From assembly GCF_000243135.2 (NCBI RefSeq), contig NC_019903.1, positions 1,092,001 through 1,156,000 on the forward strand: 64,000 nucleotides of DNA. The letters are read 5' to 3'. This DNA is from Desulfitobacterium dichloroeliminans LMG P-21439. GTDB lineage: Bacteria > Bacillota > Desulfitobacteriia > Desulfitobacteriales > Desulfitobacteriaceae. The translations under genes were made by a program, and so were the position numbers. Below the pieces are notes generated by a model, which was not told where the DNA came from, made no database searches, and saw only the letters and a program-made list of their open reading frames with translations. Below are positions 1-64,000 of this stretch, piece after piece (the first letter of the stretch is position 1; every line of letters starts with the position of its first letter).

Positions 1-224
1 ATAATTCGTAATGAATGCTTCGAGATATATCTCACAATCGTTTCCAGAAAAACACTAATGACTTTATAGGTGCATCTGATATATCATTGGTATTGCGGAC
101 AGGCAATCATTAAGTATATCAACAGTGTATATTATAATTAGCAGATTTAGATATACTGTGTACTTCGTGATTTGCATGCAGCAATAATCATAAATAATTA
201 CAATTATAGGGGGAAATTCTTCGA

Positions 225-2477
225 ATGAAAAAGACAAGAGCTCGTGTTTTATCCAGTGCAATTGTTGCAACTATGGTATTAGGCACTGCATTTCCGGCTG
301 CTGTTTTAGCCGACACCCAGGTTCCTGCCGGTGAAACAAAGAGTTCCGTTGATCGTTTATATGGTGAGAATCGTTTTGAGACAGCAGCAAAAGTAGCAAT
401 TGAAGGATGGGAAGATTCTAAAGTTGCAATCCTGGCTTCTGGTAAAAAAGAGAACCTCGTGGATGCCCTGACTGCCGCACCCTTTGCTAAGTCTGTGGAT
501 GCACCTATTCTATTGACCGATGGGGCAAAGATTCCTGAGGCCACTATCAAGGCGCTTAAGGCCTTAAAAGTTGAAGAAGTTTATACTGTAAGCGGTGCAA
601 TTAAAAAGGAAGCTTTAGAGAAGGCTTTCAAAGATAATGAGTTAGAAATTGTAGTTAAAGAGGAGTTAGGTGGCAAGGACCGCTTTGAAACGGCAAAAAA
701 TATTGCAGAACAGCTTGAAGGGGTACAAGGGGTTATGGTAACCACAGCCTTTAAGAATGCTGATGCTCTTTCTGTTGCCTCTATAGCGGCTGCGAAGAAT
801 ATGCCGATTCTTTTAGCCCATCCGAATCAAGGTTTGGAAGCACAGGCAGAATATTTGGATAGCATCAAAGATCAAGTGAAGAAAACCTACGTTCTCGGTG
901 GGGAAACCTTGGTCAGTAAAAAAGTTTATGAGGAATTGCCAGGAAAAGATGGCGAAAGTAAGATTCGTATTTTTGGGGATGATCGTTTCGATACGAACCT
1001 GAAAGTTTTAAAGACCTTTTCGGATCTGAAATATGACAAGGTTTATGTAGGCAATGGTTTTGATAACCATCTTGTGGATGCTCTGGTTGTATCTGCTCTT
1101 GCAGCAAAAACAAATTCTCCGATTGTCTTGACTGATAATAGTCTCAGCAAAAAAGTAGAAGACTTCTTGCTTCCTAAACTAGGGCAAAAGAGCATCGTAG
1201 CCCTCGGTGGATCGACGGTTGTCACTGATAAAGCTCTCACCTTTAATCATGTTCGTCCCCAAGACTTCGGTGTTATGCAGTTTTCGGGTGTGAATGGCTA
1301 TAATGTTGGTCTCCAAATTGTTGATGGAACTGCAAGGGATTTAAAGAGTGTTGAAGTTACCCTTTATAAGGGGGACAACATCCTTGCAAAAAACACCAGC
1401 TTGGATAAACTCTTTAACTCATACCCTGATGCTACACAACTTTCTACTCCCTTTAATATTGACGGAAACTTCGCTGCTGATGGATTCTGGACCTATGGCA
1501 AGTATAATGGGACAGTTCTTGATGTTCCCAATAAAGCTGTCATTAAAGTGACCTATTCTGATGATCGTGTTTTCGAAATAGTGAATACCAATCTTACTGG
1601 AAATCCTGAAGATCTGAACAAAGAAGCTCTCAACCATGTTAAGGCTGAAGATTTCGGTGTAATGCAAAGCTCTGGAGTTAACGGATACAGTGTTGGCTTC
1701 TCCTTAGTGGACAAACTCCCTGTAGATTTAAAGAGCATTGAAGTGAGTTTGGTTAAAGTAGAAACCAGCAAAGATGAAAAAACAGAAGAAGAGCAAGTTA
1801 CCGAGACAGTCTTGGTTACCAACATGGCTACTCGTGCTAAGAACGCAAAGCTCTTCGAATTGACTGGTAAACAACTTTCTTCTCCCTTTAACATTGATGG
1901 ATCCTTTGAGGAGGATGGTTACTGGACTTATGGTGAGTTTAAGGGAACAGTTGAAGATGTCCCAACCAAAGCTGTAATCACCATCGAATATCAGGATGGA
2001 CGCAAATTCACGGTTCAAAGCACTGAGTTAACCGGAGATGTGAAGCTTCTGGATGACCCTACCATCACTTCTGGATTAGCTAAAGCGTTAACTGTTGGTG
2101 AAACTGCTGATTTCGAAGTGACCACTGCTCCAAACAGCTTTGCGGCTGAGCCTGCAGCAGCTAATGCCAAGGTTCTTGTCAAGGTGACTTTAACTGAAGG
2201 GGACAAGGAAAAGGTGGCTCTTCAATACCTTGAAAATGACGGAACCTATAAGGCTCTTACTTTAGATGAAAAAGGTAGTGCTCTTTATGGTCCTGCAACA
2301 GGATTCCCTTTCATCAATGGTGCAAGTCAATTCAAAGTCGCTTTTAGTGAAGCGGGCACCTATAAGTATGCTTTAGAAGTTATAACGGTTGTCGCAGATG
2401 GCCAAGAAAATGAAGTCCTTGCTTTCACCACGGGTGAAGTAGTCGTCACTGCAGCGCCTGCAGAGAACAACGAGTAA
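225..2477 (+). CDS. Secreted surface protein with three cell-wall-binding (CWB2) repeats
   Basis: 750 aa. An N-terminal signal peptide is visible (KKTRAR basic region, hydrophobic stretch, AVLA cleavage site near residue 29). Three tandem modules of about 95 residues follow, at about 42-135, 150-235 and 245-335. Each has an RxxGxxRFxT start and a later A-P-I-L/V-L-T/A block, typical of cell wall binding repeat 2 (PF04122), which anchors S-layer type proteins to wall polymers in Firmicutes. Two homologous domains of about 110 residues come next, both with FGVMQxSGVNGY and PFNIDGxFxxDGxWTYG, then a beta-rich C-terminal domain. I do not recognise the duplicated domain. An ATG with an upstream GGGGGAAA fixes the start. 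It is monocistronic, followed by a strong terminator. The wall-binding role is family knowledge; the ligand or activity of the C-terminal half is unknown. Confidence 0.9.
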   Translation: MKKTRARVLSSAIVATMVLGTAFPAAVLADTQVPAGETKSSVDRLYGENRFETAAKVAIEGWEDSKVAILASGKKENLVDALTAAPFAKSVDAPILLTDGAKIPEATIKALKALKVEEVYTVSGAIKKEALEKAFKDNELEIVVKEELGGKDRFETAKNIAEQLEGVQGVMVTTAFKNADALSVASIAAAKNMPILLAHPNQGLEAQAEYLDSIKDQVKKTYVLGGETLVSKKVYEELPGKDGESKIRIFGDDRFDTNLKVLKTFSDLKYDKVYVGNGFDNHLVDALVVSALAAKTNSPIVLTDNSLSKKVEDFLLPKLGQKSIVALGGSTVVTDKALTFNHVRPQDFGVMQFSGVNGYNVGLQIVDGTARDLKSVEVTLYKGDNILAKNTSLDKLFNSYPDATQLSTPFNIDGNFAADGFWTYGKYNGTVLDVPNKAVIKVTYSDDRVFEIVNTNLTGNPEDLNKEALNHVKAEDFGVMQSSGVNGYSVGFSLVDKLPVDLKSIEVSLVKVETSKDEKTEEEQVTETVLVTNMATRAKNAKLFELTGKQLSSPFNIDGSFEEDGYWTYGEFKGTVEDVPTKAVITIEYQDGRKFTVQSTELTGDVKLLDDPTITSGLAKALTVGETADFEVTTAPNSFAAEPAAANAKVLVKVTLTEGDKEKVALQYLENDGTYKALTLDEKGSALYGPATGFPFINGASQFKVAFSEAGTYKYALEVITVVADGQENEVLAFTTGEVVVTAAPAENNE

Positions 2478-2535
2478 AACTATAATAGAAAACAGATGTA
2501 TCACGATCTAAAATAGAATCAGATTGTGGAATTCG

Positions 2536-2563
2536 AAAAAGGAGGGGGCTACCCCTCCTTTTT
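2536..2563 (+). terminator. Rho-independent terminator of the surface protein gene
   Basis: Seven-base-pair GGAGGGG/CCCCTCC stem with a 4-nt loop, extended by A/T pairs and followed by TTTTT, 60 nt after the stop codon. Confidence 0.9.
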
Positions 2564-2686
2564 GCTTATCAGGTTTCTATGCGACTCTTAGCCCGAACCG
2601 GCTAGAATTTCTGTTCATTCTTCACTAAACCGAGTTTCCATTGCCATTGCCATATATCCACCCCGTTCCGGTGGCATTAGGCACCC

Positions 2687-4051
2687 TTAGCGAGCCGCTA
2701 AAGGTGCGCTTCGCCAGTAATTTGATACAGGGGTGCCTGCATAGCCAATCTCTAGGTTTCTTGCCAGCTCAGGATTGAGGCAGACAAGATCATCCCGACC
2801 GAGTTCTTGAATGCTCTTTTTCCCCATGGCTTGTAGGGCCATTTTCATTTCTTCTTGGCAAGAAATCAGGAAGTTAGCAAGATGTTGGCTTCCTTCCTCA
2901 ATATCGAGTTCATTAGTTAGTGCCCCGTTATACAAAGCAAGCTGATGAGCAGGGTGTTGAGGTAGGGCTTTAGTCATCTGCTTTTGTAGAGTGGCTATGA
3001 TGGCAATAGAACCTATGTATACGGCATCTGCGCCTAACGCTAAAGCTTTTAGCATTTCACCCGGTGTACGGAAGCCACCGGCAGCGATTACAGTGAATTT
3101 ATCGCGGAGGTTTTGTTCACGGAGCCAATGAATGGTTCTGCCCAAACCAAAGAGGGTAGGTAGGCCCATATCATCTTCCAAAGTAGGAGCAGCAGCAGCA
3201 GTTCCACCTTCTTGGCCATCGATGCATATGAAATCAGCCTCTGTCTTGGCGATGACTTCAAGTTCTCTTTCCATGAAGTGAGTAGCTGCTATTTTAATTC
3301 CAACCGGAACGGAATAGTCTTGTTTCAACTTTTTAATGAGTTTAACTACGTCATCTGGTGAATTAACCTCGGGTAAGCGAGAGTGTTTTCCTGTGCTTCC
3401 GCCCTCTTCGATTTTCCATAGTGCCCGCAAGTGTTCATCCATTTCATCTTCCTTCACAGAAGAAGCAACGGCGCCTCCCCAAGCACCTTGTCCCAGTTGA
3501 ACTTCAATAGCATCCACCAGCTCCAGCTGTTCTGGGGTATTGAGCCAGCCACCGCGGTTGTACTGACCGATCAAGAAGTCGGCGGCTTCCCGTTCCTCTT
3601 CAGATACAGCGGATTCGCCAGTATTGGTAGCTGTTCCGGCCATGGAGGCTCCTTTGGCAAGAGCTATTTTCATGGGCAGATTCAGAGATCCTCCATAGGA
3701 CATACCAGTGATTAAAATGGGAGTATCCAACTTGAGAGGTTTTTTGGCATGGGGACCGATAACCACTTTGGTTTCAAGGGTGGTATCGTCTGGGGTAGGA
3801 AGTTGAAAGAGTTGTCTAGGGTTGAGCAAGAGTTGTTCCCATGGAGATAAACGCAAGGGACTTCCCAGAGGTCTTGAGAGGGCTTTGCCTGTCTCAGCCC
3901 GAATCCCCGCCTCGATCACAGCCCTTAAACTCAGTTTTTCAAAGGTTGTGGTCATGACCATAGGATTATTGGGATAGGATTCGGTGAGCATATTTTCTAA
4001 CATAGCATCGGTTAAAGGATTCATGAGGCGAAGCATCAATTCGTTAAGCAT
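2687..4051 (-). CDS. FMN-binding glutamate synthase-family protein
   Basis: 454 aa, matching the stand-alone glutamate synthase central/FMN domain (PF01645) rather than the full 1500-residue GltB. Visible are the barrel segments around PVGIKIAATHF, ICIDGQEGGTAAAP and VIAAGGFRTPGEMLKALALGADAVYIG, which form the FMN/phosphate-binding part of the family. No glutamine amidotransferase domain is present, so any glutamine hydrolysis would need another subunit; several stand-alone members have other or unknown reactions. AGAAGGTG stands a few bases before the ATG. Its neighbours on the same strand are ridA and type III glutamine synthetase, which fits nitrogen metabolism. Substrate is not shown by the sequence. 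Confidence 0.85.
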   Translation of the reverse strand: MLNELMLRLMNPLTDAMLENMLTESYPNNPMVMTTTFEKLSLRAVIEAGIRAETGKALSRPLGSPLRLSPWEQLLLNPRQLFQLPTPDDTTLETKVVIGPHAKKPLKLDTPILITGMSYGGSLNLPMKIALAKGASMAGTATNTGESAVSEEEREAADFLIGQYNRGGWLNTPEQLELVDAIEVQLGQGAWGGAVASSVKEDEMDEHLRALWKIEEGGSTGKHSRLPEVNSPDDVVKLIKKLKQDYSVPVGIKIAATHFMERELEVIAKTEADFICIDGQEGGTAAAAPTLEDDMGLPTLFGLGRTIHWLREQNLRDKFTVIAAGGFRTPGEMLKALALGADAVYIGSIAIIATLQKQMTKALPQHPAHQLALYNGALTNELDIEEGSQHLANFLISCQEEMKMALQAMGKKSIQELGRDDLVCLNPELARNLEIGYAGTPVSNYWRSAPLAAR

Positions 4052-4225
4052 ATTTTTACACCTTCTTCTACAAAGTTAGTTTAGTATGTGCATTTTGAGA
4101 TTTTTTATGGGTAAAAAAATAGCCACGACTAAATCGTGACTGCATAGGGCAATAGTTTACATATGGGTGCATAAAGCACAATTTTAGTACAAAGAACAAG
4201 TACACTTTGCTGCGAAGGGAGGATA

Positions 4226-4606
4226 TTAGTCTACTAAAGCAATGGTTTCTATTTCGATAATAGCATCCTTGGGGAGTCTAGCAACTTGTACGGCAGAGCG
4301 TGCCGGTGGATTCGCGGGAAAAAAGGTTCCATAGATTTCGTTCATGTCTGCAAAATCATTCATATCTCTTAGGAAAACAGTAACCTTAACGACTTTATCC
4401 ATCGAGGCACCAGCGCTTTCTAAGATGTTCTTTACATTTTCCAAGGACTGTTGAGTCGCTTTACGAATATCGCTTTCTAATTCACCAGTAGCTGGATTAA
4501 GAGGTAATTGGCCAGAAGTAAACACCAAGTTGCCGGCTTTAATTCCTTGAGAATAGGGTCCGATGGCTGCGGGAGCCTTATCAGTGTGTAAAACCTTTTT
4601 GGACAT
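4226..4606 (-). CDS. ridA: RidA family 2-iminobutanoate/2-iminopropanoate deaminase
   Basis: 126 aa, the usual RidA/YjgF length. Family signatures are visible: APAAIGPYSQGIKAGNLVFTSGQLPLNP near the N-terminus, NVKNILESAGASMDKVVKVTVFLRDM in the middle and NPPARSAVQVARLPKDA with the conserved arginine that binds the substrate carboxylate. RidA hydrolyses reactive enamine/imine products of PLP enzymes and so protects transaminases and related enzymes. TGGAGG precedes the ATG by a normal distance. It is transcribed in the same direction as the glutamate synthase-like gene 175 nt further on, but probably from its own promoter. Confidence 0.93.
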   Translation of the reverse strand: MSKKVLHTDKAPAAIGPYSQGIKAGNLVFTSGQLPLNPATGELESDIRKATQQSLENVKNILESAGASMDKVVKVTVFLRDMNDFADMNEIYGTFFPANPPARSAVQVARLPKDAIIEIETIALVD

Positions 4607-4821
4607 AGATGAACCTCCAATTCGAAATGCTTTAGATTAATTTTGTATAAAATTAGCTTGGTCGCGTTGATAATGATTCTATTATAACACCAACCGAGGG
4701 TAGACATCCATTAAGATGGCAATATTTGACGAAACGTGTTTAGTTGAAGTCGGTATCCAAACCTGATGGGGCGCAGTGATAGGAATCATTGCACCCCAAT
4801 TGCTTTAATCAAGTAATGTAG

Positions 4822-4855
4822 AAAAAAATAAGCTAGCGTTTTCACGTTAGCTTAT
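4822..4855 (-). terminator. Terminator of glnN
   Basis: ATAAGCTAGCGT/ACGTTAGCTTAT hairpin (one G-T pair) with a run of U on the minus-strand transcript, 25 nt after the glnN stop. Confidence 0.88.
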
Positions 4856-4880
4856 ATAGAGGGTAGAGATCATGGCATGA

Positions 4881-6974
4881 TTATAGTCTAAATAACATCT
4901 TGGTATAAGAAGGCAACGGCCACATTTCATAGTCCACCAGAACTTCCAGATGGTCGACGATTTGGCGTAACTCGTTCATAGTCTTGAAGACTAAATCGCG
5001 GTATAAGATGCCTTGTCTATAGGCGTCTCCATGAAGCTGTTTTGCTGCTGTGGTTGCATCTTGTAAGTCTTTGATTATAAGGCCAAGGTCTTTAAGCAAG
5101 GGGGCGATTTCGTTGAGCAAATCTTTCTGTGCTGAAACATCTGCTTTCGGATCTGCAGTGCGAATCGTATTAATAGAGTTCGCCAGCTCAGTTGAGTATC
5201 GAACAACAGCGGGGAGGACCTGGCGTTTAGCCACGTCAATCATGGTGAGGGCTTCAATATTAATAGTTTTGGAATATAGCTCAAGATAGATTTCGTAGCG
5301 AGAGTGAAGTTCTGTGTGACTGAAGACCCCATGCTTTTTGAAGAGATCAATGGTTTTGTTACTGATTAATGCGGAAATAGCTTCCACTGTGGAAGTGAGA
5401 TTGGGTAAGCCTCGTCTCTCAGCCTCCTTAACCCACTCTTCGGAATAACCATTGCCATCGAAGATTACTCGGGAATGATTGATGGCGACTTCTCGTAGAA
5501 TAGCTTGAAGCTCACTATGGAAGTCATCAGCTTGCTCTAAGCGATCTGCCATTTGGGAAAGAACTTCAGCCACAATGGTGTTGATTATCACATTGGGACC
5601 TGCAATGGAAAGGGAAGAGGGTACCATGCGGAATTCAAATTTGTTACCTGTAAAAGCAAAGGGGGAGGTCCGGTTGCGGTCTGTAGAGTCCTTGGGCAGG
5701 GAAGGTAGAGTTGATACTCCAATGGTCATTTGACCTCCCTGTTTGGAGGTATTGGGTTTGCCGATTTTTAGCTGTTCAATAATATCAGATAATTCATCAC
5801 CAAGGAAGATGGAGATAATGGCGGGTGGTGCTTCATTGGCTCCCAGTCGATGGTCATTGCCAGGGTTGGCCGCAGATGCCCTGAGAAGTTCAGCGTTATC
5901 ATCAACAGCTTTAATAACGGCGCAAATAAATGTCAAGAACTGTGCGTTCTCATGAGGAGTTGTGCCCGGTTCGAGTAAGTTCGCGCCTTCATCTGTGCTT
6001 AAAGACCAATTGTTGTGTTTGCCTGAACCATTCACACCAGCAAAGGGTTTTTCATGGAGGAGACAAGCAAGGGCATGGCGATTAGCAACCTTATGCAAGG
6101 TATCCATAATAAGTTGATTATGGTCGGTGGCAATATTGGTTGTAGCAAAAATTGGAGCAATTTCATATTGGCCAGGAGCAGCCTCTTTGTGTTGGGTTTT
6201 GGCAGGAACCCCCAGCTTCCATAACTCAATATTGACCTCTTGCATAAAGGCTGTCACGCGCTCATTGATACTGCCAAAATAATGGTCCTCCATTTCCTGA
6301 CCTTTAGGAGGCAATACGCCAAAAAGAGTGCGGCCTGTAAGCATGAGGTCTAAACGTTTTTGATGGTATTTCTTTTCAATAAGGAAGAATTCCTGCTCGG
6401 CACCAACAGTGGGAGTAACCCGTTTAGCAGTGCTATTACCAAATAAACGGAGTATTCTTAATGCTTGTTTCGAGAGAGTTTCCATAGAACGCAAAAGCGG
6501 TGTTTTTTTGTCTAATGCTTCACCTGTATAGGAACAGAAGGCGGTAGGGATACAGAGTATAACCTTGCCTGCATCCTCGCGCAGAAAAGCGGGAGAGGTG
6601 CAATCCCATGCTGTATATCCTCTGGCTTCAAAGGTGGAACGGATACCACCATTAGGAAAGGAGGAAGCATCCGGTTCGCCTTTAATCAGCTCTTTGCCGG
6701 AGAATTCCATAATCACTCGTCCATCAGCAGTAGGAGAGATAAAAGAGTCGTGCTTTTCTGCAGTATAGCCAGTCATGGGTTGGAACCAATGGGTATAATG
6801 TGTTGCGCCATTTTCGATGGCCCAGTCCTTCATGGCATTAGCGACCACTTCAGCGACCTCTAGTTGCAAGGGAAGGCCTTCATCGAGGGTCTTATGGAGC
6901 GCTTTATAAGTGTTCTTGGGTAACTTCTCCCGCATAACCGTATCATTAAATACATTTTTTCCGAAGAAATCCAT
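4881..6974 (-). CDS. glnN: Type III glutamine synthetase
   Basis: 697 aa, the length of GSIII (about 700), far longer than GSI (about 450). It makes glutamine from glutamate, ammonia and ATP in the cytoplasm. Visible features are the N-terminal GSIII-specific region, the catalytic block GAEQEFFLIEKK with metal-binding glutamates, the NGSGKHNNWSLST segment and the C-terminal helical extension typical of GSIII. A well placed AGGGAGG precedes the ATG. The long leader (about 6980-7075) contains hairpins, described separately, that could control it. Monocistronic with its own terminator. Confidence 0.95.
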   Translation of the reverse strand: MDFFGKNVFNDTVMREKLPKNTYKALHKTLDEGLPLQLEVAEVVANAMKDWAIENGATHYTHWFQPMTGYTAEKHDSFISPTADGRVIMEFSGKELIKGEPDASSFPNGGIRSTFEARGYTAWDCTSPAFLREDAGKVILCIPTAFCSYTGEALDKKTPLLRSMETLSKQALRILRLFGNSTAKRVTPTVGAEQEFFLIEKKYHQKRLDLMLTGRTLFGVLPPKGQEMEDHYFGSINERVTAFMQEVNIELWKLGVPAKTQHKEAAPGQYEIAPIFATTNIATDHNQLIMDTLHKVANRHALACLLHEKPFAGVNGSGKHNNWSLSTDEGANLLEPGTTPHENAQFLTFICAVIKAVDDNAELLRASAANPGNDHRLGANEAPPAIISIFLGDELSDIIEQLKIGKPNTSKQGGQMTIGVSTLPSLPKDSTDRNRTSPFAFTGNKFEFRMVPSSLSIAGPNVIINTIVAEVLSQMADRLEQADDFHSELQAILREVAINHSRVIFDGNGYSEEWVKEAERRGLPNLTSTVEAISALISNKTIDLFKKHGVFSHTELHSRYEIYLELYSKTINIEALTMIDVAKRQVLPAVVRYSTELANSINTIRTADPKADVSAQKDLLNEIAPLLKDLGLIIKDLQDATTAAKQLHGDAYRQGILYRDLVFKTMNELRQIVDHLEVLVDYEMWPLPSYTKMLFRL

Positions 6975-6984
6975 TCTTTTATCC

Positions 6985-7080
6985 TCCCTTAATCCGGCTA
7001 AACAAAGAAAAAGACCCTCATAGGACTCTCTGCTCAGAAAATCTCTATAGAGCGTCTTTGCTCACGAATACCTTATCCTA
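6985..7080 (-). promoter_or_regulatory. Structured glnN leader, possible attenuator
   Basis: On the minus-strand transcript the leader contains GAGC-AAAGAC-GCUC, a 4-bp stem with a hexaloop having A at position 1 and G at position 4, the loop rule known for ANTAR antiterminator targets. A second, imperfect hairpin that ends in GUCUUUUU follows about 30 nt later and could terminate. The second loop does not fit the ANTAR rule, so the call is tentative. Confidence 0.35.
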
Positions 7081-7256
7081 TAAACTATCATATCTTTTTT
7101 CAAAATACAAGATGTTTAACAGACAATTGAATAGTTTGTTACAATTCTCCTCTAGTATTAATATAATATGTCCGTTTCATATTACATTAAGTATAGTTTT
7201 CTCCTTTTAGAAGATAATAAATTTGTCTGCTTAGCAATTAAAAGGAGGGTGTCGTT

Positions 7257-8087
7257 ATGTTTAAACACATCAAGGATATGGAATACACAGTGCATGTTGA
7301 TCGCCCCGATCCCCGGTTTGCTAATCTATTGCTCGAGCAATTTGGGGGTCCCCATGGTGAACTAAAAGCTGCAATGCAGTATTTCTCCCAGGCTGTGGGG
7401 TGCAACAATCCTCAGATTCGGGACATGCTACATGATATTGCAGCAGAAGAGCTGAGCCATTTCGAGATGGTAGGGGAATGTATCGCTATGCTACTTGGTC
7501 CAACAGATAAAGTGTCTCGGGATTTTCCTGCTATACATATGGCGCTCTTATCTGGAGGCCCGCCTATTACGAATTGTATGGGAGCTCCCTGGACTTCGGC
7601 ATATATCGAGACCTCCGGCGATCTTTATACGGATTTGGCTTCTAACTCGACAGCAGAGCTTCGTGCTAAGCTAATATATGAACGCTTATTGCAGCAAACC
7701 GATGATGCAGGAGTCAAAGATATGGTTCGTTTTCTTCTTAGTCGGGAAGAATCTCATAATTTCTCTTTCATGCAAGCAATTGAAACCCTTAAAGGCACCG
7801 GGACAGATGCGAATTTCCGCGATTCCGAGTTCTCGAAAAAGTATATGAATTTATCTACTGGGGTGGGAGATTCTCGCGGGCCTTGGAATCAAGGCAATGG
7901 GATTCAATATGAAGAGTGCCCCAATGAGAAATATGGAGGACCCGCTCAATATGGTAAAGATCGCGGCGCGGACAGCAAAGGAGAGGTTGGCCCTGGCTAT
8001 AACGATAAAACCAGAAATAACCCTCAATACACACAACCCAAACCAATAACGCCAAATGTACCGGGGCAAGAAAATCAAATGCATTAA
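7257..8087 (+). CDS. Manganese catalase family protein
   Basis: 276 aa. The fold is that of dimanganese ferritin-like catalases: GPHGELKAAMQYFSQAVGC with the first metal glutamate, DIAAEELSHFEMV with the ExxH pair, and the later ERLLQQTDD and REESHNFSF with further ligands. These enzymes disproportionate hydrogen peroxide; the group includes spore coat CotJC proteins. The C-terminal 60 residues are Gly/Asn/Pro-rich and poorly conserved. AAAGGAGGGTG stands 7 nt before the ATG. Expression in the spore coat or in vegetative oxygen defence cannot be told from the sequence; the following doxX gene is in the same direction. Confidence 0.92.
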   Translation: MFKHIKDMEYTVHVDRPDPRFANLLLEQFGGPHGELKAAMQYFSQAVGCNNPQIRDMLHDIAAEELSHFEMVGECIAMLLGPTDKVSRDFPAIHMALLSGGPPITNCMGAPWTSAYIETSGDLYTDLASNSTAELRAKLIYERLLQQTDDAGVKDMVRFLLSREESHNFSFMQAIETLKGTGTDANFRDSEFSKKYMNLSTGVGDSRGPWNQGNGIQYEECPNEKYGGPAQYGKDRGADSKGEVGPGYNDKTRNNPQYTQPKPITPNVPGQENQMH

Positions 8088-8153
8088 CCTCAGAAGTATC
8101 TAAAACGAGAAAATATACAGTAACAATGGATCATTTGACTGGAGGAATGGCAA

Positions 8154-8660
8154 ATGGCTTGGCGAGAATCACGGCTTATGCAGGTTATATGGACCGTTCT
8201 AAGGGTCTATGTAGGATGGGAATGGTTTAGTCATGGCCTCGATAAAGTGTTTGGTGCAAGTTCTGCGGTTTGGGTTGGACCGCAAGCCGGTACGGCAGTG
8301 ACGGGTTTTCTGAATGCTGCCTTAGCCAAGACGGGCGGTCAGCATCCGGACGTTCAAGGCTGGTATGGCACGTTCATCGAAAATGTTGCTTTGCCAAATG
8401 CCACTATTTTTGGTTACATTGTGGCTTGGGGTGAATTGTTAGTTGGGATAGGGCTAATTCTTGGTTTGTTTACTTCCCTTGCCCTCCTAGCTGCTATATT
8501 GATGAACTTAAGCTATCTACTAGCTGGAGCAGTCAGTACTAATCCTGTTATGCTTTTTTGGGAAGGTTTGCTTCTTTGGGCCGGTGCCGCTGCTTACTAT
8601 TGGGGTGTGGATCGAGTCTTCCTCCCTCGTTGGAAGAAGTGGCGATTGGCAAAGGGATAG
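8154..8660 (+). CDS. DoxX family membrane protein
   Basis: 168 aa, four predicted membrane segments: about residues 8-25, 75-95, 100-120 and 130-150. The conserved start (RVYVGWEWFSHGLDKVFG) and GELLVGIGLILGLFTSLA are typical of DoxX/DoxD-like proteins, whose relatives include the thiosulfate:quinone oxidoreductase small subunit and redox-stress membrane proteins. GGAGGAATGGCAA spans the start region. It lies 66 nt after the Mn catalase gene, so the two may be cotranscribed. A paralogue of the same layout lies at 28689. The reaction is unknown. Confidence 0.85.
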   Translation: MAWRESRLMQVIWTVLRVYVGWEWFSHGLDKVFGASSAVWVGPQAGTAVTGFLNAALAKTGGQHPDVQGWYGTFIENVALPNATIFGYIVAWGELLVGIGLILGLFTSLALLAAILMNLSYLLAGAVSTNPVMLFWEGLLLWAGAAAYYWGVDRVFLPRWKKWRLAKG

Positions 8661-8693
8661 TAAAGCTGTTCACGTACGCAACAACGTAACTGA

Positions 8694-8746
8694 AAAGATG
8701 CTCTCTAGAGGTATGGAATTCAACCTATCCTCTAGGGAGCATCTTT
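8694..8746. terminator. Bidirectional terminator between doxX and trmO
   Basis: Long hairpin AAAGATGCTC...GAGCATCTTT with T on both flanks, serving the convergent doxX and trmO transcripts. Confidence 0.88.
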
Positions 8747-8754
8747 AATATTAA

Positions 8755-9378
8755 TCATATTTTATGATTATGTTTATGATCATGGTCGAGTGAATGTTTA
8801 TGATCATGGTCGTGTGAATGATCGTGAGCATGGTCATGTGAATGTCCATGAGCGTGGTCGCCTGAGTGATCATGCTCGTGCCCGTGCTCATGCTCGAGGC
8901 CTAAGAAGTGCGCTAATCGATGCTCTTTATCAGGAAGGGTATCCATCCACCCGTCATTAGCATCGGCTTTGCTATCAAGTGTCTTGATATACGGCTTGAT
9001 ATCTAAGAGGGGAGTGCCATTATAGACATCAATACCGGAGATTAGAATCTCATGCCCCTCGATATTTTTCAGTTCCACTACACTTAAGCCGATTGGATTC
9101 GGGCGGCGGGGTGTACGACTGGCAAAAACTCCGACTTCCAACTCTGGGGCAAAGGGAGGGTTGATTTTTAAGCTCTGTTCAGAGACTTTGTCCAGATAGA
9201 ATAGTACTGTAATATAGCGAAAAGACGCAAGAGAATCTAGCCCATCGGTATGTTCGGGATTAAGACTAATCCAAAACTCTCCAGGCGCATCTCGATGAGG
9301 TTGATTAGGTATCGGAAGAGAAGGAAGATAAGGGGTGTGAATAGTACCAATAGCTTGGAATTCGATTTTCATATCCAT
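8755..9378 (-). CDS. trmO: TrmO/TsaA-like tRNA methyltransferase with a 20-histidine C-terminal tail
   Basis: 207 aa. Residues 1-155 are a TsaA/TrmO domain (PF01980): the GTIHTPY start, SRTPRRPNPIGLSVVEL and the DVYNGTPLLDIKPYI motif. The E. coli member methylates the N6-threonylcarbamoyl group of t6A37 in some tRNAs using S-adenosylmethionine. The last 45 residues hold 20 His alternating with Asp, Glu, Gly and Lys, a layout seen in nickel/zinc storage tails (for example HypB and SlyD). The ATG overlaps the stop of the upstream CooT gene (TGATG), so the two genes are translationally coupled. A TTG one codon earlier is possible. A metal role is inferred from the tail and from CooT. Confidence 0.88.
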   Translation of the reverse strand: MDMKIEFQAIGTIHTPYLPSLPIPNQPHRDAPGEFWISLNPEHTDGLDSLASFRYITVLFYLDKVSEQSLKINPPFAPELEVGVFASRTPRRPNPIGLSVVELKNIEGHEILISGIDVYNGTPLLDIKPYIKTLDSKADANDGWMDTLPDKEHRLAHFLGLEHEHGHEHDHSGDHAHGHSHDHAHDHSHDHDHKHSLDHDHKHNHKI

Positions 9379-9566
9379 CAACCTTTCTCAAGAACGATGC
9401 GATGATTGAGTAAATTCATATCCTTAATGACTGCACGAATGAACTTTTGCTTGCCATAGATGTCGACGATTTTTAGGCCTTCTTCATGGGGTTCTATAAT
9501 ATCCACCGCTTCCATAAACAAAACTTCCTCCGCACCTTCTTTTAAATAAGCATTCGCTTCACACAT
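9378..9566 (-). CDS. cooT: CooT family nickel-binding protein
   Basis: 62 aa. The protein reads MCEANAYL..., then MEAVDIIEPHEEGLKIVDIYGKQ, then the IVLEKG end, the pattern of CooT, a small nickel-binding dimer of carbon-monoxide dehydrogenase maturation in which Cys2 is the metal ligand. An in-frame ATG two codons upstream would bury that Cys, but the AAAGGAGG lies only 1 nt from it and 7 nt from the second ATG, so the second ATG is the start. No CODH gene is in the window; many clostridial genomes carry CooT homologues away from it. It is coupled to trmO. Confidence 0.85.
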   Translation of the reverse strand: MCEANAYLKEGAEEVLFMEAVDIIEPHEEGLKIVDIYGKQKFIRAVIKDMNLLNHRIVLEKG

Positions 9567-9593
9567 TGCCATTCCTCCTTTAAATTGCTATGA

Positions 9594-9640
9594 AAAGACC
9601 ATGGAGATGCCGTTAAAACGGTAAGACCTCCATGGTCTTT
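9594..9640. terminator. Hairpin upstream of cooT
   Basis: 13-bp perfect stem AAAGACCATGGAG/CTCCATGGTCTTT between the cooT start and the tautomerase gene, with a small inner CCGTT/AACGG hairpin. It lies upstream of cooT, so it may be a leader attenuator for the minus strand (followed there by TTTTC). Confidence 0.55.
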
Positions 9641-9770
9641 ATTAATCCATTTTTTATATAGTCTTTATTCTCCATACTATTTAAATTTCCTTCTCAGATT
9701 TACATGTTTCTCAGTGAAATCGGGAATTTTAATAGATGTATTTAACAAGCTAATAGGGAGGTGTAATTTT

Positions 9771-9986
9771 ATGCCAATGATTCATTTTGACGGTCCCGAA
9801 CTTTCCATGGATCAGAAGCGGAGTCTAATTCACGGTATATCTCAAGCGGCTTCTCAAGCAACGGGTTTGCCTATGGCGTCTTTCACTGTTGTTCTCGACG
9901 AACATAAGTATAGTAATTTTGGTATTGGTGGAGATGTTTTAGTGGAGAGTCCATACTGGGATAAGGTCAAAGAGATTAAAGATTAA
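9771..9986 (+). CDS. 4-oxalocrotonate tautomerase-like protein
   Basis: 71 aa. Starting at the ATG that follows AGGGAGGTG, the mature N-terminus is Pro-Met-Ile, the catalytic Pro1 of the tautomerase superfamily. The remaining ATG codons upstream lack a ribosome site. The sequence HFDGPELSMDQKRSLIHGISQAASQATGLP followed by FTVVLDEH matches the single-domain family. These enzymes ketonise or isomerise enols with Pro1 as general base, but the physiological substrate here is unknown. Own terminator follows. Confidence 0.85.
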   Translation: MPMIHFDGPELSMDQKRSLIHGISQAASQATGLPMASFTVVLDEHKYSNFGIGGDVLVESPYWDKVKEIKD

Positions 9987-10000
9987 GAAGTCATCAAATG

Positions 10001-10028
10001 AAAGCCGGTGGGTAGCTGCCGGCTTTTT
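10001..10028 (+). terminator. Terminator of tautomerase gene
   Basis: AAAGCCGG/CCGGCTTT stem followed by TTTTTT. Confidence 0.9.
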
Positions 10029-10113
10029 TATTTTGGGCCGAAGATACTATTGAAAAAAGATGACTTTTGTTGGATGATTAGGGAAACAGAGTGAAAAAAG
10101 AGAAGGTGTGAAT

Positions 10114-11274
10114 ATGCAGAAGAAATTGGAGAGCATCCTGCTAAAAAGAGATTGGTCTGGGGGCCGTGAGATTCTAAGAGAGAAAGATAGCATTCGAGGC
10201 CTCATGAGCAGGATTTATGTGAAGGATGGCTTGATGTTTTGGCGGGCTATAGAGGCCTTGGGTGTAGCTGCTGCTTTGGTAGAAGAGCAGAATAAGGGTT
10301 ACGCCGCAGAGCTTATCAGGCGCTACTTCTGGTCCTTGAATGATGAATCCGGCGGAACGGCCTGGAATGCTTCCGAGGCGATTGGCAGCATCATGGCTCA
10401 TAACCCGAAAGAATGCGGACATTTTAATTGGCAGTTGGCAAATCTCAGCGATGACGAAAGCTTGCAAGTGGGTGTTCTCTGGGGACTATGTAATCTTGCG
10501 ATTGTCTTTCCAAAAGCAGTGGATCCGGTTTTTGAGAAAGTCTGTCCTTTTCTATCTGTAGAGAATGCCGAATTAAGGGGCTTAGCGGTATGGACTTTTT
10601 CCTTAATGGAGAATTATGCGCAGGCAAAAGAAATGTGGGTGATTCCTGAAGATCTAAAGAAAAGACTGGAACAGGATCATTCGATGCTCGAGATTTATAT
10701 CGATGGTGAATTACTACCATTTAAAGTTTCAGAGTTGTTAAAAAAGGAAGTCATTACTTTTTACACTAAAGAGTTCCAGCAAGGAGACTTCACCTGGAGC
10801 ATTTGTGTTGCCAGCTCACAAAGAGGTCTCTGTTGGTTGAGCATTGGTAACCCGGGAACAGAAGAAAGTGAACTTAGAGCCTGGGCTAAAAAGCAAGCGC
10901 CAGGGGCACTCGTCCTGTGGGGAATGCATCCTAATTGCGAAGTGATAACGCAATTGACTGAGTACTTTGCAGGAAGTCGTCAAGAATTCACTATCCCTAT
11001 CGACTCACGTGGGACACCCTTTCAACGAAAGGTTTGGGAGGAGCTACGAAGAATCCCTTATGGGGAAACACTGAGTTATGGAGAAGTTGCTCGAAATGTA
11101 GGAAATCCTAAAGGCCCACGAGCTGTAGGCATGGCGAATAATAGGAATCCTATCGGCATCATTACCCCTTGTCATCGGGTGGTCGGAAAAAGCGGAGATT
11201 TGGTCGGCTATGCCAGTGGTCTTGATCATAAAGAACGTCTTCTTAGCTTGGAGGCTTCCCATTGCCAAGAATAG
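10114..11274 (+). CDS. Helical-repeat protein fused to O6-alkylguanine-DNA alkyltransferase
   Basis: 386 aa from the ATG that has AGAAGG 7 nt upstream (a GTG two codons earlier is possible). Residues 1 to about 205 are an all-helical, HEAT-like region (repeating pairs such as RAIEALGVAAALVEEQ and SEAIGSIMAHNP). Residues about 210-386 are a complete Ogt/MGMT domain: GTPFQRKVWEELRRIPYGETLSYGEVA recognition helix, NRNPIGIITPCHRVVG with the alkyl-accepting Cys in PCHR, and LxGYxxGLxxKxxLL at the end. The Ogt part repairs O6-alkylguanine by irreversible transfer to the Cys. Helical repeats ahead of it could bind DNA, as in AlkD, but that is inference. Confidence 0.87.
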   Translation: MQKKLESILLKRDWSGGREILREKDSIRGLMSRIYVKDGLMFWRAIEALGVAAALVEEQNKGYAAELIRRYFWSLNDESGGTAWNASEAIGSIMAHNPKECGHFNWQLANLSDDESLQVGVLWGLCNLAIVFPKAVDPVFEKVCPFLSVENAELRGLAVWTFSLMENYAQAKEMWVIPEDLKKRLEQDHSMLEIYIDGELLPFKVSELLKKEVITFYTKEFQQGDFTWSICVASSQRGLCWLSIGNPGTEESELRAWAKKQAPGALVLWGMHPNCEVITQLTEYFAGSRQEFTIPIDSRGTPFQRKVWEELRRIPYGETLSYGEVARNVGNPKGPRAVGMANNRNPIGIITPCHRVVGKSGDLVGYASGLDHKERLLSLEASHCQE

Positions 11275-11321
11275 CAAGATTGGAACAAATGGTGTAATTA
11301 TTAAGAACGGAGGGCGTAACT

Positions 11322-11702
11322 TTGAATGGGAAGGTGATGTTTCAAGGCTTAGTCCATATTGGGATTAAGACAGTGGATATGGACCGATCTGTGACCTTTT
11401 ATAAGGATGTCTTGGGATTTGATCTCATCGAGAGAATTAAACCAGGAAAGGTTGAGCTTATTTTCATGAAATTTGGGGAGAATGTTATTGAGCTCATTGA
11501 GATTGATGACCAACGTAAATTTGAAGATGGTGTGATCAATCACCTTGCCCTAAAGGTTGAGGATATCTTCCAGGCAGTTACTTGGCTGAAAGACCACCAT
11601 GTAGAATGTATTAATGAAGAACCTCGTGAAATGGGGGAAGGGCGCTTTAACTTTTTCTTTCGAGGCCCCTCTGGAGAAAAACTCGAACTTTATCAAGGTT
11701 AA
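11322..11702 (+). CDS. Glyoxalase/VOC family protein
   Basis: 126 aa. The start GLVHIGIKTVDMDRSVTFYKDVLGFDL and the second half NHLALKVEDIFQAV...FNFFFRGPSGEKLELYQG show the paired beta-alpha-beta-beta-beta modules of the vicinal-oxygen-chelate fold, with His and Glu in metal-ligand positions. Members include glyoxalase I and methylmalonyl-CoA epimerase. The TTG start has ACGGAGGG 7 nt upstream; an ATG five codons later is the alternative. It follows the Ogt fusion by 47 nt and precedes the radical SAM gene by 37 nt, so it may be in one transcript. Confidence 0.82.
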   Translation: MNGKVMFQGLVHIGIKTVDMDRSVTFYKDVLGFDLIERIKPGKVELIFMKFGENVIELIEIDDQRKFEDGVINHLALKVEDIFQAVTWLKDHHVECINEEPREMGEGRFNFFFRGPSGEKLELYQG

Positions 11703-11739
11703 CTAGTAGTGAACTAAGGAAAATGGAGGCAATATTAAG

Positions 11740-12693
11740 TTGAGTTACCGAGATGAGGGCAAAGGGAGTTATAATTGGCAAAATGGTGAGAAACGTTATT
11801 ATACCTTAAACCAGCATTTTCGCGATTTTTTTGGTGATAAGGTCTTTAAGGTATCACTGGATGCGGGATTTACCTGCCCGAACCGTGATGGTCGAGTAGG
11901 GCAAGGGGGTTGCATCTACTGCAGTGCGCGGGGATCAGGGGATTTTGCCGGGCAAGTAGACCAATCTATTCATGATCAGTTTCGTGTAGTTAAAGAAGTT
12001 ATGAGTCATAAATGGTCTCAAGCCAAATATCTGGCTTATTTTCAAGCATATACCAATACCTATGCCCCCGTCGAACGCCTGCGAGCAGTTTATGAGCAAG
12101 CTTTGCAGGAGGAGGGGGTAGTAGGTCTGTCCATCGCTACCCGCCCGGATTGTTTACCGGAAGAGGTTTTGGATTATTTAGCAGAGTTGAATGAGAGGAC
12201 CTATCTATGGGTGGAGTTAGGCTTACAAAGCATTCATGACCGCACCATGGCATGGGTGGGTCGGGGGCACACTTATGAGGATTTCCTGTTGGGGCTAGAA
12301 AAATTGCGCCAAAGAAATATTCGAGTATGTGCCCATTTGATTTACGGGCTGCCGGGGGAAACCATAGAGGATATGTTCGACTCTGCTCAAGCTGTCACCA
12401 AGCTCGATCTGCAAGGGCTCAAACTTCATCTTCTCCATGTCCTGCGGGGAACACCAATGGCCAAATTATACGAAGACAATCCGTTTCCTATGCTTACTCA
12501 GGAAGAATATATTCAGCTGATTTGCAATACCCTAGAAATTCTTCCTGCCCAGATGGTGATACACCGTTTAACAGGAGACGCTCCGCGGCAGGATCTAATT
12601 GCCCCCCTCTGGAGTCTCAAGAAGTGGGAGATTCTCAACGGTATTGATCAGGAGTTAGAAAGACGTGGAACTTGGCAAGGGAAGAAGCTATAA
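11740..12693 (+). CDS. YtqA/TIGR01212-type radical SAM protein
   Basis: 317 aa. The iron-sulfur cysteines are in CPNRDGRVGQGGCIYC, the extended C-x(n)-C-x2-C motif of the YtqA (YhcC) branch of radical SAM proteins, followed by FQAYTNTYAP and HLIYGLPGET. TTG start with ATGGAGGC upstream. The reaction of the family is not established to my knowledge. There is a hairpin-like AT-rich gap before kamA on the other strand. Confidence 0.88.
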   Translation: MSYRDEGKGSYNWQNGEKRYYTLNQHFRDFFGDKVFKVSLDAGFTCPNRDGRVGQGGCIYCSARGSGDFAGQVDQSIHDQFRVVKEVMSHKWSQAKYLAYFQAYTNTYAPVERLRAVYEQALQEEGVVGLSIATRPDCLPEEVLDYLAELNERTYLWVELGLQSIHDRTMAWVGRGHTYEDFLLGLEKLRQRNIRVCAHLIYGLPGETIEDMFDSAQAVTKLDLQGLKLHLLHVLRGTPMAKLYEDNPFPMLTQEEYIQLICNTLEILPAQMVIHRLTGDAPRQDLIAPLWSLKKWEILNGIDQELERRGTWQGKKL

Positions 12694-12821
12694 CAAAAAC
12701 AAACGACTAACCTGCTGATCTCCTTATTGGAGGGCAGTTTAGCCGTTCAATAGCATCCTTTCATTAAAGGAATTCTGAGCATTGATTAATTAAGTTGGCA
12801 GTCTTTACGTAATTAGCTGTA

Positions 12822-14063
12822 CTAATGATTAGGGTAATGAACAATTTTTCCTTCCCAAGTTCTTAATATAGCTTCATGCTCATTAAGGGAAACAAGGTAT
12901 TGAGGTAGAATTGGAGTTTTACCACCCCCACCTGGAGCGTTTATAATATACGTCGGAATTGCCATACCGGAGGTGTAGCCACGTAAGTGATCCATAATCT
13001 TTAAACCGTCTTGAATACGGGGAATGAAGTGACTTGTCCCTTTGACATTTTTGGCATGGAAAATATAATAGGGTCGTACCCGTATCTTAAGAAGCTCTTG
13101 GTTAAGTCGTTTCATAATATCGGGTTGATCATTAATCCCTTTGAGGAGAACAGCTTGATTGCCTAAGATGACACCGGCCTTAATTAATCGGTCAGCAGCT
13201 TTCTTGGTTTCTTCGGTCACCTCTTTGGGATGATTGAACTGAGTATTGATATAAAGGGGTGGATATTTTTCAAGAATCTTACATAGGTTTTCGGTGATTC
13301 GCATGGGAAGAGTTACGGGGACCCGAGTACCGATGCGTTTGATCTCTACATGCGGAATTCCATGCAATTCTCCTAAAAGCCAATCCAGCATTTGATCGCT
13401 GAGGAGAAGGGAGTCGCCCCCCGTTATCAAGACATCGCGAATTTCTGGATTAGAGCGTACATAGTCTAAGGCTGCCTCCAGATTAGCGCGGGTTTCATGG
13501 AGATCCGTTTCTCCAATATTCCGACGGCGTTGACAGTGCCGGCAGTACATGGCACAAAGATTAGTAACATTGATAATTAATCGATCAGGATAACGGCGCG
13601 TGATACAGGGTGCAGGAGAAGTAAACTCTTCACCCATGGGATCTTCTTCCCCAGATGAATCACGGATTTCTTGAATAGAAGGAAGACTTTGCAAGCGGAT
13701 GGGATCTTGAGGATCATCCTTATCGATCAGGCTCAGATAATAGGGAGAAACCGCCCAACGATAGGCTTTTCCGACTTCGCTAATCTCATGAATTTGTTTT
13801 ATTGTCAGTGGCAATAGATTGCTTAGGGTTTCTGGATTTTGAATGCGGTTTTTGAGTTGCCACCGCCAATCCTGCCAATCATCAAGGTTAGCATCGAATT
13901 GCCCCAGAATAATATCTCGATTCTTATTGTATTCCTCGCTTAAAGCAAGACCACTAGGAATTGTTTCTTTGCATTTAAAGTAAGGCTGAGCCATTTGCTT
14001 TAATTCTAAGGCCCTTGCCTGTGAAGCTTCTCTAGGGTTAGGGGGTAGGAATTCCACTGCCAT
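12822..14063 (-). CDS. Glutamate 2,3-aminomutase (lysine 2,3-aminomutase family)
   Basis: 413 aa, the family length, from the ATG preceded by GAGGAGGT; a 27-residue upstream extension has no ribosome site and overlaps the leader terminator. CAMYCRHC binds the 4Fe-4S cluster and PGGGGK (Lys382) the PLP. In lysine 2,3-aminomutase two Asp, 37 residues apart, hold the lysine side-chain amine. Here the same positions are Lys338 (in FHAKNVKG) and Asn375 (in IINAPGGGGK), the pair reported for glutamate 2,3-aminomutase. The enzyme should therefore make L-beta-glutamate, a compatible solute. A c-di-AMP riboswitch lies in its leader and a BusR-like gene diverges from it. Substrate is inferred from residues, not tested. 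Confidence 0.85.
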   Translation of the reverse strand: MAVEFLPPNPREASQARALELKQMAQPYFKCKETIPSGLALSEEYNKNRDIILGQFDANLDDWQDWRWQLKNRIQNPETLSNLLPLTIKQIHEISEVGKAYRWAVSPYYLSLIDKDDPQDPIRLQSLPSIQEIRDSSGEEDPMGEEFTSPAPCITRRYPDRLIINVTNLCAMYCRHCQRRRNIGETDLHETRANLEAALDYVRSNPEIRDVLITGGDSLLLSDQMLDWLLGELHGIPHVEIKRIGTRVPVTLPMRITENLCKILEKYPPLYINTQFNHPKEVTEETKKAADRLIKAGVILGNQAVLLKGINDQPDIMKRLNQELLKIRVRPYYIFHAKNVKGTSHFIPRIQDGLKIMDHLRGYTSGMAIPTYIINAPGGGGKTPILPQYLVSLNEHEAILRTWEGKIVHYPNH

Positions 14064-14118
14064 AATGTTTACCTCCTCTATTCGTACTCGAGAGCTAAGA
14101 AGTTTCTTTAGGCCAAAT

Positions 14119-14146
14119 AAAAAAAGAACCGATACGGTCCCCAAAG
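14119..14146 (-). terminator. Expression-platform terminator of the kamA-like leader
   Basis: On the minus transcript GGACCG-TAU-CGGUUC is followed by seven U, between the riboswitch aptamer and the aminomutase start. Position suits ligand-dependent termination. Confidence 0.75.
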
Positions 14147-14162
14147 CAAAGCATTATACATA

Positions 14163-14302
14163 AATAGGTGTGCTTTCACCCTTTCATGTGTCTCAGTGCT
14201 GACGAGGTTAGCTGACGGATTCGAGCTGAAACATGCTCTACGCTAAGAAGCGATTCACCCCAATATTGGTTCCCCCGTTTTCCCTCTGGGAAATTAAGCC
14301 TT
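14163..14302 (-). promoter_or_regulatory. c-di-AMP riboswitch (ydaO/yuaA type)
   Basis: Reading the minus strand, conserved ydaO blocks occur in order: CGGGGGAACC, then UGGGGUGAAUC, then CGAAUCCGUCAGCUAACCUCGU. They lie about 100 nt upstream of the aminomutase start, and a terminator follows. This class binds cyclic di-AMP and usually switches genes off when the ligand is high, most often K+ transporters, osmolyte transporters and wall hydrolases. No covariance search could be run, but the motif match is close. Confidence 0.88.
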
Positions 14303-14535
14303 ATGAAGTTGCATAACTAACAACTTAATAGTAACATATGGGTTGGTGGCGGTCAATTACAGATTTGTGTTCATCTAAACTTTTTTGTATTACTGCGGCT
14401 GGAATTATAACTAACTGCGCTTAGTCAGGGCTCGAAGAAGATGGTTGATATGGAGTAAGATAATATGTGTTGAAAAAGCTATAGTAGGTAGTAGTCATTG
14501 TTACTAAAAGATATGGAATCAAGGAGAGGAATCAT

Positions 14536-15174
14536 ATGGATCATCAAGCACGTTATCAGGAAATTGCAATAGATATTGCTCACTCCATCGTTATGGGAGA
14601 ATATCGAGAAGGTGAAAAGATTCATGGGCGTTCAACCTTAGCAGGGCGTTATAATGTATCTCCGGAGACGATTCGGCGATCTATTGCCATCCTTCAAACC
14701 ATGGGTGTCGTGATGGTGAGTCAAGGAGTAGGGATTACAGTAGTCTCCAAAAGCATGGCAGAGAAATTCATGCGAGGATTTGACCAGAAAGCAGAAATTC
14801 AAGTTTACTTTGATGAGATGAAGAAATTAATGGAGCAGAGACGGGAGATCGATGTAAAAATCGATGCCTATTTAACGAAGATCGTCAATTATACGGATCG
14901 CCTAGCTAGCCGGTGGATGGATGTGGCCGAAATCGAGATCGTCCAAAGGTCAAGTGCTAAAGGGAAAACCTTAAGTGATTTGAAATTGCGAGAGAGAACC
15001 GGCTTGACTGTAGTTGCCGTAGTGAGAAGTGGGATTGAACAGTTCTCGCCGGGTGCAGAGTTTGTCTTAGCTGAGGGAGATATACTTTTAGTCGTAGGAT
15101 CTGAGCAAGGCAAGGAAAAGCTCCAGAAAATCCTCAGTGAAGATACAGGAAGCGAAATCGCGTCTGTCGAATAG
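14536..15174 (+). CDS. BusR-like GntR/RCK_C transcription regulator
   Basis: 212 aa. Residues 1-75 form a GntR winged helix (GEYREGEKIHGRSTLAGRY then VSPETIRRSIAILQTMGVV). Residues about 80-130 are a likely coiled coil (QVYFDEMKKLMEQRREIDVKIDAYL). Residues 135-210 are an RCK_C/TrkA-C domain (GKTLSDLKLRERTGLTVVAVVR ... EGDILLVVG). This order and length equal BusR of lactococci and streptococci, which binds c-di-AMP through RCK_C and represses a glycine betaine importer. Here it diverges from a c-di-AMP riboswitch gene. It is followed 34 nt later by the LytS-like kinase. Targets are unknown. Confidence 0.85.
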   Translation: MDHQARYQEIAIDIAHSIVMGEYREGEKIHGRSTLAGRYNVSPETIRRSIAILQTMGVVMVSQGVGITVVSKSMAEKFMRGFDQKAEIQVYFDEMKKLMEQRREIDVKIDAYLTKIVNYTDRLASRWMDVAEIEIVQRSSAKGKTLSDLKLRERTGLTVVAVVRSGIEQFSPGAEFVLAEGDILLVVGSEQGKEKLQKILSEDTGSEIASVE

Positions 15175-15208
15175 ACTAATAATTCGAGATGAAGATGAGG
15201 GATGATGG

Positions 15209-16489
15209 ATGGTCTTTCAAACCTGTGTTATTTTAGGTGCTGAATTGACACTTGTCCTAGTGACAGGTGAAATGAAACTCCTTATTCCTTTCTTAATAGG
15301 CAATACATTTTTTCTACTCTATAAAATAAATGTACAAAATAAAATGACTGCTCGCAAAGCTACGGAACGCAATGCTGAGCTAAGTTTTAAGATTGCCAAT
15401 GAGACCCTGCCTTATTTGCGCAGAGGTCTAAATGTCCAAAATGCCGAATCGATAGCTAAGATCATTCAAGAGATCGGTCAAGTTGCCGCGGTTTCCATTA
15501 CAGATTGTGAAAAGCAACTGGCATACTTAGGTGCCGGTTGTGACCAACATCATCCAGGAGATCGTATCCTTACCCGGGCGACCCTTGATGTGATCAAAAC
15601 AGGCTCCTATAAAATCGTTAGAACACAGAAAGAATTAAATTGCCCTCGCCAAAATAGTTGTGACTGTCCTTTGGCGGCGGCTGTCATTGTTCCGTTGCAT
15701 TGTCAGGGTAAGGTTGTGGGGACCATGAAGCTGTATGAAACGAAGGATGGGCACATCTCGCCGGACCTAATTCGCTTAGCCATAGGAATGGCGCAGTTGT
15801 TGGGGATTCAGATCGAGTTAGCTGAACTGGATCATCAGGCCAAGTTAGCGGCGGAAGCCCAGTTGAATGCCTTGCAAGCCCAAATCAATCCCCACTTCTT
15901 TTTTAATGTACTCAATACCATTATCGCTACTAGTCGTACCAGTCCCAATCGATCACGGCGATTGTTGATTCATCTGGCGGAGTTTTTTCGTAAGGCCCTC
16001 AAATCTCATGGAACCTTGATTACCTTGCGGGAGGAAATGAGTTTTGTTAAGACCTATTTGATCTTAGAAAAAGCACGCTTTGGCCGCAAGCTATATTTTC
16101 TGGGCGAGATTCCTGAGGAACTAATGGAGGCGATGGTTCCTCGTTTAAGCATTCAGCCTCTGGTAGAAAATGCAGTCAAACATGGAATCGGTGAGAAGAT
16201 TGGCAATGGCATTGTTTCTGTGAAGGTTGAACGCAGAGAGCAGGAACTTTACATTGACATAGCTGATGATGGGGTGGGGATTCAACCGGACCGTTTACAA
16301 GATGTATTGAAACCTGGGGTAGGATCGGGCAATGGGGTCGGTATGGCCAATGTCCATGAACGTTTACTTGGTTATTACGGTGAAGAGTATGGCTTGCAGA
16401 TTCGGAGCCAGCCACATGTGGGTACAACAGTGACCATGCACTTACCACTCTCTTTTTTAGATGAGGAAGATGAATCAGAAATGATCTAG
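15209..16489 (+). CDS. LytS-like sensor histidine kinase with GAF domain
   Basis: 426 aa. A short hydrophobic N-terminus (about residues 5-40, one or two membrane segments) is followed by a GAF-like domain (90-205) containing a cysteine-rich stretch CPRQNSCDCP, then the His_kinase block with QINPHFFFNVLNTI, whose His is the phosphoacceptor, and a HATPase with QPLVENAVKHG and DDGVGI. It lacks the 5TM receptor of true LytS. No LytTR-type response regulator is next to it, so it is an orphan here. The Cys cluster in the GAF domain could bind metal or an iron-sulfur group, which is speculation. Start ATG follows GAGGGATG. Confidence 0.85.
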   Translation: MVFQTCVILGAELTLVLVTGEMKLLIPFLIGNTFFLLYKINVQNKMTARKATERNAELSFKIANETLPYLRRGLNVQNAESIAKIIQEIGQVAAVSITDCEKQLAYLGAGCDQHHPGDRILTRATLDVIKTGSYKIVRTQKELNCPRQNSCDCPLAAAVIVPLHCQGKVVGTMKLYETKDGHISPDLIRLAIGMAQLLGIQIELAELDHQAKLAAEAQLNALQAQINPHFFFNVLNTIIATSRTSPNRSRRLLIHLAEFFRKALKSHGTLITLREEMSFVKTYLILEKARFGRKLYFLGEIPEELMEAMVPRLSIQPLVENAVKHGIGEKIGNGIVSVKVERREQELYIDIADDGVGIQPDRLQDVLKPGVGSGNGVGMANVHERLLGYYGEEYGLQIRSQPHVGTTVTMHLPLSFLDEEDESEMI

Positions 16490-16528
16490 AGCGTGGGGGC
16501 AATTGTGTATTCTTTTGGGGGGTTCAAT

Positions 16529-16885
16529 ATGTTTCCAGGGATAGATATTATAGGAATTCAACGTTTTACCTCAGCATGTGAGCGGACGCCCAAGCTACAA
16601 GAGCGTCTATTTACACATCGTGAAATTATGGAGTTGCAAGCTAAAAACATGACAAGCTGGGCGGCTCATTTTGCGGGTAAAGAGGCAATTTTGAAAGCCT
16701 TAGGGACGGGATTAAGAGGTTTATCCTGGCATGATATAGAAATTCTCAGCAACGATTTAGGAGAACCTGTGGTCTCCTTAACAGAGAGGGCTGAGCAATT
16801 CGTTCGGGCTCGGGGTGGGACCCAAATTCGGCTCAGTCTTTCCCATGAAAAAGAGTATGCAATAGGAATGGCCATACTCTACTAA
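16529..16885 (+). CDS. acpS: Holo-[acyl-carrier-protein] synthase
   Basis: 118 aa. Transfers 4'-phosphopantetheine from CoA to the acyl carrier protein serine. The magnesium-binding start MFPGIDIIGIQRF (Asp in GIDI) and WAAHFAGKEAILKALGTG are the classic AcpS motifs; SLSHEKEYAIGMAILY ends the protein. The ATG after GGGGGGTTCAAT is chosen, since 12 residues of upstream extension are not conserved. It heads the acpS-nnr-alr series, a common Firmicute order. Confidence 0.93.
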   Translation: MFPGIDIIGIQRFTSACERTPKLQERLFTHREIMELQAKNMTSWAAHFAGKEAILKALGTGLRGLSWHDIEILSNDLGEPVVSLTERAEQFVRARGGTQIRLSLSHEKEYAIGMAILY

Positions 16886-16954
16886 AGAGAGATAAGCCAT
16901 AATGAGGAAGAAGAGGAACTACGAATCTTGATTCAGGATGCGGGGGTAGAGATC

Positions 16955-18520
16955 ATGCGGGTGGTCAGCGCCAAACAGATGCGAGAAATAGAAGATCGTG
17001 CTATCCGAGAATTTGGCATACCAAGCCTATTGCTCATGGAAAACGCAGCTTTGGCTGTGGTGCAGGAGGTACGTCACCTTCTTGGCCTTCGTCAAAAGCA
17101 ATTGACGGAAGGGAAGGTTACTGTTTTTGTCGGCAAGGGCAATAATGGGGGAGATGGATTAGCCGTTGCTCGCCATCTCAGCATTTTAGGGATGGATGTC
17201 ATCGTGTATTCCTTTGCTGGGGCTGAGGAGTTCAAAGGTGATGCAGCACTCAATTACCGTCTTTACCAGAACACGGGAGGCAAACTATTTACCATCGATG
17301 GAGAGAAACAGCTCCGACTTGTAAGGATCTCCCTAACCCAAGCGGATGTAATCATTGATGCTATTTATGGTACGGGTTTTCGGGGGGCCTTACCCAGTTT
17401 GATTGAAGGCTACGTGGAAGAAATTAATCGAGCTCAGGCCCCGATAATCGCTGTGGATATTCCTAGTGGTGTCGAAGCAGATACAGGGAAGGTATACCGC
17501 CAAGCAATCCTAGCCCAAGAGACATTGACCTTCGGCTTGCCTAAGCTTGGGCATTTTTTAGGAGCCGGTCCTGAGTATGCTGGTCGAGTGATTGTCGATC
17601 CTATCTCTATTCCGGAGAGGTTTTTAGAACATGAAACCCTAACCACATTTGTTTTAACGGAGGAAATCCGCAAACTTTTACCCGTGCGTCGATTCCAAGG
17701 TCATAAGGGAACCCATGGCCGAGGGATTTTGGTGGCTGGTTCGGAGGGTATGACTGGAGCAGCCTTATTGGCAGGTAAGGCTGCACTGCGCTCAGGGATA
17801 GGACTCTTACAGATGGTTGTTCCCCAAGGACTTGCCCACGGGATCGATCTAGCCTTAAAGGAGGCCACCGTTTGGGGGGCGGAAGGAGAAAAATCTCTCA
17901 ACGACAATGCCTGGTCAGTGATTTGTGAACGGGCAGAAAACGCTCAGGCCTTAGCCATAGGCCCAGGGTTAGGTCAAGAGTCAGAATTTCTTCAGGTCAT
18001 AGAGGAAGTTTTACGCAATCTGCCTCTTCCGGTAATTCTTGATGCTGATGCCCTGAATATAGTGGCGAAAGAACCGGGAATTTTGGGTTGGCGGCAGGGG
18101 AGAGGGCCCTTAATTTTGACTCCCCATCCGGGGGAGATGGCTCGTCTCTGCGGTTGCTCTACAGAAGAAGTTCAGGCAAATCGGCTTGAATTGTCCCTCG
18201 CCAAGGCTGTAGAATGGGAGAGCATCATCGTTCTAAAAGGAGCTGTCACGATTATTGCCGCCCCTGATGGACGGGCTTTCCTTAATCCTACGGGAAACCC
18301 TGGACTAGGAACGGGAGGTACGGGAGACGTACTCACCGGAAGCATCCTAGCCTGGTTAGCTCAAGGGGTGGAGCCCCTTACAGCAGCTTGCTTGGGAGTA
18401 TATCTTCATGGGATGGCCGCTGATCTATTGGCAGGAGAATTTGGTTGGAGTGGTTTTACAGCAAGTGAGGTAGCGGACGAGCTACCTAAGGCACGGAGAC
18501 GCTTAGAAAATAATCAATAA
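16955..18520 (+). CDS. nnr: Bifunctional NAD(P)H-hydrate epimerase/dehydratase
   Basis: 521 aa. The N-terminal half (1-215) is the epimerase (MRVVSAKQMREIEDRAI, VGKGNNGGDGLAVARHL). The C-terminal half (about 235-510) is the ADP-dependent dehydratase (GHKGTHGRGILVAGS, LTPHPGEMARL, NPTGNPGLGTGGTGDVLTG). Together they repair hydrated NADH and NADPH. The start is the ATG before RVVSAK with GGGGGTAGAG upstream. A TTG nine codons earlier is possible. Separated by 12 nt from alr. Confidence 0.94.
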   Translation: MRVVSAKQMREIEDRAIREFGIPSLLLMENAALAVVQEVRHLLGLRQKQLTEGKVTVFVGKGNNGGDGLAVARHLSILGMDVIVYSFAGAEEFKGDAALNYRLYQNTGGKLFTIDGEKQLRLVRISLTQADVIIDAIYGTGFRGALPSLIEGYVEEINRAQAPIIAVDIPSGVEADTGKVYRQAILAQETLTFGLPKLGHFLGAGPEYAGRVIVDPISIPERFLEHETLTTFVLTEEIRKLLPVRRFQGHKGTHGRGILVAGSEGMTGAALLAGKAALRSGIGLLQMVVPQGLAHGIDLALKEATVWGAEGEKSLNDNAWSVICERAENAQALAIGPGLGQESEFLQVIEEVLRNLPLPVILDADALNIVAKEPGILGWRQGRGPLILTPHPGEMARLCGCSTEEVQANRLELSLAKAVEWESIIVLKGAVTIIAAPDGRAFLNPTGNPGLGTGGTGDVLTGSILAWLAQGVEPLTAACLGVYLHGMAADLLAGEFGWSGFTASEVADELPKARRRLENNQ

Positions 18521-18532
18521 GGATGAGACATC

Positions 18533-19645
18533 ATGGATATTAGACGACCAGTTTGGGCTGAGATTGATTTATCGGCGCTGCAAAGGAATTATGACCGAAT
18601 TGCGACATTGACGAGCAGTGAAATGATGCCCATTGTCAAGGCTGATGCCTATGGACATGGGGCTTTACAAGTGGTGCAGGCGCTTTATGAAAAAGGTGCC
18701 CGGCGTTTTGGAGTTGCCCTATTAGAGGAAGCGATCGAGCTAAGAAAGGCTTTTCAGGATATTAAGCTTGTGTTAATTGGAACACTACCCATGGATTCCA
18801 TAGAGATGATTGTTAAAGAAGGGATCATCTGTGGGGTGTATCGCTTGGAGCAAGCAGTGCTCTTATCGAAAGAAGCTAAGAAACAAGGCAAGCAGGCTGT
18901 CATTCATCTGAAGGTAGATACAGGAATGGGGCGAATAGGCTTTCGAGAAGAAAACTGGGAGGAGCTTTTCGACTGTTTGAAGCTACCGAATCTTTTTGTC
19001 GAAGGGATTTTTACCCATTTCGCCACAGCCGATCATGCTGATTTAGGGTTTGCACAGGAACAATTAAAGAAGTTTTTGGAGCTAACTGACAAGATAAAGA
19101 CCAAAGGGGCCCATATACCGATTCGTCATGCCGCAAATAGCGGAGCATTGTTGCAATTGCCGGAAGCTCATTTGGATTTAGTACGGCCAGGAATTATCCT
19201 CTATGGACTTGCCCCCTCCCAATATATAGGTAAAGATATCGGACTTGAACCTGTACTTTCGTGGAGAGCAAGGATCAGCCATATTAAGACAGTTCCTCAG
19301 GGAGAAACTATAAGTTATGGTAGGACCTTCCGAACGGCTTATCCTACTCGAGTGGCAACCATCCCCTTAGGCTATGCCGATGGATTGCGAAGGAGTCTTT
19401 CTAATCGAGGCGAGGTTCTCGTCAAGGGAAGACGGGCTACAATAATTGGTAGAGTATGCATGGATCAGACTTTGCTGGATGTCTCGAAAATTCCGGATGT
19501 TCAAATGGAAGACGAGGTCACGCTATTAGGCACTGATGGCTACGATCGAATTGATGTCGATGAAATGGCGAGCTGGCTTAATACTATCAACTATGAAATT
19601 GTTTGTGGAATAGCGAAGCGGGTACCGAGAGTCTATCGAAAATAA
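18533..19645 (+). CDS. alr: Alanine racemase
   Basis: 370 aa. PLP enzyme that makes D-alanine for peptidoglycan. PIVKADAYGHGA contains the PLP lysine, and the C-terminal half has the catalytic tyrosine region (PQGETISYGRTF) and the RVCMDQTLLDVS motif. Third gene of the acpS-nnr-alr run; a very long terminator hairpin follows. Confidence 0.96.
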   Translation: MDIRRPVWAEIDLSALQRNYDRIATLTSSEMMPIVKADAYGHGALQVVQALYEKGARRFGVALLEEAIELRKAFQDIKLVLIGTLPMDSIEMIVKEGIICGVYRLEQAVLLSKEAKKQGKQAVIHLKVDTGMGRIGFREENWEELFDCLKLPNLFVEGIFTHFATADHADLGFAQEQLKKFLELTDKIKTKGAHIPIRHAANSGALLQLPEAHLDLVRPGIILYGLAPSQYIGKDIGLEPVLSWRARISHIKTVPQGETISYGRTFRTAYPTRVATIPLGYADGLRRSLSNRGEVLVKGRRATIIGRVCMDQTLLDVSKIPDVQMEDEVTLLGTDGYDRIDVDEMASWLNTINYEIVCGIAKRVPRVYRK

Positions 19646-19704
19646 GCATACTAAAATGCCTCACATCCTACGCTAGCGTAGTGATGGGAGGCATTTTAGT
19701 ATGC
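19646..19704 (+). terminator. Terminator of alr
   Basis: 17-bp perfect arms beginning GCATACTAAAATGCCTC, with an inner CTACGCTAGCGTAG hairpin. It starts directly at the alr stop codon. No U-tract follows, so an mRNA-end or processing role is also possible. Confidence 0.7.
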
Positions 19705-19867
19705 GGCAAGAAATGCAAATTGTCTGAAATAATTTTCTATTTAGAATCGTTATAAGCTTAACGGAATTTGCAAAATAGAAACTTCTGGAAAATCCATTGC
19801 TAACCTCAATCTTCTATGTTATCTTTAATGCATAGAGTGCGTTTCACATAGTGAATGGAGGTTTTGT

Positions 19868-20887
19868 ATGATGAAACAAGACAGAAATATAAAAAAGAAA
19901 GTTTTTATCTCAGGAAGGGTGCCCAAGGTAGCATTTCAACTTCTTTCCCAAGAATTTGAGGTGACGATGCATGATGATCTTCGACTATTGCGTAAAGAAG
20001 AAATTTCAAACGGACTAGAAGGCAAGGATGCCTTACTTTGTCTGTTATCGGATTCCATTGATCGTGAAATTATCGCAGCAAATCCTGAGTTAAAAGTAAT
20101 TGCCAACTATGGCGCGGGCTTTAATAATATTGATATTGAGACCGCGGGCAAACTGGGCATACCGGTCACGAATACGCCGGATGTGTCAACTGCGGCAACA
20201 GCTGATTTGACGATGGGTCTAATCCTAGCCCTCGCCCGTAGAATTGTCGAAGGAGATAAAGAGACCAGAGCCGGACGTTTTCAAGGCTGGGCACCCCTTT
20301 ACCATCTTGGAGTCGAAGTCACGGGAAAAACGCTTGGGATTATTGGCATGGGGAGTATCGGCCAAGCGGTTGTCAAAAGGGCACAGGGATTCGATATGAA
20401 GATTATCTACAATAGTCGTACGCGACTCTCCAAGCAAAAAGAAAAAGAGCTCGGAATTAGCTACGGGACCTTTGAAGAAGTCATGGGGCAAGCAGATTTT
20501 ATCAGTCTGAATTTAAGCTATGGTCCGTCAACACACCATATGATTAACGCCCAAGCTTTGGCGATGATGAAAGAAACGGCTTACCTCATCAATGCAGCCC
20601 GGGGGCCTTTAGTAGATGAACAAGCCCTCCTTGAAGCCTTGCAGCAGGGAAAAATCGCCGGAGCCGCTTTAGATGTGTATGAGCATGAGCCTCAAATCAC
20701 GGCGGGTTTGGATCAACTGGACCAAGTCATTCTTACACCCCATATTGGTAATGCAACGATTGAGACTCGCGAGGCAATGGCAGAAATCGCTGCCCGTAAT
20801 ATCATAGCTGTACTTCATGGGGAAGAGCCCCTGACCTGTATTAATGAAAAGCATCTCATACGGGGAGCGAATATCGCTGCTAAGTAA
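19868..20887 (+). CDS. D-isomer specific 2-hydroxyacid dehydrogenase
   Basis: 339 aa. NAD-binding GIIGMGSIGQAV, catalytic Arg in NAARGPLVDE, Glu in DVYEHEP and His in TPHIGNAT are all present, so it is an intact member of the glyoxylate/hydroxypyruvate reductase-like group. It reduces a 2-oxoacid to a D-2-hydroxyacid, or the reverse. The exact substrate cannot be told. ATG preceded by GGAGGT. Monocistronic with own terminator. Confidence 0.9.
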   Translation: MMKQDRNIKKKVFISGRVPKVAFQLLSQEFEVTMHDDLRLLRKEEISNGLEGKDALLCLLSDSIDREIIAANPELKVIANYGAGFNNIDIETAGKLGIPVTNTPDVSTAATADLTMGLILALARRIVEGDKETRAGRFQGWAPLYHLGVEVTGKTLGIIGMGSIGQAVVKRAQGFDMKIIYNSRTRLSKQKEKELGISYGTFEEVMGQADFISLNLSYGPSTHHMINAQALAMMKETAYLINAARGPLVDEQALLEALQQGKIAGAALDVYEHEPQITAGLDQLDQVILTPHIGNATIETREAMAEIAARNIIAVLHGEEPLTCINEKHLIRGANIAAK

Positions 20888-20918
20888 GGCACCATGAGCT
20901 TCAAGTCTACTTGATGTT

Positions 20919-20958
20919 AAAAATCACTAAATCTTCGGTTTGAAGGTTTAGTGATTTT
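20919..20958 (+). terminator. Terminator of 2-hydroxyacid dehydrogenase gene
   Basis: AAAATCACTAAA/TTTAGTGATTTT stem around a loop containing CTTCGG. Confidence 0.88.
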
Positions 20959-20999
20959 GTTTATGTTCGTATACACTCTAGTTGTCCTTGAAGATTGAT

Positions 21000-21524
21000 T
21001 TAAGGAGTTGGCAGGATGACATTTTCCCGGTGCTCGTATGATTTTTCTACATATCGATTGGCAGCGCCTTGAAGCGATTGGATCTCTTCCTTAGTGAGTT
21101 CGCGCACCACCTTAGCTGGAGAACCCATAATCAAAACTCCCGGTGGAAAGTGTTTGTTTTCAGTTATTAAGGAACCGGCCCCCACTAGAGAGTATTCAGC
21201 GATAACTGCACCATTGAGAATGATCGAACTCATGCCAATCATGGAACCTTTTTTGATAGTACAGCCATGGAGTGTTACAGAATGCCCCACAGTAACATCA
21301 TCCTCAATAACTGCGGGATGACCACTATCGACATGAACGATTGATAAATCCTGAATATTGGTGCGGTTACCGATTGTAATTGAAGCTAAATCACCCCTAA
21401 GTACGGAATTGTACCAGATGCTGGATTCGTCACCAATTTGCACATCCCCGATGACTTTAGCCCCATCAGCAATGAAGGAGTTCTTACCCAGCTGTGGTTT
21501 TTTATCTTTGAAAGAATATAACAT
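21000..21524 (-). CDS. Gamma-carbonic anhydrase family protein
   Basis: 174 aa left-handed beta-helix protein of hexapeptide repeats (IGDVQIGDESSIWYNSVLRGD, VTVGHSVTLHGCTIKKGSMIGM). The three zinc histidines of the Cam family are in place: HVDSGHP and GHSVTLHG. Members hydrate carbon dioxide or serve as trimeric acyltransferase-like proteins of unknown substrate (YrdA, PaaY). GGAGGGGAAATCC precedes the ATG. Confidence 0.88.
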   Translation of the reverse strand: MLYSFKDKKPQLGKNSFIADGAKVIGDVQIGDESSIWYNSVLRGDLASITIGNRTNIQDLSIVHVDSGHPAVIEDDVTVGHSVTLHGCTIKKGSMIGMSSIILNGAVIAEYSLVGAGSLITENKHFPPGVLIMGSPAKVVRELTKEEIQSLQGAANRYVEKSYEHRENVILPTP

Positions 21525-21709
21525 GGATTTCCCCTCCGTTTTTTGGTTGGACTAACCTTATTCTATACTAGAGATAGCCTTAAGCCAAATTTCTCAGTAA
21601 ATTATTTTCGGTCCCTTTGCATATTTCTTGATATGCTTCCTTAAAGAGTGCTAAAATTGGGACATCGAATACAAAAATAACAAATCTTAAAATAAGAGGA
21701 GACACAGTT

Positions 21710-23119
21710 GTGAAACGAACGTGGCGCTTTTGGCTTGCCCTCTGGGCAGGTAAAGGAATAAGTAGCATCTTGCAGCTTCTGGGCAAAAAGGGGACAACCC
21801 TACCTGGAAAAATTGCTTTAAGCTTCGAACCCCATCTTATCGGCTTATTAGGCGTGGGTTTTACCGACGGGATCGTTATGGTGACGGGAACCAACGGGAA
21901 GACCACTACCGCCAATCTCCTTGCCCAGATTCTAAAAACGGCTGGAAAGACGTTCGCCTTTAATCAGGCAGGAGCCAATTTAGTCACAGGTATTACAGGA
22001 GCCATGCTGGCAAACACAGGTTGGGGAGGGCAAGCCCAGGTCAAGATGGCTCTCTTAGAGGTCGATGAAGCTACCGTGCCGAAATTCTGTCAACAGGTTA
22101 TCCCACAGGTTGCGATCATAACTAACTTTTTTAGGGATCAGCTCGATCGCTATGGGGAATTGGATACCACTATTAAGCTAGTCCAAGACGCACTTCCCCA
22201 GGAAACGCACCTTATCCTCAATGCTGATGATCCTCTAGTGGCTCAGTTTGGACAGGGGAGACTACATACTCTGTATTACGGGGTGGAACGCACATCAGAC
22301 AGTAAATCAGTGAGTACAGAGACTCGAGAGGCGAGGTTTTGCCCCCGTTGTGGAGAAGAGCTGAAGTATACTCTTTATCACTATGGACAATTGGGGAAGT
22401 ATGCCTGCTCGTGCGGTTATATGCGACCGGAACCATCTGTTCTAGCTGAAGATGTTATAGCCAATGAGGGTGGAATCCAGTTTAAAGTCGAGCCCATCTT
22501 TTATTCGATAGCTCTTCAGGGCTACTATAATCTCTATAATGCTTTAGCCGCCCTGACCGCAGCTAAGCGGTTGGGCATAAAAGATCGGGAAATAGAACGT
22601 GGTTTGAGAGAATTTGTTCCCCAGGCCGGTCGTATGGAGCAATTTATTTTAACGAAGGGTCCCATCACTTTGACCCTAGTTAAGAATCCGACAGGCTTTA
22701 ATCAAGTCATCCAAACTGTCTTAAACCGTAAGGAGCAACCGATACGGCTGCTGATTGGCATTAATGATCTAGCTGCAGATGGGCGGGACATCTCTTGGTT
22801 ATGGGATGTGGATTTCGAACTTTTAGGCCAAGAAGAGGAGAGAATTCAAAGAATAATCTGCTTTGGTCTTCGCGCTGAAGATATGGCAGTTCGGCTTAAA
22901 TATGCGGGAGTGCCGGTGAACAAGCTACACATTGAGCGTGAAATGAATAAAGCTCTTGATAAAGTGCAGGCTGACTCAGAGGGAACGGAAACAATCTTTA
23001 TCCTACCGACTTATACTTTGCTTTTCCCAATTCGAGGGATTCTGGAAAACATGCAGATTAAAAAAGACAACCTAGGTGTCTCCGAGTATCAAAGGCAAAG
23101 AGGGGAGGGTTCGACTTGA
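21710..23119 (+). CDS. murT: Lipid II isoglutaminyl synthase, MurT subunit
   Basis: 469 aa. Mur-ligase fold with ATP loop VMVTGTNGKTTTANLL, a Cys4 zinc ribbon inserted near residue 205-240 (CPRCGEEL ... CSCG) and the C-terminal DUF1727 region. With GatD it amidates D-glutamate of lipid II to D-isoglutamine, at the cytoplasmic membrane. GTG start after AAGAGGAG. The stop overlaps the TTG start of gatD by 3 nt, so the two are coupled. Confidence 0.95.
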   Translation: MKRTWRFWLALWAGKGISSILQLLGKKGTTLPGKIALSFEPHLIGLLGVGFTDGIVMVTGTNGKTTTANLLAQILKTAGKTFAFNQAGANLVTGITGAMLANTGWGGQAQVKMALLEVDEATVPKFCQQVIPQVAIITNFFRDQLDRYGELDTTIKLVQDALPQETHLILNADDPLVAQFGQGRLHTLYYGVERTSDSKSVSTETREARFCPRCGEELKYTLYHYGQLGKYACSCGYMRPEPSVLAEDVIANEGGIQFKVEPIFYSIALQGYYNLYNALAALTAAKRLGIKDREIERGLREFVPQAGRMEQFILTKGPITLTLVKNPTGFNQVIQTVLNRKEQPIRLLIGINDLAADGRDISWLWDVDFELLGQEEERIQRIICFGLRAEDMAVRLKYAGVPVNKLHIEREMNKALDKVQADSEGTETIFILPTYTLLFPIRGILENMQIKKDNLGVSEYQRQRGEGST

Positions 23120-23874
23120 AAATTAAACTCTGCCATCTTTATCCGGATTTGTTGGATCTCTATGGAGATCGTGGTAATATCATGGCCTTATCCGCACGTG
23201 CACACTGGCGGGGGCTAGATTTGGAAGTTCAAAGAGTATCCTTGGGGGAGAAAATCGACTTTCAATCCTTAGACATCCTGTTTATAGGGGGGGGCTCTGA
23301 TCGAGAACAGAACATTCTTGTCCAAGATCTTATGGAACGCGTGGATGATTTCAAGGCAGCCGTTGAGGATGGTCTTGTAGTCCTAACCATCTGTGGTGGA
23401 TACCAGCTCTTAGGAAAGTATTATCAGACTGCTGAAGGGAATAAGATTCCAGGTTTAGGAGTTTTGGACCTCTGGACCGTTGCCGGAACCAACCGCCTTA
23501 TCGGCAATATTGTAGTTGATTTAGATATTGAAGATTTAACCGCTGAGAGTGAGCGTGCAAGGCTTTCCACTATGGTAGGGTTTGAAAACCATTCGGGGCG
23601 AACCTATCTGGGAACTCACCTTAAGCCGTTGGGTAAGGTTATCCATGGTCACGGAAATAATGGGGAAGATTCGGGCGAAGGTATGCGCTATAAGAATGTC
23701 TTTGGAACCTATCTTCATGGACCGCTTTTACCCAAAAATCCTCACTTGGCGGATTTGCTACTGAGATTGGCTATGGAGAGAAGGGGGCTGACCGAACCGC
23801 TGAGTTTGCTTGATGATGAATTAGAAGAGCTTGCCCATCAGACTGTGGTACAAAGGATCCTTAGTAAGATGTGA
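23116..23874 (+). CDS. gatD: Lipid II isoglutaminyl synthase, GatD glutamine amidotransferase subunit
   Basis: 252 aa class I amidotransferase-like (CobB/CobQ type). The nucleophile Cys is in VLTICGGYQLLG and the catalytic His in GTYLHGPLLPKN. It supplies ammonia from glutamine to MurT. TTG start overlapping the murT stop, with GGGGAGGG upstream. Confidence 0.95.
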   Translation: MKIKLCHLYPDLLDLYGDRGNIMALSARAHWRGLDLEVQRVSLGEKIDFQSLDILFIGGGSDREQNILVQDLMERVDDFKAAVEDGLVVLTICGGYQLLGKYYQTAEGNKIPGLGVLDLWTVAGTNRLIGNIVVDLDIEDLTAESERARLSTMVGFENHSGRTYLGTHLKPLGKVIHGHGNNGEDSGEGMRYKNVFGTYLHGPLLPKNPHLADLLLRLAMERRGLTEPLSLLDDELEELAHQTVVQRILSKM

Positions 23875-24152
23875 TTATTTAATAACTTCTATTGGGTATT
23901 GCAGTCAAATCAAGGGTTGATACTAACTTAGGCAGATTCATAGTATATCATTCTTGCTATACTCATATAATAGATATAGCCTTAAAAAGGCTTACAAGAT
24001 TAGGGGATTTATGAGATGCCAAAATTTACATGTCTCAAAAAGGCTGATATGACGGTTTTTTTGCCTTCCTAAGGTCCTACTTCGTTGACACTTTTTAGGT
24101 TTATTGTCTATAATGGAGTATAGCTGTGGCTAAATGACTTGGGGGTGCTGAT

Positions 24153-24431
24153 GTGGCTGAGAGTAAGCGGATAATGATCAGTTTACCGGAGAATTTGCTT
24201 GCGGAAGTGGATGATGTCGTTACATTAGAGAATAGAAATCGTAGCGAATTTATACGCGAAGCAATTAATAGTATTCTTCACGAACGCCGGAAACGGGGAA
24301 TCCGCGAGCAAATGCGTAAAGGATATCAGGAAATGGCTCAATTAAACTTAGCCATTGCAAGAGAATTATTCCTTGCCGAGGATGAAGTTCAACCGACATT
24401 TGAAGATTCTAATGCGGAGTGTCAGAGATGA
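24153..24431 (+). CDS. endoAI: EndoAI (MazE-like) ribbon-helix-helix antitoxin
   Basis: 92 aa. ISLPENLLAEVDDVV...NRSEFIREAIN is a ribbon-helix-helix DNA-binding domain; the C-terminal acidic tail is the toxin-inhibiting part. GTG start after GGGGGTG. The stop overlaps the toxin start (ATGA). Position downstream of alr is typical of Firmicutes, although here 4.5 kb of other genes lie between. Confidence 0.9.
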   Translation: MAESKRIMISLPENLLAEVDDVVTLENRNRSEFIREAINSILHERRKRGIREQMRKGYQEMAQLNLAIARELFLAEDEVQPTFEDSNAECQR

Positions 24432-24778
24432 TTATAAAACGCGGGGAAATTTATTATGCTGAACTAAACCCCGTCATCGGATCCGAGCAAGGCGGTACGC
24501 GTCCTGTTTTGGTGGTCCAAAATGATATCGGAAATCAATTCAGTCCGACGACTATTATTGCCGCGATTACATCGCAGATTGCTAAAGCAAAATTGCCGAC
24601 TCATGTAGAAGTACGGGCAAGACGTAGCGGCTTGGAACGGGATTCTGTGATTCTGACGGAGCAAATCCGCACCATAGATAAAAGCCGTTTGAAAGAGAAG
24701 GTCGCCGTGCTCGATGAAGAAGTGATGCTGAGAGTAGACCAAGCTATCGAAATCAGCTTGGGACTAACAGATATATAA
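24428..24778 (+). CDS. endoA: EndoA (MazF-like) mRNA interferase toxin
   Basis: 116 aa, the length of B. subtilis EndoA/NdoA. IIKRGEIYYAELNPVIGSEQGGTRPVLVVQNDIGN and ILTEQIRTIDKSRL carry the catalytic Arg and Thr region. It cleaves RNA at a short U-rich site. The ATG overlapping the antitoxin stop is chosen; a GTG three codons earlier is less likely. Confidence 0.94.
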   Translation: MIIKRGEIYYAELNPVIGSEQGGTRPVLVVQNDIGNQFSPTTIIAAITSQIAKAKLPTHVEVRARRSGLERDSVILTEQIRTIDKSRLKEKVAVLDEEVMLRVDQAIEISLGLTDI

Positions 24779-24785
24779 GCAGTGG

Positions 24786-24820
24786 ACAGCGTTAGTTGGG
24801 AACAACTGATGCTGTTTTTA
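24786..24820 (+). terminator. Terminator of endoAI-endoA
   Basis: ACAGCGTTAGTTG/CAACTGATGCTGT stem with TTTTT. Confidence 0.85.
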
Positions 24821-24915
24821 TTTGACAAGCTTCACTATCCGATCGCACCTTAAGAGGATTCTTGAATAGAATACTTAGTGGAGAAGCAAAGCTATTCTAG
24901 GAGGGTGAATACATA

Positions 24916-25659
24916 ATGGATACCATGTCAAATATGAAGATGGAGCGTAAGCCCATCATTGGCATAACTATTGCACACTGCAATGAAGAGTTGAAATCTT
25001 ATCCGCGGGCACTCTATGTAGAGGCTGTGAAGCAAGCTGGAGGGCAGCCTATATTACTACCGACTATTGCTACAGTTGAAGAGGCAGAAGATATCGTGGG
25101 GTTAATCGATGGGCTGATTCTCACGGGTGGTGGAGACATATCGCCGATTTTGTTGGAAGAAGAACCTATACGGGGAGTAGGTGAATGTCTTCCGGATCGG
25201 GATCTCAGTGAAATTCTCATGACCCAAAAGGCTTTAGATAAGGATCTGCCTCTTCTCGGCATATGCAAGGGAATCCAGATACTGGCAATTGCCGCGGGGG
25301 GTAAGATTTATCAAGATATTGTCAGCGAATGTCCGGAGTCGATGGAACATAAAATGAAAGCACCTCGTGATTTTCCTTGGCATGAAATTCTTCTTATGGA
25401 ATCACACTTAAAAGACTTCCTAGGTGAAGAGCGCATCAGTGTCAACAGTGTTCACCATCAAGCGGTTGCTGAGGTACCCAGAGAATTTGCTGTCAGCGCA
25501 GTTGCTCCAGATGGAATCATCGAAGCTATTGAAAAGAAGGAAGCCTCGTTTTGTGTGGGAGTGCAGTGGCATCCTGAAGTGATGGTCAAAGATAAGAACA
25601 GTCAGAGATTATTTCAACAATTCATTAAGGCAGGGAAAGATTATGGCATGATGAAATGA
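24916..25659 (+). CDS. Gamma-glutamyl-gamma-aminobutyrate hydrolase-family class I amidotransferase
   Basis: 247 aa. The GATase triad is visible: Cys in LLGICKGIQILAI, and His-Glu in VQWHPEVM. The start IGITIAHCNEELKSYPRALYVEAVKQAGGQPILLP is the PuuD/peptidase C26 pattern. Such enzymes hydrolyse gamma-glutamyl amides. The substrate is unknown here. AGGAGGGTG precedes the ATG. Own terminator follows. Confidence 0.88.
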   Translation: MDTMSNMKMERKPIIGITIAHCNEELKSYPRALYVEAVKQAGGQPILLPTIATVEEAEDIVGLIDGLILTGGGDISPILLEEEPIRGVGECLPDRDLSEILMTQKALDKDLPLLGICKGIQILAIAAGGKIYQDIVSECPESMEHKMKAPRDFPWHEILLMESHLKDFLGEERISVNSVHHQAVAEVPREFAVSAVAPDGIIEAIEKKEASFCVGVQWHPEVMVKDKNSQRLFQQFIKAGKDYGMMK

Positions 25660-25691
25660 ATGTCCTAGTCCACTGCGTAGACACCAAGTTA

Positions 25692-25722
25692 AAAAGCACT
25701 AGCCGCGAAGGCTAGTGCTTTT
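25692..25722. terminator. Bidirectional terminator between GATase and SASP genes
   Basis: AAAAGCACTAGCC/GGCTAGTGCTTTT stem with T on both sides, for convergent genes. Confidence 0.9.
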
Positions 25723-25747
25723 GTACAACGTTTCAGAGGATAGAGGG

Positions 25748-25945
25748 TTAGATTTTTGTACCACCCTTTAAGTTTTGCTCAGCGAATTGAATCATGCGCT
25801 TAGTCATCATTCCACCTACGGAACCGTTTTCGCGGCTGGTGCGGTCTCCACCAAGTTGAACGCCTAATTCGTTAGCGATTTCATATTTGAATTGGTCCAG
25901 TGATTGACTTGCGCCTTGGGTAGCAGGTTGATTGTTGTTAGGCAT
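25748..25945 (-). CDS. Alpha/beta-type small acid-soluble spore protein
   Basis: 65 aa. FKYEIANELGVQL with the GPR protease site region and NGSVGGMMTKRMIQFAEQNLKGG are diagnostic of alpha/beta SASP, which coat and protect spore DNA. The start with AAAGGGGG upstream is used, 12 codons inside the longest frame. It indicates that the organism forms endospores. Confidence 0.93.
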   Translation of the reverse strand: MPNNNQPATQGASQSLDQFKYEIANELGVQLGGDRTSRENGSVGGMMTKRMIQFAEQNLKGGTKI

Positions 25946-26115
25946 GATAAGTAACCCCCTTTTAAAATTGTAATTTTTCAACTTTGAAGCTCTGAATTCT
26001 TTGAGTCATTTATGTTTTCTGAGACTGATTCTAGTATGACCTGTTCAAAACAAAATAAACAGGAAAGTTATGGATTGCAGTGCAGAAGCGAGTTAAAGGG
26101 GGAATCACTGGGGGA

Positions 26116-28344
26116 TCACTGAAGACCTAAGCGCTTAAGTTTTTTCCAAAGACCAGTACGGGTAATCCCAAGATAATGAGCAAGAGCCGTTTTATTTCCT
26201 CCGAATTCACCAAGTAAGCGTTCAATTTCTTCCTTTTCGGAATTTCCTTTATATGGATCAGAAACTCGAAGATCAGGAGGGAGATCATGAGACTGAATGA
26301 TGGAATCTTCCACGAATACGTAGAGTCGGTTCATTATATTTTGGAGTTGACGAATGTTTCCCGGCCAAGTGTATCTAAGCAGAATGTCTTGGGCACCGAG
26401 AGAAAGGTCTTTTTCAAGAGTTCCATGAGTCTGGGCAAGGTATCGAAGCATATGCTCGGCTAGTTCTATAATATCCTTCCCGCGTTCGCGCAGAGGAGGA
26501 ATTTTTAATTCTATGGAGTTAAGGCGATAAAGCAAATCTTCGCGGAATTGTCCTTGCTCAACCATTTGATTGAGATCTTTATGAGTTGCGGAGAGAATGC
26601 GTACCTTAACCGGTATAGGCTTAATAGCTCCTAGCGGTTCGACCTCTTGCTCTTGGATAACCCGTAAGAGCTTAGCTTGAAGTTCAGAAGAAAGTTCTCC
26701 AATCTCATCGAGAAACAGGGTTCCGCCGTCAGCTAAAAGAATCTTTCCTCGCTTTCCACCCTTTAGTCCACCGCTAAAAGCTCCTTCGTGGTAGCCGAAA
26801 AGTTCAGATTCTAAGAGGTTAGCAGGTATAGCAGCAGAATTCACCACAATAAAGGGCCCTTGGGCAACCTGACTTGCTTGATGGATGGCTTTAGCGAATA
26901 ATTCTTTACCGGTTCCCGTTTCCCCCGTAATAAGAATCGGAAAATCATATTGAGCGGCCCGGGCAGCTTTTTGAATCGTATCCTGAATGACATCGGAATT
27001 TCCAATAATACGTGAAAATCCAGGAGGAACTGCTCGTTTAGGAGACTGATAGGGAGATTTCTTAGGTGGATGGGATTTCGCGATAGCCCCACCAGAATAC
27101 TGGGGAAGGAGTGTGGCGATTATGGGGCTGAGTTGCTCAGAAGCAACCTTGAATAACCCAGCAAGAAGAGGAGAATATGCTTTTTCATCCATGGCTGAGG
27201 CAGCAAGTACGGCGATGATACTCTCGTTTTGTTCAATAGGAGCGTATAGGATAGATGTAAACCCTTTGCCAAGGAAAGGATCTATGCCCAGTGATTGAGA
27301 ATCGGCAATAGTGTAGTAAACAATACTTTTAGCATGGAGCATTTCGGTCATACCCTTATTGAGAGGCATCCACTCTTTTTCAAAAGGAAGGTTCTCTCCA
27401 ACATTCACCAGGCATTGGTAATTTTGAAGCTGCTTATCGAGGATATAGAGGCTTATGTTTTCAAGCTCAGTGGTGTGCTGTAATTGAGTACAATAGTCAG
27501 TAAGGAAATCAGGAACATGTTCGACTTGAAGATTCTTGGCAACGCTGTGCATATAGGTCGAAGTGGCCATTGTCTGATAGGTGCGTTCCTGGATAATTCC
27601 TGAATGAAAGAAGGCCTGACTGAAGTGCTTGGCGAGCTGGTTAATTAAATAAGCATCTTCGATTTCAAATTGTGAGGGCTTCATGCTACCAAGTAAGATG
27701 GCGCCGATGACCTCGTAATCAAAGAGGATAGGAATTCTCAAGGCTGAACGAAATCCGGTCTGATACAATAAAGGATCTTCACTAAAAGAGAAGCTTTCGG
27801 GATGAAGTGAGGAAGCTAGCTGAGGGGACTCGGTCTCTAGAACCCAGCCTAAACCTGTCTTGCGAATCATTGAGTAGGGAGCATATAAGCTTCCTTCAAT
27901 ACCAAAACCGATGGAGTAAGCATAGCTATATTTGCGAAGATGGGGATCTACCCGCATCAGATCAAATCGCTCGAAAGAGGTCACATCACTGATTAAATTC
28001 ACAATTCGGGAAATGATTTCTTCAGGATCAGTAGTTAGATCTTCTAGACTTCTTTCAAAATGGGAGGGAAGAATTGATGTGCAACTAGATTCCATGCCGA
28101 GAAGTAGAAGGCGGTGAGAATCGCCACTCACCTCAAAAACCTCAACATTCAGTGCAACATGGTGATTAGCTACGGACCAAGTTGTAATATTATTCTTAGG
28201 TTTTAGAGTCAAGAGCATTTTTAGGGACTCAGGGTCCAACGTATGGATTAACTGCTTAGCAAAATAATTGCTGCGTTGAATCGTATCGTTTTCGTCTATA
28301 CGAATTATCCCAAAGGGAAAGGATTCAAAAAGTTCATCTCTCAT
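26116..28344 (-). CDS. Sigma-54-dependent transcriptional activator with PAS/GAF sensing region
   Basis: 742 aa. Residues 1-110 are PAS-like, 140-430 hold two GAF-like domains, 455-690 are the AAA+ core (Walker A GETGTGKE, Walker B GGTLFLDEIGE) and 700-742 a Fis-type helix-turn-helix (NKTALAHYLGITRTGLWKKL). The sigma-54 contact loop reads GAFSGGLKGG rather than the common GAFTGA. AGGAG is 7 nt before the ATG of MRDELFES. It diverges from a doxX gene that has a sigma-54 promoter, so that gene is the likely target. Confidence 0.9.
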   Translation of the reverse strand: MRDELFESFPFGIIRIDENDTIQRSNYFAKQLIHTLDPESLKMLLTLKPKNNITTWSVANHHVALNVEVFEVSGDSHRLLLLGMESSCTSILPSHFERSLEDLTTDPEEIISRIVNLISDVTSFERFDLMRVDPHLRKYSYAYSIGFGIEGSLYAPYSMIRKTGLGWVLETESPQLASSLHPESFSFSEDPLLYQTGFRSALRIPILFDYEVIGAILLGSMKPSQFEIEDAYLINQLAKHFSQAFFHSGIIQERTYQTMATSTYMHSVAKNLQVEHVPDFLTDYCTQLQHTTELENISLYILDKQLQNYQCLVNVGENLPFEKEWMPLNKGMTEMLHAKSIVYYTIADSQSLGIDPFLGKGFTSILYAPIEQNESIIAVLAASAMDEKAYSPLLAGLFKVASEQLSPIIATLLPQYSGGAIAKSHPPKKSPYQSPKRAVPPGFSRIIGNSDVIQDTIQKAARAAQYDFPILITGETGTGKELFAKAIHQASQVAQGPFIVVNSAAIPANLLESELFGYHEGAFSGGLKGGKRGKILLADGGTLFLDEIGELSSELQAKLLRVIQEQEVEPLGAIKPIPVKVRILSATHKDLNQMVEQGQFREDLLYRLNSIELKIPPLRERGKDIIELAEHMLRYLAQTHGTLEKDLSLGAQDILLRYTWPGNIRQLQNIMNRLYVFVEDSIIQSHDLPPDLRVSDPYKGNSEKEEIERLLGEFGGNKTALAHYLGITRTGLWKKLKRLGLQ

Positions 28345-28515
28345 GATCATTCTCCTATGTCGTACCACTATCAGACGTTTACGGTTTTTATTGGAGTTTG
28401 TGCTTCACCAGAAGCAAATCTCCTTATTAATCGATTATACCTGTTCCCAGTTCAGATGTTAACTGGATTCTTCCGAAGACCTTGAAACAGTACATGGAAT
28501 TCAGAATGAACGCAA

Positions 28516-28565
28516 CAGAGTTAACGCTGTTAACACTGTTAACTCTTGCATGTTAAGTAGTTAAC
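28516..28565 (+). promoter_or_regulatory. Candidate upstream activator sites (tandem GTTAAC repeats)
   Basis: Three copies of GTTAACnCT occur at an exact 9-bp step (28520, 28529, 28538), and GTTAAG/GTTAAC follow at 28552 and 28560. They lie 50-90 bp ahead of the -24 box, where activators of this class bind. Confidence 0.6.
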
Positions 28566-28609
28566 CCTTATTAACTTGAGAGGTGGGCAAATTCAAGTTA
28601 ATAAGGGTT
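28563..28609. repeat. 17-bp perfect inverted repeat ahead of doxX
   Basis: AACCCTTATTAACTTGA and its exact reverse complement are separated by 13 bp. The right arm ends inside the -24 element of the sigma-54 promoter, so protein binding or cruciform formation there could affect initiation. Confidence 0.9.
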
Positions 28610-28625
28610 GGCATGAAATTTGCAT
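28609..28625 (+). promoter_or_regulatory. Sigma-54 promoter of doxX
   Basis: TGGCATGAAATTTGCAT matches the -24 GG / -12 GC consensus with exact spacing, 64 bp ahead of the doxX start and next to the divergent sigma-54 activator. The stretch from 28345 to 28688 otherwise holds the repeats listed and no gene. Confidence 0.85.
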
Positions 28626-28688
28626 AATAGATTATTGTAATTAAAAATATGGTAATAACAATCATATTTAACAGGAGGAGTTTAGTTT

Positions 28689-29264
28689 ATGAAAAATCCA
28701 ATCAAATCCGTCATTGCCCTACTTATTCGTTTCTACTTCGGATACTACTTCCTTCATGCAGGAATCGGCAAGTTCCAAAGTGGCTTTAATGGTAACAGTG
28801 TTGGTGGATTCTTAAAGGGAGGTTTAGCCCAAACAGCAGATGCTTTAGCTGCCGCGGGCAAAACAGGAAAAGCGAATGTCACGGATACTTGGGCTTGGCT
28901 CATTAATCATGTATTTTTACCGAATGCCGACGTTATGGCTTTCATGGTTAAATCAGGTGAAGTGCTTATCGGCTTAGGACTTATCCTTGGCTGTTTTACA
29001 ACCTTAGCAGCTTTCTTTGCACTGACTATGAACTTTTCTTTCTTGCTTACGGGAACAGTATCTTCCAACCCCCAAATGGTTCTTGGCTTCTTGCTCATTT
29101 TATACTTTGCAGCCGCATCTGGGGCAATTGGGGTAGATCGCTTCTTTATGAACAAACTGGTCGCTAAGTTCCCCTTCTTGAACAAAGGATTTTTGCAGCA
29201 TTTGTTCCCGGTTGACGAGGGGAATAAGCCAGGACGTTCTAACACAACGAGTCAAGCTGTCTAA
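28689..29264 (+). CDS. DoxX family membrane protein, sigma-54 controlled
   Basis: 191 aa, four membrane segments; starts RFYFGYYFLHAGIGKFQ and contains GEVLIGLGLILGCFTTLAAF. It is a paralogue of the gene at 8154 with a longer C-terminal tail. DoxX relatives act with quinone-linked thiol or thiosulfate oxidation or redox stress. Role unknown. AGGAGGAG before ATG. Own terminator follows. Confidence 0.87.
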   Translation: MKNPIKSVIALLIRFYFGYYFLHAGIGKFQSGFNGNSVGGFLKGGLAQTADALAAAGKTGKANVTDTWAWLINHVFLPNADVMAFMVKSGEVLIGLGLILGCFTTLAAFFALTMNFSFLLTGTVSSNPQMVLGFLLILYFAAASGAIGVDRFFMNKLVAKFPFLNKGFLQHLFPVDEGNKPGRSNTTSQAV

Positions 29265-29360
29265 GAAGAGAGTGCTTTTACCACAGTCCTTGCTAGACCC
29301 AAATTAAACAAGACGATATGAATGATTCAATGTAGTACAATGAATTTTTATTAAAATTGT

Positions 29361-29406
29361 GAGCGCCTGTCCATGAGTGATAATTCAAGGACAGACGCTC
29401 TTTTTT
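29361..29406. terminator. Terminator between doxX and nitroreductase genes
   Basis: GAGCGcCTGTCC/GGACAGaCGCTC with one mismatch and TTTTTT. Confidence 0.88.
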
Positions 29407-29953
29407 ACCGGCAATAATTAACATTCTCTTCAGTAAATCGGGATCGGGGAGAGGTCAAGGATTCATCAGCAGAATAACCGATGACAACACCACAGATCGG
29501 TGTGAGACCAAAAGGGATGCCTATTTTTTCGATGAGCTTAGGATTACCCTTGATGCCTAGCAAAGCCGAATGAATATAACAAGAACCAAGTCCTAGAGCT
29601 GTCGCAGCTATGGTGATGCACGTTACCGCGCAGGAAGCTGTTGCTTCATTTGAAGGGCTCGCAAATGGAGCAGAGAAGAGGAAGAACACAGGGGCACCGT
29701 ATAAGGGTTGGTATCCCTCGACTGCAGCAGGCCCCATTAGAAGCTTATCACCAGAGTTCTTATATTGAACTAAGGCTTGGTCGTTGATTTCCTTAAGTAC
29801 TTCGGGGTTTTCGATGACAGTGATATGAAAAAAACCCACTTTGGGTGCACTATTTCCTGCTCGCAAAAGTTGTGCGATAATTTCGGTTTCTACCGGTTTA
29901 GGCAGATAATTACGTATGCTTTTCCTTAACTCAATTGCCATTAAAGTATCCAT
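29405..29953 (-). CDS. Nitroreductase family protein
   Basis: 182 aa. FMN-dependent nitroreductase fold: AIELRKSIRNYLPKPVETEIIAQLLRAGNSAPKVG at the N-terminus and ALGLGSCYIHS ... PFGLTPICGVVIGY near the end. It reduces nitro or quinone compounds with NAD(P)H, substrate unknown. The ATG with GGAGAGGGG upstream is used, ten codons inside the longest frame. Confidence 0.9.
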   Translation of the reverse strand: MDTLMAIELRKSIRNYLPKPVETEIIAQLLRAGNSAPKVGFFHITVIENPEVLKEINDQALVQYKNSGDKLLMGPAAVEGYQPLYGAPVFFLFSAPFASPSNEATASCAVTCITIAATALGLGSCYIHSALLGIKGNPKLIEKIGIPFGLTPICGVVIGYSADESLTSPRSRFTEENVNYCR

Positions 29954-30256
29954 GATGATGTGCCCCTCTCCAAATTTATCCACTCACAAATTGATGCAAT
30001 AAAAATTTATGAAAGATTGACTTAAATCGATTTCGTAAATGAAATATAAATATTTACATCGCTAAAAAATTATATCATTGTTATCTGCTTTACCCAAACA
30101 GAATATCCCAATTGAATTATGAAGCATATCGACCATTGATCTACTGCTCACCCTTGATAGATGTGTGAAGCTCGTTTTCTTATTGATTTTAAAATCTTTT
30201 ACGATGCGAGCTTGTCACCCATGTCCGGAAGTTTGCATATCATGTATTAAATAAAA

Positions 30257-31216
30257 ATGAATGGGGTGGGTATAGAAATGTTTTGTCAAAGAGTTCCATC
30301 AAGGGATTTTGTACGATTGTCACTCGAACTTCACCTGTTTTTCTTGCGCATCATGAAGGAACACTCTTTTTTCCTGCAAGCTGGATTCTTGTCTAGGGAT
30401 GCTAACTTGGCTAACCAGGCAAGCCAGTTTAGAGAACAATTTAATGCTCTTTTACGTGAGGCTGTCCGGTTAGCTAATCGGAATGTAAGTAACGTTGTCC
30501 TTTCCTCCGGTGAAGTGGTCACGGATAAGACTCTTAGAGCAGAAGAAAAGACCATGGAACTTTCAGATGTACCTTTTGATACCGAGTTAACAGTACAGGA
30601 GTTAGCCCTCCAACCCGGTGCTCCAAATCCATTCTTAGCGCCTGCGGTATTCGAGTTAAATCGACGGGCTATCGCTCTAACCGAGCAACTCATTCAATTT
30701 AAGACCTTGGTTCTCAATGAAATGTTAAGCGGCGATTTGTTTACCTTTAACTTCCCCTTGCTAATAGAGCATATAAGACGTGAAGCTATCTTCTTTGTTG
30801 AACATTTACAGCGTTTACAGAGAAGAGAGCCGATTAATTTAATGCAAGAAATTATTGAAGAAAAGACCTTCTGGGATCAAATTATGCAAGAGCATGCTGA
30901 ATTTATAGCTCAATTACTAGACCCCACAGAGGTTGCCTTAATCAACACAGCGGATGACTTTGCAGATTTATTTGCTTCCCTTCTCGAAAGAATTCGAAGT
31001 GTGGAACAAAATATCTCAACGAGGCTAGTATTGGGTAGGTTGATCACAGAAGAAACCGCAGCCACCAGGGAGATCAGGAATTTCAAGGCGGCGGCTACAG
31101 AAGAAATTTTGGCGAATCAGATCCGATCCATCATCATCCCGCTGCTAGGGGATCATGTGCTAAGAGAGGCTAACCACTTTCTCAGAATCCTAGAGAATCC
31201 AGGGAGCTTGCAGTAG
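30257..31216 (+). CDS. DUF2935 domain protein
   Basis: 319 aa, all helical, two tandem DUF2935-like units. Each begins with a short HxFFxxxMxEHxxFL-type segment (LHLFFLRIMKEHSFFLQAGF; later KTFWDQIMQEHAEFIAQLL). This layout resembles a metal-binding four-helix bundle and is common in clostridia and bacilli, but no function is established. The 273 nt upstream hold nothing I can name. Followed by a weak terminator. Confidence 0.85.
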   Translation: MNGVGIEMFCQRVPSRDFVRLSLELHLFFLRIMKEHSFFLQAGFLSRDANLANQASQFREQFNALLREAVRLANRNVSNVVLSSGEVVTDKTLRAEEKTMELSDVPFDTELTVQELALQPGAPNPFLAPAVFELNRRAIALTEQLIQFKTLVLNEMLSGDLFTFNFPLLIEHIRREAIFFVEHLQRLQRREPINLMQEIIEEKTFWDQIMQEHAEFIAQLLDPTEVALINTADDFADLFASLLERIRSVEQNISTRLVLGRLITEETAATREIRNFKAAATEEILANQIRSIIIPLLGDHVLREANHFLRILENPGSLQ

Positions 31217-31235
31217 AAGAATTCATTACTGAAAC

Positions 31236-31270
31236 TAGGGCAGGATACACTATTCTGCCCTTTGAGTTTT
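31236..31270 (+). terminator. Terminator of DUF2935 gene
   Basis: AGGGCAG/CTGCCCT stem followed by TTGAGTTTT; weak U-tract. Confidence 0.6.
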
Positions 31271-31345
31271 ACATATTTGAGGGTTATCCTCTGGGATGAA
31301 GAATATTTTACCAATTATTATTACCAAACTTTTTTATAGATAGCA

Positions 31346-31405
31346 TTGACAATTGAGCAACCGCTCAACTATGATAATAATCAATGGTTGAACGGTTGAG
31401 CAATC
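31346..31405 (+). promoter_or_regulatory. Promoter and ArsR-type operator of cad operon 1
   Basis: TTGACA (31346) and TATGAT (31370) with an 18-bp spacer. The spacer contains TTGAGC-aacc-GCTCAA (31353-31368), exact 6-bp inverted arms. TTGAAC and TTGAGC half-sites follow at 31388 and 31396. The layout equals that of operon 2 at 61546. Confidence 0.85.
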
Positions 31406-31449
31406 ATTTGCGAAGACTATCTATACAGCGCGAGAAAGGAGGCCAACTC

Positions 31450-31812
31450 ATGGTGAATAAAAATGAAGTGCTCTGCGATTGTGATGTCATCCATGCTGAG
31501 GTGGTCGAGGAAGTCAAGAAGAAGATGCCTGAAGAAAATGTTCTTTATGATTTAGCGGATTTTTTCAAGGTTTTGGGAGATAGCACCCGAGTGAAAATCA
31601 TGTGGGCGCTGGACGAGCGTGAAATGTGCGTGTGCGACTTGGCTGTGCTCTTAAATATGACTAAATCCGCTATATCTCATCAGCTTCGTTCTTTGAAGCA
31701 AGCTAATTTGGTGAAGTTTAGAAAAGAGGGAAAAATAGTTTTTTACTCTCTGTCCGATGACCATGTGAAAGAGATATTTGAAAAGGGATTAGAACATATT
31801 AAGGAAGTCTAG
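31450..31812 (+). CDS. cadC: CadC-like ArsR/SmtB metal-responsive repressor
   Basis: 120 aa. The N-terminal LCDCDVIH cysteines plus EMCVCDL in helix alpha 3 form the CadC-type metal site for Cd, Pb or Zn. SLSDDHVKEIFEKGLEHI carries Asp/His ligands of the second, alpha-5 site. The helix-turn-helix is MTKSAISHQLRSLKQANLV. The ATG after GAAAGGAGGCC is chosen over a longer frame that would cover the promoter. First gene of cadC-HMA-ATPase. Confidence 0.92.
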   Translation: MVNKNEVLCDCDVIHAEVVEEVKKKMPEENVLYDLADFFKVLGDSTRVKIMWALDEREMCVCDLAVLLNMTKSAISHQLRSLKQANLVKFRKEGKIVFYSLSDDHVKEIFEKGLEHIKEV

Positions 31813-31865
31813 CCATTTTCATACCATTTCTAGAAAAAATACGAGAATGTCGAGGAGGAGTTCTT

Positions 31866-32087
31866 ATGAAAAAGACCTTTAGGTTACAAGGCTTAGGATG
31901 TGCCAACTGTGCTGCCAAAATGGAAAATGCCATTTGCGCCTTGGATGGGGTGAATGATGCTACTGTCAACTTTATGACAACGAAGATGGTCATCGAAGGA
32001 GAAGAGGAAAAGATGGCCTCGATTATTGAAGCGGCCGAAAAAATAGTCAAGAAAATCGAGCCCGAAGTTATAGTGAAAAAGGCTTAG
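31866..32087 (+). CDS. Heavy-metal-associated (HMA) domain protein
   Basis: 73 aa ferredoxin-like metal carrier with GCANCAAKME (CxxC). Here the HMA domain is a separate gene ahead of the ATPase, which lacks its own. GAGGAG precedes the ATG. It most likely hands metal to the ATPase. Confidence 0.92.
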   Translation: MKKTFRLQGLGCANCAAKMENAICALDGVNDATVNFMTTKMVIEGEEEKMASIIEAAEKIVKKIEPEVIVKKA

Positions 32088-32105
32088 GCTTAGAAGAGGT
32101 ATAAA

Positions 32106-33950
32106 ATGAAAAATAGACTTTGGCGGATCATTCTTGCGTTTGTGATTTTTATTGCTGCACTGTTTATTAATCCATATTTGTTTGGGCTATCCCTAACATT
32201 ATTTATTGCTAGCTATATCCTAATAGGTGGGGATGTGGTTCTAAGGGCGGGTAGAAATATCCTTCGCGGGAGTGTTTTCGACGAGAACTTCCTGATGAGT
32301 ATTGCGACGATCGGGGCCTTTGCAATTGGCGAATATCCCGAAGGGGTAGCGGTGATGCTGTTTTATCAAGTTGGGGAATTGTTCCAAAGCTACGCTGTAG
32401 ATAAATCAAGAAAGTCTATTACTAGTTTGATGGATATTCGACCGGACTATGCAAATGTAAAACGTGGGGATGAACTGGTTCAGACGGATCCTGATGAAGT
32501 CAGTGTCGGGGAGCTTATCGTGATAAAACCCGGTGAAAGAGTTCCACTTGATGGAAAAGTCTTAGAAGGTTATTCCATGGTGGATACAACCGCTTTGACT
32601 GGGGAGTCTGTCCCCCGAGAAGTTAATGTCGGAGATGATATATTAAGCGGTTGCATTAACCTGAACGGTCTCCTTATAGTAAAAGTAAGCAAAGAATATG
32701 GAGAATCTACAGTGGCCAAGATTTTAGACTTGGTCGAAAACGCCAGCAGCAAGAAATCGAAATCTGAACAATTTATTACTAAATTCGCTCGTTATTACAC
32801 ACCTATCGTAGTAATTATCGCAGTACTTTTAACCATAATTCCTCCTTTGGTCTTTGAAGGCACAACCTTTAGCGACTGGATCTATCGCGCGTTGACATTT
32901 CTCGTGGTTTCCTGTCCCTGTGCTCTCGTTATTTCCATCCCTTTGAGCTTCTTTGGGGGAATCGGCGGGGCATCCAAAAGTGGAATTTTGGTAAAAGGCA
33001 GCAATTATCTGGAGGCCTTGGCTAAGACGGAAATCATCGTTTTCGATAAAACTGGGACTTTGACCAAAGGAGTCTTCAACGTTCAGGAAATTCATCCTGA
33101 AGGTTTAAGCAAAGAAGAGCTTTTAGAGCTTACCGCTTATGCCGAAAGCTTTTCTAACCACCCTATTTCTCACTCCTTGAAGCGGGCGTTTGGTAAAGAG
33201 ATTGATAATGAACGCATTTCAAATATTCAAGAAATCGCCGGGCATGGGGTTTCGGCTCTTATCGATGATCAAGAGGTGATGGCAGGAAACTTCCGCCTTA
33301 TGGAAAAGAATAATATTTCTTATTTTAAGGGTGAAGTAGCAGGAACTGTGGTCCACGTGGCGGTTAATCGCAATTATGCGGGGTATATCTTGATTGCCGA
33401 TGAAATAAAGGCCGATGCAGCACAGGCTATAAGTCAGTTAAAGAACTTAAATATTAAGCATGCATTTATGCTAACAGGGGATACCCAAAGTGTGGGTATA
33501 AAGGTAGCTAAAGATTTAGGTCTAGATAAAGTATATGCCGAGCTTTTGCCTGGGGAGAAGGTCGAAAAACTTGAAGAAATCTTCTCGCAAAAGTCTGAAG
33601 GTGGCAAAATAGTTTATGTGGGTGATGGAATCAATGATGCTCCCGTACTTGCTCGTGCGGATATTGGTATCGCCATGGGGGGCTTAGGTTCCGATGCAGC
33701 TATTGAAGCGGCAGATATCGTTATTATGAATGACGAACCTTCAAAGATAGCCACCGCCATAAAGATTTCTAAGAAAACCTTAAAGATTGCGCGACAAAAC
33801 GCTGGATTTGCTATCGGCATTAAAGTAGCGGTATTGGTTTTAAGCGCCTTTGGACTAGCAACTATGTGGGAAGCAGTGTTTGCTGATGTAGGGGTGACAG
33901 TTCTGGCGATACTCAATTCCTTCCGAGCCATGGATGTGAAAGGTCTTTAG
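32106..33950 (+). CDS. cadA: Zn/Cd/Pb-type P1B ATPase
   Basis: 614 aa. Actuator TGES, metal site SCPCALVIS in the sixth membrane helix (CPC), phosphorylation site DKTGTLTKG and GDGINDAPVLA are all present. CPC without a further His-rich end fits the P1B-2 (zinc, cadmium, lead) group. No N-terminal HMA domain. It exports divalent metal across the membrane. Starts 18 nt after the HMA gene. Confidence 0.95.
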   Translation: MKNRLWRIILAFVIFIAALFINPYLFGLSLTLFIASYILIGGDVVLRAGRNILRGSVFDENFLMSIATIGAFAIGEYPEGVAVMLFYQVGELFQSYAVDKSRKSITSLMDIRPDYANVKRGDELVQTDPDEVSVGELIVIKPGERVPLDGKVLEGYSMVDTTALTGESVPREVNVGDDILSGCINLNGLLIVKVSKEYGESTVAKILDLVENASSKKSKSEQFITKFARYYTPIVVIIAVLLTIIPPLVFEGTTFSDWIYRALTFLVVSCPCALVISIPLSFFGGIGGASKSGILVKGSNYLEALAKTEIIVFDKTGTLTKGVFNVQEIHPEGLSKEELLELTAYAESFSNHPISHSLKRAFGKEIDNERISNIQEIAGHGVSALIDDQEVMAGNFRLMEKNNISYFKGEVAGTVVHVAVNRNYAGYILIADEIKADAAQAISQLKNLNIKHAFMLTGDTQSVGIKVAKDLGLDKVYAELLPGEKVEKLEEIFSQKSEGGKIVYVGDGINDAPVLARADIGIAMGGLGSDAAIEAADIVIMNDEPSKIATAIKISKKTLKIARQNAGFAIGIKVAVLVLSAFGLATMWEAVFADVGVTVLAILNSFRAMDVKGL

Positions 33951-34067
33951 TCCATAGGTTTGGCCCCTTTCATGATTATGGAATTAAAGTCAGCCTCCTT
34001 AGCCTTTTGGACAGAGAATTCCAACGTTTCATATCAGGCGATACTTGAAATGAATAAGCTCCTTAGG

Positions 34068-34115
34068 ACTCCCTATACAGAACTTGGCCTACTACCAAGT
34101 TTCTGTATAGGGAGT
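34068..34115. terminator. Bidirectional terminator
   Basis: ACTCCCTATACAGAA/TTCTGTATAGGGAGT perfect arms with inner CTTGG/CCAAG, between the convergent ATPase and kinase genes. Confidence 0.85.
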
Positions 34116-34119
34116 ATTG

Positions 34120-35517
34120 CTATTGACGATTAATCTGCTCGTTAATGTTTAGAGGAAGTAAGATTGTGAACTGGCTTCCTTCGCCTTGTGTACTTTCAAC
34201 TTTCAAGGTCCCCTGATGAAGGTGGGTGATCTGCTTGACTAAGGCCAGCCCAATGCCCGTACCCCCTGTTTCCCGAGAGCGAGACTTTTCTGCTCGATAA
34301 AACCGTTCGAAGATCAGGGGAAGATCTTGATCGGGAATACCAACCCCCGAGTCACGAACGGATACTTGTATATTCTCCGGATGTGGCTCCATTTGGATTG
34401 AGATTGTTCCCGGACTTTCTGTAAATTTATAAGCATTGTGAAGGAGATTATAGAAAAGGCGAGTCAATAGATATTCATCTCCTTCAATATGGACCGAGTC
34501 CGGCTTATGCCATTCTAGAGAGAGCCCCTTTTCTTGGATAAGTGGGGTAAGTTTATTCACTGTTTTATCGATGAGCTCGCTGATATCCACTTGAGTGAAA
34601 TTCGGTTGTAAGGCACCCATCTCTGCCACATTGAGATCCTTAAGGTCACTGGACAACCCCGTCAAGCGTTCGATTTCTTCATTAATGATGGTAAGGTTTT
34701 CGTTGTCGGCTGGCAGCACTCCATCTTGAAAGGCCTCAATATAGCTACGGATTGAGGTTAAGGGAGTGCGTAATTCATGAGCGATGTCTGCTGTGAATTG
34801 CTTGCGTAGTTGCTCCTGTTTTTTAAGATTATCCGCCATCTCATTAAAAGCTGTTGCTAGTTGTCCCACTTCATCCCTGCTCGTCACAGAAACTTGCTCA
34901 TCAAGATGCCCTTCTCCTACCCGTGTAGCAGCCCTTGTTAAGCGTTGTAAAGGAGATATCAAACGCCGACTAGTCCAATAACTTAATAAACTACCGATAA
35001 GAAGAACTAAGGCGCCGGCAATAAATAAGGATTGGTAAATAGCGGAGACAAAAGATTGATCCGCAGGGTTTAAAACTTTAGCTCGGGCAGGATAACGTAC
35101 CTCTGCGATAGCAAAGACACCTTCAGGACCAACAATCGAGAGCGTTTTGCTTTTCCATTCTTCAATAGAATAATTTAGCCCCATGTCTATGCCCATGTCC
35201 ATATCAGAGTCATTTTGCATCATGGTTTCCATGGGGTTGATAAGTGTTAAAATGGTTTCTCCGGAGGGTTCTTTAATCTGGATATGTGTTCCTAAAGGTA
35301 GGGAGTGCGCGATGGAATTAAGGGAATTTGGATCCCAACACCCATGGCTGTAAAAACTGTTGCTTAAGCGTTCAGGCAGCTGCTCCAAGGTTTCTATAGT
35401 GGAGCGAGCTAGGTAATCACTAAATTGTTTTTGGAATACGTAGTTGACGGATAAGATACTGAATAACAAAGTTATCAGGATAATCGCTAAGAAGGATAGA
35501 AAAAGTCGTTTATGCAT
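34120..35517 (-). CDS. Sensor histidine kinase with a Met-rich extracellular loop
   Basis: 465 aa. Two membrane segments (about 5-25 and 160-180) flank an extracellular domain of about 135 residues that contains METMMQNDSDMDMGIDMG. HAMP follows (182-235), then HisKA with FTADIAHELRTPLTSI, then a HATPase with NLLHNAYKFTE and GGTGIGLALVKQI. Met-rich sensor loops bind soft metals such as Cu(I) or Ag(I) in CusS-like kinases, so metal sensing is likely but not proved. AGGAGG before ATG, 4 nt after the regulator gene. Confidence 0.88.
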   Translation of the reverse strand: MHKRLFLSFLAIILITLLFSILSVNYVFQKQFSDYLARSTIETLEQLPERLSNSFYSHGCWDPNSLNSIAHSLPLGTHIQIKEPSGETILTLINPMETMMQNDSDMDMGIDMGLNYSIEEWKSKTLSIVGPEGVFAIAEVRYPARAKVLNPADQSFVSAIYQSLFIAGALVLLIGSLLSYWTSRRLISPLQRLTRAATRVGEGHLDEQVSVTSRDEVGQLATAFNEMADNLKKQEQLRKQFTADIAHELRTPLTSIRSYIEAFQDGVLPADNENLTIINEEIERLTGLSSDLKDLNVAEMGALQPNFTQVDISELIDKTVNKLTPLIQEKGLSLEWHKPDSVHIEGDEYLLTRLFYNLLHNAYKFTESPGTISIQMEPHPENIQVSVRDSGVGIPDQDLPLIFERFYRAEKSRSRETGGTGIGLALVKQITHLHQGTLKVESTQGEGSQFTILLPLNINEQINRQ

Positions 35518-35521
35518 GTCT

Positions 35522-36211
35522 TTATTCCTCCTGATGAGGATTGAATTTATAGCCGACCCCATAGACTGTAAGGACGATTTTCGGCTGACTGGGGATTTTC
35601 TCTAGTTTTTGTCTAAGTTTTTTGATATGAGCATCAATCACCCGTTCATCCCCGCCAAAATCATGACCTTGAACAATTTCCACCAATTGCCCCCGAGAAT
35701 AGACTCTTCCCGGATATTTCGCTAAGGCACCAAGGATTTTGAATTCGGTGGGGGTGAGAGGGACAGCTTCCTCGTGCAAAAGGATCTCATGACGAGAGTT
35801 ATCTATGGTAATTCCATTATCGTAGGTAATCAGATCAGCCAGGGGAGAAGTCTCAGAAGAACGTCTCAAAACGGCTTTTACCCTGGCCACTACTTCCCGG
35901 GGGCTAAAGGGTTTGCTAAGATAATCATCGGCACCCAGATGAAAACCTTGAATACGATCCTCGAGTTCAACTTTAGCAGTGAGCATGATTATAGGAATGG
36001 CAGAGATTTTGCGAATTTCTTTACAAATCTCTTCGCCGGATAAGCCAGGAAGCATGAGATCCAAAAGGACAAGATCATAGGAGTTTTCTTTGAACAAGGT
36101 TAAGGCGATCACCCCATTAATTGCAGTAGTCACCTGAAATCCTTCTTGCTGAAGGTAGGCTTTAAGGACATTGCTGATGTTTTTTTCATCATCTACTAAA
36201 AGTATGCGCAT
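35522..36211 (-). CDS. OmpR/PhoB family response regulator
   Basis: 229 aa. Receiver domain with phospho-Asp in LVLLDLMLPGL, Lys in YLSKPFSPRE, then a winged helix (TPTEFKILGALAKYPGRVYSR ... RVIDAHIKKLRQKL). Partner of the kinase that follows. It diverges from the DUF2318-ABC operon, whose upstream region has an 11-bp-period direct repeat typical of OmpR-family targets. Confidence 0.93.
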   Translation of the reverse strand: MRILLVDDEKNISNVLKAYLQQEGFQVTTAINGVIALTLFKENSYDLVLLDLMLPGLSGEEICKEIRKISAIPIIMLTAKVELEDRIQGFHLGADDYLSKPFSPREVVARVKAVLRRSSETSPLADLITYDNGITIDNSRHEILLHEEAVPLTPTEFKILGALAKYPGRVYSRGQLVEIVQGHDFGGDERVIDAHIKKLRQKLEKIPSQPKIVLTVYGVGYKFNPHQEE

Positions 36212-36360
36212 GGAGATTCACCTCATATTAGAAATTAATTGAAATTGTTTGATATTTACTATCTTGAGATTTAGAGATTTTGGAGATAGTGTTGTTACTA
36301 ATCCTATTTTATTAGACAAACGTGGCGTTGGAAAGGTAAATTCCTAGAATGAACCGGAAA

Positions 36361-36414
36361 TTCATGAGAAATTCATGAGTTTTTCACTTGGAAATCATAT
36401 GCGTAAGCAAAAAT
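36361..36414 (+). promoter_or_regulatory. Tandem TTCATGAG direct repeat ahead of DUF2318-ABC operon
   Basis: TTCATGAG at 36361 and 36372 and a weaker TTCACTTG at 36383, an exact 11-bp step. A possible -10 AAAAAT starts at 36409, 18 nt after the third unit, the same distance as in the two other sites at 54715 and 55339. Confidence 0.65.
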
Positions 36415-36478
36415 AGAAAAGAGCCCAATGTTGAGACGAAACCAATGGATAAATAAAATTTGTGGAGGGTTACTATCA

Positions 36479-37063
36479 ATGACTAAAGAGAATAACAGTA
36501 AAAGAGAAAAATTCACCCAACCTGCAAAGAAGAGCAAAGCTCCTCTCATTGGCGGTGCCATTGTTCTAGGCATAGCAATCATCGCTGGAGGTTTCATGTT
36601 GGGGAACAAAAACTCTGATTCAGATCAATTTGCCACCGCCACTGTGGGTCAAACTGTTGATTATAGTGGATCAACTGCTATCCAACAGGTTAAAACTACC
36701 CCTGTGAAAGCTGAAAACGGTAAAGTCGTCGTTTCAACTTTGTCAGAACTAAAGGATAAGAAATTTATTTATACACAATACCAAAAGTCTGGCAAGGCCC
36801 TTCCGCTTACTGCTTTAGTTCGCCCTGATGGCAGTATCGTAGTGGCTGTCAGCATCTGTGAACCTTGTAACAGTGATTCTTTCCGGATTGAAGGAGAAAC
36901 TATAGTTTGTAATGCATGCAACACGGTTTGGGAATTAGAAACCTTTAAAGGGCTTAGTGGCGGATGTCAGGATTATCCACCTGAACTTTTAGTCTATACC
37001 CAAAACGGAGATAACCTAGAGGTTGATCAAGCTGTACTGGATGCATGGAAACCAAGAGTTTAA
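36479..37063 (+). CDS. DUF2318 (FtrD-like) membrane-anchored metal protein
   Basis: 194 aa. One membrane segment (about residues 20-42), then an extracytoplasmic domain with CEPCNSDSF and CNACNTVWE, two CxxC pairs of the DUF2318 family. Related proteins sit in FtrABCD and in the Campylobacter P19 iron operon beside FtsX-type ABC proteins, the same neighbours as here. The ATG with GGAGGG upstream is used. Likely metal relay or redox role; metal not shown. Confidence 0.8.
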   Translation: MTKENNSKREKFTQPAKKSKAPLIGGAIVLGIAIIAGGFMLGNKNSDSDQFATATVGQTVDYSGSTAIQQVKTTPVKAENGKVVVSTLSELKDKKFIYTQYQKSGKALPLTALVRPDGSIVVAVSICEPCNSDSFRIEGETIVCNACNTVWELETFKGLSGGCQDYPPELLVYTQNGDNLEVDQAVLDAWKPRV

Positions 37064-37113
37064 ATCTCTTGGTTAGCCTGACCAAGAACTTGGACAGCTA
37101 AGGGGGTTGAATG

Positions 37114-37812
37114 ATGAGTCTTATCAAGGTGAATAATGTCTCGAAAGTCTATCAAGGTGGAGATGGAGAAGTTCTTGCCTTAAAAAATATCAATCTGGAA
37201 GTTACGCAAGGTCAGTTTCTGGCCTTGCTTGGCCCTTCAGGGTCTGGCAAGAGTACCTTGCTGAGTATTCTTGGGGCCTTGAATCCCTCTACTGAGGGAA
37301 AGGTTTTGATTGATGACATAGATATCTATGGATTGGATGAGGAAAGGCGATCCGATTTTCGGCATGAGTATATTGGGTTTGTCTTTCAACAATATCAGTT
37401 AATACCGTATCTCACAGCTTTAGAAAATGTGATGCTTCCTTTAGCTATAACCAAGTATTCGGATAAGGAGCAAAGGGAGATGGCCCAAAAGGTTCTGGGA
37501 AAGGTAGGCTTAGGCAATAAGTCCATGCGCTTACCCAACCAACTTTCTGGGGGAGAACAAAACAGGGTGGCTATTGCTCGTGCCATTGTAAACGAGCCAG
37601 TTCTTCTTTTTGCGGATGAACCCACGGGAAGTTTAGATAGCACAACTGCGAAGGAAATCCTCGGGCTTTTCCAGTCCTTGAACCGGGATGGGCAGACCAT
37701 TATTATGGTAACCCATAACCTAGAAAACCTTGCTTATGTTTCTCATTCAGTGCAAATTCGGGATGGGATAATCGAAAGAAACCCTGAGCCAGTAGTCGGT
37801 GATGCGCTATGA
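37114..37812 (+). CDS. ABC transporter ATP-binding protein (MacB/LolD type)
   Basis: 232 aa. Walker A GPSGSGKST, signature QLSGGEQNRVAIARA, Walker B LLFADEPTGSLD, all intact. Second ATG preferred because AAGGGGG then lies at a better distance. It ends in an ATGA overlap with the permease gene. It powers the two FtsX-like subunits that follow. Confidence 0.93.
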   Translation: MSLIKVNNVSKVYQGGDGEVLALKNINLEVTQGQFLALLGPSGSGKSTLLSILGALNPSTEGKVLIDDIDIYGLDEERRSDFRHEYIGFVFQQYQLIPYLTALENVMLPLAITKYSDKEQREMAQKVLGKVGLGNKSMRLPNQLSGGEQNRVAIARAIVNEPVLLFADEPTGSLDSTTAKEILGLFQSLNRDGQTIIMVTHNLENLAYVSHSVQIRDGIIERNPEPVVGDAL

Positions 37813-38969
37813 AGATCCTCGATATTTCCTTAGGAAATCTTAAAAGGCGTAAGCTGCGTTCTTTATTGCTTCTGTTAAGTATCATCATCGGCGTTTCTTC
37901 CAGCGTCTTTCTCTTTACCACCACTCGCTCTATGGAACAGGATGTAGCTGATAAGATCGACCAGTTTGGTTCAAACCTTCTGATTCTGCCGAAAGCGGGT
38001 GAAACCTTATCCTTTGGCGGTGTAACTGTGGGGACTAGCTCAGGTAAAGAGCTAGACATGTCCATGATCCCCTTGATGAAAACGATTAAAAATAATGAAA
38101 CCTTAGCAACCCTATCGCCAAAATTGCTTACTGAGGCAGATATCCAAGATAAAAAGGTACTTCTCGTAGGGGTGCAATTCTCTGATGAACTCCGTCTTAA
38201 AAAATGGTGGGAGATTGATGGCTTAGAAGCGGGACAACTTCCTGACACCAATGAAGTTTTAGTCGGAAGTGAAGTGGCTCGGGTCCTTAAGCTAGGCCCC
38301 CAGCAGCTTGTCCAATTTAAGGGTCAGGAATTCCGCGTAGGAGGAATTATCCAACCTACGGGGTCTATTGAAAACGATCAGGCCATTTTTATGGATTTAG
38401 CCACTTTGCAAAAGGCAGAAAATAAGCCTGCAGCCATTAGCCTTATTGAAGCAGCTGTTCTTTGCTACACTTGCCCAATTGAAGATGTAACGATGCAACT
38501 GAATGAAAAGTTGCCTGAAGCGAAAGTTACGGCCCTTCAATCAACTTTAGAATCACGGGATGATACCGTCCATCAGTTCAGCCTTTTCGCTACGGTCATT
38601 TCGGTTATCTTGCTGGTTACCAGTGGATTCGTGGTCGCCATGTCCATGATTTCAGCGATAAAAGAGCGAACTCGAGATATCGGTGTCCTTCGAGCCATTG
38701 GCTTTAGGAAAAATCATATTTTGCGCATGTTTCTATACGAAGTAAGCTTAGTTAGCGTATTAGGCGGTTTAATTGGATTTGGTCTGGGAATGGGATTAGC
38801 CATGAATTTTGGATCGTCCTTAGCCCAAATGACCCTTCAAGTACCGTTCCAGCCTATCCTAGTGCTGTACTCCATCTTGGCTGCCTTAGGAATCAGCCTT
38901 ATGGCAAGTATCTATCCAGCCTGGAAAGCTACCAAGCTTGATCCTGTAGAAGCTTTACGTTACTTCTAA
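37809..38969 (+). CDS. FtsX/MacB-like ABC permease 1
   Basis: 386 aa. N-terminal membrane helix (RSLLLLLSIIIGVSSSVFLF), large extracytoplasmic domain, then three C-terminal helices around KERTRDIGVLRAIGFRKNHI and the ASIYPAWKATKLDPVEALRYF end. MacB/FtsX proteins act by mechanical coupling rather than classical import. Extracytoplasmic CYTCP near residue 220 may bind metal. A degraded second copy lies at 56719-56940. Confidence 0.9.
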   Translation: MKILDISLGNLKRRKLRSLLLLLSIIIGVSSSVFLFTTTRSMEQDVADKIDQFGSNLLILPKAGETLSFGGVTVGTSSGKELDMSMIPLMKTIKNNETLATLSPKLLTEADIQDKKVLLVGVQFSDELRLKKWWEIDGLEAGQLPDTNEVLVGSEVARVLKLGPQQLVQFKGQEFRVGGIIQPTGSIENDQAIFMDLATLQKAENKPAAISLIEAAVLCYTCPIEDVTMQLNEKLPEAKVTALQSTLESRDDTVHQFSLFATVISVILLVTSGFVVAMSMISAIKERTRDIGVLRAIGFRKNHILRMFLYEVSLVSVLGGLIGFGLGMGLAMNFGSSLAQMTLQVPFQPILVLYSILAALGISLMASIYPAWKATKLDPVEALRYF

Positions 38970-38981
38970 TCGGAGGTACCT

Positions 38982-40118
38982 ATGACACTTAATCATATCG
39001 CCCTGCAAAATCTAAGACGAAGACCTGGGAAAACTCTATTTCTTGTTCTAACCTTTGCTTTTATCGTCGCAACGATTTCTGCTTTAACCATCCTCGCTTT
39101 GGGGATGAAGGAGGACTTACAACAAAGTTTAACAGAGTACGGAGCCAATGTCGTCGTTAGTCCACGCACTGAGCAATTGAACTTAAGCTATGGTGGATTA
39201 TCTGTTTCCAGTGTGGAATATGAGGTAAAGAAGCTTGATTCTAGTACTGTGAAGATTATCTCTAAACAGGTGGGGGAGACAGTAACCATTGCCCCTAAAG
39301 TAATCGGCTCTATACAATCCCCAGAGAAACTCTACATGATTGTTGGGGTGGACTTTGACCAGGAACTTAAGATTAAGCCCTGGTGGAAGATTGATGGAAA
39401 GGTTCCCAAGGAAAATGAAATTGTCCTTGGCTCACAATTAGCCATGAGTGCAAATCTTCATATCGGGGATATCATGCACTTCGGCAAGGCTAAATACCCT
39501 GTAATAGGAATCCTGGCGGAAACTGGAGGATCAGAGGATCAAGGAGTTTTTGCCACGATTGATACGGCTCGTTCTCTTACGGGTATCACTACCGAATGGT
39601 CCTTAATTGAGCTCAACACTCAAGACACAGCGCAAACTGCGGCTCAATTAGCCCCAGTATTACCTGAGGCTAATGTGACTGAAGTGACTCAGCTCGTTCA
39701 AGGCTCCAAGGATAGTGTGGAACGCTTTGCTAGCTTTTCTTGGACCATTTCCATAGCTATGGGGTTAATAGGAGCCTTAGTGATTATCGTGACCTTGGCG
39801 GGAAACGTCAATGACCGAGCTCGTGAATTGGGTGTGCTTCGGGCTATCGGTTTTCGACAAAATCATATTCTTAACCTATTTGGCCGGGAAGCTTTGATCA
39901 TTAGCCTCACGGGAAGTCTGTTGGGCTATATAATAGGAATCTTTGTCCCCTTAATCGTCGGGCCGCTTTTAGGATATAATTCTTTCATCTTCTCGACCCA
40001 TCTAGGGCTAGGAAGTGCTCTAGTGGCTGCTTCTCTATTGGTAGGAATGGTGGCAATGATATACCCTGCTTGGAGAACACTGAAATTAGATCTGCAGGAT
40101 GTCCTTAAGTTTATATAA
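38982..40118 (+). CDS. FtsX/MacB-like ABC permease 2
   Basis: 378 aa with the same layout as the preceding gene (helix at 15-40, three C-terminal helices, DRARELGVLRAIGFRQNHI, YPAWRTLKLDLQDVLKFI end). The pair probably forms a heterodimer with the ATPase. GGAGGTACC before the ATG. Last gene of the operon. Remains of a second copy lie at 56697-57069. Confidence 0.9.
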   Translation: MTLNHIALQNLRRRPGKTLFLVLTFAFIVATISALTILALGMKEDLQQSLTEYGANVVVSPRTEQLNLSYGGLSVSSVEYEVKKLDSSTVKIISKQVGETVTIAPKVIGSIQSPEKLYMIVGVDFDQELKIKPWWKIDGKVPKENEIVLGSQLAMSANLHIGDIMHFGKAKYPVIGILAETGGSEDQGVFATIDTARSLTGITTEWSLIELNTQDTAQTAAQLAPVLPEANVTEVTQLVQGSKDSVERFASFSWTISIAMGLIGALVIIVTLAGNVNDRARELGVLRAIGFRQNHILNLFGREALIISLTGSLLGYIIGIFVPLIVGPLLGYNSFIFSTHLGLGSALVAASLLVGMVAMIYPAWRTLKLDLQDVLKFI

Positions 40119-40303
40119 GAGGGGTAGAGTTCCGAGCTGGGATTAAGGTTAGTGATATGACGAGGAAGGTTTTGGGGGAACTCTGGGGGGAGAGTAGGAA
40201 ATGATATACGGGAAAGACGCTATCCTTTCTTTCATAATGAATAAGCCTGATATATAATGAAAAGGGCTAACGTTTAGTCATTTTAAATATGGTATGGTGA
40301 AAA

Positions 40304-41386
40304 ATGAAACTTGAATTTTTGCATGGTTCTAAGACTGATGTCTTTATAGACTTTTATGAAAGAAGATATTTAACAGACCCCTTGAAGCGGAACTCCATGT
40401 CCGGCCTCCTGAAGAGTCTCCTTAAGGGTAAGAGTGTGATCTGCAAATCCTCCTATCTTGAACCGGTTATGGTGGAAGAGGGCGGCAGGATTATTATGAT
40501 TGCCCTCTTAGCCTATGTCGATAGGATGCCAGACTGTGTCCAGATTGCATTTTTCGAAGGGGATTATAAGGATGAAAAAGCCTTTAAGCTTATTCTAGAC
40601 CGGGCCCAGGAACTGGCCAGGGAAAAAGGAGCCAGTAAGCTTACAGGCTCTCTCAATGTTCACGTAAACTATGGGCTTGGCTTCCTGGCTAGTGATTATC
40701 AGAAACCACAGGGCTTTGGAACCCTGCATAACCCTGCTTTCTATAACGAGCTGTTTGAAGAGAGCGGGTTCGAAGCCCTTGATATGGTGAGTTTTCGAAA
40801 GGATCTGAGTGAACTTGAGGAGTTATTTAGCCCAAAATTGCTGGAACGAGTGAATCGACGCTATTCCATACGCAAGCTGGATTATAAAAATCTCGAAAGG
40901 GATGCTCAAATTTACACAAGCATTAACAACGAAGCCTTCAAGGACCACCCGTTTTACTATGAAAGAAAAGCAGCTGAGGACTTGGAATTATTCAAGGACT
41001 TTAAGCCCCTTCTGCGGCCTGAAAACCTTCTGTTTGCCTACAAGGGAGAGGAACCGGTGGGATTCTTGCTGTGGTATCCCGACTTCCACGAACTTATGAG
41101 GCCTGGAGAGACCTTAGGCGTTAGAACGGTCATTAGGAACAAATTTATGGCACATAAAGTCAAGACCGTTAAAATTGTGGAAGTAGGAGTACTTCCTCAG
41201 GAAATGAGGCAGGGCGCCGTGATAGCGCTGATTAACAAGGTTTTCGAGCTGGCAAAAGGGAAGTACTCCTTTTTTGAATCGGGCTGGATTCTTCATTCCA
41301 ATTATCGTTCCAGGATGCTAGGAGTAAAACTTACGGATCACGTTGACAAGAAGTACAAGGCCTACCTTAAGGATGTGACAGAATGA
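40304..41386 (+). CDS. GNAT-fold protein (YghO-like), first gene of radical SAM cluster
   Basis: 360 aa. The C-terminal half (about 190-350) has a GNAT-like pattern (YEGEEPVGFLLWYPDF equivalent, then VEVGVLPQEMRQGAVIALINKVFELA), and the whole resembles large YghO-type GNAT proteins of unknown substrate. The N-terminal half (AYVDRMPDCVQIAFFEGDY...RAQELAREKGASKLTGSLNVHVNYGLGF) looks like a second acetyltransferase-like unit. No membrane segment. It overlaps the next gene by 4 nt. It may transfer an acyl group to the product of the cluster; that is inference. Confidence 0.7.
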   Translation: MKLEFLHGSKTDVFIDFYERRYLTDPLKRNSMSGLLKSLLKGKSVICKSSYLEPVMVEEGGRIIMIALLAYVDRMPDCVQIAFFEGDYKDEKAFKLILDRAQELAREKGASKLTGSLNVHVNYGLGFLASDYQKPQGFGTLHNPAFYNELFEESGFEALDMVSFRKDLSELEELFSPKLLERVNRRYSIRKLDYKNLERDAQIYTSINNEAFKDHPFYYERKAAEDLELFKDFKPLLRPENLLFAYKGEEPVGFLLWYPDFHELMRPGETLGVRTVIRNKFMAHKVKTVKIVEVGVLPQEMRQGAVIALINKVFELAKGKYSFFESGWILHSNYRSRMLGVKLTDHVDKKYKAYLKDVTE

Positions 41387-42477
41387 AAAGGTTCCTTTCT
41401 GTTAGAGCTCTTGAGGATTGGTGTTGTGGCAACGCTACTCTGGGATATGATTCGGAAAAGTTAAAAAAGATTATCGAGGAGAAGCGGGAACTTATCCATC
41501 TGCTTGAACTTCTAGAAGAGGTAAACCCTTGCAAGCAGGAATACCTTGTCCACAAAGACATCATCTTGATCAGCTATCAATGCGAGCTTAACCTTCTGAG
41601 TTTTGGGAAGAACAAGAGCATAAAAGTTAGGACGAGAATAATCGGGATGCCCCTTTCTATAAGTCAAAGTGGTCTATGGGCCCGTGGTGAACAGGATATC
41701 ACGGTGCAAAATAAGGTGCTTGAGGCCCTTGATAACCTCAAGGGACTTACAGTCGTACTCAACTCCGATATTGCTTTTCCTGGAGAGAATAAAACGCTTT
41801 CAAATTTAGTATTCCAAAACCGTTTTACCTCCTTCGCACACTATTTAAAAGAAATGAGATCCTCCTACCGAAGGCAGCATACTATCGCAATGATAAAGGG
41901 AGGAGATCTTGCCTTCCACAAGATTTCCCCCTCTTCTTTTAAAGGGGAGCATTATCAGCTTTATCAAAGCATTATGAAACGCTCTGAATATCCACTTGAA
42001 ATACTTTCCGAGGATTTTTTTAGAAGATATCAGGCAGAGATCTTTGCAGTAAGAAATTCGGCAGGGCAATTGCTCGCCTTCCTCCAAATGAAGGGTATAG
42101 GGGATACGCTTCATTTTATGTTCTGTGGTTTCGAAAGAGATCGGGAAGGGCATAGTGCAGTTCTCTATCACACTATGCTTCTTTTTATCCTTAGGTATGG
42201 TATAGAGAAGGGCTATCAAACGATTAACCTTGGACAGACCTCCGAGGAAGCTAAGCTTAAATTGGGCTGTGTTGAAGAGAAGAAGTATCTTTATATAAGG
42301 CATAGCAATTCCTTTGTCGATAGTATTTTAAGAAAGCTTTCCGGAAGGTTCTCCTATAGGGGATACCCAGTTGGCCATCGAGTATTCAAGGAAAACGAAG
42401 GACTCAATGGAAGGGCGGGTATGGATGGAGATTTTTCTAAAAAAAGTCAGGGCGAGGACGTTATTCACCCTTCTTAA
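41383..42477 (+). CDS. GNAT-like acyltransferase (BioF2/FemAB-like)
   Basis: 364 aa. Residues about 190-330 have the GNAT pattern of the BioF2/FemAB group: IFAVRNSAGQLLAFLQMKG, then FILRYGIEKGYQTINLGQTSEEAKLKLGC. This group transfers acyl or aminoacyl groups. The N-terminal 170 residues are unassigned. Overlaps the previous stop by 4 nt and the next gene by about 53 nt, which supports one transcript. Confidence 0.68.
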   Translation: MKRFLSVRALEDWCCGNATLGYDSEKLKKIIEEKRELIHLLELLEEVNPCKQEYLVHKDIILISYQCELNLLSFGKNKSIKVRTRIIGMPLSISQSGLWARGEQDITVQNKVLEALDNLKGLTVVLNSDIAFPGENKTLSNLVFQNRFTSFAHYLKEMRSSYRRQHTIAMIKGGDLAFHKISPSSFKGEHYQLYQSIMKRSEYPLEILSEDFFRRYQAEIFAVRNSAGQLLAFLQMKGIGDTLHFMFCGFERDREGHSAVLYHTMLLFILRYGIEKGYQTINLGQTSEEAKLKLGCVEEKKYLYIRHSNSFVDSILRKLSGRFSYRGYPVGHRVFKENEGLNGRAGMDGDFSKKSQGEDVIHPS

Positions 42478-43783
42478 TCCTGTGCGGGTTGAGCCACTTG
42501 AGCTAGGCTATCTTCAAGCCGTCTCCGAAGCGATGGGCGTTGAAGCTTATATTGTCGATGATCTTTTTGGATTTCCCGAGCCTCAGGACATTTGGCCTGA
42601 GGCTATCGTTCTGACAGGATATAATACGGCGGAGGGAGAAATTCTTAAGGAAGCAGATGCCTACAAGAAGATCTATCCGGAAGCCAAAATTATTGTCGGT
42701 GGGGTGCATGTGGAACTGAATAGGGAATCCTTTCAAACCCACCCTATAGACTTTGTTATTCATAGTCAGGATCTAACCGTGTTTCAAAAGGTTCTAGAGT
42801 TCATACGCGGAGATATCAAGGAGATACCCTGCGCCGGGGTGGATGTAAGAAGGTTAGCTGCGGACGGCAGCGATGCCTGGTGTGAAGGAACCCGTCTTAC
42901 GGTGAAGACCCCACAGAAAATAAAACCAACCAGATTATTAACCGGGCATGGGGTCAATAGGACGAGATACCTGGACAAAGAAAAGATTGCCTTGGTGAAA
43001 AACAGGATGGGGTGCCCTTACTCCTGCGATTTCTGCTATTGTAAGCTTATTAATGACGGGGTACAGGTAAAAGGTGATTATCAGCAAATGTTAAGGGAAG
43101 TCAAGGAGGCCCCTGCGAAGTACCATTGGGTGGTGGATGATGTTTTTCTGGCTTCCAGGCAGGAGGCTTTAGATTACATTAAGGCCTACGGGGAGCTGAC
43201 CCAAGAAGAGGGCGAAATGGCCATCAAGCTCATTGCTTATTTAAGGGCAGACTTCCTTGCCCAAGAGAGTGATCTACTTGGGAAGCTTAAGGAGTGCGGG
43301 CTTGATGAAGTTATCGTGGGATTTGAGGCGACGGAAAACAGGGAGTTGGAGGAGTACAATAAGCTCACAGATGCTCTGGATTACCCTAAGGTCATTGAAC
43401 TGCTTAAAGAAAATGATATCGACCTAACGGCTCTGTTTATGGTGAGACCCGATTACAGCTTGGCCGATTTCAAAAGGTTGAACCGGTTTATAGCTAAAAA
43501 CCGTTTAAGTGTTTATACGATTTCTATCCTTACCCCTATCAAAGGCACAAGAAATTATGAGGATAAAAAATCCCAACTGCTAACGGAGGATCCCAGAAAA
43601 TTTGATTTTCTGCACAGGGTACTTCCCTCTAAACTCCCCAAGGCCGTATTTTACTTGCTTTTTTATGGCTTGCATTGGAGGCTTCTCAAGTCCAGAAGGA
43701 TCCATGCTTACCTAGGGCAGCTTTTTGCTCATTCCAGACTCACAAGAAAAATTGTCCCCCTATCAGCCGATGCCTCTCGGTAG
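42425..43783 (+). CDS. Cobalamin-binding radical SAM protein 1
   Basis: 452 aa. Residues 1-140 are a B12-binding-like Rossmann domain (VEPLELGYLQAVSEAMG start, AKIIVGGVHVELN). It has no DxHxxG motif, so any cobalamin would be bound without a protein His. Residues 195-400 are radical SAM with CPYSCDFC (C-x3-C-x2-C), VDDVFLASRQEA and GFEATENRELEEYNK. The C-terminal tail (PKAVFYLLFYGLHWRLLKSRR) is hydrophobic and basic. The ATG at 42425 is chosen; the longer frame overlaps the previous gene by over 100 nt. Substrate unknown. Confidence 0.85.
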   Translation: MEIFLKKVRARTLFTLLNPVRVEPLELGYLQAVSEAMGVEAYIVDDLFGFPEPQDIWPEAIVLTGYNTAEGEILKEADAYKKIYPEAKIIVGGVHVELNRESFQTHPIDFVIHSQDLTVFQKVLEFIRGDIKEIPCAGVDVRRLAADGSDAWCEGTRLTVKTPQKIKPTRLLTGHGVNRTRYLDKEKIALVKNRMGCPYSCDFCYCKLINDGVQVKGDYQQMLREVKEAPAKYHWVVDDVFLASRQEALDYIKAYGELTQEEGEMAIKLIAYLRADFLAQESDLLGKLKECGLDEVIVGFEATENRELEEYNKLTDALDYPKVIELLKENDIDLTALFMVRPDYSLADFKRLNRFIAKNRLSVYTISILTPIKGTRNYEDKKSQLLTEDPRKFDFLHRVLPSKLPKAVFYLLFYGLHWRLLKSRRIHAYLGQLFAHSRLTRKIVPLSADASR

Positions 43784-43804
43784 ATATTAGGATGAAAGCG
43801 AAGG

Positions 43805-44437
43805 ATGAATATGACAGTAAAACTATGGGATTTCTGGGCGGATCGATATAGTAGGCTTTGGGTTCAAAAGGTCAGTCTTGGACCGACTAGGGAATATGTC
43901 TTAAAGGAAATTACCGAAATTTCCTCTGACAGGAAGACGCTTCTGGATCTGGGCTGCGGTCCGGGTGAACTCCTTAATCAAATAGGGGAGAAATTTCCCC
44001 AACTGCACCTTACAGGAATCGATTATTCCCCACGGATGCTTGAAATATCTCAGCAAAGGAATAAAAGAGTAAAGCATGTGCTAATGGACGCTGCTGATCT
44101 AGACAAGCTTGAGGGAAGATACGATATGATTATCTGTACCCATTCTCTGCCTTATTACCGTAACCCTAAGGAAGTCTTCAGGCAGCTAAGCCGGCTTCTT
44201 AATCAGGAAGGGCGGCTCATCATTGGCTTTGCAAGCGGCAACAGCGTTTACGATAAAGTAGCTCTCTCGCCTGTAAAACTAACCACGGGAAAAGCTCATT
44301 ATCCCAGTGACGCTGAATTTTTGGACATGGTTAAGGATTGTTTTGAGGTAAGGAAACTTCAGATTATTAAGAAGGCCTTCTTTATGCCGAGGATTGCCGT
44401 CTATACCCTAAGTAAGAAAAATGACAGCAGGGAGTGA
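43805..44437 (+). CDS. Class I SAM-dependent methyltransferase
   Basis: 210 aa. LLDLGCGPGELLNQIG (motif I), GIDYSPRMLEIS, DAADLDKLEGRYDMIICTHSLPYY and FRQLSRLLNQEGRLIIGF give a full Rossmann methyltransferase of the UbiE/Methyltransf_11 type. It shares a 4-nt GTGA overlap with the next gene. Methylates a small molecule or lipid intermediate, presumably in the pathway of the cluster. Confidence 0.88.
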   Translation: MNMTVKLWDFWADRYSRLWVQKVSLGPTREYVLKEITEISSDRKTLLDLGCGPGELLNQIGEKFPQLHLTGIDYSPRMLEISQQRNKRVKHVLMDAADLDKLEGRYDMIICTHSLPYYRNPKEVFRQLSRLLNQEGRLIIGFASGNSVYDKVALSPVKLTTGKAHYPSDAEFLDMVKDCFEVRKLQIIKKAFFMPRIAVYTLSKKNDSRE

Positions 44438-45807
44438 GGTTTATCAAGGTGCTGCTTGTAAGACCAAGGCCGGATAAAGAAACCATCGGATTGCAGCATG
44501 TTATGGTCTGTGAACCTTTGGAACTGGAATATTTGGTTTCGAATGTCCCTGAAGACCTCCAGTCGAAGGTCGAGGTAGAGATAGTGGATATGATTCTGGA
44601 AAAGGAATCCTATGAATGCATCCTGACTAGAACAAGACCTGCTTTGGTCGTTTTTACAGGATATATAACCCATGTGGGACTAATCAAAAGGATGTCTTCT
44701 ACAGCAAAGTCTCTTCTGCCGGGTGTATTGACAGGAGTGGGGGGAGTGCATGCTGAAGTTGTAGGCATGGATTTCTTGTCGGAAGATATTGACTTTGTTT
44801 ATTCGCGAAATGGTATCGACGGTTTTAATATAACCCTCAGCGGGATGCTTGAGAATAAAATGACGGAAGAAATTAAGGCGTCACTTGGGGAAATGGGTGA
44901 AAAGAAAAGGTCTTTCGCTTACAAACAACCAGACAGGAAGTCTGTCTCAAAATACCGTCAGGGCTATTACTATATGTTCCATAGCCCCTGTGCGCTGATT
45001 AAGACTTCCTATGGATGCCCCTATAACTGCAGCTTTTGCTTCTGCAAAGAGATTACGGACGGAACTTATTTTACGAGGGACCTAGAAGATGTGGTCGAGG
45101 AACTAGCAGCCATCCCTGAGAAAGAAATCTATATCGTCGACGATGACTTCCTCTTCAACACGGAAAGGATTCGAAAGTTTTTAAGACTCCTTCAGGAAAG
45201 AGGGATAAAGAAGAACTTTCTCGTCTATGGCAGGGCAGATTTTGTAGCTGCCCAGGAGGATGTCCTTCGAGAGTTTAAAAAACAGGGACTTCAGGCTGTG
45301 ATTGTCGGCATCGAATCCATTAGGGCAGGGGACCTAGAGCAATATAATAAAAAGACAGATAAAGAGATGAACGAGAAAGCGATTCAGGTGTTGAAGAAGC
45401 TGGATATCGAGCTCTATGCAACTCTGATTCTTCCCACAGATTTTGATCGAGTGGACTTTAAAGAGCTGACAGCCTGGCTGAGAAAGCTTAATGTCCGCTT
45501 CGTCAACTTGCAGCCGCTCACTCCACTTCGGGGAACGGGGATATTCGAACAGTATTCCGATCAATTCTTATATCCGAGGGAGCGCTATGAAATGTGGGAT
45601 ATGGCCCATGTGATCTTGGAGCCTCAGGGCATGGGGATCCGGGCCTTCTACTGGGAGATCGTAAAAGCCTACTACAGGATTATCATGCGACCCAAGCATA
45701 TTCTGGCCTTGGTTAAGAAATATGGGGTCCGGCAAAATCTGAAGATGCTTCTTGGAAGCTCGGCTGTGTCACTACAGTACTTGATGAAAGTAATGCGGGG
45801 TTACTAA
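44434..45807 (+). CDS. Cobalamin-binding radical SAM protein 2
   Basis: 457 aa. B12-binding-like domain (KVLLVRPRPDKETIG, CEPLELEYLVSNV, VLTGVGGVHAEV, no DxHxxG), then radical SAM with CPYNCSFC, IYIVDDDFLFNTERIRKFL and GIESIRAGDLEQYNKK. The C-terminal 60 residues (YYRIIMRPKHILAL...LGSSAVSLQYLMKVMRGY) are basic and amphipathic and resemble the tail of protein 4. GTG start overlapping the methyltransferase stop. Confidence 0.87.
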   Translation: MRFIKVLLVRPRPDKETIGLQHVMVCEPLELEYLVSNVPEDLQSKVEVEIVDMILEKESYECILTRTRPALVVFTGYITHVGLIKRMSSTAKSLLPGVLTGVGGVHAEVVGMDFLSEDIDFVYSRNGIDGFNITLSGMLENKMTEEIKASLGEMGEKKRSFAYKQPDRKSVSKYRQGYYYMFHSPCALIKTSYGCPYNCSFCFCKEITDGTYFTRDLEDVVEELAAIPEKEIYIVDDDFLFNTERIRKFLRLLQERGIKKNFLVYGRADFVAAQEDVLREFKKQGLQAVIVGIESIRAGDLEQYNKKTDKEMNEKAIQVLKKLDIELYATLILPTDFDRVDFKELTAWLRKLNVRFVNLQPLTPLRGTGIFEQYSDQFLYPRERYEMWDMAHVILEPQGMGIRAFYWEIVKAYYRIIMRPKHILALVKKYGVRQNLKMLLGSSAVSLQYLMKVMRGY

Positions 45808-47129
45808 TGAAAAAAATCTTACTCATCCAACCCAGTCCCTATGATAAGAACAAAAGGCCTCTAAAGAAGAAAAAGCTCTATTTCGTTGGGTTGGCGCTAC
45901 CCCTTTTGGCTGCTCTTACCCCCAGTAACTACGAAGTCGAAATAATCTTTGAGATCCTTGAGGATATACCCTTTGATACTGATGCGGAGCTAATCGGGAT
46001 TAGCTCTATGGGTCATGGTGTGATCCGCTCTATTGATATCGCCAGGGAATTCAGGAACAGGGGAAAGACCGTGGTGCTTGGAGGCTATATGGCCAGTATC
46101 ATGGCAGAAGAAGCACAGAAGTACTGCGATTCTGTGCTGATCGGCGATGCGGAGTTTGTTTGGGAGGAGCTACTGAGGGATTATGAACAGGGTGCCCTAA
46201 AACCTGTTTATGAGAAGAGGCTAGAGAAAGGATGGTTCTCAACACCTTCGCCAAGGTTTGATCTTATCTTAAAAAAGAATCTCGGCGATTTTTTGCCGGT
46301 CCAGGCAGGTAGAGGATGTCCCCATAGCTGTAGCTTTTGCTCTGTGGCCTGCCTTTATGAGGGGTGCTATGTTAAGAAACCGGTCGGGGAGGTTGTGCGA
46401 GATATCAAGCAGATTAAGGAGCTTGGCTACAAGAAGTTCCTTTTGCTAGACGACAATATCTTCTCTGACAGAGTCTATCTTAGCCAGCTCATGGGGGAGA
46501 TTAAGGCCTTAGACATGGAGTGGATGAGCCAGTGCGACATTCGGGTCGGCAAGGATAGTAAGCTGCTGGAGATGCTCAGGGATAGCGGATGCACCACCTT
46601 AAGCTTTGGCTTAGAGAGTATAACGAAGGATAGCCTTAAAGCAATGAATAAATCCTGGGCCAACCCTGAAGACTATCCCGCACTTATAAGAAATATCCAG
46701 GATCACGGGATTGATGTGTCGACAGAGATGGTGGTCGGCGGGGAAGCCGATACCCTAGAGTCCATTAAAGCGACCAAGGTTTTTATTGAAGAAAACAAGA
46801 TTTCTGTTCCTCGCTTCTACATTCTTACTCCGATTCCAGGTACCCGGTTTTTCAAGGAAATCGAAGAACAGGGAAGGCTGGTTAAGTCGGATATCTATTC
46901 CTTTGACGGAACTGAGGCAGTTCATACCATCCCTCATATGACTCCGGAAGAATTGACGAAGGCGTACTGGGATTTGTATGAATCCTTGTTCACCCTGAAG
47001 TCGATCGCCAAAAGGAATATGTTTAGAAAAGAGTTTCTTAGGAATCCCGGGAAATATCTGTTCTACGCGGCAGTTAATCTTTACTATAGGCATCAGATTA
47101 AGCAAAGGGTCACACCGAATATTTTTTAA
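45807..47129 (+). CDS. Cobalamin-binding radical SAM protein 3
   Basis: 440 aa. B12-like domain (KILLIQPSPYDKNKR, LIGISSMGHGVIRSIDIAREFRNRGKTVVLGGYMASI), radical SAM domain with CPHSCSFC (C-x3-C-x2-C), LLDDNIFSDRVYL and GLESITKDSLKAMNK, and a C-terminal helical tail (MFRKEFLRNPGKYLFYAAVNLYYRHQIK). It is closer to standard B12-rSAM proteins of the HpnJ-like lipid group than its three neighbours. ATG overlaps the upstream stop by 1 nt (TAATG). Confidence 0.87.
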   Translation: MKKILLIQPSPYDKNKRPLKKKKLYFVGLALPLLAALTPSNYEVEIIFEILEDIPFDTDAELIGISSMGHGVIRSIDIAREFRNRGKTVVLGGYMASIMAEEAQKYCDSVLIGDAEFVWEELLRDYEQGALKPVYEKRLEKGWFSTPSPRFDLILKKNLGDFLPVQAGRGCPHSCSFCSVACLYEGCYVKKPVGEVVRDIKQIKELGYKKFLLLDDNIFSDRVYLSQLMGEIKALDMEWMSQCDIRVGKDSKLLEMLRDSGCTTLSFGLESITKDSLKAMNKSWANPEDYPALIRNIQDHGIDVSTEMVVGGEADTLESIKATKVFIEENKISVPRFYILTPIPGTRFFKEIEEQGRLVKSDIYSFDGTEAVHTIPHMTPEELTKAYWDLYESLFTLKSIAKRNMFRKEFLRNPGKYLFYAAVNLYYRHQIKQRVTPNIF

Positions 47130-47338
47130 TCGGTGTCATCCTGAGCATCTAAGGACGAACTCACGCGGCTTTGCGGCAATTTTGAGGCTCGAAATCTTGC
47201 TCAGGTCAGGCAGCATATCCTACATCCGCGCCGCTTATGGAGTGAACGCCGAAAGCAAAATCCTGGAGAATTAGCTTTCGGGTCATTTTCAGAGTAGCCT
47301 GCCAATGACTACCAAAGTATTTAGGAGATTTAATTTAA
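47130..47338 (+). other. Structured gap between radical SAM genes 3 and 4
   Basis: No open frame with a ribosome site. Contains CCTGAGC (47142-47148) and a matching GCTCAGG about 60 nt later, and a GC-richer core (GCGGCTTTGCGGC). It is unlike the tight joins of the other genes. It may be a mobile intergenic repeat or a structured RNA; one copy only is seen in this window. Confidence 0.45.
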
Positions 47339-48730
47339 ATGAAGATACTACTAGTCAGACCCCCAAGGATCAAACAGGCGATTACGGTAAGTGACTTTAT
47401 GTTTGCTGAGCCTTTAGGTTTGGAGATGATCTACGGGCAGCTTGAAGAGAATCATACGGTAGAGATTTTTGATATGATGGTCGAAAAAGGGAGTCTCACA
47501 AGCAAAATGGCGGAGTATCTTCCAGACGCTGTAGGGATAACAAGCCTTTGTATCGATGTCCATGCCGTGCTTCGCTTGTGTAGGGAAGCCAAGGCGTTTA
47601 GTCCTAACATTATAACCCTAGTGGGTGGCACTCAAGCTTTTCTTAACCCCATGTCTTTTGCTGAGGATTCAGTAGACTATATCTTTGAGTTTGTGGACGA
47701 GTCCAATGTGAAGCAGCTTTTTGCCCAACTGGTGGGTCTAGATAGCGAGAGAGACGAAAGGGAAGAGAATATTTCCTTAATTCAAGGAGTTAGGACCCGG
47801 TTCAAAGGCTTTGCTTTGAATGGCTTAAAGGGCAGGAACAAGTACCTCCTTCCTAATCGAGAATCCACTTCTCGATACAGGAGTGAGTATTCCTACTTTG
47901 GCTATAAGCCTGCTGCTATCCTAGAGTATGGAACAGGGTGCCAAAAGGGCTGTGAGTTCTGCCTGCGATGGAGGATTGAGGGCTACGAGGAAAATCTAAT
48001 CGAACGGAATCTCCTCATAGAGGATCTACAGTCCGTTCGGGAACCCACCATTATGCTTGTGGATAATGATTTTTTTGCCAATGAACAGAAGATCAGGACC
48101 TTCTTCGACTTGATCAGGGAGCTACATTTACAGAAGAATTTTATTGTCTATGCCTCCGTAAAAGGCATTCTAAGTTATGAGCCCCTTGTGAAGGAGTTTA
48201 AGGAATTGGGGCTAAAGGCTGTGCTTGTGGGGTATGAAAGCTTTAATGACTCAGAACTCTCTGACTACCGAAAAAAATCGGATACCCACGATAATTTGAA
48301 GGCTGCAAGAATCCTTGAAGAATTAGGAATTGATGTATGGGCTTCCTTCATAGCACATCCGGACTGGTCAAGTGCAGATTTTCGGAAACTCAGGAAGACC
48401 GTAAGCTTGCTTAGGCCACAGATTGCAACAGTCAATCCCTTAACGCCCTTTCCGAATCTTCCCCTTTACAGAAAATATGAGGATAGGTTACTGTATCCTG
48501 CTGAGGACTTTGAGAGCTGGTCTTTTGGCCAAGTGATGATTAGGCCCTCTCAGATGTCGCTAAAACGTTACTATTACGAATTGCTTCTAACCAATTTATA
48601 TATAAACCTAATCATAAATCGTAAGACAGAAATGATAAACCAGTACGGATTCAGAAGAATTGTTAAGCTCGCTTTGGGCTCAAGTCGCACGTTTTTTAAA
48701 TACTGTCTCCTTATGCTGACCTCAAAGTGA
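47339..48730 (+). CDS. Cobalamin-binding radical SAM protein 4
   Basis: 463 aa. Starts KILLVRPPRIKQAITV and AEPLGLEMIYGQLE like protein 2. The radical SAM cysteines are CQKGCEFC; VDNDFFANEQKIRTFF and GYESFNDSELSDYRKK follow. The C-terminal tail (LLLTNLYINLIINRK ... GSSRTFFKYCLLMLTSK) is long, hydrophobic and basic. AGGAG lies 8 nt before the ATG, so it can be translated independently. Overall closest in the window to protein 2, which suggests duplication. Confidence 0.86.
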   Translation: MKILLVRPPRIKQAITVSDFMFAEPLGLEMIYGQLEENHTVEIFDMMVEKGSLTSKMAEYLPDAVGITSLCIDVHAVLRLCREAKAFSPNIITLVGGTQAFLNPMSFAEDSVDYIFEFVDESNVKQLFAQLVGLDSERDEREENISLIQGVRTRFKGFALNGLKGRNKYLLPNRESTSRYRSEYSYFGYKPAAILEYGTGCQKGCEFCLRWRIEGYEENLIERNLLIEDLQSVREPTIMLVDNDFFANEQKIRTFFDLIRELHLQKNFIVYASVKGILSYEPLVKEFKELGLKAVLVGYESFNDSELSDYRKKSDTHDNLKAARILEELGIDVWASFIAHPDWSSADFRKLRKTVSLLRPQIATVNPLTPFPNLPLYRKYEDRLLYPAEDFESWSFGQVMIRPSQMSLKRYYYELLLTNLYINLIINRKTEMINQYGFRRIVKLALGSSRTFFKYCLLMLTSK

Positions 48731-48787
48731 TTCCGTCATTCTTCGGGCTTAATCTCATAAAGTGCGAACAATCTTACTCCAAAAATT

Positions 48788-48838
48788 AACACCTCAAGAC
48801 TAAGATCTAACATGTTAGAATATCTTGAGGTGTTTTTG
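48788..48838 (+). terminator. Terminator of the radical SAM cluster
   Basis: AACACCTCAAGA/TCTTGAGGTGTT stem with TTTTT. A diverged copy with its downstream flank recurs at 57551. Confidence 0.88.
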
Positions 48839-48882
48839 TTTTCCTGTTTTCTTTAAGCCAAAACCCAAAAAGAGGTGATAGA

Positions 48883-49824
48883 GTGAGACGAGCGCTTATC
48901 CTGTTTTTCACACTTGTTACCTTTATTTTTTCAAATGAACTAGAAATAACGTACACCCAAATTATTGAATCTGAACCGGTTTCTCATTATCTGAAAATGA
49001 CGGAAAGTTATCTAAGAAAGACTGGAATCGATGATCTTATTCGTAAAGAGGTTGTGCAAAGCTACAGTTTGACCGCTCTAGGGAATTTACCTTTACCTGA
49101 GGAATCCAGTGTAAAACACCAGGTCACCGATAAGATTTGGGTGGTTGCTGGTGACACAGGGATTACGGATACTGAACTTAGCGATTATAGCACGATGATC
49201 AAAGAGATTTCCTTGCCCGCTTTAAAAAGCAAGCTCAATCGAGTACCCGTAAAGAAGGTTAGGATTACCCTGTTTACCACGCCTGAATCTTTTGGACAAG
49301 CTCTCCTTCAAGCTGGGATTGCTTCTTCTGATGTAACAACAATGGTTAAGAGTTCAGGTGGTGTCGCCTTAAATTCATCGATTTGGATTCCTCTCTATAA
49401 TTTAGAGGGTAAAGGCGGAATCGCTAATGCCTTAACTCATGAATTAGTTCATGTCACCTTAAACCAACTAGGTATTGCGAGTAAGCTGCCACTGTGGTTA
49501 AATGAGGGAACAGCCTGGGTTACGGGGCTTGCTGCACAGGAAAAAGTTGATTCCTTTCAAGCTAAGGTTGAAACGGTAGTAATGAGAGAAAGCGTTCAGA
49601 ATTTAGCCGAAAAGGGTAAACTTCAACCCTTAGATGACACCGAGCAAGGTTTGTATTATCTAGAAGCTCAGGGTTATCTAGCGACGGATGCACTCATTAA
49701 AAAATATGGTTTAGAAACCTTCCAAGAGTTCCTTAACCAAACTCAAAATAGCAGGGTTAATGATAGCTTCGAGCGGACTTTCAAATTAAGTCTTTACGAT
49801 TATGAGAAGGCCTTTAAACCATAA
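48883..49824 (+). CDS. Secreted MA-type zinc metallopeptidase
   Basis: 313 aa. N-terminal hydrophobic segment (signal or anchor). HELVHVTL (HExxH) near residue 186 and the downstream LNEGTAWVTG Glu form a gluzincin active site of the peptidase MA/collagenase-like family. GTG start after AAGAGGTGATAGA. It lies 53 nt ahead of the rhodanese lipoprotein gene, in the same direction. Confidence 0.82.
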   Translation: MRRALILFFTLVTFIFSNELEITYTQIIESEPVSHYLKMTESYLRKTGIDDLIRKEVVQSYSLTALGNLPLPEESSVKHQVTDKIWVVAGDTGITDTELSDYSTMIKEISLPALKSKLNRVPVKKVRITLFTTPESFGQALLQAGIASSDVTTMVKSSGGVALNSSIWIPLYNLEGKGGIANALTHELVHVTLNQLGIASKLPLWLNEGTAWVTGLAAQEKVDSFQAKVETVVMRESVQNLAEKGKLQPLDDTEQGLYYLEAQGYLATDALIKKYGLETFQEFLNQTQNSRVNDSFERTFKLSLYDYEKAFKP

Positions 49825-49865
49825 GTTCTTGCTAGGGAGTATTAAATGTAAAGGGGATAAAACCA

Positions 49866-50306
49866 ATGAAAAAAATATTAGGAATTGCACTTGTATGGTT
49901 ATTGACTTTTGGACTCACCGCCTGTGGTTTTTCAAATAACAGCGGGAATCCCTCGGCCAATAACCCATCAAAGGTAGAGGAATCTATCCCAAGTTATAAA
50001 AATATTAAACCTGAAGAAGCTAAAAAACTTCTCGAAAGCGACAACGAAATCGTTTTAGTTGACGTTAGAACACTCTCGGAATATGCAGACAAGCATATTC
50101 CCGCCAGTACACTCATCCCTCTAGGTCAAATTGAAAAGGAAGCGCCTAGTAAGATTTCCAATAAGGATACCCAAATCATTGTCTATTGTAGAAGCGGCAG
50201 TAGAAGTGTTGCAGCAGCAAAGATTTTGGTAAATATGGGATATACGAATGTTCATAATCTTGGGGGGATAAATTCTTGGCCCTATGATACGGAAAGTGGT
50301 AAGTAA
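49866..50306 (+). CDS. Rhodanese-domain lipoprotein
   Basis: 146 aa. Lipobox LTAC near residue 20 shows a membrane-anchored lipoprotein. Residues 50-145 are a rhodanese domain: VLVDVRTLSEYADKHIPAS and the active Cys in VYCRSGSRS. It could carry sulfane sulfur outside the membrane. A terminator follows. Confidence 0.9.
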   Translation: MKKILGIALVWLLTFGLTACGFSNNSGNPSANNPSKVEESIPSYKNIKPEEAKKLLESDNEIVLVDVRTLSEYADKHIPASTLIPLGQIEKEAPSKISNKDTQIIVYCRSGSRSVAAAKILVNMGYTNVHNLGGINSWPYDTESGK

Positions 50307-50329
50307 GCACAACGAAATCAGTCAAATCC

Positions 50330-50369
50330 AAGCCCTAGATGCCCTTATGTAAGGCATCTAGGGCTTTTG
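50330..50369 (+). terminator. Terminator of rhodanese gene
   Basis: 14-bp AAGCCCTAGATGCC/GGCATCTAGGGCTT stem, then TTGCTTTT. Confidence 0.9.
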
Positions 50370-50522
50370 CTTTTCGGGTTAAGCTCTACATTGTTTTTCG
50401 GCAGAAACTTCAGGGTTCTTATTGCTTGACGAAATCCAAGTCTTCTGGTAAGATTTCAATACGGAATGGGATAATAAAACCTAGCGGAATAGTATACATT
50501 AGAAGCAAGAAGGTGAAAGAAC

Positions 50523-51362
50523 GTGGCCATACAGATCAAAGGGTTAGGTAAGCATTTTCCCCAAGATGGAAAACAAACTGATGTCTTGGTCGATATCAAT
50601 CTTACTGTAAATGATGGGGATTTTGTCTCTTTGCTGGGGCCCTCAGGATGTGGGAAATCGACCTTGCTCAACATCATTGCTGGGTTGGAGAAGTCGTCAA
50701 AGGGCGAGGTGCTCGTCGATCATCAGCTCGTGACAGGCCCGAAGAGTGATCGAGTGATGGTTTTCCAAGAAGCAGCTCTCTTTCCTTGGTTGTCGGTAAT
50801 GGACAACGTTATGTTTGGATTAAAGATGAAGGGTGTGCCAGCGCGGCAAGCACAGGAATTGGCTCAGGAAACCTTAAAGATGGTGCATTTAAGCCGATTT
50901 ACTAAGGCGTATCCACATGAATTGTCCGGGGGGATGCGTCAACGGGTAGCGATTGCTCGGGCATTGGTCATGGATCCTAAATACTTACTTATGGATGAGC
51001 CCTTTGGAGCTTTGGATGAGCAAACAAAGCTTCTTCTCCACAGTGAATTGCAAGATATATGGCAGAAGACCAAAAAGACAATTATCTTTGTAACCCACAG
51101 TATCCATGAGGCAGTCCAGCTTTCCAATCGCGTAATGTTAATGGGTACGAGACCGGGACGGATCATTAAGGAATTCCTTATCCCGTATTCCCAGCCGAGA
51201 AGTAAAAGTGATCCGAATTTGACTTATATCGAAGGGCAGATCTTCGACGATTTGAAAGAAGAGATCGAAAAAGTGATGCAGGAGGAGGTGGATCATGACT
51301 ACCATGTTACGTCGAATCGTCTTCCTTGGAGCGCTGATCGGGATCTGGGAAGTAATATTTAG
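50523..51362 (+). CDS. ABC transporter ATPase, sulfonate/taurine/nitrate type
   Basis: 279 aa. Walker A GPSGCGKST, signature ELSGGMRQRVAIARAL, Walker B LLMDEPFGALDEQ; SsuB/TauB/NrtD group. GTG start after GAAGGTG. The C-terminal tail overlaps the permease gene by 68 nt, an unusually long overlap. Operon with permease, binding protein, cysK and OsmC genes, which suggests import of an organosulfur compound for cysteine synthesis. Confidence 0.9.
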   Translation: MAIQIKGLGKHFPQDGKQTDVLVDINLTVNDGDFVSLLGPSGCGKSTLLNIIAGLEKSSKGEVLVDHQLVTGPKSDRVMVFQEAALFPWLSVMDNVMFGLKMKGVPARQAQELAQETLKMVHLSRFTKAYPHELSGGMRQRVAIARALVMDPKYLLMDEPFGALDEQTKLLLHSELQDIWQKTKKTIIFVTHSIHEAVQLSNRVMLMGTRPGRIIKEFLIPYSQPRSKSDPNLTYIEGQIFDDLKEEIEKVMQEEVDHDYHVTSNRLPWSADRDLGSNI

Positions 51363-52053
51363 ATTCCAGATTTGGCCGCCCTTCATGTTTCCTTCCCCTT
51401 TAAACGTTGCCCAAACCCTCATTCATGGGTTCCAAGATGGTAGTTTCATCATCGCTTTGAAGGCTAGTTTCCAGCGGCTATTGATGGGCTATAGCTTAGC
51501 TGTTTTCATTGGTATATTTCTCGGAGTCAGTATTGCCAAGTCGAAAATCATGAATGAGACGGTAGGGATGTTGGTAATAGGCTTGCAAAGTGTGCCGAGC
51601 ATTGTCTGGTTACCACTGGCTTTACTCTGGTTCGGGATGTCTGAAACAGCCATAACGTTCATTGTTACTCTGGGAGGGACCTGGACGATGACCACGAATA
51701 CGGCTACTGGTATTCGCAATGTACAACCGGTTTTGACGCGTGCAGCAAGGACCATGGGTGCCTCGGGTTGGCATCTTTTCCTTAAAGTGACCTTACCGGC
51801 TTCGGTGCCCCACCTGATTACGGGGATGCGTCTTTCTTGGGCGTTCGCCTGGCGGGCACTAATGGCGGGAGAATTGATCGGGAGTGGGAGCGGCTTGGGT
51901 CAAATGCTCAATTTTGGACGTGATGTCGGGAACATGAGCTTAGTCCTCTCGATTATGGTTATTATTGCTGTGATCGGTATGATCTTAGATAATCTCGTGT
52001 TTCAAAGGATTGAAAAGAACGTCTTAACTCGTTGGGGGTTAGCAAAGGTATAA
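51295..52053 (+). CDS. ABC transporter permease, SsuC/TauC type
   Basis: 252 aa, six predicted membrane helices, with the coupling-loop region RTMGASGWHLFLKVTLPASVPHLITGMRLSW typical of BPD_transp_1 permeases of the sulfonate/nitrate class. AGGAGGAGG and ATG lie inside the end of the ATPase gene. 83 nt before the binding-protein gene. Confidence 0.9.
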   Translation: MTTMLRRIVFLGALIGIWEVIFRFQIWPPFMFPSPLNVAQTLIHGFQDGSFIIALKASFQRLLMGYSLAVFIGIFLGVSIAKSKIMNETVGMLVIGLQSVPSIVWLPLALLWFGMSETAITFIVTLGGTWTMTTNTATGIRNVQPVLTRAARTMGASGWHLFLKVTLPASVPHLITGMRLSWAFAWRALMAGELIGSGSGLGQMLNFGRDVGNMSLVLSIMVIIAVIGMILDNLVFQRIEKNVLTRWGLAKV

Positions 52054-52136
52054 TAAGGGCTTAAGATGCCGAAACACCACAAGAAAAATATAGATCAAAA
52101 ATAGCAATAAGCGTATGAATATGGAGGAAGAAACCT

Positions 52137-53165
52137 ATGAAACTTAATTTAAAGAAAATCAAACGCCCCATAGCAGTCATCCTGGCCAGCTCCTTAGTAT
52201 TTTTGGCAGGCTGTGGAACCACAAAAACCACCTCGGAAAACAGCGAGTTATCCAGTGTTAAACTCGGTTATTTCCCCAATGTTACACATGCTTCAGCGAT
52301 GATTGGAGTTGAAAGAGGCTTCTTTCAAGCTGAGCTTGGTGAAAAGGTAAAATTAGAAACCACCCAATTCCCGAATGGTTCTCTTCTTATGGATGCACTG
52401 ACCACCGGGCAAATCGATATGGGTTATGTAGGACCTGAACCTGCCATAGCGCGCTATTTACAAGGTGGGGATGTAGTAGTCCTCTCTGGGGCTGCCAATG
52501 GGGGTAATGTGCTCGTTGCAGCAAAAGATTCCAATATCAATAGTATCAGTGACTTAAACGGGAAAATTGTCGCCACACCCTCACGGGCTTGCACTCATGA
52601 CATTTCTTTACAGATCTTAATGCATGAGCAAGGCCTAAAGATGGAAAGTCAAGGGGGAACGGTTAAGCAAGTAACTCAAAAGCCTGCAGATATGATGACC
52701 CTGTTCCAACAAAAGCAACTGGATGCGGCTATTGTTTCAGAACCATGGGCTGCCCAAATGGAAGCAAAAGTAGGAGCAAAAGTGATCGTGGATGCCCAAG
52801 ATATGCCCTGGGAAGGCAAATTGCCAAGTACGGTTCTCGTTGCCTCGAAGAAATTTGTGAGTGAAAATCCAGAGATTGTTAAAGCTATTCTTAAAGGTCA
52901 TGTGGCTGCTGTAGATTTTGTAAAAACAAGTCCAGATGAAGCCATTACGTTAACACAGAAGAACTTAGCTGAATTAGCCAAGCAAGAATTGCCCATTGAA
53001 ATCCTGGAAAAGTCCTTTGCACGAACTGAAATAACCTATGAGGTCGATGCAAATATTCTTAACGAGATGGAACAATGGTCAAAAGACTTAGGATTAGTCC
53101 AAGGAAATACGGATGTAACCGGTTTAGTCGATCTCACCTTACTGAATGAAGTTCTTAAGAAATAA
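52137..53165 (+). CDS. Substrate-binding lipoprotein, SsuA/TauA type
   Basis: 342 aa. Lipobox LAGC near residue 29. VKLGYFPNVTHASAMIGVERGFF, QIDMGYVGPEPAIARYL and AAIVSEPWAAQME are the pattern of aliphatic-sulfonate/taurine/nitrate binding proteins. It delivers the ligand to the permease-ATPase pair. Ligand not determinable; cysK next door favours a sulfur compound. Confidence 0.88.
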   Translation: MKLNLKKIKRPIAVILASSLVFLAGCGTTKTTSENSELSSVKLGYFPNVTHASAMIGVERGFFQAELGEKVKLETTQFPNGSLLMDALTTGQIDMGYVGPEPAIARYLQGGDVVVLSGAANGGNVLVAAKDSNINSISDLNGKIVATPSRACTHDISLQILMHEQGLKMESQGGTVKQVTQKPADMMTLFQQKQLDAAIVSEPWAAQMEAKVGAKVIVDAQDMPWEGKLPSTVLVASKKFVSENPEIVKAILKGHVAAVDFVKTSPDEAITLTQKNLAELAKQELPIEILEKSFARTEITYEVDANILNEMEQWSKDLGLVQGNTDVTGLVDLTLLNEVLKK

Positions 53166-53209
53166 TTCTTATTCGAATTAATTTACCTGCCAAAGAAGGG
53201 ATTTTGATT

Positions 53210-54130
53210 ATGAAAATTGTAGAGAGTATCACTGAGCTTATTGGGGGAACACCGATCGTCAAGTTAAATCACTTGCCTGCTGCTGAAGGGGCTGAAGTAT
53301 TCGTCAAGTTGGAAAATCTCAATCCCAGTGGAAGCGTCAAGGATCGAGCTGCGTTTAATATGATATTAGAGGCGGAAAAAGCAGGTTTGCTTAAGCCGGG
53401 AGCAACTATTGTCGAGCCCACCAGTGGAAATACTGGAATCGGCCTGGCGATGGTTGCGGCAGCGAGGGGTTATCAAACGATCCTTGTCATGCCAGATACC
53501 ATGACAAAGGAACGAATCGCGATCCTCAAGGCTTATGGAGCAGAAGTTGTGCTCACTCCAGGAGCGGAGCGTATGTCCGGCTCGATTAAGAAGGCTCAAG
53601 AAATTCTGGTCGAAATTCCAGGTAGCTTTATGCCCAATCAGTTTGAGAACTTGTCCAACCCGGCGATCCATCGTCGTACGACCGCATTAGAGATTATTGA
53701 GCAGATGGATGGTCAATTGGATGCTTTCGTCAGTACAGCTGGAACGGGTGGAACTATAACCGGTACTGGAGAGGTGCTTAAGGCGAGAATCCCGGGAATC
53801 AAAATATTTGTCGTTGAACCCGAGACATCACCAGTTCTTTCGGGAGGAGAACCGGGGCCCCATGGTATTCCCGGCACAGGACCTGGTTTTATTCCGGATA
53901 TTCTTAACAGGGAGATCTATGACGAAATCGTTCTGATTTCCGATCAAGATGCAGCCATTACGACCCGAGACTTAGCAAGACGTGAAGGAATCTTTGTAGG
54001 GGTTTCTGCTGGAGCTGCAGTGCACATTGCGCTCAGTGTTGCAAAACAATTAGGTCGAGGTAAGCGCGTTTTGGCTATAGCACCGGATACTGGGGAACGC
54101 TATCTGAGTACTTCTGTGTTTGACTCCTAG
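53210..54130 (+). CDS. cysK: Cysteine synthase A (O-acetylserine sulfhydrylase)
   Basis: 306 aa. NPSGSVKDRAA holds the PLP lysine, PTSGNTGIGLAMVAAARGY and STAGTGGTITGTGE complete the fold-type II beta-synthase motifs. It makes cysteine from O-acetylserine and sulfide. ATG at 53210 is taken; a TTG two codons earlier is possible. It follows the importer by 44 nt. Confidence 0.92.
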   Translation: MKIVESITELIGGTPIVKLNHLPAAEGAEVFVKLENLNPSGSVKDRAAFNMILEAEKAGLLKPGATIVEPTSGNTGIGLAMVAAARGYQTILVMPDTMTKERIAILKAYGAEVVLTPGAERMSGSIKKAQEILVEIPGSFMPNQFENLSNPAIHRRTTALEIIEQMDGQLDAFVSTAGTGGTITGTGEVLKARIPGIKIFVVEPETSPVLSGGEPGPHGIPGTGPGFIPDILNREIYDEIVLISDQDAAITTRDLARREGIFVGVSAGAAVHIALSVAKQLGRGKRVLAIAPDTGERYLSTSVFDS

Positions 54131-54215
54131 TTCTATCTATAATTGATCCACTACTATAAACAATCAACCAGAACTTTTCTTTATCGAAAACAGAGAGAGG
54201 AGGCAGTTATAAGCG

Positions 54216-54635
54216 ATGCGTATTACAGTTAAACATGCGGGAGGAATGGCATTTGAAGGGATGGGCCATTCTGGAGAGTCCGTAAAAATCTCTTCGAGCA
54301 CAGCAGTTTCTGAGCACTTGGGAGCCAGCCCAATGGAACTCGTCTTAATGGGAGTAGCTGGATGCAGCGGGATAGACATTGTAAGCATTTTGGAGAAAAT
54401 GCGAGTGAACTATGAGAAGTTTGAAATCTATGTTGATGGCCAGCGAGCAGAGGAACATCCCAAGGTATTTACTGATATTCAAGTAGTTTATCAATTCTGG
54501 GGAAATGACCTGCCGGAGGAAAAAATTAGTCGTGCCATCGAGCTCTCTTTTAATAAATATTGCAGTGTTATTCATACCGTTAATAAGGTCGCTCAAGTCA
54601 GTTATAAATATGAAGTTCATAGCCAAAATTCCTAG
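54216..54635 (+). CDS. OsmC family redox protein
   Basis: 139 aa. Two conserved cysteines in GVAGCSGIDIVSILEKM and NKYCSVIHTVNKVA mark the YhfA/OsmC family, thiol peroxidase-like or organic hydroperoxide-linked proteins. AGGAGG before ATG. Last gene of the sulfur operon, although an 85-nt gap leaves room for a separate start. Confidence 0.86.
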   Translation: MRITVKHAGGMAFEGMGHSGESVKISSSTAVSEHLGASPMELVLMGVAGCSGIDIVSILEKMRVNYEKFEIYVDGQRAEEHPKVFTDIQVVYQFWGNDLPEEKISRAIELSFNKYCSVIHTVNKVAQVSYKYEVHSQNS

Positions 54636-54673
54636 AGTGCTCAAGTTTAACCCAGGGGCAAGTAAGTAGAGAG

Positions 54674-54706
54674 GGAATGTAGATCAGTGATCTGCACTTC
54701 TTTTTT
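54674..54706 (+). terminator. Terminator of sulfur operon
   Basis: Imperfect GAATGTAGATCA/TGATCTGCACTTC stem followed by TTTTTT. Confidence 0.75.
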
Positions 54707-54714
54707 GTAAGGTA

Positions 54715-54768
54715 TTCATGAGAAATTCATAAGTAGTTCATCAGATGTTCTAATTGTAAGAATATACT
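54715..54768 (+). promoter_or_regulatory. Tandem TTCATGAG repeat and -10 ahead of zinc-ribbon gene
   Basis: TTCATGAG, TTCATAAG and TTCATCAG at 54715, 54726 and 54737 (11-bp step). TATACT follows at 54763, 18 nt after the third unit. Same layout as at 36361 and 55339. Confidence 0.72.
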
Positions 54769-54839
54769 TAAATCATGCAAGAATTCACTAGTATAAACTA
54801 AAAAATAGGGTAACAAAAAGTGGAAGAGGTGATAATGTA

Positions 54840-55232
54840 ATGATCCATAGTATTTTTCAAGAGCGAGTTAAGCCTATGAATAAATTTAAAAGGTTATTAG
54901 CAAAAGCAAAAGTGTTAAGCGAAGAATTGTCCTCAATTACTTATGAGGAATGCAAAGAGTTTTATAGAGATGAAAAAACCTTCAACACAGAAATGAAACA
55001 GACTAGATTGGATTTAAATTACGTGTATGAAAAATTAGAAGTTATGGTTCACTGCACGGATGGAGAGTATAGTTGTATAGGATGCGGTAAATGGTTCACG
55101 CCACCAGTAGACATGGACAGCAATGTCGACTATATATGCTCAGAATGTGAAGAGAAATTTAGTGAAGAAACGGAACTAGAGAAACTTGTTTACACATTAC
55201 AAGATGATGGTTTGGTTGTGCTTAGTAGGTAA
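54840..55232 (+). CDS. Small zinc-ribbon protein of unknown function
   Basis: 130 aa. The N-terminal 80 residues are helical (LAKAKVLSEELSSITYEECKEFY). The C-terminal part has CIGCGKWF and CSECEEKF, two CxxC pairs forming a zinc ribbon or treble-clef. No membrane segment. AGAGGTG stands 8 nt before the ATG. Its promoter carries the TTCATGAG repeats, so it may belong to the regulon of the OmpR-type regulator at 35522. Confidence 0.7.
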   Translation: MIHSIFQERVKPMNKFKRLLAKAKVLSEELSSITYEECKEFYRDEKTFNTEMKQTRLDLNYVYEKLEVMVHCTDGEYSCIGCGKWFTPPVDMDSNVDYICSECEEKFSEETELEKLVYTLQDDGLVVLSR

Positions 55233-55288
55233 AAAAGTTCAGACTTCACTGATTTTTGACAGAGAAGGGGACTTAATATATTAATTCA

Positions 55289-55320
55289 AAAACAAGTGGC
55301 GAACGACCACTTGTTTTTTT
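55289..55320 (+). terminator. Terminator of zinc-ribbon gene
   Basis: AAACAAGTGG/CCACTTGTTT stem with TTTTTTT. Confidence 0.9.
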
Positions 55321-55338
55321 ATGATTATTTAATCAAAA

Positions 55339-55405
55339 TTCATGAGTTATTCATGACTATGTCATTCTTTTGACAAATTTGATAGCTATAATTCAAATTG
55401 TCAAA
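55339..55405 (+). promoter_or_regulatory. TTCATGAG repeat, -10 box and palindrome ahead of Met-rich gene
   Basis: TTCATGAG, TTCATGAC and a weak GTCATTCT at 55339, 55350 and 55361, then TATAAT at 55387, 18 nt after the third unit. A near-perfect inverted repeat (TTTGACAAATTTGA at 55369, TCAAATTGTCAAA at 55393) encloses the -10, which suggests a second regulator. Confidence 0.7.
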
Positions 55406-55439
55406 GTGATACCGACAAAATTACAAGGGGGAAAAAATA

Positions 55440-55850
55440 ATGAAAAAAATAAATAAAAGAGTAAGTTTAATCTTAAGCAGTGCTGTTTTAGCTCTTGGAA
55501 TTATATCTGTACCAGTACTTGCCGGTACAAATACAGAAGTAGCAAATCAGGCGAATTCAGCTCCAGTGGCAGCGGCCAGTAGAAATATCCAATCCGTAGG
55601 AGATGCGACTGTAAATAACTACATGAATAATGAAGCTATGCTAAATATGCACAATTCAAAAGTTATGCAAGATGCTATGAAATCTGGTGATTTTGATAAG
55701 ATGAGGGAGGCAATGAATTCTCCTGAGATTAAAGCTCAACTAGGCGAGGAAGTCGTTGGCGCTATGAATAAAATGATGAGTAATGGAAACATTAGCTCTA
55801 TGCATCGTGGTAACATGATGGGTTCAGGGAACACTATGATGAATTGGTAA
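55440..55850 (+). CDS. Met-rich secreted protein
   Basis: 136 aa. Signal peptide with cleavage after VPVLAG near residue 29. The last 78 residues hold about 15 Met, many in MxxM or MM pairs, with His in MHNS and MHRG. Met-rich exported proteins bind Cu(I) or Ag(I) in other bacteria, so a metal-buffering role is inferred. Next to a SHOCT-domain gene; promoter in the TTCATGAG class. Confidence 0.75.
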   Translation: MKKINKRVSLILSSAVLALGIISVPVLAGTNTEVANQANSAPVAAASRNIQSVGDATVNNYMNNEAMLNMHNSKVMQDAMKSGDFDKMREAMNSPEIKAQLGEEVVGAMNKMMSNGNISSMHRGNMMGSGNTMMNW

Positions 55851-55936
55851 TAAAAACAACCCACTAAAAAGGTGCTCATAAAGAGATTGGAATGGCTATG
55901 TACAGGTCACGAAAAGGTGTTGGAGGTGCAAATAAC

Positions 55937-56188
55937 ATGATGATGTGGGGTTATGGACCTTGGTCAGGTGGCGGAAGTTGGTTTTGGAGCGTCGTTATGA
56001 TGGCGGTTCAAGTTCTTTTTTGGGTACTCATAATCTGGTTCGGAGTGTCGCTCTTTAAAAAGGGTAATGAACGCACTGATTCATTGAGTATTCGAAATGA
56101 TGCAATGGGGATTCTCAGAGAGCGATATGCTCGAGGTGAGATTGATTCTGAAGAGTTTCATCGGCGGAAAGAAGATTTAACAAAATAG
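55937..56188 (+). CDS. SHOCT-domain membrane protein
   Basis: 83 aa. One membrane helix (about 15-38) between MMMWGYGPWSGGGSW and a C-terminal SHOCT segment (AMGILRERYARGEIDSEEFHRRKEDL). The start is the ATG 9 nt after GGAGGTG rather than 15 codons earlier, which lacks a site. Such small proteins are often beside metal genes; function unknown. 86 nt after the Met-rich gene. Confidence 0.8.
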   Translation: MMMWGYGPWSGGGSWFWSVVMMAVQVLFWVLIIWFGVSLFKKGNERTDSLSIRNDAMGILRERYARGEIDSEEFHRRKEDLTK

Positions 56189-56209
56189 CTGTATTCGTAA
56201 GGAGCTTTA

Positions 56210-56288
56210 CCTATGGAATGAACTCAAACCCGGAGATTTGGTATTTTTTAGTACGTATACAGAAGGAGCCTCTGATAAAGCATTAAAA
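56210..56288 (+). pseudogene. NlpC/P60 peptidase remnant
   Basis: One frame reads LWNELKPGDLVFFSTYTEGAS, the PGDLVFF block of NlpC/P60 wall hydrolases, then stops after 26 codons. No catalytic Cys or His remains. A degraded piece. Confidence 0.6.
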
Positions 56289-56307
56289 TGAACAGCCTCC
56301 ATTACTT

Positions 56308-56344
56308 AGATCTCTTCTGAACATATTCTGAAGAGATCTTTTTT
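56308..56344 (+). terminator. Terminator preceding group II intron fragment
   Basis: Ten-base-pair perfect AGATCTCTTC/GAAGAGATCT stem with TTTTTT. Class C group II introns insert just after such terminators. Confidence 0.9.
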
Positions 56345-56345
56345 A

Positions 56346-56694
56346 GTGCGCCACTCATGGCGATTAACTAGACGGTGAGAGTCCGTTGTGGGGGTATGTA
56401 GCGACCAACCATTAGCCAAGGGCAAGGGTGTCCACCGCGAGGTGGAATCTGAAGGAAGCCAGTCGGCAAAGTTTCGACCCGAGGAACACGAACATCATCA
56501 GGCGTGAAACGTGGGGTAAGACTGCTAAACAAGTTAAAGCCCAAAAGCTACACGGACACGTCAGCGTAAATGTTGCGGGTACATGGAATGAAAGTGAATC
56601 GTCTTACCGTGGGAGGCCTCACGGACAGGTGGAAACAGAGTAAGAAACCTGGTTGAAACAAGATTTATCGTGAGGAGTCAGCAGAAGCCATAGG
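56346..56694 (+). mobile_element. 5' fragment of a group II intron
   Basis: Begins GTGCGCC one base after the terminator T-run and continues through a domain I-like RNA (GGTGAGAGTCCGTTGTGG, AAACGTGGGGTAAGACTGC, CGTGGGAGGCCTCACGGAC) to GTGAGGAGTCAGCAGAAGCC, which normally stands just before the reverse transcriptase start. No reverse transcriptase frame and no domain V follow, so it is truncated and inactive. Confidence 0.75.
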
Positions 56695-56696
56695 TT

Positions 56697-56938
56697 AAGT
56701 GTCATAGGTACCTCCGGGTTAGAAGTAACGAAGTGCTTCGACAGGATCGAGTTTAGTTGCCTTTAAGGCAGGATAGACACTGGCCAAAAGGCTAATTACT
56801 AAAGCCGCCAAGATGGAGTAAAGAGCAAAAATAGGCTGGAAAGGCACTTGTACGGTCATTTGAGCCAAGGTAGATCCAAACTGAATTGCTAATTCCATTC
56901 CCAAAGCAAAGCCAATAAGGCCTCCTATGACTCAATGG
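56697..56938 (-). pseudogene. Remnant of ABC permease 1 C-terminus and permease 2 start
   Basis: On the minus strand the last 60 residues of an FtsX-like permease (LAQMTVQVPFQPIFALYSIL ... ATKLDPVEALRYF) match the gene at 37809 closely. They are followed by the same intergenic GGAGGTACCT and the permease 2 start ATGACACTT, where the sequence breaks into the intron fragment. A TGA interrupts the upstream side. Confidence 0.88.
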
Positions 56939-57069
56939 TATTCTCTCTCCAGCCAGGTTTAGGAGTTACTCTCATCCTCGGCTCACTTGCAGTAGGACTC
57001 GTAGCCATGACTTACCCCGCTTGGCGAACACTTAAGCTCGCTTGCAGGATGTGCTCAAGTTTATTTAAA
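56938..57069 (+). pseudogene. Remnant of ABC permease 2 C-terminus, opposite strand
   Basis: Plus-strand frame VFSLQPGLGV...VGLVAMTYPAWRTLKL, then a frameshift, then LQDVLKFI-stop, matches the end of the gene at 38982. It faces opposite to the preceding remnant, which shows an inversion within a lost second copy of the operon. Confidence 0.82.
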
Positions 57070-57138
57070 ACAAATGCTAATAGATAGACTATATTATTAT
57101 ATTGCAAAGCAATTTGCTAAATGGTAAACTACATTACA

Positions 57139-57152
57139 TGAACATCTGTTCA
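57139..57152 (+). promoter_or_regulatory. ArsR-type operator ahead of HesB-like gene
   Basis: TGAAC-atct-GTTCA, perfect inverted arms, 25 bp ahead of the start codon and matching the metal-regulon consensus. Confidence 0.72.
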
Positions 57153-57176
57153 CAATTAAAGTAGAGGAGAGTCAGC

Positions 57177-57503
57177 ATGAACATTGTCATCACGGAAAAA
57201 ACCAAACTTTTTATCCATGAAAAGTACAATTCCCAAGTCACTATTCATTGCGTTATAGACGGTGGCTGAAAATGCAGTTCAGGCACGGCTATAGAAAGCC
57301 ATGTCCCCTCAGTTCGAGGGGGTACACCCAATGATCCAGAATATATTATGCACCAAGTCGATCAGATTACGGTTTACCTCGATCCCGGAATTAGGCTACG
57401 CGATCATACTGAACCCATGAAAATAAGCTCCATAGGCTTCTGGAACTTCCGCCTTTTGGAAGTTTCAAATGCTCGCTGTGCTTGGCCAGGGGAAGAGGAC
57501 TAG
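57177..57503 (+). CDS. HesB/IscA-like selenoprotein (in-frame TGA read as Sec)
   Basis: 108 aa if TGA at 57267 (codon 31) is read as selenocysteine. Before it the frame reads NIVITEKTKLFIHEKYNS and VIDGG; after it KCSSGTAIES and 70 more codons without a stop, ending ARCAWPGEED. VxxGG-C-xSG is the first conserved cysteine motif of the HesB/IscA fold, so Sec stands at that cysteine. HesB-like selenoproteins are a described prokaryotic family. A stem (57282-57290 with 57297-57305, one mismatch) with loop ATAGAA lies 22 nt past the TGA, in the range of bacterial SECIS elements. AGGAGAG precedes the ATG. Alternative: a pseudogene with one stop. Confidence 0.75.
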
Positions 57504-57550
57504 AGTAGAGCTGCCGAAAAGAGAACTAGGCTGCTCTCTCCTCAAAATTT

Positions 57551-57604
57551 AACACCTCAAGATGAAGACCTAACATGTTAGATTTTAATCTTGAGGTGTT
57601 TTTT
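57551..57604 (+). terminator. Terminator of HesB-like gene, diverged copy of the one at 48788
   Basis: AACACCTCAAGAT/ATCTTGAGGTGTT stem with TTTTTT. The flank CCAAAACCCAAAAAGAGxTGAT after it is also shared with 48788. Confidence 0.88.
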
Positions 57605-57639
57605 GTTTGCCAAAACCCAAAAAGAGATGATATCGCCTT

Positions 57640-57959
57640 TCTGGCCTTATCCGTCTGCTCAATGATTTTATAAGAACCCCTCAGGCCGGCAAGATCTCTT
57701 TGAACGCCATCACGGCCAAGGATAATGATGCTTCCCGAAAGTGTAACTTCCAGAGCGATGATTAAGTTAAAACCATCGATGATTAGTAGTAATTCTAAGA
57801 GTAGCACAAGAATAAGGAGTCGCGATTACTCGTAATAATGATATGAATGGCTCCAACTTATAGTGTTGAGCAACTTTACGATTTTTGTTAGCTTGAACGA
57901 TTTAGAATTTACTGATATATTACTAACTAGAGGGAATAGCATGATGGGGTGAAAAGAAA
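57640..57959. other. Non-coding or degraded stretch ahead of arsR
   Basis: A minus-strand frame (57807 down to 57640) reads LLLELLLIIDGFNLIIALEV... ILGRDGVQRDLAGLRGS and has no ribosome site I trust; it may be a remnant of an unknown membrane protein. A TTGAGC half-site lies at 57866. Nothing else is recognised. Confidence 0.4.
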
Positions 57960-58337
57960 ATGATGTCTAATAAACATAATAAGGAAAGTGAATATATAAG
58001 TTGTGACGACATATGTATTCATCCAGACCTAATTCATATGTATGCAGACCAAATTTTAAGTTTAGAACGAGCGACTAAGCTTGCCTATTTATTTAAGACA
58101 TTAGGAGATCCTACACGTATACGAATAATGGATGCACTCGCTAGGTCAGAGTTCTGTGTTTGTGATTTAGCGGAGCTTTTAGATTTAAGTCAATCCGCTA
58201 CTTCTCATCAACTGAGAATCCTTCGGAATAGTAACCTTGTGAAATACCGCAAGGATGGCAAAATGGTATATTATTCACTTCAGGATAACCATGTGCAAGA
58301 ACTTTACCGTCAGGGATTAGAACATATTGACGAATGA
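57960..58337 (+). CDS. ArsR/SmtB metal-responsive repressor
   Basis: 125 aa. FCVCDLAELLDLSQSATSHQLRILR is the metal-binding alpha 3/HTH block (CxC), and CDDICIH at the N-terminus gives additional Cys; the end SLQDNHVQELYRQGLEHI has the alpha-5 Asp/His set. It differs from the two CadC copies (only moderate identity). No partner gene in its own transcript; a terminator follows. It may control the neighbouring HesB-like, ZIP and surface operons. Confidence 0.9.
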   Translation: MMSNKHNKESEYISCDDICIHPDLIHMYADQILSLERATKLAYLFKTLGDPTRIRIMDALARSEFCVCDLAELLDLSQSATSHQLRILRNSNLVKYRKDGKMVYYSLQDNHVQELYRQGLEHIDE

Positions 58338-58346
58338 AATTTATGG

Positions 58347-58385
58347 AAGCAGAGAGGGTTTGAGGTGTCAAACCCTCTCTGCTTT
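58347..58385. terminator. Terminator of arsR
   Basis: 17-bp perfect arms starting AAGCAGAGAGGGTTTGA with a 4-nt loop. Confidence 0.9.
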
Positions 58386-58427
58386 CTATTATTAAGCGCC
58401 TATCCAGGCGATTATAGAATAATATAA

Positions 58428-59150
58428 TTAGGGTTTAATGCCTTGGTTATAGGTGGAATTGGGGGTCGATGTATTGGGATAAGAATTTGATGTTGATGAA
58501 TTAGGTATAGCAGAAGAATTGGGAGTGGATGAATTCGAATAAGAATTGGGAGTTGTATATGAAGAGCCGTAGGATGGTGAGGTCGTCGAGCTATTGATAG
58601 TCCTTGAGTCGATGATGTAATTCATATTTGCAATAATTGTATAGAGTTCAGTACTAACTATATATTGACGTGTTCGACCATTTTCAATAAGGAAGATTTT
58701 GATTTTTGGAATTCCTTTAGTGTCATTTTGAATCAATCGTTGAACAAAGGCATAATCATTTGAATTCAAATTAAATTGAGTGATTACTCCATTCATGTCA
58801 AATAAGACCCAATATCCTGTTAGTGTATAATTTTTTTCCGATGTGGGTAGGGAGTTTTGAGTAGAGTAATCATATGCACTATATGAATTGTATGAGTTAT
58901 ATGAATAAGGATCATACATATTTGAGGAGCTTTGGTTAGGATAGTTATAGGAATCCAAGTTACTCGTTTGATAAGTACTAGAGTAGTTAATTGGACTTGT
59001 TGTAGCTAGGGAGGAGCTAAAGGGATAATAACTACTTTTTGAAAAGAATTGATACAACAGGTAAATGATGATGATTATAAAGACAATGGCAAAACCAAAA
59101 TTACCAAGCTGTTGCTGTTTTGTTCCATAAGGTGTACGCCCTCTTTGCAT
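58428..59150 (-). CDS. Unknown membrane-anchored Ser/Asn/Tyr-rich protein C
   Basis: 240 aa. Membrane helix at about 18-40 (FGFAIVFIIIIIYLLYQFF), a Ser/Tyr/Asn-rich linker to about 105, a domain of about 75 residues (TGYWVLFDMNGVITQF ... LIENGRTRQYIVSTELYTI) and a Ser/Asn/Pro-rich tail of 55 residues. The domain is shared with the next gene upstream (59209). I do not recognise the family. Third gene of the operon that starts at 60465. AAAGGAG stands ahead of the ATG. Confidence 0.7.
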   Translation of the reverse strand: MQRGRTPYGTKQQQLGNFGFAIVFIIIIIYLLYQFFSKSSYYPFSSSLATTSPINYSSTYQTSNLDSYNYPNQSSSNMYDPYSYNSYNSYSAYDYSTQNSLPTSEKNYTLTGYWVLFDMNGVITQFNLNSNDYAFVQRLIQNDTKGIPKIKIFLIENGRTRQYIVSTELYTIIANMNYIIDSRTINSSTTSPSYGSSYTTPNSYSNSSTPNSSAIPNSSTSNSYPNTSTPNSTYNQGIKP

Positions 59151-59208
59151 AAATTTTCTCCTTTCTTTAAAGGCATTATTTGTACAAAGCCAATTTAAAG
59201 GTGCAAAT

Positions 59209-59898
59209 TTAATAAGAATTTGATATGGAATCAGGAGTATTAACTGAGCCAGAATTATTGGTATTAGCGCTTTCTTCGGTTGAAGGATTTGGGGTCGTTT
59301 CAGGAGCAGAAAGGTTTGGATTTAATGATTCAGTAAGACTGGAATTATCAGAACTATTCACACTAGAGTTTTCGGAGCTCTCAGATACTCGTATATTGAT
59401 GACTGATAGATTGGACACGACCGAATAAATTTCATCACTTACTATATACTGACGAAAGCGACCATTTTCGACCAGAGCGAGTGTATTCTTGCCTGTAGTT
59501 TTCCGATCTCTTTCAATCAACTGCTGAATAAAAGTAATGGTTCCAGATTCAACAGAGAGTTGACTCATCTGCCCCTTTGCTACAAAGAGTAGCCAATATC
59601 CTGTTGTAACTTCATTATTCTCATTGGCAACCGATAGGTTATAAGGACTCGGGGAGTCTTGTGCGGAATATGTGGATGTATTTAGCGCTGAGGAATTATT
59701 GGGACTAGGAAGGCTATCGTTATTAGAATTCGTAGATGCATAGGTTGGCTTGAGGAGAGGATATATCTTATCTTTGAATCCTGTGAAAATTAGATAAGCT
59801 ATTATGCCAATTACAAGGATGCTTGAAACAAGTTTCAAGATGGATTGATTTTTTTCAACTCTTGAGGGACGGCCCCACTGATTTGACATTAACTTCAC
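59209..59898 (-). CDS. Unknown membrane-anchored Ser/Asn-rich protein B
   Basis: 229 aa, paralogue of protein C: N-terminal helix (about 22-42), Ser/Asn/Pro linker, the same domain (TTGYWLLFVAKGQMSQL ... ALVENGRFRQYIVSDEIYSV) and a low-complexity tail. The shared core reads TGYWxLF, LIxxDxK, ENGRxRQYIVSxExY. Function unknown. It is separated from protein A by 15 nt and from protein C by 58 nt. Confidence 0.7.
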   Translation of the reverse strand: MKLMSNQWGRPSRVEKNQSILKLVSSILVIGIIAYLIFTGFKDKIYPLLKPTYASTNSNNDSLPSPNNSSALNTSTYSAQDSPSPYNLSVANENNEVTTGYWLLFVAKGQMSQLSVESGTITFIQQLIERDRKTTGKNTLALVENGRFRQYIVSDEIYSVVSNLSVINIRVSESSENSSVNSSDNSSLTESLNPNLSAPETTPNPSTEESANTNNSGSVNTPDSISNSY

Positions 59899-59913
59899 CT
59901 TCTAATCAGAAAT

Positions 59914-60465
59914 TTAACGTTGTAAGCTACCGAGGATAACCAGCCCTGGAGTAACAACTCCTTGGGTATTTTGGATATATCGTATTCCAGGCGTATAACC
60001 GTAAAGGATTATGGGGGCACCTTGTGAAAGGTTTGGCTTATAGCCTATCAGAAAGAAATCAATCAGGGTCCTTCCATCATTGGCGAGGACAATAATTTCA
60101 GTCGAACCCCCAATAGTTATACTTTCAAGTTTGCTCACTGGAGAAAAAGGTAGAATTGATTTAACGGTGCCCGAAAGTTGTAGATACTTACTGTAATAGT
60201 TCGAAGGTTTATTCAATACCGCACTGGGTGAGGGAGTCTTGGGGGTTAAATTATTTTTTTTTGTTTGGAGCAAGGTTAGTGCTCGTAACGTGTTGCCATT
60301 CGACGTAACATCAGGATCAATCGTATTCCAGCGTTTGATGGGTGCTGTAGTAAAAAAAGTGGTCGGATTGTTGGTTGTTAAACCCCAAATTAAGATTCCG
60401 AAAATGAGAACTAGAATTAGAATGTAAGGATTCGGGTTAAAATTCAGGTTTTTTATCGGTTTCAT
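59914..60465 (-). CDS. Unknown membrane-anchored protein A
   Basis: 183 aa. Membrane helix at about 12-32 (YILILVLIFGILIWGL). A C-terminal beta-rich domain follows: YYSKYLQLSGTVKSILPF ... IVLANDGRTLIDFFLIGYKP ... PIILYGYTPG, an OB-like pattern of unknown family. The ATG with AGGAGGTG upstream is chosen, 47 codons inside the longest frame. First gene of the operon, with a TGAACATATATTCT operator 53 bp ahead. Confidence 0.7.
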   Translation of the reverse strand: MKPIKNLNFNPNPYILILVLIFGILIWGLTTNNPTTFFTTAPIKRWNTIDPDVTSNGNTLRALTLLQTKKNNLTPKTPSPSAVLNKPSNYYSKYLQLSGTVKSILPFSPVSKLESITIGGSTEIIVLANDGRTLIDFFLIGYKPNLSQGAPIILYGYTPGIRYIQNTQGVVTPGLVILGSLQR

Positions 60466-60517
60466 AACTTCACCTCCTAGAAATTCTATATGATGGTTTA
60501 CCGAACTTATGAATAAT

Positions 60518-60531
60518 TGAACATATATTCT
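60518..60531 (-). promoter_or_regulatory. ArsR-type operator of operon A-B-C
   Basis: TGAAC-atat-ATTCT, one mismatch from the arms of the consensus, 53 bp upstream of protein A. Confidence 0.6.
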
Positions 60532-60645
60532 TTTGTAGACATTTCCTGAATTGGGTCTGTTTCGAACAAGATTCGTCAAAATTATTGCGCTAAATAGTAC
60601 AAGCAACGACTTGTTAGTTTATCCTAAGTTTGTTATCGTTACACA

Positions 60646-60659
60646 TGAACATATATTCA
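60646..60659 (+). promoter_or_regulatory. ArsR-type operator of ZIP transporter gene
   Basis: TGAAC-atat-ATTCA, 75 bp ahead of the ZIP start and nearly identical to the operator at 60518. Confidence 0.68.
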
Positions 60660-60734
60660 AATGAACTAAGGAGATGCTCTTTGCGAGTAGAGACCTAAAA
60701 CCAAGACAGTAGGAAGGGGAGAGGATGATTACTG

Positions 60735-61475
60735 ATGAGTCAATTATTTCCGACATTAATAGGATTGGCTGTTGGTGGTTTAGGTATTGCCTTGGGAGGC
60801 ATCGTCGCGTTCGGCTTGGGAAGATATTTTGAAAGGATATCCGGAATGATCTTAGCGTGTGCAGCGGGTATGATTTTTGCACTCTTATTATTCGAACTGT
60901 TGCCTGAAAGCATTAATGCCGGTGGCTTAATCGCCACGGGAATAGGTATTATCGTGGGTACGTTCTTAATTGTCCGTCTGGAGCAATTCTTTCACAAAGT
61001 AGTGATTATTACAGACAACCCACGCAAATCGATGTTCATTCGCTCAGGAGTATTACTTGCCTTAGGGGTAGCCATTCATAACTTACCGGTAGGGTTTGCT
61101 CTGGGAACCGGTTTGATCAACAATGATAAGATCGGTTTAGACCTAGCAACAACCATGCTTCTCCATAATTTCCCTGAAGGTTTTGCTATCGCACTTCCCT
61201 TGGCACTCAGTGGTCTCAGTCCGATCTCTATTCCAATTATTGCTGGAATTGTGGCTCTTCCTGCAGGATTCGGGGCTTTGTTAGGTTCAAGTTTAGGAAT
61301 TATCAACTCGGTGCTCTTAGCCATATTCTTTGGAATCGCAATCGGCACTATATTCTTAGTGACTTGGCATGAAATCTTGGGGCACGCTATAAAAAATACC
61401 CGAAGAGTACACCTGGTAACTAGTATCTTTACTGGTTTTATCTTGGGAGCTCTGTTTGTTCAATTCGTACTATAG
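60735..61475 (+). CDS. ZIP family divalent metal transporter
   Basis: 246 aa, eight predicted membrane helices. HNLPVGFALGTG and HNFPEGFAIALPLAL carry the His and Glu of the paired metal sites in helices 4 and 5 of the ZIP family. These move Zn or Fe into the cytoplasm. ATG shortly after GGGGAGAGG. A ZIP next to a metal-efflux operon is unusual if both respond to the same metal. Confidence 0.93.
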   Translation: MSQLFPTLIGLAVGGLGIALGGIVAFGLGRYFERISGMILACAAGMIFALLLFELLPESINAGGLIATGIGIIVGTFLIVRLEQFFHKVVIITDNPRKSMFIRSGVLLALGVAIHNLPVGFALGTGLINNDKIGLDLATTMLLHNFPEGFAIALPLALSGLSPISIPIIAGIVALPAGFGALLGSSLGIINSVLLAIFFGIAIGTIFLVTWHEILGHAIKNTRRVHLVTSIFTGFILGALFVQFVL

Positions 61476-61545
61476 AAGTAAAGTGACATGCTCTTGGGAA
61501 CCTTTACAATAGTTAATTTTTTTATGCAGAATCTAAAAATAACAA

Positions 61546-61602
61546 TTGACAGTTGAGTGTCTGTTCAATTATAATAGGTTCGATAGTTGAACAATTATTC
61601 AA
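61546..61602 (+). promoter_or_regulatory. Promoter and double operator of cad operon 2
   Basis: TTGACA (61546) and TATAAT (61570), 18-bp spacer. TTGAGT-gtct-GTTCAA (61553-61568) lies in the spacer and TTGAAC-aatt-ATTCAA (61587-61602) after the -10. Confidence 0.85.
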
Positions 61603-61622
61603 TTGAAAAAGGAGGTGTTTAT

Positions 61623-61985
61623 TTGTCTAAAAGTGAAATTTTATGTGATTGCGACGTTATTCATGCAGATGTGGTAGACTCCGTTAAAAAGAAAATGCCC
61701 GATGAAGATGTATTATATGATCTCGCTGATTTTTTTAAAGTTTTTGGTGATAGCACACGGGTAAAGATCCTGTGGGCGCTTGATGAAAGCGAGATGTGTG
61801 TATGTGATTTAGCGGTACTTCATAATATGACCAAGTCTGCTATTTCACACCAACTTCGATCGTTAAAACAAGCAGGCCTAGTAAAATCCAGAAAAGAGGG
61901 AAGGGTAGTATTTTATTCCTTAAAAGATGACCATGTAAAAGATATATTTGAAAAAGGCTTAGAGCACATCAGAGAAGATAAATAA
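61623..61985 (+). CDS. cadC: CadC-like repressor, second copy
   Basis: 120 aa, highly similar to the gene at 31450: LCDCDVIHADVV, EMCVCDL, SLKDDHVKDIFEKGLEHI. TTG start after AAGGAGGTG; the longer frame would cover the operator. Heads the second cad operon. Confidence 0.92.
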   Translation: MSKSEILCDCDVIHADVVDSVKKKMPDEDVLYDLADFFKVFGDSTRVKILWALDESEMCVCDLAVLHNMTKSAISHQLRSLKQAGLVKSRKEGRVVFYSLKDDHVKDIFEKGLEHIREDK

Positions 61986-62023
61986 TTTTATAAAAAACAA
62001 CAAAAAATAGGAGGAGTTTTTAT

Positions 62024-62245
62024 ATGAAAAAAACATTTAGACTTGAAGGATTAGATTGCGCAAATTGCGCTGCGAAAATGGAAAACGCGATCATTGAGTT
62101 GGATGGCGTAAAAAATGCTACAGTTAACTTTATGACTACAAAAATGGTGATTGAAGCTGAAGATGAAAAAATGGCTATGATTGTAGAAGCTGCTGAAAAA
62201 ATAATAAAGAAAATTGAGCCTCAGGTTGTCGTGAAGAAGGCTTAA
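62024..62245 (+). CDS. HMA domain protein, second copy
   Basis: 73 aa with CANCAAKME (CxxC). Close copy of the gene at 31866. AGGAGG before ATG. Confidence 0.93.
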   Translation: MKKTFRLEGLDCANCAAKMENAIIELDGVKNATVNFMTTKMVIEAEDEKMAMIVEAAEKIIKKIEPQVVVKKA

Positions 62246-62261
62246 AAAAGAGGTTGCGAAT

Positions 62262-64000
62262 ATGAAAAAACGTCTTTGGCGAATTATTATTGGCGGTGCA
62301 GTTTTTGCTATCGCGCTCATTTTAAAAACAGACAATGAATTGTTAGAGCTTGCGTTGTATCTTGCTAGTTATATTATTGCGGGCGGCGATGTGGTATTAA
62401 AGGCTGCTAAAAACATTCTTAGGGGTAAGGTATTCGATGAAAACTTTTTGATGAGTGTTGCTACCATCGGCGCATTCTTTATTGGTGAATATCCAGAAGG
62501 CGTTGCAGTCATGCTATTTTATCTAGTTGGTGAAACGTTTCAAAGCTACGCAGTTGACAAGTCTAGAAAATCAATTGCAAACTTGATGGATATTCGCCCG
62601 GATTATGCGAATGTGAAGCACGGTGATGAACTGGTCAGAACCGACCCGGATGAAGTAAAGATTGGCGATATTATCGTCATTAAGGCTGGCGAGAGAATTC
62701 CGCTCGATGGAAAGGTCATTGACGGCAACTCTATGATCGACACTTCAGCACTTACTGGGGAGTCTGTTCCACGTGAAATAGGCGTAGCTGATGATATTTT
62801 AAGCGGATGTATCAATATTAACGGTGTAATTACTGCGGAAGTCACCAAGGAATTTGGTGAATCCACTGTCACTAAGATTCTTGATTTGGTCGAAAATGCA
62901 AGTAGTAAGAAATCGAAATCGGAACAGTTTATTACAAAGTTTGCAAGATACTATACCCCCGTTGTGGTAATCGTCGCCGTTCTTCTTGCAATTGTTCCCC
63001 CACTTGTTATTGAGGGAGCAACCTTTAGTGATTGGATTTACCGTGCACTCGCTTTTCTCGTGGTTTCCTGCCCGTGTGCTCTCGTTATTTCTATTCCGTT
63101 AAGTTTCTTCGGTGGAATAGGTGGAGCATCTAGAAGCGGAATTCTCGTCAAAGGCAGCAACTATCTGGAAGCGTTGGCACAAACGGAAATTGTTGTTTTC
63201 GATAAGACAGGTACCTTAACTAAAGGCGTGTTTAACGTCCAGGAAATTCATCCTGAAAATATATCTAAAGAAGAGTTGTTGGAGTTAACAGCATACGCTG
63301 AAAGCTACTCAAATCATCCGATCTCTCATTCACTAAAGCGTACCTATGGTAAAGACATTGACAATGAACGCATTACCAATGTTGAAGAGACAGCAGGTCA
63401 TGGTGTTACAGCAACAGTCGATGGTAAAAAAGTGATGGCGGGCAACATTAGGCTCATGGAAAAAATGGGTATCCCTTACTTCAAAGGTGAAGTCGTGGGT
63501 ACTGTAGTACACGTTGCAGTGGATAATGAATATGCTGGTTACATTGTCATTGCCGATGAAGTCAAAGCAGATTCAGCACAGGCCATCAGAGAACTGAAAG
63601 CTGCTAACATTAAACAAATCGTAATGCTGACGGGTGATGCTCAAAATGTAGGTACGAAAGTTGGCAAAGAGCTGGGTCTTGACAAGATTTATGCTGAATT
63701 GTTGCCGGCGGATAAAGTTGAAAAGCTAGAAGAGCTATTTGCTCAGAAGTCCGCAAAAGGAAAACTTGCTTTTGTAGGGGACGGGATTAATGATGCTCCT
63801 GTTTTAGCTCGTGCAGATATTGGAATAGCGATGGGCGGTTTAGGCTCTGATGCGGCTATTGAAGCTGCGGACATTGTCATTATGACCGATGAGCCTTCAA
63901 AAATTGCCACTGCGATGAAGATTTCACAAAAGACACTTAGAATTGCACGGCAAAACATCGCTTTTTCATTGGGTGTAAAAGCAGTTGTCCTTGTATTGAG
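62262..64000 (+). CDS. cadA: Zn/Cd/Pb-type P1B ATPase, second copy (cut by window end)
   Basis: 579 codons visible, no stop before the edge. TGESVP, SCPCALVIS, DKTGTLTKG and GDGINDAPVLARADIG are intact. High similarity to the gene at 32106 along the whole length, with many silent changes, so the duplication is not recent or was gained by transfer. Third gene of the second operon, 16 nt after the HMA gene. Confidence 0.95.
   Translation, partial: MKKRLWRIIIGGAVFAIALILKTDNELLELALYLASYIIAGGDVVLKAAKNILRGKVFDENFLMSVATIGAFFIGEYPEGVAVMLFYLVGETFQSYAVDKSRKSIANLMDIRPDYANVKHGDELVRTDPDEVKIGDIIVIKAGERIPLDGKVIDGNSMIDTSALTGESVPREIGVADDILSGCININGVITAEVTKEFGESTVTKILDLVENASSKKSKSEQFITKFARYYTPVVVIVAVLLAIVPPLVIEGATFSDWIYRALAFLVVSCPCALVISIPLSFFGGIGGASRSGILVKGSNYLEALAQTEIVVFDKTGTLTKGVFNVQEIHPENISKEELLELTAYAESYSNHPISHSLKRTYGKDIDNERITNVEETAGHGVTATVDGKKVMAGNIRLMEKMGIPYFKGEVVGTVVHVAVDNEYAGYIVIADEVKADSAQAIRELKAANIKQIVMLTGDAQNVGTKVGKELGLDKIYAELLPADKVEKLEELFAQKSAKGKLAFVGDGINDAPVLARADIGIAMGGLGSDAAIEAADIVIMTDEPSKIATAMKISQKTLRIARQNIAFSLGVKAVVLVL

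Follow-up and report, generated by a model that had tools for sequence, protein, structure and literature searches.

A candidate selenoprotein gene of the NF041239 family and its linkage to heavy-metal efflux genes in Desulfitobacterium dichloroeliminans

The locus and its interrupted frame

The window analysed here is a stretch of 64,000 nucleotides from the genome of Desulfitobacterium dichloroeliminans LMG P-21439, a single contig of 3.62 Mb. Near its 3' end lies a frame of 108 codons, followed by genes for metalloregulators and a cadmium-family P-type ATPase (Table 1). The frame begins with the ATG at 57177, and the only stop before its terminal TAG (57501-57503) is a TGA at codon 31; AGGAG about 7 nt 5' of the ATG provides the good ribosome site that an earlier reading of the sequence alone (hereafter the sequence-only reading) had reported together with the frame. 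The standard list of ORFs covers the region only as a 51-aa C-terminal fragment that starts at 57348. The terminator-like repeat behind the TAG suggests that the gene forms a transcript of its own. Just upstream we noticed a fragment of a group II intron domain (RF02001, 132.6 bits; window 56431-56602, + strand), next to which an ABC-permease-like gene is represented by pieces on the minus (56719-56904) and plus (56935-57087) strands.

Table 1. Features of the locus, in window coordinates
Feature	Position	Strand	Basis
Putative ArsR/SmtB-type operator ATGAACATCTGTTCA, just 5' of the start codon	57138-57152	+	Pattern scan
Ribosome binding site GAGGAG	57164-57169	+	Sequence
Predicted selenoprotein gene, 108 residues, Sec31	57177-57503	+	Frame read; NF041239 above cut-off
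UGA, codon 31, presumably read as Sec	57267-57269	+	TGA conserved in paralogue and relatives; selABCD present
Hairpin I (GGCU-AUAGAA-AGCC), in variable spacer	57287-57300	+	No covariation
Probable bSECIS (hairpin II) with stem UCCCCUC/GAGGGGG and loop AGUUC (57311-57315)	57304-57322	+	Covariation; site shared by Sec members but lacking from Cys members
Terminator-like inverted repeat ACACCTCAAGAT...ATCTTGAGGTGT, then T run	57552-57604	+	Sequence read directly
ArsR/SmtB-family metalloregulator	57960-58337	+	NF033788, 104.6 bits; 81% identical to regulator beside second copy
Second ArsR-family regulator (TTG 61623 chosen as start)	61623-61985	+	48% identity to L073 regulator; operator-like site at 61587
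HMA-domain protein and cadmium-family P-type ATPase, extending past the window	62024-64000	+	TIGR01512, 489 bits (cut-off 313.5)

A second copy of the gene is present elsewhere in the genome (G000:C1:1393605-1393895), about 70% identical and with a TGA at the same codon. Between the two copies, dN/dS is 0.26 for the part that precedes the TGA and 0.41 for the part that follows it, which indicates purifying selection on both sides. Their DNA is 95% identical over codons 30-50, compared with 78-79% on either side. The genome also encodes the machinery for Sec insertion, for which the sequence-only reading had proposed to look: tRNA-Sec (selC) was found with 71 bits and selD with 382 bits, while the neighbours of selC are ORFs for selA and selB and an operon for formate dehydrogenase, in which the alpha-subunit frame (fdhA) reads through one UGA (selA, selB and fdhA were named from a reading of the ORFs).

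Homologues of the gene were found in 90 of the 398 genomes of a phylum-wide sample, mostly with one TGA and otherwise with Cys, and in 41 of the 74 genomes of the order; the gene is absent from the three remaining species of the genus, and a tblastn search of plasmids and phages returned no relatives. The TGA at codon 31 is kept by the paralogue and by relatives, and Cys forms occur elsewhere in the family. The presence of tRNA-Sec did not separate genomes with Sec members from those with Cys members (it was detected in 23 of 23 genomes tested), and the sole match in a search of genome contigs, from a planctomycete (L009), was discarded as lying in the wrong frame inside another gene. Nine low-scoring family members contain two in-frame TGA codons (G082, G118, G152, G229, G253, G277, G344, G364 and G383), possibly as double selenoproteins or possibly by chance. 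At one further locus (L151, G456:C10) there is a tandem pair of family members, of which one has a TGA and the other a Leu at the Sec position.

These comparisons support the central proposal of the sequence-only reading, a bacterial selenoprotein gene in which UGA 31 would be decoded as Sec. The opposite interpretation, that the TGA is a true stop or a sequencing error in a decaying frame, could appeal to the truncated product expected from normal decoding and to the degenerate gene and intron pieces just upstream. However, the TGA is shared with a diverged paralogue and with relatives in several other families, selection acts 3' of it, and a hairpin is tied to the Sec members (see below), so that we regard a pseudogene as scarcely credible.

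Family membership and predicted fold

When the TGA was read through, the protein search that had been proposed gave a match of residues 1-97 to NF041239 ('CC/Se motif family (seleno)protein') with 45.4 bits, above the curated cut-off of 40 bits, which the paralogue also exceeds (41.5 bits). The same model is matched by all 50 aligned members, and the column corresponding to residue 31 contains Cys or Sec in 50 of 50. NF041239 is an already known family: it is listed among the selenoprotein families in a 2026 review, with a prediction in Moorella thermoacetica and a CxxU motif (PMC13188914). Taken together, the profile match, the fold, the Sec machinery and the TGA-containing paralogue identify the window gene as a new member of this catalogued, functionally uncharacterised selenoprotein family.

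The sequence-only reading had called the product HesB/IscA-like, which holds at the level of the predicted fold and fails at the level of sequence, as the window protein gave no match in Pfam, PF01521 included. PF01521 is weakly matched by 13 of the 50 aligned members, and a few of the 50 weakly match SufA (four members), IscA/HesB or TIGR01911. An AlphaFold2 model built from the 50-member alignment has a pLDDT of 88 and a pTM of 0.78, with only 53 for residues 31-40. Its best matches in the PDB are E. coli SufA, IscA and related structures, with probabilities of 0.94-1.00, modest TM-scores (0.38-0.55) and a sharp drop after rank 9; all of the top nine we take, in part from their titles, to be of the SufA, IscA or HesB type. 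Judging from motif order and fold, Sec31 would replace the first Cys of IscA. The window protein gives no match to TIGR01911, the model of HesB-like selenoproteins, and by these profile comparisons its family is NF041239 and not that known family.

Hairpins downstream of the UGA

The stem-loop that the sequence-only reading had noticed after the TGA exists (hairpin I), and its apical loop indeed has a G at position 4 only, outside the usual first two positions. The role of bSECIS, on the other hand, most likely belongs to hairpin II, which in the window gene is encoded by the P-x-V-R-G-G codons. A bSECIS is expected to have a loop of 3-9 nt with a G within its first two positions; hairpin II has a loop in this range with a G at position 2 and an energy of -10.9 kcal/mol. 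Its loop starts 41 nt after the UGA, outside the 16-37 nt that is found in most, though not all, bSECIS elements (PMC13188914). In nine sequences (eight members of the clade described below and an ally outside it, L055), 98.4% of the cells of hairpin II are paired and two pairs exhibit compensatory changes, a covariation reached in 0 of 500 shuffles.

In a comparison of 79 Sec with 33 Cys members of the family, a GU-loop hairpin was near-universal in the former and nearly absent from the latter, with mean best hairpin energies of -6.5 and -0.9 kcal/mol, respectively (Mann-Whitney p ~4e-14, an optimistic value because the members are related). The short-form Sec members carry the hairpin on the P-x-V codons with the loop 23 nt after the UGA; here 94% of the cells are paired and 24 cells are changed on both sides, a covariation that none of 500 shuffles equals and that is lost when the partner is shifted along the sequence. 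For the corresponding stretch of Cys members the paired fraction is 50-52%, a level similar to that of its own shuffles.

Hairpin I lies at the canonical distance from the UGA and is kept in both copies of the D. dichloroeliminans gene and, to a lesser degree, in relatives, which would speak for it as the bSECIS, yet its first two loop positions contain no G and its pairs do not covary. Furthermore, the spacer that contains it varies within the clade in length (19-37 nt) and in sequence, while hairpin II stays. We therefore consider it improbable that hairpin I is the bSECIS. One clade member, L158, does not have the insertion that holds hairpin I. Short folds of hairpin I show no clear gain in stability over shuffled sequences (z from -0.75 to -1.4), and the 101-nt region as a whole reaches z -2.5; a hairpin around the UGA itself, seen in the fold of this region, was rejected because differences in the paralogue disrupt it. 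Hairpin I may bring the SECIS element effectively closer to the UGA. Since the spacers of most clade members fold only weakly better than shuffled sequences, such a compacting hairpin is offered as a hypothesis.

A sister group (L085-L089, L126, L127, L152 and L076) is devoid of the P-x-V hairpin and carries a different one, CGUAAC-AGGUA/C-GUUACG, on V-T-G-S/R codons, with its loop (AGGUA or AGGUC) at the usual distance from the UGA. From these sequences, the SECIS element has apparently been relocated inside the coding sequence with the usual distance retained, which provides a natural experiment on SelB geometry. In the clade of the window gene, the covarying element with its loop 41 nt or more from the UGA falls outside the range of published search tools, so that such genes can be missed.

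Metal-gene linkage and proposed role

In the tree, the window gene forms one group with its closest relatives, L011, L075, L090, L091, L092, L156, L157 and L158 (support 93/80). All clade members found have the TGA, no Cys form was seen within the clade, and Cys25, Sec31, Cys33 and Cys101 are invariant in the six members that were aligned together. A C-terminal remnant of a clade member was observed downstream of the apparent end of an ArsR-like gene (L169/L173, G154:C48).

Nine of the ten clade loci have a gene for a heavy-metal P-type ATPase no more than 5.4 kb away (seven of them no more than 2 kb; the tenth locus is at a contig end), compared with none of 40 loci of other clades, which represent other lineages and in part have shorter flanks. 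All ATPases tested exceed the cadmium-family cut-off. Several of the linked loci come from one genus, so that about five cases are independent. ArsR-family regulators are found near several clade loci, and at L172 an operator is followed by the ATPase gene, by the selenoprotein gene 27 nt later and then by ArsR. The pattern scan for operators returned 11 sites in the window, with 2.3 expected. The site ATGAACATCTGTTCA resembles operators of the ArsR/SmtB type, and presumably it binds a regulator of this type. Similar sites also occur at 60645 and 61587, in front of a putative transporter gene (60735) and of the ArsR-ATPase genes. Among the clade loci, operators were seen only in the window, at L073 and at L172, where a perfect copy heads the operon. 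The second copy (L073 1163-7501) adjoins genes of a conjugative element, with ORFs that read as relaxase-like and VirD4-like, and hence the metal cassette may be mobile.

We propose that metal entry, with Zn/Cd/Pb-like ions as the trigger, would release an ArsR/SmtB-type repressor from the operator, whereupon the selenoprotein gene would be transcribed alone up to the terminator-like repeat. SelB bound to hairpin II would then bring Sec-tRNA to the UGA, giving a HesB/IscA-fold protein of 108 residues with the soft ligands Cys25, Sec31, Cys33 and Cys101. Such a protein would most likely bind soft metals, either as a buffer or as a chaperone that serves the cadmium-family P-type ATPase encoded nearby; alternatively, it might protect or carry Fe-S clusters. 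We infer, then, a metal-induced accessory protein that binds soft metals or protects Fe-S clusters. The recoding part of this scheme is strongly supported by the comparisons above, and the scheme as a whole, a functional, metal-induced and likely soft-metal-binding selenoprotein whose UGA is recoded via hairpin II, appears to us probable.

Two other functions have to be weighed against metal buffering or delivery. The protein could serve, in the manner of IscA, to carry iron-sulphur clusters or to repair them once toxic metals have caused damage, as the fold match to SufA and IscA, the weak matches of family members to PF01521 and SufA and the metal-gene linkage itself would allow. However, the protein has a single Cys near the C-terminus in place of the C-terminal CxC pair of IscA, its ligands are different from those of IscA, and no isc or suf genes were noticed nearby, which makes this function possible but rather unlikely. 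A role in thiol redox chemistry, with U-x-C as the redox pair and induction by metal stress only through attack on thiols, seems less likely still: Sec31 is indeed close to Cys33, and most selenoproteins without an assigned role are regarded as having redox functions (PMC13188914), which counts in its favour, but the fold is not thioredoxin-like and four conserved soft ligands resemble a binding site more. The preferred reading, binding of soft metals, invites a broader one, which we advance tentatively: a selenium-based soft-metal chaperone or buffer in the Zn/Cd/Pb efflux cassettes of anaerobes, with a SECIS element beyond the canonical distance and an intervening hairpin that closes the gap.

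In the literature searched, we did not find the clade, its metal linkage or its long SECIS spacing described. Part of a functionally uncharacterised selenoprotein family thus gains a context-based role in heavy-metal efflux and a testable set of ligands. With other members of NF041239 the window protein shares a profile score that exceeds the cut-off, a Sec in the column that is invariably Cys or Sec, and a P-x-V motif that carries the SECIS hairpin, but it has GG instead of Cys before the Sec, inserted codons between Sec and P-x-V, the additional invariant Cys25, Cys33 and Cys101, and the linkage to metal efflux genes. It resembles IscA, SufA and ErpA (PF01521) in predicted fold (E. coli SufA 2d2a, TM 0.55; IscA 1r94 and 1x0g), and differs from them in an identity of only about 10%, the missing C-terminal CxC and Sec in place of Cys. 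The HesB-like selenoproteins of TIGR01911 have a similar HesB-type fold and Sec in a GGU context, but their motif is UxGP (PMC13188914), whereas that of the window protein is UKC and the model is unmatched. Finally, in selenoprotein families linked to mercury and arsenic resistance Sec has likewise been proposed as a soft-metal ligand in a resistance setting; those are other families, whereas the clade of the window gene goes with cadmium-family P-type ATPases.
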